From assembly GCA_947625195.1 (NCBI GenBank), contig CANQNK010000019.1, positions 1-42,213 on the forward strand: a stretch of 42,213 nucleotides of DNA, read 5' to 3'. Below, piece by piece: positions 1-42,213 of the stretch. Position 1 is the first letter of the stretch. Every line of letters starts with the position of its first letter. Origin of the DNA: an uncultured Clostridia bacterium. Lineage in GTDB: Bacteria; Bacillota; Clostridia; Oscillospirales; Ruminococcaceae. The notes under the pieces are model-generated. The model was not told the DNA's origin. It worked only from the letters and a program-made list of their open reading frames with translations, and searched no databases. A program made the position numbers and the translations under genes.

Positions 1-323
1 GATCTCAGCTCGTCGTTTGTTGATTTTGACGAATTAGGCAATCCTGATAAATTTTCAGTAGTATGAAACTCTGCTTTTTCATCGAACGTCTCCCCTGCTT
101 CGGTTTCGTCTTCGACAAGGTGATCTTCATTGTAGTACTCTTCGTTAAACTCTGTAACTAATTCATCATTAGATAGCAGATTGCCGTCTGAGGGGACGGT
201 TGGAGCAGGAACGGTATGAGTTTCTAAAAAATCTAAATCGTCAGCATTAACAATAAATGATGAAATAAAAAAAGAAGTAGCCAAAATGAAAGATATAGCT
301 ATACAAACTATTTTCTTTAACAT
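1..323 (-). CDS. Exported acidic protein, C-terminus beyond the window (candidate phage adsorption/minor coat protein)
   Basis: Partial gene: the ATG is at 323 and the frame stays open to base 1, giving 107 codons. An AGGAGTGG ribosome binding site precedes the start. The N-terminus is a typical signal peptide (MLKK, then a hydrophobic run, ending near NADD at about residue 28). The rest is very acidic and rich in Ser, Thr, Asn and Pro, without Cys, as in a linker or surface domain. It lies 36 bp downstream of the coat-like gene, where Ff phages encode the adsorption protein pIII; that role is inferred from position only. No family is recognised from the visible part. Confidence 0.6.
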   Translation of the reverse strand, partial: MLKKIVCIAISFILATSFFISSFIVNADDLDFLETHTVPAPTVPSDGNLLSNDELVTEFNEEYYNEDHLVEDETEAGETFDEKAEFHTTENLSGLPNSSKSTNDELR

Positions 324-359
324 TATGACCACTCCTATTAATTATTTTGCAGTTAAACT

Positions 360-551
360 TTAGCCTTTGGCAAATTTCTTAAAGAGCTTAACCGCAAGCG
401 TTGCTATTACGATAGTAGCGCAGATAGGCAAGACGATAGGTATAATATCTGAAATAGATGAAGTAACAGAAGATACCATATTCGTTATTGCAGTTGAAAT
501 AGAAGTCTGTGCAGCTTCTGCAGTAGCTTCAATAGTTGCAATCTGTGGCAT
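360..551 (-). CDS. Putative filamentous-phage major coat protein (pVIII-like)
   Basis: 63 aa in three parts: an amphipathic, Ala/Ser/Thr-rich N-terminal half with a few acidic residues (MPQIATIEATAEAAQ), a hydrophobic helix at about 37-54, and a short basic tail KLFKKFAKG. Ff pVIII has the same layout, with TIGIKLFKKFTSKAS at its C-terminus, and the shared KLFKKF lies in the region that contacts DNA inside the virion. No cleavable signal peptide is obvious, unlike Ff pVIII, so the primary product may insert directly. AGAAAGGAGG is the strongest ribosome binding site of this operon, as expected for the most abundant virion protein. Alternatives are a holin or a leaderless bacteriocin, but the phage-like gene order favours coat protein. 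Confidence 0.65.
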   Translation of the reverse strand: MPQIATIEATAEAAQTSISTAITNMVSSVTSSISDIIPIVLPICATIVIATLAVKLFKKFAKG

Positions 552-567
552 TGAACAAACCTCCTTT

Positions 568-846
568 CTACATTATGAATTTGATAATTGTCTTACAGAT
601 AAAGACAATAGCTATAACAACCAAAATGGTTATTAAACAAAATGCAGCCGCAAAAGACCACTTGAAAGTCTCTTGTGTATATGTCTCAATATTCTCAAGA
701 TGTCTCAAAGCATTTTGCTCGTATGTTGAAACAGTGGTTGTTTCTTCACTCCCCTGCCCTGAAGATTCTTTTGCAGAGCTGATAAGCGATGTACAACTCA
801 AAATTACAACGAATAAGAGAATCAAACAAGATAATGTTTTCTTCAT
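568..846 (-). CDS. Small exported protein with signal peptide and C-terminal TM helix (candidate minor coat protein)
   Basis: 92 aa. Residues 1-25 form a signal peptide (MKKTLSCLILLFVVILSC, cleavage likely after ISSA). A short acidic/polar stretch follows (ESSGQGSEETTTVSTYEQ), then an amphipathic segment, then a hydrophobic helix from about 65 to the end that finishes with KTIIKFIM. Its ATG overlaps the stop of the preceding gene by 4 bp (ATGA), so translation is probably coupled; no good separate ribosome binding site is seen. The coat-like gene follows after 16 bp. Size, topology and place fit a pVII/pIX-type minor coat protein of a filamentous phage, but no sequence family is recognised and a lipoprotein reading (Cys18) is also possible. 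Confidence 0.55.
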   Translation of the reverse strand: MKKTLSCLILLFVVILSCTSLISSAKESSGQGSEETTTVSTYEQNALRHLENIETYTQETFKWSFAAAFCLITILVVIAIVFICKTIIKFIM

Positions 847-1121
847 TGTTTGACAACCTGAATTGCTGTAAGCCGCACAGAGTTGCCAACCGGAGTATAA
901 ACCGGGACTATCTCCTTCTCAAGAAGCTCATCAGGTTTTTCAAAGCCTGTAAGTTTCTTAAAGTCAGAACGCTTGATTTTAAGCGTAGATGACCCAAGGC
1001 CGACGATATTTTCAAATGCGTCGGTAATGGTGTAAATCTTGATGTTATCGTATGATATAACATCGCCTTTGTCGTTTGTGAAATCTCCGTTTGAAAATTC
1101 GTACCCTATTACCTTTACCAT
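843..1121 (-). CDS. Small soluble protein in the position of an inovirus ssDNA-binding protein
   Basis: 92 aa, first gene of the leftward operon, with ribosome binding site AAGGAGG before ATG at 1121. It is predicted to be soluble and mostly beta: several short alternating strands (MVKVIGYEF, DNIKIYTITD, STLKIKRSDF, VRLTAIQVVK) separated by charged turns, no Cys, no TM helix. A small beta-rich protein directly upstream of the virion genes is where filamentous phages encode their single-stranded-DNA-binding protein (Ff pV). I do not recognise the family by sequence; the function is inferred from place, size and predicted strands. It would coat the phage single strand and prevent its conversion to double strand. 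Confidence 0.5.
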   Translation of the reverse strand: MVKVIGYEFSNGDFTNDKGDVISYDNIKIYTITDAFENIVGLGSSTLKIKRSDFKKLTGFEKPDELLEKEIVPVYTPVGNSVRLTAIQVVKQ

Positions 1122-1147
1122 AGTAATACCTCCTTAAATTATATTAA

Positions 1148-1161
1148 GTACATATTTGTAC
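1148..1161. promoter_or_regulatory. Operator candidate, inverted repeat GTACA-N4-TGTAC
   Basis: GTACATATTTGTAC is an inverted repeat with 5-bp arms. It contains the TTTGTAC half-site found twice more in the large palindrome at 1182-1208, and lies just downstream of the predicted leftward transcription start. Probably a second, weaker repressor site. Confidence 0.5.
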
Positions 1162-1169
1162 TATATACT

Positions 1170-1198
1170 ACTATACCCCATATTTGTACTATTGTCAA
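1170..1198 (-). promoter_or_regulatory. Leftward promoter for the phage structural operon
   Basis: On the minus strand, TTGACA (1198-1193) is separated by 17 nt from TATAGT (1175-1170). This is nearly a consensus vegetative promoter. Transcription should begin near 1163, leaving a leader of about 40 nt before the ATG at 1121. The -35 box sits at the centre of the 27-bp palindrome, so a bound repressor would block it. Confidence 0.7.
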
Positions 1199-1208
1199 TA
1201 GTACAAAT
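1182..1208. promoter_or_regulatory. Perfect 27-bp palindromic operator
   Basis: The left arm ATTTGTACTATTG (1182-1194) and right arm CAATAGTACAAAT (1196-1208) are exact reverse complements around a single T at 1195. The centre contains the -35 boxes of both divergent promoters. It is the natural binding site for the HTH protein encoded at 1230, which could repress the structural operon and control its own synthesis. Confidence 0.75.
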
Positions 1209-1220
1209 TGATACTATGAT
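1192..1220 (+). promoter_or_regulatory. Rightward promoter for the repressor gene
   Basis: TTGTCA (1192-1197), 17-nt spacer, TATGAT (1215-1220). The predicted start of transcription, about 1226-1228, is only 2-4 nt before the ATG at 1230, so an mRNA from here would be essentially leaderless, as known for lambda cI mRNA from PRM. Confidence 0.6.
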
Positions 1221-1229
1221 ATAATTTGT

Positions 1230-1487
1230 ATGAATAAACAAAAAAAGGATGTGATTATTATTAAATATTACCAAAGATTACGAGATTTAAGAGAAGATAG
1301 AGAATTACTACAAAAAGATATAGCACAAGTATTAGATACATCACAAAAACAATATTCCCGATGGGAAATAGGCGAGCAAGAATTACCAATGCACAACTTT
1401 ATAAAACTAGCTTTATTTTACGATGTATCACTAGACTATTTAGCAGGGCTAACAAACAAAAAGCATAGCTACAAGGAGTGGAGGTGA
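1230..1487 (+). CDS. Cro/CI-type (XRE family) HTH repressor of the phage-like element
   Basis: 85 aa as annotated. A single HTH_3 domain covers nearly all of it: RLRDLRED, then the helix-turn-helix (QKDIAQVLDTSQKQYSRWE), then the typical ending IKLALFYDVSLDYLAGLTN. There is no second oligomerisation or peptidase domain, so induction by RecA-type cleavage is unlikely. It probably binds the palindromes just upstream. The start is uncertain. ATG at 1230 would give a near-leaderless message. However, AAGGATGTGAT at 1245-1255 is an excellent ribosome binding site placed before a run of ATT codons (1254-1262), and relatives in this family usually begin at the equivalent of Lys12. A non-AUG (ATT) start giving about 75 aa is therefore possible. 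Confidence 0.85.
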   Translation: MNKQKKDVIIIKYYQRLRDLREDRELLQKDIAQVLDTSQKQYSRWEIGEQELPMHNFIKLALFYDVSLDYLAGLTNKKHSYKEWR

Positions 1488-1491
1488 GAAT

Positions 1492-1686
1492 ATGTACAAA
1501 TTAGACATAATTAACAACTTGATAACAAGAGCACCAATTATTTTAGCGCTAATATTTCTAATAATTATTGTTTTACTTATTGGAATTTATTACAATCTGC
1601 ATAAAACAAAAGAGTTGATGAAGATAAATAACGAGATCCTGAGGGACATAAAAGAAAAAACCCCCTTAAGGGATGATAAAGAATAG
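1492..1686 (+). CDS. Small single-pass membrane protein
   Basis: 64 aa, starting 4 bp after the repressor stop and preceded by AAGGAGTGGAGGTGA, so co-transcribed with it. The N-terminus (MYKLDIINNLITR) is followed by one hydrophobic helix at about 15-34 and a charged, probably cytoplasmic tail (HKTKELMKINNEILRDIKEK). No family is recognised. In a prophage, a small membrane protein next to the repressor may act in immunity or superinfection exclusion, but nothing in the sequence proves this. Its last codons contain the first of the two CCCCTTAAGGGAT repeats. Confidence 0.6.
   Translation: MYKLDIINNLITRAPIILALIFLIIIVLLIGIYYNLHKTKELMKINNEILRDIKEKTPLRDDKE
1662..1674. repeat. 13-bp direct repeat, copy 1 (contains palindrome CCCTTAAGGG)
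   Basis: CCCCTTAAGGGAT, inside the 3' end of the small membrane protein gene. An identical copy is at 1772-1784. The two copies bracket the large stem-loop at 1686-1758. Confidence 0.7.
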
Positions 1687-1758
1687 CACATAAAAAATAA
1701 AAACTGTCAAGGTTGAAGTGAACGGCTGCGCCGACCTTGACAGTTTATTTTTATGTGC
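1686..1758 (+). terminator. Large A/T-flanked stem-loop: terminator, possibly also a phage packaging or origin signal
   Basis: The left arm (1686-1713, starting GCACATAAAAAATAAAA and ending CTGTCAAGGT) pairs with the right arm (1734-1758, ACCTTGACAG ... TTTTTATGTGC), apart from three extra A residues on the left. The loop contains an inner CGGC-TGC-GCCG hairpin (1723-1733). The core ACTGTCAAGGT/ACCTTGACAGT with A-rich upstream and T-rich downstream flanks fits a bidirectional intrinsic terminator for the repressor operon. The length and inner hairpin also recall inovirus packaging hairpins. Confidence 0.7.
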
Positions 1759-1771
1759 TTATGGCAATTAT

Positions 1772-1784
1772 CCCCTTAAGGGAT
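1772..1784. repeat. 13-bp direct repeat, copy 2
   Basis: CCCCTTAAGGGAT, identical to 1662-1674 and 110 bp from it. It lies outside any gene. It may be a recombination core, a replication-protein site, or a duplicated terminator flank. Confidence 0.7.
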
Positions 1785-1901
1785 ATTTTGTTAAATGTTA
1801 AAACAAGAAACCGAGACCCAATTTTTATTTAGTGAATATTTCTATTTAAATTATATAACGAAATGGCTGGATTGTCAAGTGGTACCCTGCCGTTATAAAA
1901 A

Positions 1902-1931
1902 AGCCGCTTGACATATAATCGTCAAACGGCT
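1902..1931 (-). terminator. Intrinsic terminator of the mutS2 operon
   Basis: On the minus strand, just past the mutS2 stop, AGCCGTTTGAC and GTCAAGCGGCT form an 11-bp stem (one G-U pair) around an 8-nt loop, followed by TTTTTTAT. Confidence 0.85.
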
Positions 1932-1935
1932 GGTT

Positions 1936-4305
1936 TCATTTGAGTTCCGCAATTGTGACACCGTCTTCACCTTCTCCGTACAGACCTCTGCGGAAGGATT
2001 GAACCTGCTTATGCCTCTTCAAATGTGCTCGCACAGCATTTTTCAGAACACCTGTGCCTTTCCCGTGAATAATCGTTATTACGCCTATTCCTGACATAAC
2101 TGCGTTGTCAATAAATGAATCAAGCTCGTAAAGCCCATCATCTACGGCGTAACCTCTGATGTCAAGCTCCATTTTAACATCTCGCTCTGCTCTGCTGACA
2201 ATTCCCTTTTTGGAAATACTTCCGCTGTTAAAGGTAACTTTTTCTGTTTCGATAACTTTAAGCTTAGCAGAGCTTATTTTTGTTTTCATAATTCCCGCCT
2301 GAACCATACACATTCCGTTAGAATCAGGAGCCGATAAAACAACACCTTTTTTATTTGTATCGACCAGCAGTACTGTGTCGCCTTTTTTTATGTCAAAATT
2401 AGGTTTTAATTCAGCATCAGTCACCGGATTTGCATTCCTGTACATTCTGTTAAGCGATGATTTAACATTTGATTTTGCGCGAATAAAATTCTCCTCAAAC
2501 TGAGCCTTGTTCTTATCTTTTCTTACTTTATTAAGCTCTTCGATAATTGCATCAGATTCTCTTGTTACGCGCTTGACAATGTTGTTAGCTTCAAGCCTTG
2601 CTTTTGATAGTATATCTTCCCTGTCTGCATCCAGACGCTCTTTTTGCAGTTTAAGTTCTAGCTTATAAGCTTCTGCTTCTTCCTTAAGCTTCTGCATCTC
2701 TTTCAAACTTTCCTGCGCTTCAAACTGTGCCTTTTCAAGTTGATCCAGAACATTCTCAAAACGCATTGAATCCTCGTTTAAAAGAGATTTAGCATACGAA
2801 ATTATTTCATCATCAACACCTAGCCTTGAGGAAATTTCAAACGCATTCGATTTTCCGGGAGAACCTATTATAAGACGATAGGTCGGCGAAAGCGTTTTCA
2901 CATTAAACTCACAGGAGGCATTTTCTACTGAAGCTGTGTCAATCGCATACATTTTAAGCTCATGAAAGTGAGTTGTAACCACCGTTTTAGCGTTGTTGCT
3001 CCTGAGCTTTTCAACCATTGCGACCGCAAGAGCAGCACCTTCGACAGGGTCTGTTCCAGAGCCTACCTCGTCAAGCAGGACAAGAGAATTATCATCAGCC
3101 GTACCTACAATATTGTTTACATTGCTGATGTGAGATGAGAAAGTTGAAAGATTTTGCTCAATAGACTGATTGTCGCCTATGTCAACAAGTATATTTTTAA
3201 ACACCGAGACCACACTGCCGTCTGATACGGGTATCAGCATACCGCACATCGTCATAAGCGTTAAAAGTCCGACCGTTTTCAAAATTACCGTCTTGCCGCC
3301 CGTATTAGGTCCGGTTATTACTAAGGTATTGTAATCGTATCCCAAAGAAAAATCAATTGGCACTACCTTATCCTTGTCAATCAGGGGATGCCGTGCCTTT
3401 TTTAACGTTATTTTGCCGTTGTCTGCAATCTTTGGAGCGCAGGCATTCATTTTTGCTGCAAGGTTTGCTTTTGCAAAGTACAGATTAAGCTTTACTATTG
3501 CTTTAAAGCTCGACTTGATCTGCTCGCTGTTATCTGCGATTTTCTCAGAGAAACCTTTCAGTATTCTTTGAATTTCCTCCTGTTCCCTTCCCTTTAAGAT
3601 TGCAATCTCATTATTTGCCTCCACGATCTGCATGGGTTCTACAAATACGGTCGAGCCTGTGGCGGAGGTTGCGTGAATAAGTCCGGGAACATTTGATTTT
3701 TGTTCCGTCTTAACGGGAAGAACGTATCTGCCGTCACGGATTGTAACAATATTATCCTGTAAATATTTCTGGACCGTACTGCTTTTTATCATCTTTTCAA
3801 GACCGTCACGAATTTTTGCACCTTGACGAGTAATGCTGCGTCTTATTGACATAAGCTCATCGCTCGCATCGTCCGCCATTTCATCCTCGGAAATTATGGC
3901 GCTTGATATCCTTTTAGAAACTTGTGAAAGATCAAACAGCGCTTCAAAAAGATAGTCAAGCTTAATTTTTTCCTCCTTGACCTCCTCTCTCCATAAGAGA
4001 AGCTCGCAGGAATTTTTAAGTATCCTGTTTATGAATATAAGCTCCTCCATTGAAAGAATTCCGCCGTTTTTAGCTCTGTTTATAGAATCATCCATATTTA
4101 CAACGTCTGTAAAATACGGAGTGCCGAAGCGTGCTGACAGAGAAAAAGCCTCGCTTGTTTTTGAAAGCTCAGACTTAACTGTTACTATGTCATTATCCGG
4201 CTTTAATAATAAAGCCATTTCTTTTGTATAAGAATTTGAACACTCTTTTTCAAGAAGCGACAGTATTTTATGTAATTCAAGAGTCTGATAATTGATATTA
4301 TCCAC
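1936..4305 (-). CDS. mutS2: MutS2 (endonuclease/ribosome-collision ATPase with Smr domain)
   Basis: 789 aa, normal length for MutS2. It lacks the mismatch-binding N-terminal domain of MutS and has the MutS core and lever (about 1-300), the ABC ATPase with Walker A GPNTGGKT (332-339), signature DNQSIEQNLSTFSSH (378-392) and Walker B LVLLDE, then a long coiled coil (about 515-625) and a C-terminal Smr nuclease domain (about 712-789) with LDIRG and HGKGTG. In Firmicutes MutS2 acts on branched DNA and, as shown in Bacillus, on collided ribosomes, not in mismatch repair. The start is GTG with GGAGG 5 nt upstream, overlapping the end of recO by 8 bp. It is the last gene of the recO-era block and the host gene next to the phage-like element. 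Confidence 0.97.
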   Translation of the reverse strand: MDNINYQTLELHKILSLLEKECSNSYTKEMALLLKPDNDIVTVKSELSKTSEAFSLSARFGTPYFTDVVNMDDSINRAKNGGILSMEELIFINRILKNSCELLLWREEVKEEKIKLDYLFEALFDLSQVSKRISSAIISEDEMADDASDELMSIRRSITRQGAKIRDGLEKMIKSSTVQKYLQDNIVTIRDGRYVLPVKTEQKSNVPGLIHATSATGSTVFVEPMQIVEANNEIAILKGREQEEIQRILKGFSEKIADNSEQIKSSFKAIVKLNLYFAKANLAAKMNACAPKIADNGKITLKKARHPLIDKDKVVPIDFSLGYDYNTLVITGPNTGGKTVILKTVGLLTLMTMCGMLIPVSDGSVVSVFKNILVDIGDNQSIEQNLSTFSSHISNVNNIVGTADDNSLVLLDEVGSGTDPVEGAALAVAMVEKLRSNNAKTVVTTHFHELKMYAIDTASVENASCEFNVKTLSPTYRLIIGSPGKSNAFEISSRLGVDDEIISYAKSLLNEDSMRFENVLDQLEKAQFEAQESLKEMQKLKEEAEAYKLELKLQKERLDADREDILSKARLEANNIVKRVTRESDAIIEELNKVRKDKNKAQFEENFIRAKSNVKSSLNRMYRNANPVTDAELKPNFDIKKGDTVLLVDTNKKGVVLSAPDSNGMCMVQAGIMKTKISSAKLKVIETEKVTFNSGSISKKGIVSRAERDVKMELDIRGYAVDDGLYELDSFIDNAVMSGIGVITIIHGKGTGVLKNAVRAHLKRHKQVQSFRRGLYGEGEDGVTIAELK

Positions 4306-5065
4306 TGTTTCCTCCTTGCATAAGTAAGCTCTTATAATAGCTTAAGGTGTTAAAGCTTTTGTTAAAATGTGCAAGCACATATTTTTCTGTTATCTCTGAA
4401 ACGGATTTTTCAAGTGCGCCTGAGGTTTTAAAATTATAAAGCTTGTCAAAATCCGACAGCGCAATATAACGAAGCACGTGAAGCTCGCTGTCGTTTATCC
4501 TGACAGTATTGCAGCCGATCTCTCCATTAAAACACCTGTCGCAGTAAAGTTTTCCGTTTAGAATGTCAAAAAACATCGAATTAGAGCGAAATTCATAGCA
4601 CTCACAGCATCCGATAAGTCCGGGCATAAGACCTATTTCGCAAAGCAGTCTGAATTCAAACAACGGCTTTAAAAAAGCACAGCTGCGTTTTCCGTTGTTA
4701 AGAAAATACAGTGTGTTGAGCAAAAGCTTTAATATATTCTCACACGGCATACCCGATGGCACCGAATACCGCAAAAGCTCTGAAAAATACGATGCAAGTG
4801 CAAGACTTTCGATGTCCGTTCCTATGTTAAAAAAGCTGGAAATTATCTCGCTTGAATTTAAGTAATATCTGTCCGAACGCTGACTGAAGCAAAGCTTTGA
4901 ATATGAAAAAAGCTGCGTTGAGCCTGCGTTTTTTGAATTAAGCTTTCTTGCACCCTTTGCACATATAGAAATAATTCCCATATCACCGGTAAGTACATCT
5001 ATAAACTTGTCGTTTTCACCCTGCGCGCGCTCTTTTAAGACAACTCCGTTAGTCGTTATCAGCAT
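4298..5065 (-). CDS. recO: DNA repair protein RecO
   Basis: 255 aa. RecO anneals complementary strands and loads RecA with RecR on SSB-coated gaps. An N-terminal OB fold (LITTNGVVLKERAQGENDK, about 1-80) is followed by an all-helical domain and a zinc site with Cys153/Cys156 (CCEC) and Cys175/Cys178 (CDRC). The start is ATG with AAAAGGAG upstream; this ribosome binding site lies within the end of the yqzL-like gene, which overlaps recO by 17 bp. The stop lies inside mutS2, so the two are likely translationally coupled. The order era-yqzL-recO is the usual one in Firmicutes. Confidence 0.95.
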   Translation of the reverse strand: MLITTNGVVLKERAQGENDKFIDVLTGDMGIISICAKGARKLNSKNAGSTQLFSYSKLCFSQRSDRYYLNSSEIISSFFNIGTDIESLALASYFSELLRYSVPSGMPCENILKLLLNTLYFLNNGKRSCAFLKPLFEFRLLCEIGLMPGLIGCCECYEFRSNSMFFDILNGKLYCDRCFNGEIGCNTVRINDSELHVLRYIALSDFDKLYNFKTSGALEKSVSEITEKYVLAHFNKSFNTLSYYKSLLMQGGNSG

Positions 5066-5159
5066 CTGTCGTTTCTCCTTTTAAACTATCGCGCTCTTCG
5101 CAATACTTTAAGTAATCGGCTATTTTTCCTGTTTTGTAAAAAATCTGCCAGCTGTTCAT
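5049..5159 (-). CDS. YqzL-like small protein between era and recO
   Basis: 36 aa: begins MNSWQIFYKTGKIADYLKY and ends GETTDADND. The pattern W-x-hydrophobic-F-x-x-T-G-x-hydrophobic-x-x-Y-L matches the YqzL family, a tiny conserved protein of unknown role encoded between era and recO in Bacillus and many Clostridia. The ATG at 5159 is preceded by GAGGTGAT, which lies in the 3' arm of a hairpin (5168-5190). Its 3' end overlaps the recO start in another frame and carries the recO ribosome binding site, so it may couple recO translation. Confidence 0.75.
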   Translation of the reverse strand: MNSWQIFYKTGKIADYLKYCEERDSLKGETTDADND

Positions 5160-5167
5160 TCGCTATC

Positions 5168-5190
5168 ACCTCAAAAATATTTTTTGAGGT
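5168..5190 (-). promoter_or_regulatory. Hairpin covering the yqzL ribosome binding site
   Basis: ACCTCAAAAA (5168-5177) and TTTTTGAGGT (5181-5190) are perfect inverted repeats with a TAT loop. On the minus-strand mRNA the downstream arm ends in GAGGU, part of the GAGGUGAU ribosome binding site of the next gene, so folding would hide it. It is not followed by a T-run, so a terminator is less likely. Confidence 0.45.
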
Positions 5191-5216
5191 CTTGACGCTT
5201 TTATTAGTGGAAAAAT

Positions 5217-6119
5217 TTATTTAGAGGACAGCCCGAAATTTTTAATAAGCCCTTCCTTATTTCTCCAGTCCTCTTTTACCTTTACCCAGCACTTTAATCC
5301 TACTTTAATTCTGAAAAAGTCCTCCAAGTCTTTGCGGGCTGCTTGTCCTATTCTCTTTAGCATTGAGCCATTTTTGCCGATGATTATACCCTTGTGTGAA
5401 TCCCTTTCGCAGTAAATTACGGCGTCTATATCCATAACTGCTTCTCCGCGTCTGTTATCGTGTTCGTCTACGCTTTCGATTCCAACTGCAATTCCGTGAG
5501 GGATCTCATCATCTAAGCACCTAAGAGCTTTTTCACGTATTTTTTCTGCAATCAGAGCTTTTTCTGGCTGATCTGTTATTTTGTCGTCCGGAAAGTAATG
5601 AGGCCCTTCTTGAGCGTTGTTTTTCAAAAATTCCATAACTATATCAATTCCGTCCTTAAAATGTACGCTTACCGGCACAACCTCGGCAAAATCATACAGC
5701 GAAGAATACTCTGCTATCCGACTGGCGAGGGTTTTCTTATCAACCAAATCAATTTTATTTATACAAAGCATAACCTTAGCAGATCTGCGGTCAATTCCTG
5801 AAAGCAGATTTATTTCGTTATCGTTTACAGACTTTGAAGCATCGGTCACAAAAATAATTATATCGGCACCGCTCATACCATCGTTTATTGCGCTGACCAT
5901 ATGCTCTGAAAGCTTTGTCTTTGCTTTATGCATACCCGGTGTATCAATAAAAGCAATCTGAGTATCTCCGCTTGTAAGCACTCCCGTTATTTTGGTCCTG
6001 GTCGTCTGAGGCTTTGCGCTTACAGCTGCTATTTTTTCTCCGACGAGTGCATTTAAAAGCGATGACTTTCCTGTATTTGCTCTGCCGATTATAGTGACAA
6101 ATGCGCTTTTTTGTGACAT
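5217..6119 (-). CDS. era: GTPase Era, 30S ribosome assembly
   Basis: 300 aa, full length. GTPase domain with G1 GRANTGKS (12-19), G3 DTPG (59-62) and G4 NKID (121-124); switch region QTTRTK. The C-terminal KH domain has IIIGKNGSMLKRIG, which binds the 3' end of 16S rRNA. Era helps mature the small subunit and works with YbeY, whose gene lies 8 bp upstream in the same direction. The dgkA and cdd genes often found between ybeY and era in Bacillus are absent here. ATG start with a weak ribosome binding site (AGAGGTT), suggesting coupling to ybeY. Confidence 0.97.
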   Translation of the reverse strand: MSQKSAFVTIIGRANTGKSSLLNALVGEKIAAVSAKPQTTRTKITGVLTSGDTQIAFIDTPGMHKAKTKLSEHMVSAINDGMSGADIIIFVTDASKSVNDNEINLLSGIDRRSAKVMLCINKIDLVDKKTLASRIAEYSSLYDFAEVVPVSVHFKDGIDIVMEFLKNNAQEGPHYFPDDKITDQPEKALIAEKIREKALRCLDDEIPHGIAVGIESVDEHDNRRGEAVMDIDAVIYCERDSHKGIIIGKNGSMLKRIGQAARKDLEDFFRIKVGLKCWVKVKEDWRNKEGLIKNFGLSSK

Positions 6120-6127
6120 AATAACCT

Positions 6128-6625
6128 CTACTTTTCAACAAATGTGGTATTTCGTGATATTCCGAGCGCGTTCAAAACTGCTTCTTCTTTCTCGCGCATT
6201 ATAAGGGCTTCCATACTGCTGGTTTCGTGATCGTATCCGAGCAAATGAAACATTGAATGTACCGTTAAAAAGCCTATTTCACGTTCAAGTGAGTGGTTGT
6301 ATATATCCGCCTGTCGCTCTGCTGTCTCAAGCGAAATAACTATATCTCCCAAAAGGCAATCTCCCGTTTCGGGATTTTTGTCGTAATTCCCCCCGTCTCC
6401 GAGCGGAAATGACAAAACATCAGTCGGCTTGTCCATATTCCTGTATTTACTGTTAAGCTCGTGTATCTGCTTATCATTTACGAAGGAAACAGATACCTCG
6501 GCATTTCCCGGGAAATTTTCATAGGTCAAAACGGCTGTACAGCTTCGTCTTATCAAAAGCCTTATGCCAACGGGTACCTTTATATCCTTTTGGTTGTTGT
6601 GAATTAAAACCTTAGCTTTGCTCAT
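6128..6625 (-). CDS. ybeY: Endoribonuclease YbeY (rRNA maturation)
   Basis: 165 aa. A zinc-dependent RNase for 16S rRNA 3'-end processing and ribosome quality control. The family motif H-x3-H-x5-H is present as HSMFHLLGYDH with His123, His127 and His133 as metal ligands; the usual Gly after the first His is Ser here. The upstream core NMDKPTDVLSFPL is also conserved. The start codon overlaps the phoH stop by 4 bp (ATGA), so translation is coupled. Confidence 0.95.
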   Translation of the reverse strand: MSKAKVLIHNNQKDIKVPVGIRLLIRRSCTAVLTYENFPGNAEVSVSFVNDKQIHELNSKYRNMDKPTDVLSFPLGDGGNYDKNPETGDCLLGDIVISLETAERQADIYNHSLEREIGFLTVHSMFHLLGYDHETSSMEALIMREKEEAVLNALGISRNTTFVEK

Positions 6626-7593
6626 TGCCTTGAACCCTTCCTTTCGCTTGAATATTTCTCATAAGCTTTTATAATATCCTGCACAAGCTTATGTCTTACT
6701 ACGTCTTTTTCGGAAAATCTGTTTATATATATATCATCAACGCCCTTTAGCACCTTCATAGCCTGAATAAGCCCGGACTTTTTTGTATCAGGCAGATCTA
6801 TCTGGGTTATATCCCCCGTGATAACTATTTTTGAATTAAATCCAAGACGGGTGAGAAACATCTTCATCTGCTCAGGCGTTGTGTTCTGCGCCTCATCAAG
6901 AATTATAAACGCGTCATCCAGCGTTCTTCCACGCATATATGCAAGCGGCGCAACTTCTATCGAACCTCTCTCCTGCTGCCTGATAAAGGTGTCAGAACCC
7001 AGCATTTCAAAAAGCGCATCGTACAGCGGACGAAGATACGGGTCTACCTTGTTTTGCAGATCACCTGGAAGAAAACCGAGCTTTTCTCCCGCCTCTACCG
7101 CAGGCCGAGTAAGAATTATGCGATTCACTTCGTGAGCGCGAAAAGCTTTTACAGCCATTGCTACCGCAAGATAAGTCTTGCCCGTTCCGGCAGGCCCTAC
7201 TCCCAAAACAATCGTGTTTTTCTTTATTTCATCAACATATTTTTTCTGTCCAATTGTTTTTGGCCGAACTATCTTTCCACTGGTGGTAACGCATATACCG
7301 TCGTCAGAGAGATTTTCAAGCTCGCGTTGGGTACCCTCCTTCACGAGAGAAAATACATACCTTATGCTCTGCTCATTTATAGGCCCACCCTTTTCGCTGA
7401 GAAGCAAAAGAGATTTTATCGCCTCGCACGCTTTATATACATTCTCTTCATCTCCGGTTATTTTAATATCCGTCCCACGGTTAAGAACAACAACGTTGTA
7501 TTCCTTTTGTATAAGGTTTACGTTTTCATCATAATTGCCGAAAATGTTCAAAACTGTATCCAAGCTTTGAGTATCAATTACTTTTTCAATCAT
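6622..7593 (-). CDS. phoH: PhoH-family ATPase (PhoL/YbeZ-like)
   Basis: 323 aa. An N-terminal KH-like region (about 1-75) precedes a P-loop ATPase domain with Walker A GPAGTGKT (133-140) and a Walker B-type IILDEAQNTT, followed by TRLGFNSKIVITGD. PhoH proteins are predicted RNA-remodelling ATPases, and the fixed pairing with ybeY suggests a role in rRNA processing. ATG start with AAAGGAAG upstream. A weak promoter candidate lies in the gap before the gene, so the phoH-ybeY-era-yqzL-recO-mutS2 set may also be transcribed separately from the sporulation genes yqfCD. Confidence 0.94.
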   Translation of the reverse strand: MIEKVIDTQSLDTVLNIFGNYDENVNLIQKEYNVVVLNRGTDIKITGDEENVYKACEAIKSLLLLSEKGGPINEQSIRYVFSLVKEGTQRELENLSDDGICVTTSGKIVRPKTIGQKKYVDEIKKNTIVLGVGPAGTGKTYLAVAMAVKAFRAHEVNRIILTRPAVEAGEKLGFLPGDLQNKVDPYLRPLYDALFEMLGSDTFIRQQERGSIEVAPLAYMRGRTLDDAFIILDEAQNTTPEQMKMFLTRLGFNSKIVITGDITQIDLPDTKKSGLIQAMKVLKGVDDIYINRFSEKDVVRHKLVQDIIKAYEKYSSERKGSRQ

Positions 7594-7627
7594 ACAAACT
7601 TCCTTTTATTTACTATTATTCAAAATA

Positions 7628-7656
7628 ATTATATCATAAGTATTTGTAAAAATAAA
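7628..7656 (-). promoter_or_regulatory. Weak promoter candidate before phoH
   Basis: On the minus strand TTTATT (7656-7651), 17-nt spacer, TATAAT (7633-7628). The -10 box is perfect but the -35 matches only three positions. It would serve the phoH-mutS2 block during growth. Confidence 0.4.
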
Positions 7657-7667
7657 GAGGTATTTTC

Positions 7668-8849
7668 CTATTTTTTCAGGATTTCTTGTGTTTTTCCTAT
7701 CTCACCATTTAGTCTGTAACTAACCTTTACGGTAATTCCGCTTTTAGACTTTGTAACGCTTTCAGCTTTACTAAGAATTTTTTTGTCGCTGAGAAGGTTT
7801 TTTTCATATTTCTCGATTTTCTTGTATGCAAGCTTTTTAGCTTCACTTTCACTGCGCTTGACTGGTGTGTAAGAATATTCGTCATATGTCTTTTGCGTTA
7901 TACCCACAGGCAGCTTTATTCCGAACAGACTGAAATAACTTATCTCCTCGTTCTCCTTAAGACCGTCGCCGCTGGACAGCGGATTAAGCGGAATCTGAGC
8001 CGAGAAAAACTGAAAGTATGTCTTTGAGAAAACATTCTTTTCGACTGTCATTTCGCTGTCCTTAAAAGGAACAAAAAACGATACTGTTTCATCATAGTCG
8101 GCATATATATGCCCAGTTGAGTAGGCATACGCTTTTTCTTCTATAGGCAGTCTTTTTCCTCTTAATGTCATTTCCCCGGAAACTATTTTGTCTCCCTTTT
8201 TGACCTCTTCGCCTACTCCTCTTATTGCCTGACCGGAGTATACCTCAAGCTTTGTGATAACCGCGTCACGCTCGGCAACAATATCTGCACTCAACCGGCT
8301 TTTTTCAATTTCCGGTTTTTCGTCCGTCATTTTTACATCTATACACAAAACGCTTCCCTCTGTGCGAGTATCTGCAAGGGAGACAATAGATGAATTATCC
8401 ACGATATCGCATTCAAGGGAAAATCTGTCAACCGCAGGCAGAAACGAACCTATTGTGACACCGTTCGATTTCAAGACGTTTAAAATCTGCGCTTTTGCCT
8501 CATCTGTTGCTCCGTAAATTCTTATCTCCAAAAGGGTGTTTGAGAGATATATGCTGAGCATAACAATAAGTAAAAATCCCACTGCTATACCGTACCTGAG
8601 CCTATATCGGTAAAAGACAGAAATAACTCCGCTTTCTGATTTTATTTCCTCTATTGATTCGTCGCGCGACTTCGCAAGACGTTTTAGTTTAAAATAATCA
8701 GTAAAGAAAACCTTTACTTTCAGATAATAGCTGTCTGAGCCTGCCGAAAGAACTGTAATGCGTTTTTTTAAAATAGCATTCAGAAGCTTAACAGGTTCGG
8801 CAGTGGATATTGTTAAGGTGACTGTTCCTATTATTCTTTTAAAAAACAT
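7668..8849 (-). CDS. yqfD: Sporulation protein YqfD (SpoIV-related)
   Basis: 393 aa membrane protein needed for sporulation in Bacillus, made in the mother cell under sigma E. An N-terminal soluble region (about 1-90) is followed by one TM helix (YGIAVGFLLIVMLSIYLSN, about 92-112), then a large extracytoplasmic part with ITKLEVYSGQAIRGVGEEVKKGD, a biotinyl/lipoyl-like barrel motif typical of YqfD. Its start is 2 bp after the yqfC stop. The yqfC-yqfD-phoH order is standard in endospore formers and supports a spore-forming host. Confidence 0.92.
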   Translation of the reverse strand: MFFKRIIGTVTLTISTAEPVKLLNAILKKRITVLSAGSDSYYLKVKVFFTDYFKLKRLAKSRDESIEEIKSESGVISVFYRYRLRYGIAVGFLLIVMLSIYLSNTLLEIRIYGATDEAKAQILNVLKSNGVTIGSFLPAVDRFSLECDIVDNSSIVSLADTRTEGSVLCIDVKMTDEKPEIEKSRLSADIVAERDAVITKLEVYSGQAIRGVGEEVKKGDKIVSGEMTLRGKRLPIEEKAYAYSTGHIYADYDETVSFFVPFKDSEMTVEKNVFSKTYFQFFSAQIPLNPLSSGDGLKENEEISYFSLFGIKLPVGITQKTYDEYSYTPVKRSESEAKKLAYKKIEKYEKNLLSDKKILSKAESVTKSKSGITVKVSYRLNGEIGKTQEILKK

Positions 8850-8851
8850 AT

Positions 8852-9091
8852 TTACCCCTTCGATTTTAAAAACTCTATCTTTTCAAAATTTCCCAAAACG
8901 TATATATTTTTACCCGAATAATACTCAACTGACAGTTCGCTTCCCCATATGCTTATAAGATAATTCTTTGCCTTTACGCTTACTAAAATATCGCTGCATT
9001 CGGTAATGCTCTTAAAATTTTCAATAGACATAGAGTTTCCATCACTAATTACGATATCGTTTGTCACGGAAACGTATTCTTTCATTTTCAT
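8852..9091 (-). CDS. yqfC: Sporulation protein YqfC (YabP/YqfC family)
   Basis: 79 aa, small beta-rich protein with the family pattern LVSVKAKNYLISIWGSELSVEYY and a final short strand (NIYVLGNFEKIEFL). YqfC is a sigma E-dependent sporulation protein; its relative YabP acts at the spore coat stage. AAGGGTGA precedes the ATG at 9091; a second in-frame ATG two codons later is possible. Divergent from ylbJ, another sporulation gene, across a 65-bp gap. Confidence 0.88.
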   Translation of the reverse strand: MKMKEYVSVTNDIVISDGNSMSIENFKSITECSDILVSVKAKNYLISIWGSELSVEYYSGKNIYVLGNFEKIEFLKSKG

Positions 9092-9156
9092 ATTTTATCA
9101 CCCTTAAAAATATTATATTATTACTTAAATAATTCTATTCAAAAAGGCGATTTTAA

Positions 9157-10185
9157 ATGAAAAGAAAGGCTTGTATCATAATATTTTGCATTTTAACAGC
9201 AGCAATATATACATACTCTGTAATCAGAACAGGACAGATATCAGACGACATAAGACAATGTGTGCAAAGATGTATAAATGTAATAATTCCATCGCTGTTT
9301 ATTTATATGGTTTTTGCCTCGCTTATCATACAAACCGGCATTTACAGGTTTTTATTTCTGCCGCTTGTACCAATCTCAAAGTATATTTTCCGCTTACCCG
9401 CAAGTTTATTTTTTGTATTCGTTATGGGTAATATTTGCGGATATCCCATAGGCGCATCTCTTATAGACGAGATGTATAACAATGGAGAAATATCAGAAAA
9501 AACCGCAAATTCTCTGCTGGCCATATCTTACGGCGGTGGTCCGTCTTTCTTAATCGGAATGGTAGGCGTTACTCTTTACAAAAGCGAAACGGCAGGGCTT
9601 ATAGTATTTATTTCCTGCATATCCGCAAACGCAGTTTTGGCGGTAATACTAAACATAATCACTAAACCCGGCGTAAAAGAAACATCGTCATTTCTTACAA
9701 AGCCTGATTTAATATCGGTAATCTCATCCTCTGCAAAAAGTATATTTAAGATATGCGCCGTGATAGTTTCTTTTTCTGTTGTGTGTACGATAATAAACGA
9801 CGTTTTAGCCGGCATTGGCAAGGATACGGGAGTAATTATTAAATCATTTTTTGAAATAACAAATATTACAAACATTTCACAACCATCTGTGAAAATGCTG
9901 CCTATAATCTCCGCAATATCATCACTGGGCGGAATGTGCATACTGCTTCAGCTTAAAGCGGTTACAGTTCTGAGCCTTAAGCCGCTTATTCTGTCAAGAA
10001 TAATTGCCTGTCCCTTAAGCGCTGCTTTTTGCATTTTATATACTAAGCTCTTTAAACTTAAGCTTTACACTCCTGCTTTAGCAGGCTACACCATAAGTCT
10101 AGAAAAAGGCAGCTCGGCGGGAATAATTCTCACCCTGGCTTTACTGATATTTTTGATCATAACAACAGAGAAAGCCGATGATTAA
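9157..10185 (+). CDS. ylbJ: Sporulation integral membrane protein YlbJ
   Basis: 342 aa, about eight hydrophobic segments, with the nucleoside-recognition (Gate) fold. Family signs are CVNVIIPSLF-type text (CINVIIPSLFIYMVFASL), NICGYPIGA and SYGGGPSFLIG. YlbJ is needed for a heat-resistant spore cortex in Bacillus; its transported substrate is unknown. AAGGCGAT is the ribosome binding site. It faces yqfC divergently, so both could be induced together in the mother cell. A hairpin overlaps its stop codon. Confidence 0.9.
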   Translation: MKRKACIIIFCILTAAIYTYSVIRTGQISDDIRQCVQRCINVIIPSLFIYMVFASLIIQTGIYRFLFLPLVPISKYIFRLPASLFFVFVMGNICGYPIGASLIDEMYNNGEISEKTANSLLAISYGGGPSFLIGMVGVTLYKSETAGLIVFISCISANAVLAVILNIITKPGVKETSSFLTKPDLISVISSSAKSIFKICAVIVSFSVVCTIINDVLAGIGKDTGVIIKSFFEITNITNISQPSVKMLPIISAISSLGGMCILLQLKAVTVLSLKPLILSRIIACPLSAAFCILYTKLFKLKLYTPALAGYTISLEKGSSAGIILTLALLIFLIITTEKADD

Positions 10186-10196
10186 AAGTCATCGGC
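10174..10196 (+). terminator. Hairpin over the ylbJ stop codon, between convergent genes
   Basis: GCCGATGA (10174-10181) and TCATCGGC (10189-10196) are perfect 8-bp arms around a 7-nt loop. No clear T-run follows on the plus strand; TTTCTC follows on the minus strand. It may be a weak bidirectional terminator for ylbJ and gatB. Confidence 0.4.
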
Positions 10197-10244
10197 CGTT
10201 CATACGTTTTTGCGTTACTCTTACTGTCTACAGTATTTATGTGT

Positions 10245-11684
10245 TTAAGAATTTAGCTTTTTTAAAATTATGTCCTTCATCAAAGACGGATTTGCTTTTC
10301 CCCTTGACGCCTTCATACACTGGCCTACCAAAAAGCCGAGGGCGTTTGTTTTCCCGTTTTTGTAGTCAGAAACTGATTTTTCATTCTGCAACAGCACCTC
10401 GTCCGCAATAGTCTCAAGCGCTGAGACATCAGAAACCTGCGCTAAGGATTTTTCTTCTATTATCTCAGTTATATCCCTGTCCTCTTTTACAATAATATCG
10501 AAAACTGTTTTTCCGGCAGCATTTGATATTTTGCCGGAATCTATAACGCTTATAAGCTCAACGAGCTTTTCAGGCGTAAGGCAGGTGTCCCAAACTGATA
10601 TGTTGTTTGCATTTTCAAACCTTGCAATATCCCCAAGCAGCCAGTTGCACACCGATCTGGGTGAAATACTTTCAAAGCTTACACACTTATCAAAGAACTC
10701 AGCCTTTTCAAAATTTTCGGAAATAGCGGCAGCTTCCTTTATATTAAGACCGAATTCCTTGATGTACCTGATAAGCTTTTTGTTAGGAAGCTCCGGTATC
10801 TCGTCTTTTAAAGAAGCTATCCGCTCTTTGTCTACAACGATGGTGAGAAGGTCCGGCTCAGGAAAATAGCGATAATCCTGAGCGTCCTCCTTGCTTCTCA
10901 TAGAAACGCTGACACCCTTTTCATCGTCCCATCTTCTGGTTTCCTGGTCGACAACTCCACCGGATTTGAGAATCTCAATTTGTCTGTTTACCTCATAGTC
11001 GATTCCTCTTACCGCGGCTGAAAAGCTGTTCACGTTTTTCATCTCACTTCTGGTGCCAAACGGTTCTCCCGGCTTATGAACTGAAACGTTTACGTCACAT
11101 CTTATAGAGCCCTCTTGCATTTTACAGTCGCAGATGCCCAAGTACTGTAGGATTGATTTAAGAGTTTCAAGATAAGCCTTGGCCTCGGCAGAGCTGCGCA
11201 TATCAGGCTCAGAAACGATCTCTATAAGCGGCACGCCGCAGCGGTTGAGGTCTACAAGAGAACCGGAGAATTTATCGCTGTGAAGAAGCTTTCCGGCGTC
11301 TTCTTCAATGTGGATACGAGTAACACCTATGCGTTTCTCTTCGCCGTCTACATAAATATCAACGTATCCGTTCTGGCATAGCGGAACCTCTGCCTGAGAG
11401 ATCTGATACGCCTTTGGAAGGTCAGGATAAAAATAGTTTTTTCTGTCCTGCTTGCATACCGTATTTATAGTGCAGTTTAATGCGTGTCCCATTTTTATAG
11501 CATAATCCACAACTTTTTCATTCAGCGTCGGCAAGGTACCGGGCATACCCATACATACAGGACACACCTGCGTATTCACTTCAAGTCCGAATTGATTTTT
11601 GCAGCTGCAATATATCTTTGATTCGGTGTTGAGCTCCGCGTGTGTCTCAAGACCGATAACAACTTCATATCCTTCTTTTATCAT
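10245..11684 (-). CDS. gatB: Asp-tRNA(Asn)/Glu-tRNA(Gln) amidotransferase subunit B
   Basis: 479 aa from ATG at 11684, which has AAGGAG 9 nt upstream; an in-frame TTG three codons earlier overlaps that site and is unlikely. N-terminal kinase-like domain with GLETHAELNTESK and zinc Cys pairs CSC and CPVC, then the HIEEDAGK and RYFPEPDL motifs, and a C-terminal YqeY-like tail binding tRNA. GatB phosphorylates the Glu or Asp on mischarged tRNA, then accepts ammonia from GatA. It implies this organism makes Gln-tRNA, and perhaps Asn-tRNA, indirectly. Confidence 0.97.
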   Translation of the reverse strand: MIKEGYEVVIGLETHAELNTESKIYCSCKNQFGLEVNTQVCPVCMGMPGTLPTLNEKVVDYAIKMGHALNCTINTVCKQDRKNYFYPDLPKAYQISQAEVPLCQNGYVDIYVDGEEKRIGVTRIHIEEDAGKLLHSDKFSGSLVDLNRCGVPLIEIVSEPDMRSSAEAKAYLETLKSILQYLGICDCKMQEGSIRCDVNVSVHKPGEPFGTRSEMKNVNSFSAAVRGIDYEVNRQIEILKSGGVVDQETRRWDDEKGVSVSMRSKEDAQDYRYFPEPDLLTIVVDKERIASLKDEIPELPNKKLIRYIKEFGLNIKEAAAISENFEKAEFFDKCVSFESISPRSVCNWLLGDIARFENANNISVWDTCLTPEKLVELISVIDSGKISNAAGKTVFDIIVKEDRDITEIIEEKSLAQVSDVSALETIADEVLLQNEKSVSDYKNGKTNALGFLVGQCMKASRGKANPSLMKDIILKKLNS

Positions 11685-11701
11685 TTTGCTCAACTCCTTT
11701 C

Positions 11702-13159
11702 CTAAAGCTCCGGGTGCTTAAATCCGCCGATGAGATTTTCATAACACTCCGCGGTATTAAACAGCGTTTGTTCGTCAAACTTATTTGCTATAAGCTGAAG
11801 TCCGATCGGCAAGCCCTTATCGTCATAACCGCAGGGAATGCTCATCGCAGGCAGTCCCGCTATGTTTATGGTAACCGTGCAGACATCGGTAGCATACATT
11901 TTTATCGGGTTGTCGATATTCTCTCCGATTTTAAAAGCAGTTGTAGGTACGGTAGGCGCACAAAGCACGTCAACATTGGAAAAAACATCAGAAAACTCTG
12001 CGGATATTCTTCTTTGCAGAAGTCTTGCCTTTTTATAGTAAGCATCATAAAAGCCGGAGCTTAAAACGAACGTACCCAGCATGATTCTTCTCTTTACCTC
12101 GTCACCAAAGCCCTCTGAACGCGTTTTTTCATACATATCTATAAGCCCGTCGTAATCCTTTGCTCTGTATCCGTATTTTACTCCGTCGTATCTGGCAAGA
12201 TTTGATGAAGCCTCGGCTGACGAGATGATATAGTATGCGTTTAAGGCATAATCTGTTGACGGCAAAGAAACCTCCTTTACTAAAGCACCGTTATTCTCAA
12301 GCAGTTTTACCGCATTTAAAACAGCGGTTTTAACGCTATTATCAATGCCCTTTGAAAAGTACTCCTTCGGTATTCCTATTTTAAGCCCCTTAACTTCTCC
12401 ATTCATACTGTTAAGGTAGCTTGGGTGTTTAATATTTGCGCTCGTTGCGTCCTTTTCGTCATAGCCGCATATAGCATCAAAAAGCATTGCGGTGTCCTTC
12501 ACACATCTGCCTATTGGACCTATCTGATCAAGCGATGATGCAAAGGCAACAAGCCCAAATCTCGATACTGCACCGTATGTAGGCTTAAGGCCAACTACGC
12601 CGCAGTATGCTGCCGGCTGTCTTATTGAACCGCCGGTGTCAGATCCAAGTGTCATAACCGCCTCACCTGCGCTTACAGCCGCTGCAGAGCCTCCGGATGA
12701 ACCGCCAGGTATGCGTGATATATCGTACGGATTCTTTGTCTTTTTAAAATATGAGGTTTCTGTGGAAGACCCCATAGCAAATTCGTCCATATTAAGCTTT
12801 CCGGTGACTACAACGTCCTGCTTTATAAGCTTGTCCATTACAGTCGCATTAAAGGGCGGAACATAATCAGAAAGCATTTTTGAAGAGCAAGTAGTCAGAA
12901 GTCCCTTTGTGGAAATGTTATCCTTTATTCCCACGGGAATACCTGCCAAAGGAGAAAGCTCTTCTCCTCTTGACCTTTTGTCATCGACCTCTTTTGCCTT
13001 TCTTACGGAGTTCTCCTTATCAAGTGTAACATATGCCCCAACGCTTTGTTCAACGCTGTCTATTCTGGAAAACACTGCCTCCGTAAGCTCTGCCGAGCTT
13101 ATTTTTTTAGTTCTGAGCATCTCAGACAGTTCATATCCGTTTGTATTATAAAGCTCCAC
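11702..13159 (-). CDS. gatA: Asp-tRNA(Asn)/Glu-tRNA(Gln) amidotransferase subunit A
   Basis: 485 aa amidase-signature enzyme that releases ammonia from glutamine and passes it to GatB. The catalytic triad is Lys79 (PVGIKDN), Ser154 (GGSSGGS) and Ser178 (DTGGSIRQP), the same numbering as in characterised GatA. The start is GTG with GGGAGGTG upstream, 15 bp after gatC; gatB follows after 17 bp. All three subunits are intact, so the complex should be functional. Confidence 0.97.
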   Translation of the reverse strand: MELYNTNGYELSEMLRTKKISSAELTEAVFSRIDSVEQSVGAYVTLDKENSVRKAKEVDDKRSRGEELSPLAGIPVGIKDNISTKGLLTTCSSKMLSDYVPPFNATVMDKLIKQDVVVTGKLNMDEFAMGSSTETSYFKKTKNPYDISRIPGGSSGGSAAAVSAGEAVMTLGSDTGGSIRQPAAYCGVVGLKPTYGAVSRFGLVAFASSLDQIGPIGRCVKDTAMLFDAICGYDEKDATSANIKHPSYLNSMNGEVKGLKIGIPKEYFSKGIDNSVKTAVLNAVKLLENNGALVKEVSLPSTDYALNAYYIISSAEASSNLARYDGVKYGYRAKDYDGLIDMYEKTRSEGFGDEVKRRIMLGTFVLSSGFYDAYYKKARLLQRRISAEFSDVFSNVDVLCAPTVPTTAFKIGENIDNPIKMYATDVCTVTINIAGLPAMSIPCGYDDKGLPIGLQLIANKFDEQTLFNTAECYENLIGGFKHPEL

Positions 13160-13174
13160 TTAAAAGCACCTCCC

Positions 13175-13444
13175 CTATTCTACTGTTTTTGGAACAACAA
13201 GGCAGCCTGCTGTTACGTGAGGCGCATTTGCGGTAAGCTCGTCCCGTGTATACTTTCCCGTTTCTGCCTTGTCTTTTCTCAAGGTCATAGGATTGCCAGC
13301 GTCCAAAAGCGGAGCGTCCTCGATATCCGGCAGGTTTTCTACCATTTCAACGATCTTTTGCATATCGCTTTCAAATTTCTCCTGCTTTTCGTCCTCAATG
13401 CGTAGCCTTGAAAGCTTAGCAATGTGTTTGATGTCAATGTTCAT
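13175..13444 (-). CDS. gatC: Asp-tRNA(Asn)/Glu-tRNA(Gln) amidotransferase subunit C
   Basis: 89 aa. GatC wraps around GatA and GatB to hold the complex together. It shows the family N-terminus IKHIAKLSRLRIEDEK, a central MQKIVEMVENLPDIEDAP and a C-terminal LRKDKAETGKYTRDEL. First of three gat genes, 25 bp after ligA and in the same direction, so ligA and gatCAB are probably one operon. Confidence 0.95.
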   Translation of the reverse strand: MNIDIKHIAKLSRLRIEDEKQEKFESDMQKIVEMVENLPDIEDAPLLDAGNPMTLRKDKAETGKYTRDELTANAPHVTAGCLVVPKTVE

Positions 13445-13469
13445 CTATTTTTCCTCCTCATACAAAATA

Positions 13470-16158
<2,689 letters not shown>

Positions 16159-16165
16159 ATAAAAT

Positions 16166-16197
16166 TCCCCCTGAATGATTCATTATATTCAGAGGGA
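16166..16197 (-). promoter_or_regulatory. Leader hairpin that could hide the yunB ribosome binding site
   Basis: Minus-strand RNA UCCCUCUGAAU (16197-16187) pairs over 11 bp (one G-U) with AUUCAGGGGGA (16176-16166). The last bases are the yunB ribosome binding site, 7 nt before the ATG. Without a following T-run it is not an obvious terminator on the minus strand. Confidence 0.45.
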
Positions 16198-16227
16198 TTA
16201 TTTTTGTTAATTGTAAACACAATGTAA

Positions 16228-16259
16228 AACAGCCCGACAAATTATCGTGTCTGGCTGTT
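16228..16259 (-). terminator. Intrinsic terminator after the transketolase genes
   Basis: AACAGCCAGACA and TGTCGGGCTGTT form a 12-bp stem with one mismatch and an 8-nt loop on the minus strand, followed by TT. It likely ends the long operon that precedes it. Confidence 0.8.
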
Positions 16260-16273
16260 TTATAAGTTTTCAT

Positions 16274-17215
16274 TTATTTGATAAATTCTTTAACTGTCTT
16301 TACAATGTTGTCTGAACACAGTCCGAATTCCTTCAACAAATCAACAGCCGGACCTGAATGACCAAACTCGTCATTTACACCGATTTTCTTAACCGGAACA
16401 GGACAAAACTCGCTTACAACGTCGCATACAGCAGAACCCAGCCCGCCGATAACGCTGTGCTCTTCAACAGTGACTATCTTTCCTGTTTCCTTTGCAGCTT
16501 TGACAATTATATCCTTGTCTATCGGCTTAATGGTATGAATGTTAATTACTCTTGCTGATATTCCATCAACACTCAAAGTCTTCGCCGCTTCAATAGCTTC
16601 AGACACCATAAGACCTGTTGCAACTATAGCAATGTCACTTCCGGCAACAAGCTCTATACCCTTGCCGAGCTCAAACTTATAGGTTGACTTATCGTTGAAA
16701 ACCGGTGCAGCAAGTCTGCCGAATCTCATATAAACCGGTCCGTCATGAAGAATTGCAGCCTCAACAGCAGCTTTTGCCTCCACATCGTCAGCGGGATTTA
16801 TAATTGTCATTCCCGGAATAGTTCTCATCAGTGCAATATCCTCGTTACACTGATGAGTAGCGCCGTCCTCACCCACGGAGATTCCCGCGTGGGTGGCGCC
16901 TATCTTTACATTCAAGTGAGGATATCCTATAGAATTTCTCACAATCTCATACGCTCTGCCAGCCGCAAACATTGCAAAGGTTGATGCAAACGGAATCTTA
17001 CCTGTAGCCGCCATACCTGCGGCAACGCCCATCATATCCGCCTCTGCGATTCCGCAGTCAAAAAATCTTTCGGGAAACTTCTTTTTGAAAATGCCCGTCT
17101 TGGTCGCAGCAGCAAGATCAGCGTCAAAAACGTAGAGATTGTCATACTTCTCTCCAAACTCTGCCAAAGCCTCTCCGTAGCTTTCTCTTGTAGCCTTTTT
17201 AATTACATCTGCCAT
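16274..17215 (-). CDS. Transketolase, C-terminal subunit
   Basis: 313 aa: pyrimidine-binding domain (EFGEKYDNLYVFDADLAA; FFDCGIAEADMMGVAAGMA, with the Glu that activates thiamine diphosphate) and the C-terminal regulatory domain (GSDIAIVATGLMV; VTVEEHSVIGGLG). Together with the N-terminal subunit encoded 3 bp upstream it forms a complete transketolase of the non-oxidative pentose phosphate pathway. Split transketolases of this size are normal in anaerobes and archaea; DXP synthase or other alpha/beta ketoacid enzymes are less likely on motif grounds. Confidence 0.92.
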   Translation of the reverse strand: MADVIKKATRESYGEALAEFGEKYDNLYVFDADLAAATKTGIFKKKFPERFFDCGIAEADMMGVAAGMAATGKIPFASTFAMFAAGRAYEIVRNSIGYPHLNVKIGATHAGISVGEDGATHQCNEDIALMRTIPGMTIINPADDVEAKAAVEAAILHDGPVYMRFGRLAAPVFNDKSTYKFELGKGIELVAGSDIAIVATGLMVSEAIEAAKTLSVDGISARVINIHTIKPIDKDIIVKAAKETGKIVTVEEHSVIGGLGSAVCDVVSEFCPVPVKKIGVNDEFGHSGPAVDLLKEFGLCSDNIVKTVKEFIK

Positions 17216-17218
17216 GGT

Positions 17219-18058
17219 TTATCCCTCCAGACCTTTCAAAGTTGATTCAAGCTCACTCATAGCATCGGCGTACTGCTGCGCATTAGGCGCAGTACCGTGC
17301 CAGGAAACCTGATTTTCCATAAATGAAACGCCCTTGCCCTTAACGCTCTTCTGTACTATAACAACAGGCTTATCTTTTACAGTGTCTGCCTCGGTAAATG
17401 CAGCATCAAGAGAATCAAAATCGTGTGCGTCCGCGTCTATAACATACCAGCCAAATGCTTTAAATTTATCGGTAATTGAATACGGAGACATAACGTCCTT
17501 TATAGCACCGTCTATCTGAAGACCATTGTTGTCCACAACGGCAACCAAATTGTCAAGCTTGTAATGAGCCGCAAACATTGCAGCCTCCCACACCTGTCCT
17601 TCCTCTATCTCACCGTCGCCCAAGACCGTGTATACCTTATAGGACTTGTTTGATATCTTTCCGCTCAGCGCCATTCCTGCCGCGACTGAAATTCCCTGTC
17701 CTAGAGAGCCTGACGACATATCGACCCCCGGGATGTGAATACACGGATGTCCCTGCAAAAGCGCACCTATGTGCCTTAAGCTTTTAAGCTCCTCTAAACT
17801 GAAAAAGCCCTTGTTTGCAAGAGTTGAATACAGCGCAGGAGCGGTATGTCCTTTTGATAGAACAAATCTGTCCCTGTCTTGGTTGTCCGGATCCTCAGGA
17901 TCAACATTCATTTTGTTAAAGTACAGATAAGTAAGTGTATCTGCAATAGAAAGCGATCCGCCCGGATGTCCGGATTTTGCATAATAAACGCCGGTCAAAA
18001 TTCCCATACGAATTTTACAAGCCTGAATTTCAAGCTGTTTTTTCAAATTAGCGTCCAT
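17219..18058 (-). CDS. Transketolase, N-terminal subunit
   Basis: 279 aa from ATG at 18058 with GGAGGT 7 nt upstream; an in-frame TTG two codons earlier is too close to that site. It binds the diphosphate of thiamine diphosphate: motif GDGEIEEGQVWEAA with the downstream VDNN, and the sugar-binding HPGGSLS and SKGHTAPALY signatures. It is followed at once by the C-terminal subunit, so the two are made together. The genes lie at the end of the long minus-strand operon, after a HAD phosphatase. Confidence 0.93.
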   Translation of the reverse strand: MDANLKKQLEIQACKIRMGILTGVYYAKSGHPGGSLSIADTLTYLYFNKMNVDPEDPDNQDRDRFVLSKGHTAPALYSTLANKGFFSLEELKSLRHIGALLQGHPCIHIPGVDMSSGSLGQGISVAAGMALSGKISNKSYKVYTVLGDGEIEEGQVWEAAMFAAHYKLDNLVAVVDNNGLQIDGAIKDVMSPYSITDKFKAFGWYVIDADAHDFDSLDAAFTEADTVKDKPVVIVQKSVKGKGVSFMENQVSWHGTAPNAQQYADAMSELESTLKGLEG

Positions 18059-18072
18059 TTTCAATACCTCCG

Positions 18073-18888
18073 TTAGTTTATTTTAGAAAATATATAATCT
18101 ATTACTGCCGCAATAGCATTTTCGTCGTTGGATTGCTTTAAAACAAGATCTGAAACCGCCTTTACCTCCTGTGTTGCATTGCTTGGGCATACACCAAGAT
18201 CCGCATACCTGATCATCTCGATGTCGTTGTTATAGTCTCCCGCACAGACAATAGTATAATCTGAAAGGCTGCATATTTCCCGCATTTTATGTACTGCCGT
18301 TCCCTTTGAGTTTCCGAGAGGCAGAATCTCATAAAAAAATCTGTCGCTCCTGACAAAATCAACTCCGCCAAAGCCTTTAGCCTCAACGTACCTTACGACC
18401 TCGTCGATATTTTCCTCCGTGTCCGCAAACAAGACCTTATACCACGGCTCGCTTATATCGGAAAACTCAACTATATCCGGATGTGACTTACAGATTCTTG
18501 TATGATATTCTTCCATATCGTTATACTGCACTATTTTGATATTAGACTCTACCAGAATCTCACATCCGAGATTGGGAAAGTGCTCTAAAATGTCCAGCAC
18601 CATAGGCTTTGTAATATCAGGAACATATCGGTCGTAAAGCGACTTTTTATTATCGTAATCGTATACCATTCCGCCGTTAAACAAAATCATAGGAAAATTA
18701 CACTTGAAATAATCAAAGTAAAGCTCTGCCGCCTGAAGCGCTCTTCCGGTCGCAATCGTAAACTTTCCTCCGGCTCTTTGAAATCGCTCTACGGCTTTAA
18801 GATTCTCGCTTGTAGGAATTTTATCTGACGGCAGAAAAGTGCCGTCCATATCCGTTATAAGCAAAACCTTATTTATGTCTTCAAACAT
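18073..18888 (-). CDS. Cof-type HAD-superfamily phosphatase
   Basis: 271 aa. Motif I DMDGTFLPSD (nucleophile and acid/base Asp) near the N-terminus, motif II ATGR, a type IIB cap domain in the middle, and motif III/IV GNSKGTAV and AGDYNNDIEMIRYADLGV. Family members hydrolyse sugar phosphates, nucleotides or cofactors such as pyridoxal phosphate; the sequence does not tell which. It is 3 bp after rluD and 14 bp before the transketolase genes, so a sugar phosphate would fit, but this is only context. Confidence 0.9.
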   Translation of the reverse strand: MFEDINKVLLITDMDGTFLPSDKIPTSENLKAVERFQRAGGKFTIATGRALQAAELYFDYFKCNFPMILFNGGMVYDYDNKKSLYDRYVPDITKPMVLDILEHFPNLGCEILVESNIKIVQYNDMEEYHTRICKSHPDIVEFSDISEPWYKVLFADTEENIDEVVRYVEAKGFGGVDFVRSDRFFYEILPLGNSKGTAVHKMREICSLSDYTIVCAGDYNNDIEMIRYADLGVCPSNATQEVKAVSDLVLKQSNDENAIAAVIDYIFSKIN

Positions 18889-18891
18889 ATT

Positions 18892-19794
18892 CTATCTAAT
18901 CCTCTTTAGAACCTTAATAAAATATTCGGGCAGCTCACTGTCAAATTCCATATAACTGCCGTTTGGATGAATAAATCCCAAAAGCTTCGCGTGCAGGCAC
19001 TGCCCTTCAAGCCCTTTAAAGGGCTTTGAGTATACATCGTCTCCCAAAACCGGATGACCTATATATTTTGAATGTACTCTTATCTGGTGAGTTCTCCCTG
19101 TTTCAAGCGAAAATTTAACCAGCGAATAACCGTTGTATTCCTCAATCACCTCATAGTGAGTAACGGCTTCTCTTGAGTTTACATAGGTAACGCACATCTT
19201 CTTTCTGTCAGTCTTGCTCCGGCCGATAGGTGCGTTTATAGTTCCCGAAGACTCTTTAAATTTCCCGACGCAGACAGCAATATACTCTCTTTTAAAGGAG
19301 TGCTCTTTTATCTGCTCTGAAAGAAAGCTGTGCGCACGGTCAGTCTTGGCAACCATTAAAAGACCACTCGTATTTTTATCTATTCTATGCACAATTCCCG
19401 GCCGGATAACACCGTTGATACTTGAAAGCTTTCCCTTGCAGTGATACATGAGCGCATTTACAAGAGTGCCGTCATAATTTCCCGGAGCGGGATGAACTAC
19501 CATGCCCTTTGGCTTATTCACCACCAAAAGCTCTTCATCCTGATAAACTATGTCAAGCGGAATGTTCTGAGGCTTTATATCAAGCTCCTCCGGTTCAGGC
19601 AAGGTTACAGTGATCATATCCCCGACTTTAAGCTTTGTATTTTTTGCCGCCTTCTTCAAGTTTATCAACACATTTTCACTTTCAAAGAGCTTTTGAACAG
19701 AAGAGCGCGTCATATCTTCAAGGCAGCCGGATAAAAACTTATCCGCTCTGCATCCCTCTCCGTCGGTATCAACGGATAATTCAAGAGTTTTCAT
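18892..19794 (-). CDS. Pseudouridine synthase, RluA/RluD family
   Basis: 300 aa. An N-terminal S4 RNA-binding domain (EGCRADKFLSGCLEDMTRSSVQ) is followed by the catalytic domain with HRIDKNTSGLLMVAKT, whose Asp attacks the uridine, and GRTHQIRVH. It probably modifies 23S rRNA helix 69 (RluD-like), the usual partner downstream of lspA in Firmicutes (ylyB). It starts 6 bp after lspA. Confidence 0.93.
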   Translation of the reverse strand: MKTLELSVDTDGEGCRADKFLSGCLEDMTRSSVQKLFESENVLINLKKAAKNTKLKVGDMITVTLPEPEELDIKPQNIPLDIVYQDEELLVVNKPKGMVVHPAPGNYDGTLVNALMYHCKGKLSSINGVIRPGIVHRIDKNTSGLLMVAKTDRAHSFLSEQIKEHSFKREYIAVCVGKFKESSGTINAPIGRSKTDRKKMCVTYVNSREAVTHYEVIEEYNGYSLVKFSLETGRTHQIRVHSKYIGHPVLGDDVYSKPFKGLEGQCLHAKLLGFIHPNGSYMEFDSELPEYFIKVLKRIR

Positions 19795-19800
19795 TACTTT

Positions 19801-20286
19801 TCATAACCTTTTTTGTTTTCTTGTCTTAACATCGTCAACAATTAGCCATGTACAAAAGCATATTGCACCCAAAACAACGCATATATCCGCAAAGTTAAAT
19901 ACAGGGAAATCAAAAAAGTCTACTCTTATATAATCAACAACCTCGTTAAGCCTTATGCGGTCTATCATATTCCCGATCCCACCGCTTATCATTGCTGTAA
20001 GAGAGATCACCCCGATCACAGACTTGACCTTCCCTTTGACGATAAAGTAAAACACTACCAAAACGGCAACCGCCGCAATGGCAATCAAAAGAAACGTTTT
20101 GCCCTCCAAAATGCTCCACGCAGCACCCTTGTTTCTTATATGCGTTATGGAAAACACGTCAAAATCCCCGAGCGAGAGCGAGTATGCTGTGCCGCCCACC
20201 AGAATATTATTCACAACAGCAAGCTTTATTATCTGATCAACTCCAACCAGAACAATTAAAATAACAACGGATAAGGCTATCATCAT
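19801..20286 (-). CDS. lspA: Lipoprotein signal peptidase LspA
   Basis: 161 aa, four TM helices. The two catalytic Asp residues are in GGIGNMIDRIRLNEVVDYI and FNFADICV, and the N-terminal region has VDQIIKLAVVNNI and the family ITHIRNKGAAWSIL (usual N-x-G-A-A-F/W-S). It cleaves prolipoproteins after lipid attachment by Lgt. Two ATG codons in tandem can start it; GAGGAG lies just upstream. Confidence 0.95.
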   Translation of the reverse strand: MMIALSVVILIVLVGVDQIIKLAVVNNILVGGTAYSLSLGDFDVFSITHIRNKGAAWSILEGKTFLLIAIAAVAVLVVFYFIVKGKVKSVIGVISLTAMISGGIGNMIDRIRLNEVVDYIRVDFFDFPVFNFADICVVLGAICFCTWLIVDDVKTRKQKRL

Positions 20287-20301
20287 TTCTCCTCATTTAA
20301 A

Positions 20302-20332
20302 CATAAGTTGCCGAAAACTCCGACAACTTATG
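20302..20332 (-). promoter_or_regulatory. Hairpin between ileS and lspA
   Basis: Minus-strand CATAAGTTGTCG and CGGCAACTTATG form a 12-bp stem (one G-U) with a 7-nt loop, followed by TTTAAATGAGG. The short T-run suggests a leaky terminator or an RNA processing site lowering lspA expression relative to ileS. Confidence 0.45.
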
Positions 20333-20374
20333 AAAATTACACTATTAGCTGTATAGCGCCCTGAACCATCGCAA

Positions 20375-23167
20375 TTACTTTACAACTCTGGCACATCTTG
20401 CGCAAAGAGTAGGATTCTCACTGTCAATACCGACCTCTTCGGAATAGGACCAGCACCTTTCACACTTTTCTCCGCCAGCCTTTTTGACGCTCATGGTAAC
20501 GCCTTCAGTATCTCCGGAAAATTCTCCTTCTCCACTTAAAACCTCTACCTTTGATACGATAAATACCTCCGGCAAAAGCTCCTTTACAGCACTTATTCTC
20601 TCAAACATATCTCCGTCGGCATAAATTTCGATATCCGCTTCAAGCGACTTTCCAATGACCTTATCGTTTCTCTTTATCTCAAGAGCCTTTTTGACGTCGT
20701 CCCTGAGAGCATAGATAAGCTTCCATCTGTCTCTGAAGTCATCTGACACACAAATTTCGGAAGCCTCTGGCATTTCATTTAAGAAAATGCTCTTTGTGTT
20801 ATCATTCTTTGAGTGAGGTATATAACTCCATATTTCTTCAGCTGTAAATGATAAAATCGGTGCAACAAGGCGTGATACGGCAGAAAGTATCCTGTACATA
20901 ACCGTCTGCGCAGCGCGTCTTTGAACGCTGTCTTCCTTTTCACAATAAAGTCTGTCCTTTATTATGTCAAGATAAAAGTTAGACATATCTGTAACACAGA
21001 AATTGTGAATAGCATGAAAAACTATATGGTAATCAAACTCCTCATAAGCAGCCTTTACCTTTTCAATAAGCTCGTTAAGCTTTAACATAGCCCATTTATC
21101 AAGTTCTAAAAGCTCATCGTCCGAAACTGCGTCCCGGTCAATGTCAAAACCATTTGCATTTGTAAGGTTTCCCAGAATAAAGCGCGCGGTGTTTCTTATC
21201 TTCTTATAAGCGTCGGAAAGCTGAGATAATATGTCCTTTGAAATTCTGATATCAGAATGATAGTCGCTTGAAGCAACCCAAAGTCTTAAAATATCAGCCC
21301 CGTATTTATCTGTTATCTCACTTGGTTCAATTCCGTTTCCCAGGGATTTGTGCATGGTCTTTCCCTGTCCGTCAACAACCCAGCCGTGTGTGCATACAGC
21401 CTTGTAAGGCGCTCTGCCGCTGCAAACCACTGATGTGAGCAGAGATGACTGAAACCAGCCCCTGTACTGGTCCGCGCCCTCAAGGTACAAATCAGCCGGA
21501 GAGGAAAGCTCCTCCCTCTCGTCCAAAACAGCGGTGTGCGTAACTCCGCTGTCGAACCAGACATCCATTATATCCATTTCTTTTTCAAATTCTTTACAGC
21601 CGCATTCACACTTTACGCTGTCAGGTATAAACTCAGAAATTTCACGCGTGTACCAAGCGTCCGATCCCTCTTTTCTGAATAGATCGGATATAGCGTTTAT
21701 GGTTTCCTCAGTAACTATTGGCTTGTGACAGTCCTTGCAGTAGATTATAGGAATCGGCACTCCCCACGTTCTCTGTCGGGAAATACACCAGTCAGACCTG
21801 TCCATGACCATTCCCTTTATTCTGTCCTCGCCCCAGCCGGGAATCCACTTAACACTTTCAATAGCCTTAACAGCTTCGTCCTTAAAATCATTTACCGAAC
21901 AGAACCACTGTTCAGTTGCACGGAACAGTACGGGTGACTTGCATCTCCAGCAATGCGGGTATTGGTGCTCTATCTCTTCAAGCGCGAAAAGCGCGCCGGT
22001 CTCTTCAAGGTGCTTAGCAATAACCTTGTTTGCCTCGTCCGTTTTTAATCCCTCAAACATACCTGAGTCTTTAGTGAGCACGCCCTTGCCGTCTACACCG
22101 ACAACTATACCTATATCGCTGTAGTTTTTGCATACCTCAAAGTCCTCGACACCGTATCCGGGAGCAGTATGAACACATCCTGTTCCGCTATCAAGCGTAA
22201 CGTGGTCACCTATGATGACTGGCGACGGACGGTTCATAAACGGGTGCTCGGTCTTGATCCCCTCAAGCTCTCGACCTAAAAAAGTTCCCTCGCAGCTGTA
22301 TTCGCTTATGCCGGCTGCCTCCATAGTAGCGGGAACAAGATACTTCGCCATAACATAGTTTTCTCCGTTATCAGCCTTAACTACCGTGTATTCGTAGTCC
22401 GGTCCCAGACAGATAGCCAGATTGCCCGGCAATGTCCATGTAGTGGTAGTCCAGATAACAAAGAATGTTTTATTAAGATCAATTCCCAAAGACGAAAAGA
22501 CTCCCTTGTCGTCTGAAACTCTGAATTTTACGTAAATAGAGTGGCACGGATCATCCGAGTACTCAATTTCAGCCTCGGCAAGAGCAGTCTGACATTCAGG
22601 ACACCAGTAAACCGGCTTAAGGCCCTTATAAATATATCCTTTTTTAGCCATTTCTCCGAATACCTTGACCTGCCGTGCCTCAAATTCTGGCTTTAGAGTA
22701 AGATACGGATCATCAAAGTCTCCCAAAACGCCAAGCCGCTTAAACTGCTCCTTCTGGTTTTCAACAAAAGAAAGCGCAAAATCCTTACAATGCTTTCTAA
22801 GCTCGGTCGCAGGGATAGCACCGTTTTCAACACCGATTGACTTCATAGCCTTAAGCTCAATAGGCAGTCCGTGTGTATCCCATCCCGGCACATAAGGCGA
22901 ACAGCAGCCACTCATATTCTTATATTTTACAATTATGTCTTTCAAAACCTTGTTAAGCGCAGTTCCCAGATGTATATCGCCGTTTGCATACGGAGGTCCG
23001 TCGTGCAGGATATAGGATGGCTTGCCCTCGTTATTTTTTATTATTTCATAATAAAGTCTTTCCTCGTCCCACTTTGATAGTATCTGAGGCTCTTTCTGAG
23101 GAAGATTTCCCCTCATCGGGAAATCTGTCTGCGGTAAATTCAAAGTCTTGTTGTAGTCTTGTGACAT
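20375..23167 (-). CDS. ileS: Isoleucyl-tRNA synthetase
   Basis: 930 aa class I synthetase, bacterial type. HIGH motif as PYANGDIHLG (about 59-68), editing domain CP1 (TTTWTLPGNLAICLGPDYEY; GTGCVHTAPGYG), WFDSG, KMSKS as MHKSLGNGIEP, and a C-terminal zinc finger CERCW ... CARCARVV. No T-box leader is visible upstream: divIVA ends only 20 bp before it. It is co-directional with divIVA, as in Bacillus. Confidence 0.98.
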   Translation of the reverse strand: MSQDYNKTLNLPQTDFPMRGNLPQKEPQILSKWDEERLYYEIIKNNEGKPSYILHDGPPYANGDIHLGTALNKVLKDIIVKYKNMSGCCSPYVPGWDTHGLPIELKAMKSIGVENGAIPATELRKHCKDFALSFVENQKEQFKRLGVLGDFDDPYLTLKPEFEARQVKVFGEMAKKGYIYKGLKPVYWCPECQTALAEAEIEYSDDPCHSIYVKFRVSDDKGVFSSLGIDLNKTFFVIWTTTTWTLPGNLAICLGPDYEYTVVKADNGENYVMAKYLVPATMEAAGISEYSCEGTFLGRELEGIKTEHPFMNRPSPVIIGDHVTLDSGTGCVHTAPGYGVEDFEVCKNYSDIGIVVGVDGKGVLTKDSGMFEGLKTDEANKVIAKHLEETGALFALEEIEHQYPHCWRCKSPVLFRATEQWFCSVNDFKDEAVKAIESVKWIPGWGEDRIKGMVMDRSDWCISRQRTWGVPIPIIYCKDCHKPIVTEETINAISDLFRKEGSDAWYTREISEFIPDSVKCECGCKEFEKEMDIMDVWFDSGVTHTAVLDEREELSSPADLYLEGADQYRGWFQSSLLTSVVCSGRAPYKAVCTHGWVVDGQGKTMHKSLGNGIEPSEITDKYGADILRLWVASSDYHSDIRISKDILSQLSDAYKKIRNTARFILGNLTNANGFDIDRDAVSDDELLELDKWAMLKLNELIEKVKAAYEEFDYHIVFHAIHNFCVTDMSNFYLDIIKDRLYCEKEDSVQRRAAQTVMYRILSAVSRLVAPILSFTAEEIWSYIPHSKNDNTKSIFLNEMPEASEICVSDDFRDRWKLIYALRDDVKKALEIKRNDKVIGKSLEADIEIYADGDMFERISAVKELLPEVFIVSKVEVLSGEGEFSGDTEGVTMSVKKAGGEKCERCWSYSEEVGIDSENPTLCARCARVVK

Positions 23168-23187
23168 CTAGAGTCTTCTCCCTTATG

Positions 23188-23934
23188 TTAGTTGTTTTTT
23201 CCGAATTTCAGGTCGCTGAAATGCATGTCCTCCGGAGCATATGTATTTCCCTCATAAGGGAAAGCCTCCTCCTGCTTTGCAGGCTGAGCGCTCTTAAGCT
23301 CCTCGGCAGCTTTAATGATTGCTCTGCTTTCTTCAAGCCTTTTAGCTTCCTCTTCCTTCTGCTGAATGATCTTCTCAATATCATCCTCAGTGATCTCGGG
23401 AAGCTCCATAATCAGCTTGAGCTGCTTGTTATAAAGCTCTGTAAGCTTTGCCTTAAACCTTGTAACCTCAAGCTTCAGTTTTTCAAGGTTCTCAGCCTCT
23501 TTCTCTGCCTGAAGCTTAGTTGTCTTGATTTTATACTCAGTTTTTTCGGTGTTTTCCTTTATTATCCTTTCACACTTTGCCTTATGCTCGCGAACGATCC
23601 TGTCGCACTGCTCTGCGCTTTCTCGTGAAACTCTCTCCTGCTCTGCCTTGGCATCGGAAATCATCTTGTCAGCTTTTTCCTGAGCGTCCGACAAAACTTG
23701 ATGCCCCTGCTTCTGTGCGCCTAACAAAGCCTCTTTTATGGCTTCCTCGTCATTTCTGTACTCATTGATCTTCTCAACAAGCTTAATTATTTTCTCATCG
23801 CTCTCTTCGTTTTCGGCAACCAGAGCTTCTACAAGCTTTGATACCTCAAGAAGGTATGCGTCAACGTCTTCGGGCTTGTAACCGAAAGTTCCCTTTTCAA
23901 AACGCTTTTCAGCGATGTCTTTTGGACTAAGCAT
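23188..23934 (-). CDS. divIVA: DivIVA-family cell division/polarity protein
   Basis: 248 aa. The N-terminal membrane-curvature-sensing domain MLSPKDIAEKRFEKGTFGYK ... VDAYL is typical, followed by a long coiled coil (about 30-205) rich in Glu, Lys and Ala, and a short unstructured C-terminus. DivIVA collects at division sites and poles and recruits other proteins. AGGAGG lies before the ATG. It belongs to the yggS-sepF-ylmH-divIVA-ileS cluster. Confidence 0.93.
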   Translation of the reverse strand: MLSPKDIAEKRFEKGTFGYKPEDVDAYLLEVSKLVEALVAENEESDEKIIKLVEKINEYRNDEEAIKEALLGAQKQGHQVLSDAQEKADKMISDAKAEQERVSRESAEQCDRIVREHKAKCERIIKENTEKTEYKIKTTKLQAEKEAENLEKLKLEVTRFKAKLTELYNKQLKLIMELPEITEDDIEKIIQQKEEEAKRLEESRAIIKAAEELKSAQPAKQEEAFPYEGNTYAPEDMHFSDLKFGKNN

Positions 23935-23946
23935 TTACGTGTCCTC

Positions 23947-24729
23947 CTAATCATATTTGTTAATTATAACTGTAACACGGTTTTTGCGCGTAAAACCGCA
24001 TATCCTGTCGAATTTATATTTGCCGTAACCTCTTATTGAAAACACAGCGCCTTCGTCTATCTGCACCGAAGGAGAGGTTACGAGGCGATAATCGATATTT
24101 ACGCCTGTATTTTTTATAAGAGCCGCCGCTTTTTCCCGACTTACTCCAAGTGCAAGAGATATAATGCAGTCAAGGCGGCTTTGAGAAACAGTTCCCTTTA
24201 TTTGCGTAAAAGACTGCTCTGACATTACAGACTCGTCAAAGCCGTCCGTTATCCTCACGCCCACTCTGCCTACCTTTGTAATTTCATTCACAACCGTGAA
24301 GTGCATCTTATTGTCAAGAAAAACGCAGGTCTTACCCTCTGAAACGATTATGTCCCCCACGGTATCGCGCTTTATATCAAGCGCCATAAGACTTCCCAAA
24401 AAATCTCTGTGCGAAAGCCTGTCCTGTGTGCGGTAGGTAAAGGTTATGGGAGATATCGGAAAACTTGCTCTGTCAGGCTCTGTATACTCTGGAAAAACTC
24501 CCAGCATTACTCTCTTAGCAGCGTCATATCCTCCGAAAAAGATAAAGTTGTCCGCACATTCAGATAAAAGCGCATTTTCTGCGAGATATCGCTGCCGTTC
24601 ATCTAAAAAATGAGAGAACCTTGGCATGTATTTTTCGTTTGCATACCGAGCCAGATCAAATATTCGGTTTATAAAAAGCCTATCTTCATCACTCAGCTCA
24701 CCGAGAAATGAAAGATTATCTTTGTGCAT
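23947..24729 (-). CDS. ylmH: YlmH, S4-domain RNA-binding protein
   Basis: 260 aa. An N-terminal domain (about 1-170; FFGGYDAAKRVMLGVFPEY; FLGSLMALDIKRDTVGDI) and a C-terminal S4 domain (SRLDCIISLALGVSREKAAALIK ... FSIRGYGKYKF). In Bacillus YlmH binds 50S subunits with peptidyl-tRNA and takes part in ribosome-associated quality control. That is notable because MutS2, the ribosome-splitting factor of that pathway, is also in this window. The start overlaps the sepF stop by one base (TGATG). Confidence 0.93.
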   Translation of the reverse strand: MHKDNLSFLGELSDEDRLFINRIFDLARYANEKYMPRFSHFLDERQRYLAENALLSECADNFIFFGGYDAAKRVMLGVFPEYTEPDRASFPISPITFTYRTQDRLSHRDFLGSLMALDIKRDTVGDIIVSEGKTCVFLDNKMHFTVVNEITKVGRVGVRITDGFDESVMSEQSFTQIKGTVSQSRLDCIISLALGVSREKAAALIKNTGVNIDYRLVTSPSVQIDEGAVFSIRGYGKYKFDRICGFTRKNRVTVIINKYD

Positions 24730-25151
24730 CAGAAGCTGTAGCCGTTATTCTCAAGCTCACTCATAAGATCTACGCCGGAAAAACCTACATTCCTCGGCAT
24801 AATGGCAAAGGTCTTCTGAGCCATCATTTTGATATCGGCTCCGTTTGCATATGCTACACCCGACAAAAAGTCCAGAATTCTCTTTGCGTCCTCAGCCTTA
24901 ACAGTTTCAAGGTTAAGTAAAACTGTTTTCTGAGCGTTAAGGTCGTCTCCAATCGACTTTACCTCGTTGAAATCGGCAGGTCTCGCAAGCACTATCTGAA
25001 GAGTAGTTGTAGCGGCTATCTTTACCTCTCTGTTTCTCTTGTCAGCCGCAGGATCAAGCGTCTGTGAGCTGCCGTCGTAAACAGGAGAAAGCTCTTCTTC
25101 TGTTTCGTCGGATCCAACGAATAAATTTTTAAAGCTTTGCATTACACTCAT
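24729..25151 (-). CDS. sepF: Cell division protein SepF
   Basis: 140 aa. An N-terminal amphipathic membrane anchor (MSVMQSFKNLFVGSDE), an acidic linker, and the SepF core (VLLNLETVKAEDAKRILDFL; GVAYANGADIKMMAQKTFAI). SepF tethers FtsZ to the membrane and aligns the ring in Gram-positives. It lies between yggS and ylmH; the ylmG/yggT gene found here in Bacillus is missing. Confidence 0.94.
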   Translation of the reverse strand: MSVMQSFKNLFVGSDETEEELSPVYDGSSQTLDPAADKRNREVKIAATTTLQIVLARPADFNEVKSIGDDLNAQKTVLLNLETVKAEDAKRILDFLSGVAYANGADIKMMAQKTFAIMPRNVGFSGVDLMSELENNGYSF

Positions 25152-25153
25152 AG

Positions 25154-25867
25154 TTAAACCTCCATATATTTTCTCGCCCCGAAGAGCTTGGTTCCGATTC
25201 TTACAAGATTAGATCCGTACTTTACAGCCTTCTCATAATCTCCCGACATTCCTACCGAAAGTATATCCATACTAACTCCGGGAATATCTTTTATCTTTAT
25301 ATTTTCAAACAAGTCCCTAAGCGCAATATAAATCTCATCGCCAGAGTTTATCGGAGGAATCGCCATAAGACCTCTCACCCTTACGCCGGGCAGGTTTGAA
25401 ATTTCACTTATTACAGGCAGGACGCTTTGCCTGTCAATCCCGCTTTTGCTAAGCTCGCCACCGATATTGACCTCTATCAGTATATCCATAACTCTGCCGT
25501 TTTTAAGGGCAAGTCTGCTGATTTCACCGGCGAGCTTGATGGAATCGACCGACTGAATCATTTTCACATCGCCTATGATATATTTAACCTTATTGGTTTG
25601 CAAATGCCCGATAAAATGAACGTCGCAGGGTTTGTAAAAATCTTTTTTTGATATATATTCCTGAACCCTGTTTTCTCCCAAAAGCGTAACTCCGCAGTCA
25701 ATGGCTGCATTTACTATCTCAGGAGATACCGTTTTCGTAACAGCCATAATATCGACCGTTTCCGACTCTCTTCCGTACCTTATCTTAGCATTCTGTATAT
25801 TATAACATATTTCCCTGTAATTTTCAACTACAAAATGAAATTTATCTTGGTTAAAATCAGTCATCAT
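25154..25867 (-). CDS. yggS: PLP-homeostasis protein, YggS/YlmE family
   Basis: 237 aa from ATG at 25867 (or 25864). The frame also has a TTG seven codons earlier, but that lies inside the upstream gene and lacks a good site. Fold III TIM barrel; the Lys that binds pyridoxal phosphate is in IMAVTKTVSPEIV, and LLGENRVQEY, HFIGHLQTNKVK and SVGMSGDYEKAVKYGSNLVRIGT are family hallmarks. It buffers free PLP; it has no known enzymatic activity. The start overlaps the preceding stop (ATGATGACTGA), implying translational coupling. Confidence 0.95.
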   Translation of the reverse strand: MMTDFNQDKFHFVVENYREICYNIQNAKIRYGRESETVDIMAVTKTVSPEIVNAAIDCGVTLLGENRVQEYISKKDFYKPCDVHFIGHLQTNKVKYIIGDVKMIQSVDSIKLAGEISRLALKNGRVMDILIEVNIGGELSKSGIDRQSVLPVISEISNLPGVRVRGLMAIPPINSGDEIYIALRDLFENIKIKDIPGVSMDILSVGMSGDYEKAVKYGSNLVRIGTKLFGARKYMEV

Positions 25868-27068
25868 CCTTCTCAACCCCTTCGACAAGTATCTGATCGT
25901 ACAGAATTAGATGATCTTCGTCAGCTGTAGGACTTGTAAGAACGTAATCGTCGCCCTCGTAAATAACGTCAATTTTCTTAAACGTTATCTCCTGCCCAAG
26001 AATCGTATAAACGCCTTTAACACCGTCTTTAAAGCAGATGGCATCTCTTGGGACCTTTATTCCGGTATACTCATCAAAAATAAGCTCAATGTTTTCAAAC
26101 CTGTTCTGAAGCAGAGTTTGATCGAGCTGACTGCAATCCAAAACAATAAGGTATTTAGTCTCATCCTCGTTAATAGGCCTTATTGAATCCACACTCATAT
26201 TGTATATGCGGTCAGACGAACTGAAACGCACGCTCAGCGAATTGCTCTGCATAAGATTGAGCTCAACAAATTTGTTTGTTTTATCTATTATTCCTATAAA
26301 CTTGGCCGAGTATCCGTCTATCACTTTTCCAATGGCGTTTTTAACGACATTAGGCTCTGCCGAAAACAAAGCTTTTGCCCTCTCATATGTGAGGTTATCA
26401 ATATCGCTTACAGATATCATACCCTCATATCCGTCCAGTCTTGAAGCAAAGTATCCCGACTCTGATGATACCACGGTATCTACGGGATCTGCGCACCTGC
26501 TCTGAAATTCAGCTATATCTTTATCCAGAGCGGCAATCTCCATGCTATAGTCAATCGTGTTACGGGTGAGAATGTTGTTTATGTTAAGCAGATAAACAAG
26601 CTCTTTTCTCGAAGAGTAAACATCTGAATATTCACCGCCGTCACAGTCTTTTATAAGAGACATATACTGCTGATTTATTTTGTCCCTCAGTACTTCGGTC
26701 TGAACACTGTTTGTTGTTCCGGGATTCTGTGCCTTTTCATAGTCGTTTTTTAAAGAAGTAAGCTTTTCAACCTGCTTTTTGCAGTAAATCTGATCCTCAT
26801 TTTCGTAAATATTGGCAATAACTGAATTTTCTGAAAGCTTTGAGGCGTCAGTGCAGTTAAACTCCAACACGCCTTTACCGGAATACTGCAAAATCTTTTC
26901 GTCTCTTACAAACATTCCCTTAAATGTTTCGTTTTCATCAACAGTATAAAGAATTGCCTCCTCGGTGTCTTTGGAATCCCTCAGAGAATATACAAGCTGA
27001 CTTCCCACCATAAGCAGAACGAAAACTGAAAGCACAACAGCCATTACCTTAACGGTTACCGAATTCAT
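25857..27068 (-). CDS. HlyD-like membrane-anchored protein
   Basis: 403 aa. One N-terminal TM helix (VMAVVLSVFVLLMVGSQLVYSL, about 8-29), then an extracytoplasmic beta/lipoyl-like part with FVRDEKILQYSGKGVLEF, a coiled coil (about 85-190), SESGYFASRLDGYEGMIS (second lipoyl half) and a C-terminal barrel (GIKVPRDAICFKDGVKGVYT). This is the layout of membrane fusion (HlyD/RND adaptor) proteins. No ABC, RND or MFS partner gene is nearby. In many Clostridia this gene sits beside the sepF-divIVA cluster, which hints at a role in envelope or division rather than efflux; this is inference. Confidence 0.75.
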   Translation of the reverse strand: MNSVTVKVMAVVLSVFVLLMVGSQLVYSLRDSKDTEEAILYTVDENETFKGMFVRDEKILQYSGKGVLEFNCTDASKLSENSVIANIYENEDQIYCKKQVEKLTSLKNDYEKAQNPGTTNSVQTEVLRDKINQQYMSLIKDCDGGEYSDVYSSRKELVYLLNINNILTRNTIDYSMEIAALDKDIAEFQSRCADPVDTVVSSESGYFASRLDGYEGMISVSDIDNLTYERAKALFSAEPNVVKNAIGKVIDGYSAKFIGIIDKTNKFVELNLMQSNSLSVRFSSSDRIYNMSVDSIRPINEDETKYLIVLDCSQLDQTLLQNRFENIELIFDEYTGIKVPRDAICFKDGVKGVYTILGQEITFKKIDVIYEGDDYVLTSPTADEDHLILYDQILVEGVEKDDD

Positions 27069-27081
27069 TTGTCACTCCCGT

Positions 27082-27321
27082 TTACTGATTGCCGTTACCC
27101 GAATCCAAAACATTTATAGGCTTTGAAGGCGCAATCGTTGAAATGGCATGCTTGTACACTACGTTTTGTTTACCGTCACAATCCATGATTACGATATAAC
27201 TGTCAAAACCGTTTACAAGCCCTTTGAACTGAAATCCGTTAACCAAAAAAACTGTTACCGGCACTTTCTCTTTTCTCGCCTGATTAAGGAAAACATCCTG
27301 CAAATTCATTGCCTTGTTCAT
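27082..27321 (-). CDS. hfq: RNA chaperone Hfq
   Basis: 79 aa. Sm fold with Sm1 [20 protein letters not shown] and Sm2 [10 protein letters not shown] (family KHAIST). The FLxNG loop reads [16 protein letters not shown]. The hexamer presents small RNAs to mRNAs. It lacks the long C-terminal tail of the enterobacterial protein, as usual in Firmicutes. It is 79 bp after miaA, the classical miaA-hfq neighbour pair, and 13 bp before the HlyD-like gene. Confidence 0.96.
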
Positions 27322-27400
27322 TTTGTTTCATCCTTTCTTTTATTGACATAGCCGTAAGCTTCGTTAATTACACGAAAATACAAACACACATTATATTGTA

Positions 27401-28345
27401 TCACAAAAAATCCGTTTTGGCTATATCTTTTTGTATTTTTTCTGAAATTTTTTCTATATTTACAAAATCATCACAACAAATCCAATGAATTCGTGTATCT
27501 CGCCTAAACCATGTCAGCTGACGCTTTGCATATCGGCGTGTTTCCTGTTTTATTTTCTCTATTGCCGATGACAGATCGCATTTACCCTCAAAGTAGGGTA
27601 TAAGCTCCTTATACCCTATCGCCTGATGAGCCGTTTTCATATGCGAATTTAAACTATATACCTCTTTTACTTCATCAATAAGACCGCATTCTATCATTTT
27701 GTCAACTCGTTCATTTATTCTCTTATAAAGCATTGCTCTGTCGCTGAAATTAAGACCTATCATATACGGCTTATACGGCGACGGTTCTTTTTTGCTCCCA
27801 GCCTTTGATATCGACAGCTTATTTCCGCTAACCTCAAACACCTCAAGCGCCCTTATGACTCTGTTCACGTTGTTTTCGTGAATTGATGCGGCGGATTCCT
27901 CATCAACTTTAAAAAGCATCTCCCAAAGGTAATGATTTCCCTTGTCTTTTGCAATTCTTAGATACTTGTCCCTGATGCCCGGATCAGCTGTGGTGTCATC
28001 AAATTTCACGTTGTCTATAAGCGAATTGATATAAAGTCCCGTCCCACCGCAGATAATAGGCAGTTTGCCCCTTGCGCGTATCTTGCCTATCGCCTTTGAG
28101 GCAGTCAATACATAATCCGCAACGCTGAAGCTTTCATCAGGGTCTAAAAAGCCGATCAAATGGTGAGGAACTGAACTCATCTCTTCTTTGGTTGGCTTAG
28201 CGGTGGCAATATCCAACCCCTTATATATCTGCATAGAGTCTGCGGAGATGATTTCTCCGTTGTAAACCTTAGCAAGTTCTATGGCAAGAGCCGTTTTTCC
28301 TGATGCTGTTGGCCCAAGTACAACGATTACAGGTATTTTTTCCAT
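27401..28345 (-). CDS. miaA: tRNA dimethylallyltransferase MiaA
   Basis: 314 aa. P-loop GPTASGKT (about 10-17), DSMQIYKGLDIATAKP, HHLIGF and GGTGLYINSL, all conserved for tRNA and prenyl-donor binding. It adds a dimethylallyl group to A37 of tRNAs reading U-starting codons. MiaB, which methylthiolates the product, is encoded upstream in the same series, so both steps of ms2i6A synthesis are in this window. It starts 9 bp after mutL. Confidence 0.97.
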   Translation of the reverse strand: MEKIPVIVVLGPTASGKTALAIELAKVYNGEIISADSMQIYKGLDIATAKPTKEEMSSVPHHLIGFLDPDESFSVADYVLTASKAIGKIRARGKLPIICGGTGLYINSLIDNVKFDDTTADPGIRDKYLRIAKDKGNHYLWEMLFKVDEESAASIHENNVNRVIRALEVFEVSGNKLSISKAGSKKEPSPYKPYMIGLNFSDRAMLYKRINERVDKMIECGLIDEVKEVYSLNSHMKTAHQAIGYKELIPYFEGKCDLSSAIEKIKQETRRYAKRQLTWFRRDTRIHWICCDDFVNIEKISEKIQKDIAKTDFL

Positions 28346-28354
28346 AACAAATCC

Positions 28355-30325
28355 TTAAACTATTCTCTTAAAAAGCTTTTCAATCTCTCTTTTTGAAAGC
28401 TTAACAAAAATAGGTCTGCCGTGAGGACAGTATTTTGTCAGCGCATCGTCGAACACGTCAAGGCACAAAGCCTCAAGCTCAAGAATATCAGACGGTATAT
28501 TGCCCTTGATTGATGCCTTGCAGGCGATCGAATGACAAAGCTCGTCAAGAATATCAAGCTGTGGAGATACCTTTAAGCTCACAAAATTTTTTGCAAGCTC
28601 GCTGACAGCCTCCTCTGCCTCCTCGCCGTTAATCACAACGGGAAGACCCAGAATATTTACAAATGGCGCTCCCGCGTCCTCAATTATAAATCCCAGCTTT
28701 CTCGCCTTATCCAGATTCTCAATGACAGCATCGTGCTCTTCATAGCTTAAAAGAACATTTACGGGAGAAATCAAGGTCTGGCTGTCAAGCTCTGCAACGC
28801 TCTTTTTGATTTTCTCAAAATTTATTCGCTCGTGAGCCGCGTGTTTATCTATTAAATACATATCCTCGTCACGCTGACAAACTATGTAGGTGTCAAATAC
28901 CTCGCCCAAAACCTTAGTCACCGTTACCTTTTTCTCATCGGTCACGATTTTCTCTTCAGATTCAGGTCTTTTTCTTATGCTATCCTTGTTTATGTACTTA
29001 AATTCTCCTTTTGTAAAAGCTTTTAGCTTGTCAAAATCTGTATCATCAGCCTGACTAAAGTCATTGTCTAAATAATTTACCTTATATTCTTTTTTGGGCG
29101 AACTCAGACTTCCCGAATACATAGGTCTTCCCGAAAGGTCAGACGCCTTTGCCGATGTATAAAAATCGTCTTTAGGCTTATAAGTCGCATGTTCAAAAGC
29201 ATTTTGCTCAGTCTGGCCCTTCGTATCGTTGCCACTCTGCGCAAATACGGTCTGAACGCCATTATCGGGCTTAAAGCCGTATAGCTGATTTTCTGAAAAG
29301 TGTTTCGCGCTTTCTTCGGTAAGTTCGCTCGGTGTTTCCTCACTCATAAGAGCGTTTTTCACCGCAAAGTAAACTGCATCGTAAATAAGCTTTTCGTCCG
29401 AAAATTTAACCTCCGCCTTTGCCGGGTGCACGTTTACGTCCACCAGCGAAGGATCAATATCAACCATAAGAACACACGCTGGAAATTTACCCGTCATAAT
29501 CTGATTCTTATACGCTTCCTCAAGAGAGACCATACAGGTGACTGATCTTACGTATCTGCCGTTTATAAAAAAGTTCTGAAAACTTCTTTTGCTCTTTGCC
29601 ATAAGCGGCTTTACAGTATATCCGCTTATTTTTACACCGTTGTGGCTGTAGTTTACTTTTAAAAGGCTGTTTGCAAAATCTTTTCCGAAAACAGAATGTA
29701 TTGCTGAAAACAAGCTCCCGTCTCCTGCGGTAATAAGCTCCTGCCGGTTGTCTCTTATAAACTTAAACGACACCGACGGGTGCGAAAGAGCTATTTTATT
29801 TATTATAGCTGCGGTTACGTTTCCCTCCGTTACATCTTTTTTTAAGAACTTGAGTCTTGCGGGAACATTAAAAAACAGATCCCTTACTATAATCGTAGTA
29901 CCGTCAGGGCAGCCTGAGTCCTCAAGCAATCTTACTTCAGAGCCCTCGTTAATAATGTGAGCGCCCAATTCATCCCGAGGTTGCTTTGTCAAAACGGAAA
30001 CCTTTGATACCGCACAGATAGATGCCAGCGCCTCTCCCCTGAAGCCTAAAGATGAAATATTGCTCAGATCGTTCTTACTGCTTATCTTGCTTGTTGCATG
30101 ACGAAGAAAAGCTGTGGGCAGATCCTCCTTTGAAATTCCGCAGCCGTTGTCGGTTATTCTCATATAAGTTCGACCGCCGTTTTTTATCTCGACCGTAATG
30201 TTAGTCGCACCCGAATCAATAGAATTTTCAAGAAGCTCCTTTATCACCGAAGACGGGCGGTCTATGACCTCACCCGCGGCGATAAGCTCGGAAACTTCCT
30301 TTGACAAAACCTTAATCTTCGCCAT
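28355..30325 (-). CDS. mutL: DNA mismatch repair protein MutL
   Basis: 656 aa. GHKL ATPase N-terminal domain (ELLENSIDSGATNI; DNGCGI; GFRGEALASI) and transducer region, a linker (about 330-460), and a C-terminal dimerisation domain that carries the endonuclease motif DKHAAHERINFE and CPHGRPI. These motifs mean it should nick DNA itself, as expected in bacteria without MutH. It is 9 bp after mutS. Confidence 0.97.
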   Translation of the reverse strand: MAKIKVLSKEVSELIAAGEVIDRPSSVIKELLENSIDSGATNITVEIKNGGRTYMRITDNGCGISKEDLPTAFLRHATSKISSKNDLSNISSLGFRGEALASICAVSKVSVLTKQPRDELGAHIINEGSEVRLLEDSGCPDGTTIIVRDLFFNVPARLKFLKKDVTEGNVTAAIINKIALSHPSVSFKFIRDNRQELITAGDGSLFSAIHSVFGKDFANSLLKVNYSHNGVKISGYTVKPLMAKSKRSFQNFFINGRYVRSVTCMVSLEEAYKNQIMTGKFPACVLMVDIDPSLVDVNVHPAKAEVKFSDEKLIYDAVYFAVKNALMSEETPSELTEESAKHFSENQLYGFKPDNGVQTVFAQSGNDTKGQTEQNAFEHATYKPKDDFYTSAKASDLSGRPMYSGSLSSPKKEYKVNYLDNDFSQADDTDFDKLKAFTKGEFKYINKDSIRKRPESEEKIVTDEKKVTVTKVLGEVFDTYIVCQRDEDMYLIDKHAAHERINFEKIKKSVAELDSQTLISPVNVLLSYEEHDAVIENLDKARKLGFIIEDAGAPFVNILGLPVVINGEEAEEAVSELAKNFVSLKVSPQLDILDELCHSIACKASIKGNIPSDILELEALCLDVFDDALTKYCPHGRPIFVKLSKREIEKLFKRIV

Positions 30326-30334
30326 ATACTCTCC

Positions 30335-32950
30335 TTAGTTTATGTATTTTAACAAGTTTCTCACAAACGGTCTCAGCTCATCGTCTGATATCTCATCAAT
30401 ATTTGTCCTTCTAAGAATCTCCGCAGCCTTTTTCTCATTCATCATACCAAAGCTTATCTGTCCCGTACTCTCATGAGAATTGTCGGGAGCTTGTTCGCTT
30501 CCTTCAAACTGTACGAGAAGCTCGTTTGCACGGTTTATTATTGCGCTCGGAAGCCCCGCAAGCTTAGCTACTTCAATTCCGTAGCTCTCATCGGCACCGC
30601 CGGAAACGATTTTTCTTAAAAACTTAATGCCTCCGCTCGTCTGCTTGACCGCCACGCTCAGATTTTTAACTCCCGGCACTGTGCCCTCAAGCTCAATAAG
30701 CTCGTGATAGTGAGTTGCAAAAAGAGTTTTACAGCCAAGCTTTGAATTTTCCAGAAGGTATTCCGCAACAGCTCTCGCTATAGAAAGCCCGTCTGAAGTT
30801 GAGGTTCCCCTTCCCACCTCATCGAGAATGACAAGACTGTTTTTCGTAGCGTGCTTAACTATATCGGCAACCTCACTCATCTCCACCATAAATGTCGATT
30901 GTCCGCTTGTAAGGTCGTCGGATGCTCCTACACGGGTGAAAATCTGATCAACCACTGATATTTTTGCGTAATCGCACGGAACGAAACAGCCGATCTGCGC
31001 CATAAGAGTAATCAGCGCAACCTGACGCATAAACGTGCTTTTTCCCGACATATTCGGCCCTGTTATCACAGCCATTCTGTTGTCGGTAAGATCCAGATAA
31101 GCATCATTCGGCACAAACAGTTCATCGGTCTGCATCAGTTCAACAACGGGGTGTCTTCCGTTTTTTATGTTTATAATACCGTCAATGGAAATTTCCGGCT
31201 TTGTGTAGTTGTTGTTTACAGACGCTGTAGCAAAAGAGCACAAAACATCTGTAAATGCAATTGCAGACGCTGTTTTCTGAACCTTGTCAAGAAAGGTGGC
31301 GATATAATCTCTCACCTCGGCGAAAATGTCCTGCTCCAGCTTTATTACCTTATCGCTTGCGCCGACTATCATATTCTCTGCGTCTTTAAGCTCTTCGGTG
31401 ACATATCTTTCACAGTTGGCAAGCGTTTGTTTTCTTATGTAGTGATCGGGAACATCGCCAATAAATGATTTGGTAACCTCAATGTAATAACCGAATACCC
31501 TGTTATAGCCAATTTTGAGCTTTTTTATTCCGGTCTTTTCTCTTTCCCTTTCAGCAATTGAATCTAAAATCTCCCTGCCGTTTGTCACTATATTTCTTAA
31601 GCTGTCAAGCTCTTCGTTAAAGCCCTGCTTTATCACTCCGCCGTCTTTGGCTGTAACGGGCGGCTCATCTACTATTGCATTTTCAATGAGATTTGAAATC
31701 TCATCGCACGGATAAATATTATCGTTTTGTTCCTTTATAAGAGCACAGTCAAAGCAGTCAAGACATTGTTTGATTTTCGGCAGACATAAAACCGACTGAG
31801 AAAGTGATTTAATATCTCTGGGGTTTGCGCTTTTGTAAATAACCCTTGTCATAAGCCGCTCAATATCGTAAACGCCGCTCAAGTTTTCCTTAAGTCCGTC
31901 GAGCGCAACGGGATTATTGACAAGGCTCTCAACTGCGTCAAGCCTTGCCATTATCTTTACAGGATTTAAAAGCGGCTGCTCAATACAGGATTTTAACATT
32001 CTTCTGCCCATAGAAGTCTTGGTGTAATCAAGCACCCACAAAAGTGAACCCTTTTTCTCTTTGTTCCTGAGAGTTTCAACAAGCTCAAGATTTCTTCTCG
32101 CGGTGAATCCCAGAGACATAATCGGCTCTGTATCGTGTCGGATTATCGACGAGAAGCGTCCCGCAGCAGTCTTTTGAGTGACCTCAATATACGCAAAGGT
32201 ACAGCAAACACAGCACGCTTCAGCGGCATTCTCATCAATTTTGATTTGTTTGAAGTCTTTTGCAGAAAACTGTTTTAAAACGCTTTGTGCGTTTTTATTC
32301 ACCGAGAACATCTCCTCGGGCATTTTCTGCACAAAGGCGTGAAGCTTGTCCGTTATAAAAAGCGATATTTCTCCAAGAGACTTATCACTTGAATTTGTAA
32401 GCACTTCAACCGGTGAAAATCGCGAAAGCTCATTTATAATATCGCTTTTTGCATTTTTGCCGGAGAACGAGAAAAGATGCACCTCACCTGTGGACATATC
32501 CGCAAAGCACAGAGAATACGATTTATCCTTTTGATAAATCGTGCAGAGATAGTTGTTTGAGCTTTCGTCCAGCATAGTGCTTTCTGTAAGCGTTCCGGGA
32601 GTAACCACCCTGATAACATCACGGGTGACTATTCCCTTGGCTAAAGCAGGGTCCTCTGTCTGCTCGCATATCGCAACCATAAAGCCCTTTTCAATTAGTC
32701 GCTTTAGGTATATATCGCAGGCATGATAAGGAACACCGCACATCGGCGCACGCTCTTCAAGCCCGCAGTCTCTTCCTGTCAGAGTTAGCTCAAGCTCCTT
32801 AGAGGCAAGAATGGCGTCTTCAAAAAACATCTCGTAAAAATCTCCGAGACGAAAGAAAATTATATGTCTCGGATATTTAACTTTTACTTCGACGTACTGC
32901 CTCATCATCGGTGACAGGACGCTCATATCAAGATCTCTAAGCCTAAGCAT
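30335..32950 (-). CDS. mutS: DNA mismatch repair protein MutS
   Basis: 871 aa, full length MutS1. The mismatch-contacting motif GDFYEMFFEDA (Phe-x-Glu type) is at about 37-47; connector, core and clamp domains follow; the ATPase has Walker A GPNMSGKS, Walker B VILDEVGRGTSTSDG and the TFATHYHEL switch. It recognises mispairs and recruits MutL, whose gene follows. ATG start after the ylbF-family gene, 32 bp away. Confidence 0.98.
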   Translation of the reverse strand: MLRLRDLDMSVLSPMMRQYVEVKVKYPRHIIFFRLGDFYEMFFEDAILASKELELTLTGRDCGLEERAPMCGVPYHACDIYLKRLIEKGFMVAICEQTEDPALAKGIVTRDVIRVVTPGTLTESTMLDESSNNYLCTIYQKDKSYSLCFADMSTGEVHLFSFSGKNAKSDIINELSRFSPVEVLTNSSDKSLGEISLFITDKLHAFVQKMPEEMFSVNKNAQSVLKQFSAKDFKQIKIDENAAEACCVCCTFAYIEVTQKTAAGRFSSIIRHDTEPIMSLGFTARRNLELVETLRNKEKKGSLLWVLDYTKTSMGRRMLKSCIEQPLLNPVKIMARLDAVESLVNNPVALDGLKENLSGVYDIERLMTRVIYKSANPRDIKSLSQSVLCLPKIKQCLDCFDCALIKEQNDNIYPCDEISNLIENAIVDEPPVTAKDGGVIKQGFNEELDSLRNIVTNGREILDSIAEREREKTGIKKLKIGYNRVFGYYIEVTKSFIGDVPDHYIRKQTLANCERYVTEELKDAENMIVGASDKVIKLEQDIFAEVRDYIATFLDKVQKTASAIAFTDVLCSFATASVNNNYTKPEISIDGIINIKNGRHPVVELMQTDELFVPNDAYLDLTDNRMAVITGPNMSGKSTFMRQVALITLMAQIGCFVPCDYAKISVVDQIFTRVGASDDLTSGQSTFMVEMSEVADIVKHATKNSLVILDEVGRGTSTSDGLSIARAVAEYLLENSKLGCKTLFATHYHELIELEGTVPGVKNLSVAVKQTSGGIKFLRKIVSGGADESYGIEVAKLAGLPSAIINRANELLVQFEGSEQAPDNSHESTGQISFGMMNEKKAAEILRRTNIDEISDDELRPFVRNLLKYIN

Positions 32951-32982
32951 TTAAAAACTCACTTCCAATCTGGTTAAAACGA

Positions 32983-33390
32983 TCAGTGACAGCCGCCGCA
33001 GGTAGAACAGCTACCCGAACAGCTCGGCGCAGTTTCCGGACAGGTCATCGGATCCTCTCCGTTTGCCGCCTGTGAAATGATGTAGTTCACGCTGTTTACA
33101 AGCTTTTCCATCTTTTCGCTTGCAGCAGTGTATTCCGCCATACTTCTGTTTGACATGATTTTCCCATAAAGCTCTTTGATCTCACCGTCTAAGCGCTTCA
33201 TCTCATCGGCGTTCTTGTCCTGTTTTGACATCTCCTGATTAAGCTTCATTCTCAAAATGTTAAACTCTCCTATCATATTCTGAAGTGCCGTGTCGGTATC
33301 GTTTACACGCTTAGCCTCAATATATGTCTTATACTCCTCGCTCTCCTGCAAAAGTTTTCCAAGCTCTCTTGCTTTTTCAATTACAGTCAT
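32983..33390 (-). CDS. YlbF/YmcA (Ric)-family protein with a Cys-rich tail
   Basis: 135 aa. A helical YlbF-type domain (about 1-110; MTVIEKARELGKLLQES, the central QNMIGEFNILRMKLNQEM, then SVNYIISQAANGED) is followed by a tail with five Cys: CPETAPSCSGSCSTCGGCH at the very C-terminus. In Bacillus the related YlbF (RicF) and YmcA (RicA) form a complex with YaaT that holds iron-sulphur clusters and helps RNase Y process mRNAs. The tail here could bind a cluster or zinc. It lies between miaB and mutS, as ymcA lies by ymcB/miaB in Bacillus. Ribosome binding site GGAGAT. Confidence 0.85.
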   Translation of the reverse strand: MTVIEKARELGKLLQESEEYKTYIEAKRVNDTDTALQNMIGEFNILRMKLNQEMSKQDKNADEMKRLDGEIKELYGKIMSNRSMAEYTAASEKMEKLVNSVNYIISQAANGEDPMTCPETAPSCSGSCSTCGGCH

Positions 33391-33416
33391 ATATAAATCT
33401 CCTTTTTAAATAATTT

Positions 33417-34802
33417 TTATCTGGAAATCTCACCGAGCAAAGCCCAGTTCATTGCCTTTGTTATTTTAACATATACAAAGCTGCCGATAAGCTTTTCGTC
33501 CCCCGGGAATTCAACTACTATGTTTTCATAGCTGTGTCCGATAAGAAAGCCGTCTTGCTTTCCGGTATCTTCGGTCAAAACCCTGAGCTTTTTTCCCACA
33601 AAGCGCCCAAGCCACTTCTCGGTAACCTCGCGCTGCATAAGCAAAAGCTCTCTTAGCCAAAGTCCCTTCTGCTTTACGGACACTTTATCCTCAAGCTCTG
33701 CTGCTTTGGTTCCCTCTCTTTTTGAATAGACAAAGGAATATACATTGTCAAACTTCACTTTTTCAAGCAGAGCCTTAGTATCGCAAAACTGCTCGTAGCT
33801 TTCTCCCGGAAATCCTACTATTATATCCGTTGAAAATGAAAAGTCACCGCATCGCCTTCTCGCGTATTCAACCGTTTCAAGGTATTTCTCAACAGTATAG
33901 CGTCTGTTCATCTTTTTCAGGATATCGTTATTTCCGCTCTGAACGGGAAGGTGCAGATGGCTGCACACCTTATCACAGTCAATTATCGCATCAATAAGAT
34001 TACTTGTGGCATCCTTTGGGTGTGATGACATAAACCTTATCCAGAAATCTCCCTCAATGTCGTTTAGTCTGCGCAAAAGCTCGGAAAATCCGTAGGCGTA
34101 AGAGTTTACGTTTTGCCCGAGAAGCGTTATCTCTTTATAGCCGTCTTTTACAAGACCTTTTACCTCGTCTACAATAGCGTCAACGGATCTGCTGCGCTCT
34201 CTTCCTCTCACATACGGCACAATACAGTATGTGCAGAAATTATTGCAGCCATACATAATGGATACATACGCTTTAAAGCTACTTGAGCGCACCTGCAAAA
34301 CGTCCTCAGCTATTTCGCCTTGCTTTTCCTCAATATTAAAAACACGCTTGCCGCTTACTATAACTTCATACAGCATTTTGTAAAAGTCACCGTAAGCAAA
34401 GGTTCCAAACACCAGCGATACGTGAGGATAGGTGTTTTTTATTCGGTCCGCGACGTGCTTTTGTTGAACCATGCACCCGCAGACGCATATTATAAGGTCT
34501 TTGTTCTTTTCTTTCAGATGTTTAAGCTCGCCCAGTCTTCCGAAAACCCGCTCGTGTGCGTTTTCCCTCACAGCGCAGGTGTTTATAACGATAAGATCTG
34601 CCAGAGCTTCATTTTCTGTAAGAGAAAATCCGCTCTTTACAATCATGCCCTTCAGCTTTTCGCCGTCAGAAACGTTTTGCTGACATCCGTACGAATGTAG
34701 ATAACACAGCGGTGTGGCGTCTTTATATTTAGTTTTGACCGCATCCTTGAGCATTTTTAAATCCAAACTATCAAACGCACAAGATATAGACTTAAACTCC
34801 AC
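33417..34802 (-). CDS. miaB: tRNA-2-methylthio-N6-dimethylallyladenosine synthase MiaB
   Basis: 461 aa from GTG at 34802, which has GGAGG 6 nt upstream. The frame continues upstream for 28 codons, but that stretch covers the promoter. N-terminal UPF0004 domain with three cluster Cys (SYGCQQN; NTCAVRENAHERVFGRLG; CGCMVQ), the radical SAM core CNNFCTYCIVPYVRGRERSR (Cys-x3-Cys-x2-Cys), and a C-terminal TRAM domain. It inserts sulphur and a methyl group on i6A37 made by MiaA. First gene of the series. Confidence 0.96.
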   Translation of the reverse strand: MEFKSISCAFDSLDLKMLKDAVKTKYKDATPLCYLHSYGCQQNVSDGEKLKGMIVKSGFSLTENEALADLIVINTCAVRENAHERVFGRLGELKHLKEKNKDLIICVCGCMVQQKHVADRIKNTYPHVSLVFGTFAYGDFYKMLYEVIVSGKRVFNIEEKQGEIAEDVLQVRSSSFKAYVSIMYGCNNFCTYCIVPYVRGRERSRSVDAIVDEVKGLVKDGYKEITLLGQNVNSYAYGFSELLRRLNDIEGDFWIRFMSSHPKDATSNLIDAIIDCDKVCSHLHLPVQSGNNDILKKMNRRYTVEKYLETVEYARRRCGDFSFSTDIIVGFPGESYEQFCDTKALLEKVKFDNVYSFVYSKREGTKAAELEDKVSVKQKGLWLRELLLMQREVTEKWLGRFVGKKLRVLTEDTGKQDGFLIGHSYENIVVEFPGDEKLIGSFVYVKITKAMNWALLGEISR

Positions 34803-34845
34803 AGTTTTCCTCCAAAGTACGTAATATATTGTATATACATAAATG

Positions 34846-34874
34846 ATTATATCATATAGTGACAATAATTTCAA
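34846..34874 (-). promoter_or_regulatory. Promoter of the miaB operon
   Basis: Minus strand TTGAAA (34874-34869), 17-nt spacer, TATAAT (34851-34846). The predicted start is about 37 nt before the GTG of miaB. It is likely the main promoter of the miaB-ylbF-mutS-mutL-miaA-hfq series. Confidence 0.75.
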
Positions 34875-34891
34875 GAGTTGACACAATAAAA

Positions 34892-34921
34892 AGAGGGCAA
34901 ATTATTTTAATAATGCCCTCT
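34892..34921 (-). terminator. Intrinsic terminator after nrdG
   Basis: AGAGGGCA and TGCCCTCT form a perfect 8-bp stem (extended by TTATT/AATAA) followed by TTTTTATT on the minus strand. It separates nrdDG from the miaB operon. Confidence 0.88.
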
Positions 34922-34937
34922 GCTTTTTATCTGAATA

Positions 34938-35441
34938 TCACAGTTCACACTCTACTGCCGTTTTGGACTCAAGAGATTTTTTCACATCAATTATTCGTTG
35001 ATTCTCGCTCCCTCTGAACTTTAACAGCATGTTTTTCTTTTCTAAAACAAACCTTCCGTCTATCAGAATATCAGTCAAAGCAAGCAGGTTTTTAATATCA
35101 CTGTCATTCTTTGAAAGCTCCATAAGCTCCTCAAAAGTATAGCCGGAATAACATACTACATTAAGCCCAAGCTGTCTTACCTTTTTGGCAAGATCACAAA
35201 GAGGCGCCGGCTGACAAAACGGCTCCCCGCCGCTGAAAGTCACTCCGTCAAGCAATGGATTCGCTTTGATTTTTAAAAACAATTCCTCCGTATCGACCTC
35301 ATAGCCCTGCGAAAAATCGTGCGTATGAGGATTGTGACAGCCCGGACATTTGTGAACGCACCCTTGAACGAATACGGCAAAGCGTATTCCCTCTCCGTCC
35401 ACGATCGAATCGTTTACAGTACCTGCAAGTCTTAGTTTCAT
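34938..35441 (-). CDS. nrdG: Anaerobic ribonucleotide reductase activase NrdG
   Basis: 167 aa radical SAM enzyme. Motif CVHKCPGCHNPHTHDF gives Cys-x3-Cys-x2-Cys for the 4Fe-4S cluster; GVTFSGGEPFCQ binds SAM. It makes the glycyl radical on NrdD, encoded upstream. AAAGGA precedes the ATG. A strong terminator-like hairpin lies between the two genes, so NrdG is probably made in smaller amount than NrdD. Confidence 0.96.
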   Translation of the reverse strand: MKLRLAGTVNDSIVDGEGIRFAVFVQGCVHKCPGCHNPHTHDFSQGYEVDTEELFLKIKANPLLDGVTFSGGEPFCQPAPLCDLAKKVRQLGLNVVCYSGYTFEELMELSKNDSDIKNLLALTDILIDGRFVLEKKNMLLKFRGSENQRIIDVKKSLESKTAVECEL

Positions 35442-35463
35442 TATGCTTGTCCTTTCACAAAAA

Positions 35464-35486
35464 CAGGCAGGGAAATCCCCTGCCTG
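35464..35486 (-). terminator. Terminator-like hairpin between nrdD and nrdG
   Basis: CAGGCAGGG and CCCTGCCTG form a 9-bp GC-rich stem around a 5-nt loop, then TTTTTGTG on the minus strand. It has all parts of an intrinsic terminator although nrdG follows with no evident promoter, so it probably lets only part of transcription through. Confidence 0.75.
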
Positions 35487-35501
35487 AGCAATTTTATAAT
35501 T

Positions 35502-37817
35502 TCATACAGAGTGCTTTACACGATCGGCCTCTTCAGCTCTTTTTGCGTCGTTAAAGCGCTCAAGAGTTCCCACAAGGTAGCCTGTGATTCTTCTGATTCT
35601 CTCAAAACCTACGCCTCCCGAGCCCTCTTTTCTGCCGCAGAGCGGGCATACATCTCCGATTATTCCGGTGTATCCGCAAACGGGATCTCTGTCGACAGGA
35701 TGGTTTATAGAGCCGTATCCTATACCCATTTCCTTCATACACCTTACGACCTTTTCAAACGCCGAAAGGTTGTTTACAGGATCTCCGTCAAGCTCAACAT
35801 AGCTTATATGTCCAGCATTTGTAAGAGCATGATACGGCGCTTCTATCTTAATTTTGTCAATAGCGCTTATCTCGTAATAGACCGGCACATGGAAGGAATT
35901 TGTATAATAATCTCTGTCTGTTATGCCGTCGATTTTGCCATAAATTTCCCTGTCCATCTTGACGAATCTACCGGAAAGACCCTCAGCAGGTGTTGCGAGC
36001 AGTGAAAAGTTTAATCCCGTTCTGGCTGTCTCCTCATCCATACGGTTTCTCATTCGCTCAACTATCTCAAGCCCGAGCTTTCTCGCTCTTGCATCCTCTC
36101 CATGATGCTTGCCGACCAGTGCCTTTAAGGTTTCAGCAAGACCTATAAAGCCAACCGACAGCGTACCGTGCTTGAGAATCTCTCCGACTTCGTCGTCGGG
36201 ACCGAGCTTTTCTGAATCAATCCAGACACCCTGTCCCATCAAAAAAGGGTAATTTCTAACTTTTTTGGCGGCCTGGATCCTGTATCGTTGCATTAGCTGA
36301 CCTATTGCAAGCTCCATCATCTCATCCAGACTTTCAAAAAATCTATTAACATCACCCTTGGCCTTTATTGCAAGCCTTGGGAGGTTAATTGAAGTAAAAC
36401 TCAGGTTGCCCCTTCCCGTGACAATCTCACGCTCGGGATCGTAGGCATTTCCTATTACTCTTGTGCGGCAGCCCATATACGCGATTTCAGTTTCGGGTTT
36501 TCCTTGCTTGTAATATTGCAGGTTAAAAGGAGCATCAATAAACGAAAAGTTCGGGAAAAGCCTTTTTGCTGATACTCTGCACGCAAGCTTGAACAAATCG
36601 TAGTTGGGCTCTCCCTCGTTGTAGTTTACTCCCTCCTTGACTTTGAAGATATGTATCGGGAATATCGGTGTTTCACCGTTACCGAGCCCCGCCTCGTTTG
36701 CAAGCAGGACATTTTTGATTACCAGCCTGCCCTCTGCGGACGTATCGGTTCCATAATTTATAGAAGAAAACGGCGTCTGCGCTCCGCTTCTTGAATTCAT
36801 AGTGTTGAGATTGTGAATAAGTGCCTCCATCGCCTGATAGGTAGCCCTGTCAGTTTCCTTTACGGCCTTTTCATATGCAAACGTCTGAAGGCTTTCAGCC
36901 AGATCTCTGTCTATGTACTTTATCAGAAGTTTAAACTCCTCAGCCTGATAATCGTTTTTATTGTCAAGCACCGGGAAAATTTCATTCACTCCGGCAAGCC
37001 TGTCAAAAATCTCGCCGGCAATTTTATCAATGCCAATCACCTCAGACTTAAGCTCAAGCGCCTTTGTAAGGTTATCCCTGTATCGCTTTACAAAAGTCTT
37101 GCGAACGCCGTCCGCCATAGCATAGTCAAACATAGGAATACTCTGCCCGCCGTGCTGATCGTTCTGGTTAGACTGTATTGCTATGCAGGCAAGAGCAGCA
37201 TAGCTCTGGATATCGTTAGGAGTTCTCAAGTATCCGTGACCGGTTGAAAAGCCCTTGTCAAAAAGCTTTTTCAAATCTATTTGCGTGCATGTAGTAGTAA
37301 GACAGAGAAAATCCATGTCGTGAATGTGAATATCTCCCTCAGCGTGAGCTTTTGCATAAGCAGGATCCAAAACGTACAGCTCGTTAAACTCCTTAGCGCC
37401 CGCCGAGCCGTATTTCAGCATTGTGCCCATAGGTGTATCTGCATTTATATTGGCGTTTTCTCTTTTAAAGTCATAATCCGCTGCTGCTTTAAAAGTAAGA
37501 TCCTCATAAATCTTCATCAATTTGGTATTCATAGTCCTTGCCCGTGTGCGCTCACTTCTGTACAGAATATAGCTCTTGGCAATAGACGCATACCCCTCCC
37601 TGATAAGCACCTCCTCAACTATATCCTGAATTTGCTCAACAGTTGGTATCTCATACCCTTTGACGGTTAAAACGTCGCAAACCTTGCCGGCAAGAACTAA
37701 TGCGCGGTCGTGATTTGCCTCACCAACGCTTTCAGCAGCCTTGTAAATGGCATTAGCTATTTTTTCAATATTAAACGTAACCTGCCTGCCGTCTCTTTTT
37801 TGTATTTTTAAAATCAT
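35502..37817 (-). CDS. nrdD: Anaerobic (class III) ribonucleoside-triphosphate reductase NrdD
   Basis: 771 aa. N-terminal ATP-cone (KIQKRDGRQVTFNIEKIANAI, about 1-95) for allosteric control, then the ten-stranded barrel with HIHDMDF and QTPFSSINYG, and a C-terminal glycyl radical loop RRITGYL with Gly746, preceded by zinc-site Cys (CGYTG; CPLCGR at 714-728). It reduces NTPs to dNTPs without oxygen, so the host grows anaerobically. CGGAGG precedes the ATG at 37817. Transcribed from a promoter overlapped by NrdR-like boxes. Confidence 0.97.
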   Translation of the reverse strand: MILKIQKRDGRQVTFNIEKIANAIYKAAESVGEANHDRALVLAGKVCDVLTVKGYEIPTVEQIQDIVEEVLIREGYASIAKSYILYRSERTRARTMNTKLMKIYEDLTFKAAADYDFKRENANINADTPMGTMLKYGSAGAKEFNELYVLDPAYAKAHAEGDIHIHDMDFLCLTTTCTQIDLKKLFDKGFSTGHGYLRTPNDIQSYAALACIAIQSNQNDQHGGQSIPMFDYAMADGVRKTFVKRYRDNLTKALELKSEVIGIDKIAGEIFDRLAGVNEIFPVLDNKNDYQAEEFKLLIKYIDRDLAESLQTFAYEKAVKETDRATYQAMEALIHNLNTMNSRSGAQTPFSSINYGTDTSAEGRLVIKNVLLANEAGLGNGETPIFPIHIFKVKEGVNYNEGEPNYDLFKLACRVSAKRLFPNFSFIDAPFNLQYYKQGKPETEIAYMGCRTRVIGNAYDPEREIVTGRGNLSFTSINLPRLAIKAKGDVNRFFESLDEMMELAIGQLMQRYRIQAAKKVRNYPFLMGQGVWIDSEKLGPDDEVGEILKHGTLSVGFIGLAETLKALVGKHHGEDARARKLGLEIVERMRNRMDEETARTGLNFSLLATPAEGLSGRFVKMDREIYGKIDGITDRDYYTNSFHVPVYYEISAIDKIKIEAPYHALTNAGHISYVELDGDPVNNLSAFEKVVRCMKEMGIGYGSINHPVDRDPVCGYTGIIGDVCPLCGRKEGSGGVGFERIRRITGYLVGTLERFNDAKRAEEADRVKHSV

Positions 37818-37949
37818 TTAACTGTCCTCCGTGAAGTGATATAAGCCTAAAAATCAGATTATTATCACCTAACCGTACGAAAATATGCTCATTAAGCGCT
37901 TAACAATTTATTAACAAAACTGAAATTAGTATTGTGCGTGCACTAACGA

Positions 37950-37965
37950 ACACAATATCTTGTGT
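37950..37965. promoter_or_regulatory. NrdR box 1
   Basis: ACACAATATCTTGTGT is nearly the NrdR consensus (ACAC-W-ATATAT-W-GTGT). It lies downstream of the predicted nrdD transcription start. NrdR is the zinc/ATP-cone repressor of ribonucleotide reductase genes; its own gene is not in this window. Confidence 0.75.
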
Positions 37966-37981
37966 TTTCTTTCTCGTCTTG

Positions 37982-37997
37982 CACAAGTATATAGTAT
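37982..37997. promoter_or_regulatory. NrdR box 2 over the nrdD -10
   Basis: CACAAGTATATAGTAT matches the NrdR consensus at about 10 of 16 positions and covers the -10 element. Its centre is 32 bp from that of box 1, about three helical turns, the usual NrdR spacing. Confidence 0.65.
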
Positions 37998-38014
37998 TTG
38001 CAAGAATTTGTCAA
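37986..38014 (-). promoter_or_regulatory. nrdD promoter
   Basis: Minus strand TTGACA (38014-38009), 17-nt spacer, TATACT (37991-37986). A near-consensus vegetative promoter, the kind expected to need repression; both NrdR-like boxes overlap it or lie just downstream. Confidence 0.8.
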
Positions 38015-38043
38015 TACAAAATAATATACAAATTCAAGTGCGA

Positions 38044-38066
38044 TTTTTGTACAATATATACAAAAA
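38044..38066. promoter_or_regulatory. Perfect inverted repeat upstream of the nrdD promoter
   Basis: TTTTTGTA (38044-38051) and TACAAAAA (38059-38066) around CAATATA. The centre ACAATATATACA also resembles a weak NrdR box. Possible extra operator; no regulator is indicated by the sequence. Confidence 0.35.
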
Positions 38067-38243
38067 TAAATTTCTAAAGTTGTACGACTTTACAGAGAAC
38101 TTTCATTAATCCGCAAACATAAAGCGTTCTTGCTTTACAGTGTCACAAATAATTATATTGTGCAAGTGATAAATACTTTACAATAATCGCTGTCCCTTTC
38201 TAAAACTCAATTAAATATGAACTTTCTGTTAACGAATATAAAA

Positions 38244-38274
38244 ACAGCAGGCAAAATAATTTTTCGCCTGCTGT
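38244..38274 (-). terminator. Intrinsic terminator after the small membrane protein gene
   Basis: ACAGCAGGC and GCCTGCTGT form a perfect 9-bp stem with a T/A-rich loop, followed by TTTTTATA on the minus strand. Confidence 0.88.
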
Positions 38275-38302
38275 AAAATTACAAATTTTATTAACCGTTT
38301 AT

Positions 38303-38617
38303 TCAATAAGTAATAACGTCAATTATGAACATTTTACTTTCTTCCGATACAACACTTTCTCCGGTATTTTTTTTGACGACATCTGAAATCGATGTAGAAC
38401 ACATATAGATAATAAAGAAGATAAAAAGGATGATTATCGATAGTATTACAATAAGCTTTCCGTTAAATTTTGCTCTTCCGCGGTATTCGTCCTGATTAGC
38501 CTTGTGAAATTCAAAGAAAGCTTCATCTTCATCCGTCAGGTACTCATCTTTTAAAATTCTCTCATCCCGCTTGCTTTCTGTCTTTTCTCGTACCTTATCA
38601 ATTTCTATCATACTCAT
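38303..38617 (-). CDS. Small single-pass membrane protein, unknown function
   Basis: 104 aa from ATG at 38617, with GAGGTG 6 nt upstream; a GTG three codons earlier overlaps that site. A highly charged N-terminal half (KVREKTESKRDERILKDEYLTDEDEAFF), then one TM helix (LIVILSIIILFIFFIIYMC, about 55-74) and a short outside tail of about 30 aa. No family is recognised. It has its own promoter and terminator, so it is a single-gene unit, divergent from asnB. Confidence 0.65.
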   Translation of the reverse strand: MSMIEIDKVREKTESKRDERILKDEYLTDEDEAFFEFHKANQDEYRGRAKFNGKLIVILSIIILFIFFIIYMCSTSISDVVKKNTGESVVSEESKMFIIDVITY

Positions 38618-38641
38618 CTTCTTCACCTCGTTACTTATATA

Positions 38642-38670
38642 ATTATACTAGATTGTCTTCATTAAGGCAA
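38642..38670 (-). promoter_or_regulatory. Promoter of the small membrane protein gene
   Basis: Minus strand TTGCCT (38670-38665), 17-nt spacer, TATAAT (38647-38642). The predicted start is about 20 nt before the ATG. Confidence 0.7.
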
Positions 38671-38740
38671 GTCTATTTTTTAAATTTCATATAATCCTCA
38701 CAATATACAGATTGTATATGGCATAATTGCATATTTTTGC

Positions 38741-38769
38741 TTGCGCATCTGTAAAAAGTATGCTATACT
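38741..38769 (+). promoter_or_regulatory. asnB promoter
   Basis: TTGCGC (38741-38746), 17-nt spacer, TATACT (38764-38769) with the extended -10 TGC. The start is predicted near 38776, about 30 nt before the ATG. Confidence 0.7.
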
Positions 38770-38789
38770 GTATATGTGATTTACAGTAT
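38765..38789. promoter_or_regulatory. Operator candidate over the asnB start site
   Basis: ATACTGTA (38765-38772) and TACAGTAT (38782-38789) are perfect 8-bp arms around a 9-nt centre. It covers most of the -10 and the predicted +1, a position suited to repression. A second palindrome, ATATAC-N5-GTATAT, is at 38703-38719. Confidence 0.45.
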
Positions 38790-38804
38790 GAAAGGGGCAC
38801 CATT

Positions 38805-40637
38805 ATGTGTGGTTTTGTTGGATTTACAAATAAAATTAACGATGCTAACATAGTTATCGGCAAAATGATGGACAGAATTAAGCATCGCGGTCCGGATTCT
38901 GACGGTAAATATGTTGACGAGAATATAGCAATGGGCTTTCGCCGTTTGTCAATCATCGACCTTTCTGCCGGCGATCAGCCTATTTTTAATGAGGACGGCT
39001 CTATTGTTATAACCTTTAACGGCGAGATATATAACTTTCAGTCTTTAAGGGATGAGCTTATTAAGTGCGGCCATATATTCAAGACAAAATCCGATACAGA
39101 GGTTTTAGTTCACAGCTATGAGGAGTGGGGCTCTGATATGCTTGACAGACTTCGCGGGATGTTTTCGTTTATTATTTACGATAAAAAGAAAAATGAAATA
39201 TTCGGTGCGAGAGACTTTTTTGGTATCAAGCCTATGTACTATGGTCTTTTTGGCGATACATTTATGTGGGGCTCTGAAATCAAGAGCTTTCTTGATCATC
39301 CCGCATTTGTAAAGGAGTTGAATGAAAGCGTTCTTGAAACATATCTCACATTCCAGTACTCCCCTACTACAGAGACATTTTTTAAAAATGTCTACAAACT
39401 ACCCGCTGCTCACTGCTTTACCTATGCGAACGGCAAGCTTAACGTAAGACGTTATTGGGACGTTCATTTCAATCCAGACGATGAACCGCGTCTGAAGGAC
39501 TGGGTAAACAGAATATCCGATACATTCAAAAACTCTGTCGAAGCGCATAAAATAGCAGACGTTGAAGTAGGCAGTTTTCTGTCAAGCGGAGTTGACTCAA
39601 GCTATGTAGCTGCTGTTGCAAATGTTGATAAAACCTTTACTGTCGGTTTCGGTGAGGACGAAAAATACAACGAGATAGGCTATGCTAAGGAATTTTCAAA
39701 ATTCATTAATAAGGATAATTTTTCAAAAGTAATAAAACCCGAGGAATACTGGGATAATCTTTCAAAAATTCAGTATCACATGGACGAACCTCTTGCTGAC
39801 CCGGCAGCTATCGCGCTGTTTTTCGTATGCCAAATAGCCTCTGAAAAAGTGAAAGTTGTTCTTTCCGGAGAGGGTGCAGATGAGATATTCGGCGGATATA
39901 CAATATATAAGGAGCCTACGGACGCGGCTTTGTATAACAAAGTACCAAAGTGCATAAGGCGTGCCATTGGCGCGGTTGCCGAAAAACTTCCTGCAAAAAG
40001 AGGACTTAACTTTCTTGTTCGCCGCTCAAGAGACTTAGAGGAAAGATTTATAGGAAACGCTTATATGTTCTCAGAAAAAGAGCGCAAGGCTCTGCTGAAA
40101 ATCAAGACGGATGCGCCTGACGCTATGGAAATAACCAAGCCGTTTTACGATAAGGTAAAAGGGCAGGAGCCTGCTACCAAAATGCAGTATCTTGACCTCA
40201 ACCTATGGATGACAGGAGATATTCTGTTAAAGGCTGATAAAATGTCAATGGCTCATTCACTTGAGCTTAGAGTTCCGTTTCTTGACAAAGAGGTTATGAA
40301 GGTTGCCGAGGGTATCCCCGTAAGATACAGGGTAAATGACGAAAATACCAAATATGCTATGCGAGTTGCAGCTCTTAAGGCGTGTCCTCCGTTTACAGCA
40401 AACAAGAAGAAGCTGGGTTTCCCCGTTCCGATAAGAGTTTGGCTCAAGGAAGATAAGTACTATAACATTGTAAAGGACGCGTTTTTAAGCGAAACGAGCA
40501 AAAAATATTTTAACACCGATATTCTTGTAAAGCTTCTGGATGATCACAGAGCAAACAAATACGACTACTCAAGGAAGATTTGGACAGTGTTTACATTCCT
40601 TATCTGGCACAAGGTATATTTTGAGGATGAAAAGTAA
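38805..40637 (+). CDS. asnB: Asparagine synthase (glutamine-hydrolysing)
   Basis: 610 aa from ATG at 38805, so that Cys2 becomes the N-terminal nucleophile (MCGFVGF); an upstream in-frame ATG at 38727 lies before the promoter and cannot be used from it. AAAGGGG is the ribosome binding site. The class II glutaminase domain (about 1-200) has RHRGPDSDG and TFNGEIYNF; the synthetase domain has the ATP PP-loop SFLSSGVDSS (usual SGGxDS; the first Gly is Ser), FSGEGADEIFGGY and LRVPFLD. It makes asparagine from aspartate and glutamine. Confidence 0.96.
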   Translation: MCGFVGFTNKINDANIVIGKMMDRIKHRGPDSDGKYVDENIAMGFRRLSIIDLSAGDQPIFNEDGSIVITFNGEIYNFQSLRDELIKCGHIFKTKSDTEVLVHSYEEWGSDMLDRLRGMFSFIIYDKKKNEIFGARDFFGIKPMYYGLFGDTFMWGSEIKSFLDHPAFVKELNESVLETYLTFQYSPTTETFFKNVYKLPAAHCFTYANGKLNVRRYWDVHFNPDDEPRLKDWVNRISDTFKNSVEAHKIADVEVGSFLSSGVDSSYVAAVANVDKTFTVGFGEDEKYNEIGYAKEFSKFINKDNFSKVIKPEEYWDNLSKIQYHMDEPLADPAAIALFFVCQIASEKVKVVLSGEGADEIFGGYTIYKEPTDAALYNKVPKCIRRAIGAVAEKLPAKRGLNFLVRRSRDLEERFIGNAYMFSEKERKALLKIKTDAPDAMEITKPFYDKVKGQEPATKMQYLDLNLWMTGDILLKADKMSMAHSLELRVPFLDKEVMKVAEGIPVRYRVNDENTKYAMRVAALKACPPFTANKKKLGFPVPIRVWLKEDKYYNIVKDAFLSETSKKYFNTDILVKLLDDHRANKYDYSRKIWTVFTFLIWHKVYFEDEK

Positions 40638-40643
40638 ATATTT

Positions 40644-40677
40644 AATCCCTCTGATCTGTTATTCAGAGGGATTTTTT
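40644..40677 (+). terminator. Terminator of asnB
   Basis: AATCCCTCTGA and TCAGAGGGATT form a perfect 11-bp stem with an 8-nt loop, followed by TTTTTT. It also lies between convergent genes. Confidence 0.92.
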
Positions 40678-40705
40678 ATATCGTAATAACTATAAATAAC
40701 TAATA

Positions 40706-41335
40706 CTATATCTTTGAATAACCAAAGCTGTTTACCAAAGCGTCAACCTTTTTTCCCTGCTTGCACTGCTCGCACTCTGACGGGATGGAGGTAGAATATC
40801 CCGAAATATCATCCTCAGAAAATATCGACTTTACTAATATGCCGTTTGACTCATCAATAGCAGAGAATATTGCAGAGATCGCGGCAAGATTGCCGTTATA
40901 GTATTTTAAGCAATCAATGGCTCTGTTTATGCTCTTACCTGTTGAAGCAGAGGATATAAGCAGCAGGACCTGTTTTTGCCAGATCTTGCTTTGAGTATTG
41001 TCTCTGAAAATCATCTGATTATTGTAGTTAAGCTCAGGAGTGATAACAGATATATCCTCGCCTCTGTTTATTCCTGAATCTGAAAGGCTTTCCGCTAAAA
41101 AAGCGCCCAGCATTTCAGTACCCTCAAGACATATTATGGTGTCAATATGTGTTCCCGTGTAATTGAGCGCCAGATCCCTTGCGGCCTCTTTAGCCATTTT
41201 ATGGCTTGTCTTTATAGAAGTCATATCCACATAATAGTTAATATGTGAGTGGTTCGTTGCAAAATGGCCAGGGATTACGCTTATCTTTACTCTCTTATTC
41301 TTTTTTGACGAAATTATATTAGCTCTGCTCTCCAT
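40706..41335 (-). CDS. Orotate-phosphoribosyltransferase-like protein with an altered PRPP motif
   Basis: 209 aa. Type I phosphoribosyltransferase fold: a hood-like N-terminus (VIPGHFATNHSHINYYVDM), a first Rossmann strand with TIICLEGTEMLGAFLAESL, then the region of the PRPP loop, LLLISSASTGKSINRAI. In active enzymes this loop reads hydrophobic-DD-hydrophobic-hydrophobic-TTG; here both Asp are Ser, so catalysis is doubtful. The C-terminus has a CEQC pair and ends FGYSKI. I believe similar proteins are conserved in Clostridia, often annotated as pyrE-like. It may sense a nucleotide or PRPP rather than make OMP. Good ribosome binding site (CGGAGG) and its own promoter. Confidence 0.75.
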   Translation of the reverse strand: MESRANIISSKKNKRVKISVIPGHFATNHSHINYYVDMTSIKTSHKMAKEAARDLALNYTGTHIDTIICLEGTEMLGAFLAESLSDSGINRGEDISVITPELNYNNQMIFRDNTQSKIWQKQVLLLISSASTGKSINRAIDCLKYYNGNLAAISAIFSAIDESNGILVKSIFSEDDISGYSTSIPSECEQCKQGKKVDALVNSFGYSKI

Positions 41336-41348
41336 AATAAAACCTCCG

Positions 41349-41495
41349 TTATTTTATCTTAAGCTTATTTAAAGTATAACATAGGTGTAAACTTTTTGCA
41401 AGCTTAGTTTTAAACTTAAGCTTAATAAAAATTTCCTTAACCTTTACTCCGTCCTTCTCATTGATGCTGTCGATGAATTCCGCCTTGAAAAAAAT
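41349..41495 (-). pseudogene. Coding-like remnant before the phosphoribosyltransferase gene
   Basis: The frame from 41495 to the stop at 41349 reads plausibly as protein (FFKAEFIDSINEKDGVKVKE, then basic) but opens with a stop instead of a start. The stop lies at a run of seven T; without one T, an ATG at 41499 would be in frame. No ribosome binding site is visible. It overlaps the promoter of the next gene. It could be the degraded end of a small gene or chance. Confidence 0.25.
41373..41401 (-). promoter_or_regulatory. Promoter of the phosphoribosyltransferase-like gene
   Basis: Minus strand TTGCAA (41401-41396), 17-nt spacer, TATACT (41378-41373), with the extended -10 TGT. The start is predicted about 30 nt before the ATG at 41335. 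Confidence 0.7.
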
Positions 41496-41607
41496 TCATA
41501 AGAAAATTAAGATTTACGCCCGGCGAGTATATAAAGCCTCTTAATATTACAACAGCAGCATTACAAACCCATTTTTTCTATAAAAAGCAAACATTATATT
41601 TATCACG

Positions 41608-42213
41608 TCATTTAAAATACATATAAAGCTGGCATTTTATCATACCGTTATACAGCTTTCTTCGCTTATCGGCTTTTTTGCCGAAAAAGCTTTCAAACTC
41701 CTCATGAGGTGAAATAATATAGCAAGAATGATCCTTATCAGGCCTTAGCTTTTCCCCCATTATCTTATAAATTTTCTCTGCTGATTTAATATCTAAGAGC
41801 CTCTCACCATAAGGTGGATTGCAGATTGTCACAGCGCCGTCAATCGGCTTAAATCTGCTTATATCCTGCTGCTTGACGGTTACTTTTGAAAAAACTCCCG
41901 CCTTTTTTGCATTAGTCTGTGACAACTCAACACACGCATCGTCAATATCAAAGCCCAATGCCTTAAAGCTACCGCTTTTATCTATTGCCTCGATTGCCGC
42001 CTGACGTTCAGTCTTCCAGACCAGACTGTCCATTACACCCCAGCCTTCAGACGCAAAGCTTCTTCTTATTCCCGGCGCAACTCCCAATGCCTTGTATGCA
42101 GACTCAATCAGAAACGTACCCGAACCGCACATAGGATCTATGTTCCTGCTGATTTTGATACAAACAGAAAAAGCCCTCTCCGGCGCAGAAGTGCCGAAAA
42201 AGGCTTGAAATAA
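41608..42213 (-). CDS. Class I SAM-dependent RNA methyltransferase, RlmL/YpsC type (C-terminal part)
   Basis: Partial: the frame is open to the window end, giving 201 codons; the THUMP domain expected upstream is outside. SAM motif DPMCGSGTFLIESA, then the family segment LGVAPGIRRSFASEGW, an acidic strand end LGFDIDDACV, and the catalytic NPPYGERL. These enzymes methylate N2 of guanine in 23S rRNA (RlmL/RlmK, YpsC). The first 27 visible residues (ending KISRNI) do not show the usual ETLAAA-type helix before the SAM motif, so either this is a divergent member or the sequence is disturbed there. An internal ATG (42132) is not a believable start because it lies within the SAM motif. Confidence 0.88.
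   Translation of the reverse strand, partial: LFQAFFGTSAPERAFSVCIKISRNIDPMCGSGTFLIESAYKALGVAPGIRRSFASEGWGVMDSLVWKTERQAAIEAIDKSGSFKALGFDIDDACVELSQTNAKKAGVFSKVTVKQQDISRFKPIDGAVTICNPPYGERLLDIKSAEKIYKIMGEKLRPDKDHSCYIISPHEEFESFFGKKADKRRKLYNGMIKCQLYMYFK

What the first reader, a model, noticed from the sequence alone, without database searches (positions are those of the whole stretch)
1..1784. Inovirus-like prophage end in a clostridial genome, beside mutS2
Seen: a 63-aa protein with an amphipathic N-terminal half, one TM helix and KLFKKFAKG, next to small exported proteins and a divergent repressor, in AT-rich DNA. Known: Ff pVIII ends with a TM helix and KLFKKFTSKAS, and Ff gene order is V, VII, IX, VIII, III. 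Inference: this is the structural end of a temperate filamentous phage of a Gram-positive anaerobe, a host group where such phages are poorly described. If complete, left of base 1 there should be a pI/Zot ATPase and a replication protein.
Basis: partly seen in the sequence, partly recalled or inferred. Interest (0 to 1): 0.75.

Follow-up and report, generated by a model that had tools for sequence, protein, structure and literature searches.

The report
Filamentous prophage hijacking a chromosome-dimer site
The left edge of this window is one end of a small filamentous-phage genome lodged in the chromosome of a gut-type clostridial bacterium, at what looks like the very spot the cell uses to separate joined chromosomes, and several related bacteria carry such phages at the same spot.

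Summary
Window 1-1819 is the structural end of an inovirus prophage ("phage A"). Its other half, a Zot/pI ATPase and a Rep_trans initiator, lies at the end of another contig (C9) of the same genome. An intact copy in a relative is 5.9 kb. The assembly broke inside the adsorption gene, where a second, related prophage ("phage B", IS30-type transposase, 15-bp target duplications) shares sequence.

The palindrome has the marks of dif: beside xer in 14 of 14 genus genomes examined, and at the GC-skew switch. The xer-side junction is a complete palindrome; the window-side junction (1820-1878) is half of one. In a family sample, 10 of 28 genomes with this ATPase carry it within 12 kb on xer's 5' side, and half/complete junctions recur. 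Best reading: inoviruses exploiting an xer-linked dif in Clostridia. Phages at dif and xer-linked dif modules are each known; my searches found no report of the combination. Recombination itself is untested. New variant of a known kind.

The parts
3..332 (-). N-terminal 110 residues of the adsorption (pIII-like) protein; the gene runs off the contig end
   Evidence: 90% identical to residues 2-110 of the 647-aa protein of G001; pIII role by position and size, no family match
360..551 (-). major coat protein, 63 aa
   Evidence: PF19199 over cut-off; phrog_1646
568..846 (-). 92-aa protein with hydrophobic N-terminus and C-terminal hydrophobic stretch; possible minor virion protein
   Evidence: weak phrog_2316 match E 1.7e-4, function unknown
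843..1121 (-). 92-aa pV/RstB-like candidate ssDNA-binding protein
   Evidence: no Pfam match; model pLDDT 84.6; second viral fold match named RstB-like, prob 1.00, TM 0.67-0.70, E 1.3e-3
1230..1487 (+). divergent HTH repressor
   Evidence: PF01381 E 7.2e-12
1492..1686 (+). 64-aa small membrane protein behind the repressor
   Evidence: related ORFs in G001 and G006; no Pfam match
1686..1758 (.). strong hairpin, possible terminator or packaging signal (role inferred)
   Evidence: -23.7 kcal/mol, z -7.4, 0 of 200 shuffles; counterpart in phage B, z -7.9
1820..1878 (-). window-side attachment repeat: promoter-like TTGACA-17-TATAAT plus half of the dif palindrome (half palindrome at 1820-1840)
   Evidence: 59-bp repeat found again at the xer-side junction on C9 and at both ends of the phage in G001
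1936..4305 (-). host flank, mutS2-like gene
   Evidence: neighbour of xer in 12 of 14 genus relatives; gene name by recall

Best explanation
Window 1-1819 is the structural half of a temperate inovirus (phage A; 5.9 kb in an intact relative) that enters the chromosome through the host's Xer recombinase. In this genus a 32-bp dif-like palindrome lies in the leader of xer, between its promoter and start codon. The phage carries one good palindrome arm, the centre and a poor second arm. Recombination leaves a complete palindrome beside xer and a half palindrome at the far junction, here the window end; the dimer-resolution site is rebuilt and the defective junction should make excision inefficient. 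Phage A also carries a copy of the xer promoter, so xer should stay expressed. SHOWN by sequence: phage genes, junctions, phage-free sites, position at the GC-skew switch, recurrence in other genera. INFERRED: that this Xer does the reaction, that the promoter copy works, that the phage makes virions.
For: Coat, Zot and Rep families. No integrase or transposase match among phage A proteins scanned. 59-bp repeat at both ends, 59 of 59 in G001 and 57 of 59 in the own genome; complete palindrome on the xer side only. Phage-free sites in G008, G006 and G013. Palindrome before xer in 14 of 14 genus genomes examined and at a single place in the 5 of 15 genomes that match its closest version. Cumulative GC-skew maximum 674 and 791 bp away in G001 and G013; skew changes sign across the prophage in the own genome. 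Recurrence: 10 of 28 Zot-bearing family genomes have it within 12 kb on xer's 5' side, chance about 4e-15 or less under a simple binomial; both junctions read in G078, G248, G324, G354 and, inverted, G025 and G276.
Against: No recombination was tested. The C9-C19 join is inferred. 18 of 28 Zot-bearing genomes show no Zot near xer on the same contig, one of them (G316) with both on one contig but more than 100 kb apart. G258 has Zot near xer but no complete palindrome was found. Outside the genus the palindrome upstream of xer reaches score 10 in only 14 of 29 loci. The promoter copy is not general: in G248 a promoter is left at the far junction. 9 of 15 genus genomes have further, more distant recombinase hits, so 'single recombinase' is not proven.
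Confidence: 0.85

Rival explanations
1. The tyrosine recombinase beside the phage is the phage's own integrase, and the palindrome is an ordinary attachment core, not dif.
For: It lies directly next to the phage end, and related phages sit beside it in other genomes.
Against: The gene is present in 15 of 15 genus genomes, while the coat gene was found in only 4 of 198 genomes searched. The palindrome sits at the GC-skew switch. Nearest solved relatives are XerD, XerA, a XerC-like protein and XerH.
Confidence: 0.04
2. Metagenome assembly artefact: C9 and C19 do not belong to one prophage, or the repeats are mis-assembled.
For: The own genome is in 33 contigs and the middle of the adsorption gene is absent from them.
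Against: The same junctions are unbroken in G001; both flanks match the phage-free order of the genus; C20 and C15 are independently tied together by a shared 15-bp duplication.
Confidence: 0.04
3. A decaying prophage: the insertion was by Xer/dif but phage A is now inactive and only a remnant.
For: The last ORF before xer is split in two on C9 but whole in G001; phage B of the same genome has its Rep frame interrupted, with whole frames in G001 and G013.
Against: Coat, pV-like, Zot and Rep frames of phage A are open.
Confidence: 0.25
4. The small proteins belong to a bacteriocin or conjugative system.
For: Small exported or membrane peptides with a regulator occur in such loci (recalled); the Rep also hits the MobT relaxase model, far below cut-off (95.3 against 600 bits).
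Against: Coat, Zot and Rep families in inovirus gene order.
Confidence: 0.01

Closest known systems
CTXphi, VGJphi and other dif-integrating filamentous phages (IMEX; PMC5357621 and PMC2731167, passages read)
   Same: Filamentous phage inserted at dif, imperfect dif-like phage site, host Xer presumed
   Different: Those described are in Proteobacteria with XerC and XerD; here the site is linked to one xer gene in a clostridial family, and the phage carries a copy of the xer promoter
XerS/difSL of streptococci and lactococci, XerH/difH (PMC5357621 section 12, PMC2731167 passages)
   Same: One recombinase gene with its dif-like site next to it, at the terminus
   Different: Different site sequence; the recombinase is below the NCBIfam cut-off of XerS (151.6 against 267 bits)
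Legionella LME-1 and its single-recombinase dif (PMC9765430, passages read)
   Same: A mobile element's insertion point reveals a single-Xer dif site
   Different: Other phylum and other element; that work tested recombination, this did not
Enterocloster/Hungatella inoviruses (Clostridia; PMC10061712, passages read)
   Same: Gut clostridial hosts, 6.5-16 kb, Zot homologues, direct repeats at the ends
   Different: Secretion shown there; the passages I saw do not name a dif or Xer site
Inovirus and bajarodino virus records in the phage collection
   Same: Zot homologues at 27-35% identity in the 20 rows listed of 25 records
   Different: No record reaches 60% identity; their insertion sites were not examined

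Membership tests
Inovirus (filamentous phage) | Zot/pI-type morphogenesis ATPase | tested here: met
   Phage A on C9, PF05707 23.6 bits, cut-off 20.3
Inovirus (filamentous phage) | Small single-TM major coat protein | tested here: met
   PF19199 32.6 bits, cut-off 24.6; phrog_1646
Inovirus (filamentous phage) | Rolling-circle-type replication initiator | tested here: met
   PF02486 E 1.1e-39, PF18106 E 6.7e-11
Inovirus (filamentous phage) | ssDNA-binding protein (pV-like) | tested here: inconclusive
   Fold match to an RstB-like protein ranks second, E 1.3e-3; no sequence match; solved-structure fold search never ran
Inovirus (filamentous phage) | Filamentous virion with circular ssDNA | not testable with these tools
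   Needs virions or reads
IMEX (element exploiting Xer) | Inserted at the dif site | tested here: met
   Junctions and phage-free sites; dif identity rests on conservation, copy number and GC skew
IMEX (element exploiting Xer) | No integrase of its own | tested here: met
   No integrase or transposase match in the phage A proteins scanned
IMEX (element exploiting Xer) | Integration depends on host Xer | not testable with these tools
   Needs recombination assays
XerS of streptococci | NCBIfam NF003462 cut-off | tested here: not met
   151.6 against 267 bits; XerC (199.1 against 335), XerD (192.5 against 330) and XerA (199.5 against 220) are also below cut-off
Single-recombinase Xer system | Only one Xer in the genome | tested here: inconclusive
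   One hit at E<=1e-10 in the own genome and in 5 of 14 relatives, further hits in 9; 8 tyrosine-recombinase domains in the own genome

The most novel reading that the evidence does not exclude
A large clostridial family resolves chromosome dimers with a one-recombinase module in which dif lies between the xer promoter and the xer gene, and inoviruses have repeatedly specialised in that one spot. Once inserted, the phage end (its promoter copy, or read-through from the co-oriented rep operon) controls the recombinase on which both chromosome segregation and the phage's own insertion depend, so that lysogeny rewires the host's chromosome-dimer machinery.
Probability: 0.3. Interest if true: 0.8.

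Novelty: new variant of a known kind. Interest (0 to 1): 0.62.

Why it matters
It offers a concrete, testable integration mechanism for filamentous phages of gut-type Clostridia, where few are characterised, and points to an xer-linked dif module in a large bacterial family, giving one chromosomal spot where such prophages can be looked for. A second lead: in relative G001 the two co-resident inoviruses share a 664-bp identical block in the middle of the adsorption gene that is unlike the same block of phage B in another host species, which marks it as the probable receptor-binding part.

Tried and rejected
Phage B as the missing half of the window's phage: the first Zot hit (C15) looked like the partner, but gene order and the shared 15-bp duplication tie C15 to C20, and a second Zot turned up on C9.

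A dif-like reading of window 1763-1797, from resemblance to the recalled E. coli dif (note): dropped; the junction is at 1820-1878.

Relatives of the Zot in IMG/VR: none confirmed (both rest on short peptide patterns). Zot profile against solved structures: no meaningful match. Fold of the adsorption protein: mean pLDDT 34, unusable. Solved-structure fold search of the pV candidate: never ran. Coat profile: 2 of 8 coat candidates tested passed the cut-off, both from phage B; the 6 others (5 from other genera's phages, 1 from G006) did not, so coat genes there are unassigned.

Papers: searches. No listed paper joined inoviruses to a clostridial xer-linked dif, but the library lacks most subscription papers.

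Control weakness: the shuffles reorder base pairs and are rough; its family loci cover 29 of the 44 other genomes with a hit. The binomial treats genomes as independent, but several are related.
Full report
WHAT IS IN THE WINDOW. The 63-aa ORF (360-551, -) matches Pfam Phage_coatGP8 and the PHROG major coat family. Beside it are a 92-aa protein with two hydrophobic stretches (568-846), a 92-aa protein with none (843-1121), the first 110 residues of a longer protein with a hydrophobic N-terminus (3-332), a divergent HTH repressor (1230-1487) and a 64-aa membrane protein (1492-1686). The stretch is AT-rich against the rest of the window (34.2% against 41.5% GC). A strong hairpin lies at 1686-1758 (z -7.4) and has a counterpart in the related phage B (z -7.9).

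WHERE THE REST IS. Base 1 is the end of contig C19. Four contig ends of the genome stop in the same gene: C19 and C20 hold the start of an adsorption protein, C9 and C15 its last 238 and 237 residues, followed by a 74-aa protein, Zot and Rep. C19 and C20 share exactly their terminal 77 bases, and so do C9 and C15, as expected if an assembler with a 77-base word (my inference) stopped at a piece common to two prophages. The pairing follows from gene order. mutS2 and xer are neighbours (139-412 bp) in 12 of 14 genus relatives; the two others are G001 and G013. C19 ends beside mutS2 and C9 beside xer, so I take these as one prophage, A. pheS and a 188-aa gene are neighbours in G001; C20 ends beside pheS and C15 beside the 188-aa gene, with the same 15-bp duplication at both junctions, so these are prophage B. 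The names mutS2, pheS and sigma factor are by recall from sequence. On C9 the frames for Zot (PF05707, 23.6 bits, cut-off 20.3) and Rep_trans (E 1.1e-39) are open.

INTACT RELATIVES. Two metagenome genomes with 'Lapin' in their record titles (rabbit gut by my inference) carry unbroken copies: A in G001:C3, B in G001:C1 and G013:C9. In G013 the adsorption gene of B is split into two frames. A in G001 is 5902 bp from repeat to repeat. Its gene order from the repressor end is: repressor and small TM protein (divergent), 92-aa pV-like, 92 aa, coat, 647-aa adsorption protein, 74 aa, Zot 248 aa, Rep 331 aa, 115 aa. The pV-like protein gave a fair model (mean pLDDT 84.6 from 4 sequences); its best viral fold match is unnamed and its second is an RstB-like protein. 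The coat gene was found in 4 of 198 genomes searched, all in this genus and the own genome included.

THE INTEGRATION SITE. The same 59 bp stands at both ends of phage A: a promoter-like TTGACA-17-TATAAT and then AATATTCACTAAATAAAAATT; the copies agree at 59 of 59 positions in G001 and 57 of 59 in the own genome, counted by eye. On the xer side the repeat continues as TAGTGAATATT, giving the 32-bp palindrome AATATTCACTAAATAAAAATTTAGTGAATATT, 17 bp before xer; on the window side it continues into phage sequence. Phage-free relatives have promoter, palindrome and xer without insert: G008 and G006 between mutS2 and xer, G013 between a sigma-factor-like gene and xer, which is the flank of A in G001. 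The palindrome precedes xer in 14 of 14 genus genomes examined; the fifteenth has its xer cut by a contig edge. Within 3 mismatches it occurs at one place in each of 5 of 15 genus genomes and nowhere in the other 10, whose version differs in the outer arms, so single copy was tested in 5 only. Cumulative GC skew peaks 674 and 791 bp from it in contigs of 267 and 260 kb. In G276, a one-contig genome of the family, the peak in the 400 kb fetched is at 476563, and the complete palindrome lies, by my arithmetic, at 476521-476556. In the window's own genome the skew changes sign across the prophage: +0.125 on 9 kb of C9, -0.107 to -0.177 on C19. Palindrome, single copy and terminus are usual criteria for dif (PMC2731167, passages read). 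The recombinase is 326 aa; its nearest solved relatives include XerD, XerA, a XerC-like protein and XerH, and it is below the curated cut-offs of XerC, XerD, XerA and XerS. It is the only hit at E<=1e-10 in the own genome, but 9 of 15 genus genomes have further, more distant hits, and the own genome has 8 tyrosine-recombinase domains in all.

RECURRENCE. A profile of these Zot proteins hit 28 of 297 family genomes at E<=1e-10, 36 loci. The 27 others and G001 all have a xer hit at E<=1e-50. In 10 of the 28 genomes (8 genera; 12 of 36 loci) Zot lies within 12 kb on the 5' side of xer: G000, G019, G025, G078 (two), G248, G249, G258 (two), G276, G324, G354. Twelve kb is about 0.5-0.7% of such genomes, so chance is about 4e-15 or less if genomes were independent, which several are not. 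Both junctions could be read in G078 (two phages in tandem), G248, G324 and G354, with the complete palindrome at xer and half of it at the far end; in G025 and G276 the phage is inverted, the complete palindrome is at the far end and the half is at xer. In G019 and G249 the contig ends before the far junction; in G258 no complete palindrome was found. Of five Zot and five Rep frames scanned in these phages, four each pass Pfam cut-offs; those of G354 do not. Coat candidates of these phages had no coat match over cut-off. Against generality: 18 of 28 genomes show no Zot near xer on the same contig (many are fragmented; in G316 both are on one contig but more than 100 kb apart), and outside the genus the palindrome before xer reaches score 10 in 14 of 29 loci (28 of 43 with the genus, against 4 of 860 shuffles).

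MECHANISM. The best-supported account is that of an IMEX, an element exploiting Xer: the phage carries one good palindrome arm, the centre and a poor second arm; host Xer recombines it with dif; one junction becomes a complete dif again, the other is crippled. Because dif lies in the leader of xer, insertion separates xer from its promoter. Phage A brings a copy of that promoter, so xer should stay expressed; whether the phage copied it from the host, or the outer copy is a scar of an earlier phage, I cannot tell. In G248 a promoter is left at the far junction, so the copy is not a general rule. In the common orientation rep reads towards xer, so read-through is possible. None of these expression points was tested. 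Tandem prophages in G078 recall the CTXphi arrays (recalled).

PHAGE B AND THE ADSORPTION BLOCK. B carries an IS30-family transposase (NF033563, 219.7 bits, cut-off 80) and is flanked by 15-bp duplications at 3 of 3 sites, so it appears to insert as a transposon. In the own genome its Rep frame is interrupted and its transposase end differs; whole frames exist in G001 and G013. A and B of G001 share 664 identical bases in the middle of the adsorption gene, while most windows away from that block are 25-82% alike. In the same block B of G001 and B of G013 are only 33-50% alike, though 81-100% alike elsewhere within the phage. So the block goes with the host rather than with the phage lineage, as expected of a receptor-binding part exchanged between residents. 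Caveat: metagenome assembly can merge near-identical copies. In the window's genome this block falls in the piece missing from the assembly.

NOVELTY. Filamentous phages at dif in Proteobacteria, xer-linked dif modules in streptococci and epsilonproteobacteria, a mobile element revealing a single-Xer dif in Legionella, and clostridial inoviruses are each in print (PMC5357621 passages and section 12; PMC2731167, PMC9765430 and PMC10061712 passages). In Roux et al. 2019 (PMC6813254) a search of the main text found no word beginning with Xer. My searches listed no paper joining inoviruses to a clostridial xer-linked dif. I file it as a new variant of a known kind.

Noticed in passing
L046 about 8845-10664 (G000:C20) and L002 1-3892 (G000:C15): A second inovirus prophage (B) in the same genome with an IS30-type transposase; 15-bp target duplications at 3 of 3 sites in three genomes, which is long for what I recall of IS30 elements.
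   Followed up: partly
L011 4830-6773 and L009 4827-6764, middle of the adsorption gene: Co-resident phages A and B of G001 are identical over 664 bases here, while phage B of another host species is unlike both in this block only: a host-matched adsorption block.
   Followed up: partly
G000 versus G001 and G013, around xer (window 1936 on; L049; L103): The gene on the far side of the palindrome differs (mutS2-like or sigma-factor-like), as if the chromosome had been rearranged at the terminus itself.
   Followed up: no
window 1686-1758; L046 8877-8949: A long conserved-position hairpin near the attachment end of both phages, possibly a terminator, origin or packaging signal.
   Followed up: partly
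L011 7001-7747 and related Zot proteins: The Zot proteins here have their hydrophobic stretch at the N-terminus, before the ATPase part, unlike what I recall of Ff pI and CTXphi Zot.
   Followed up: no
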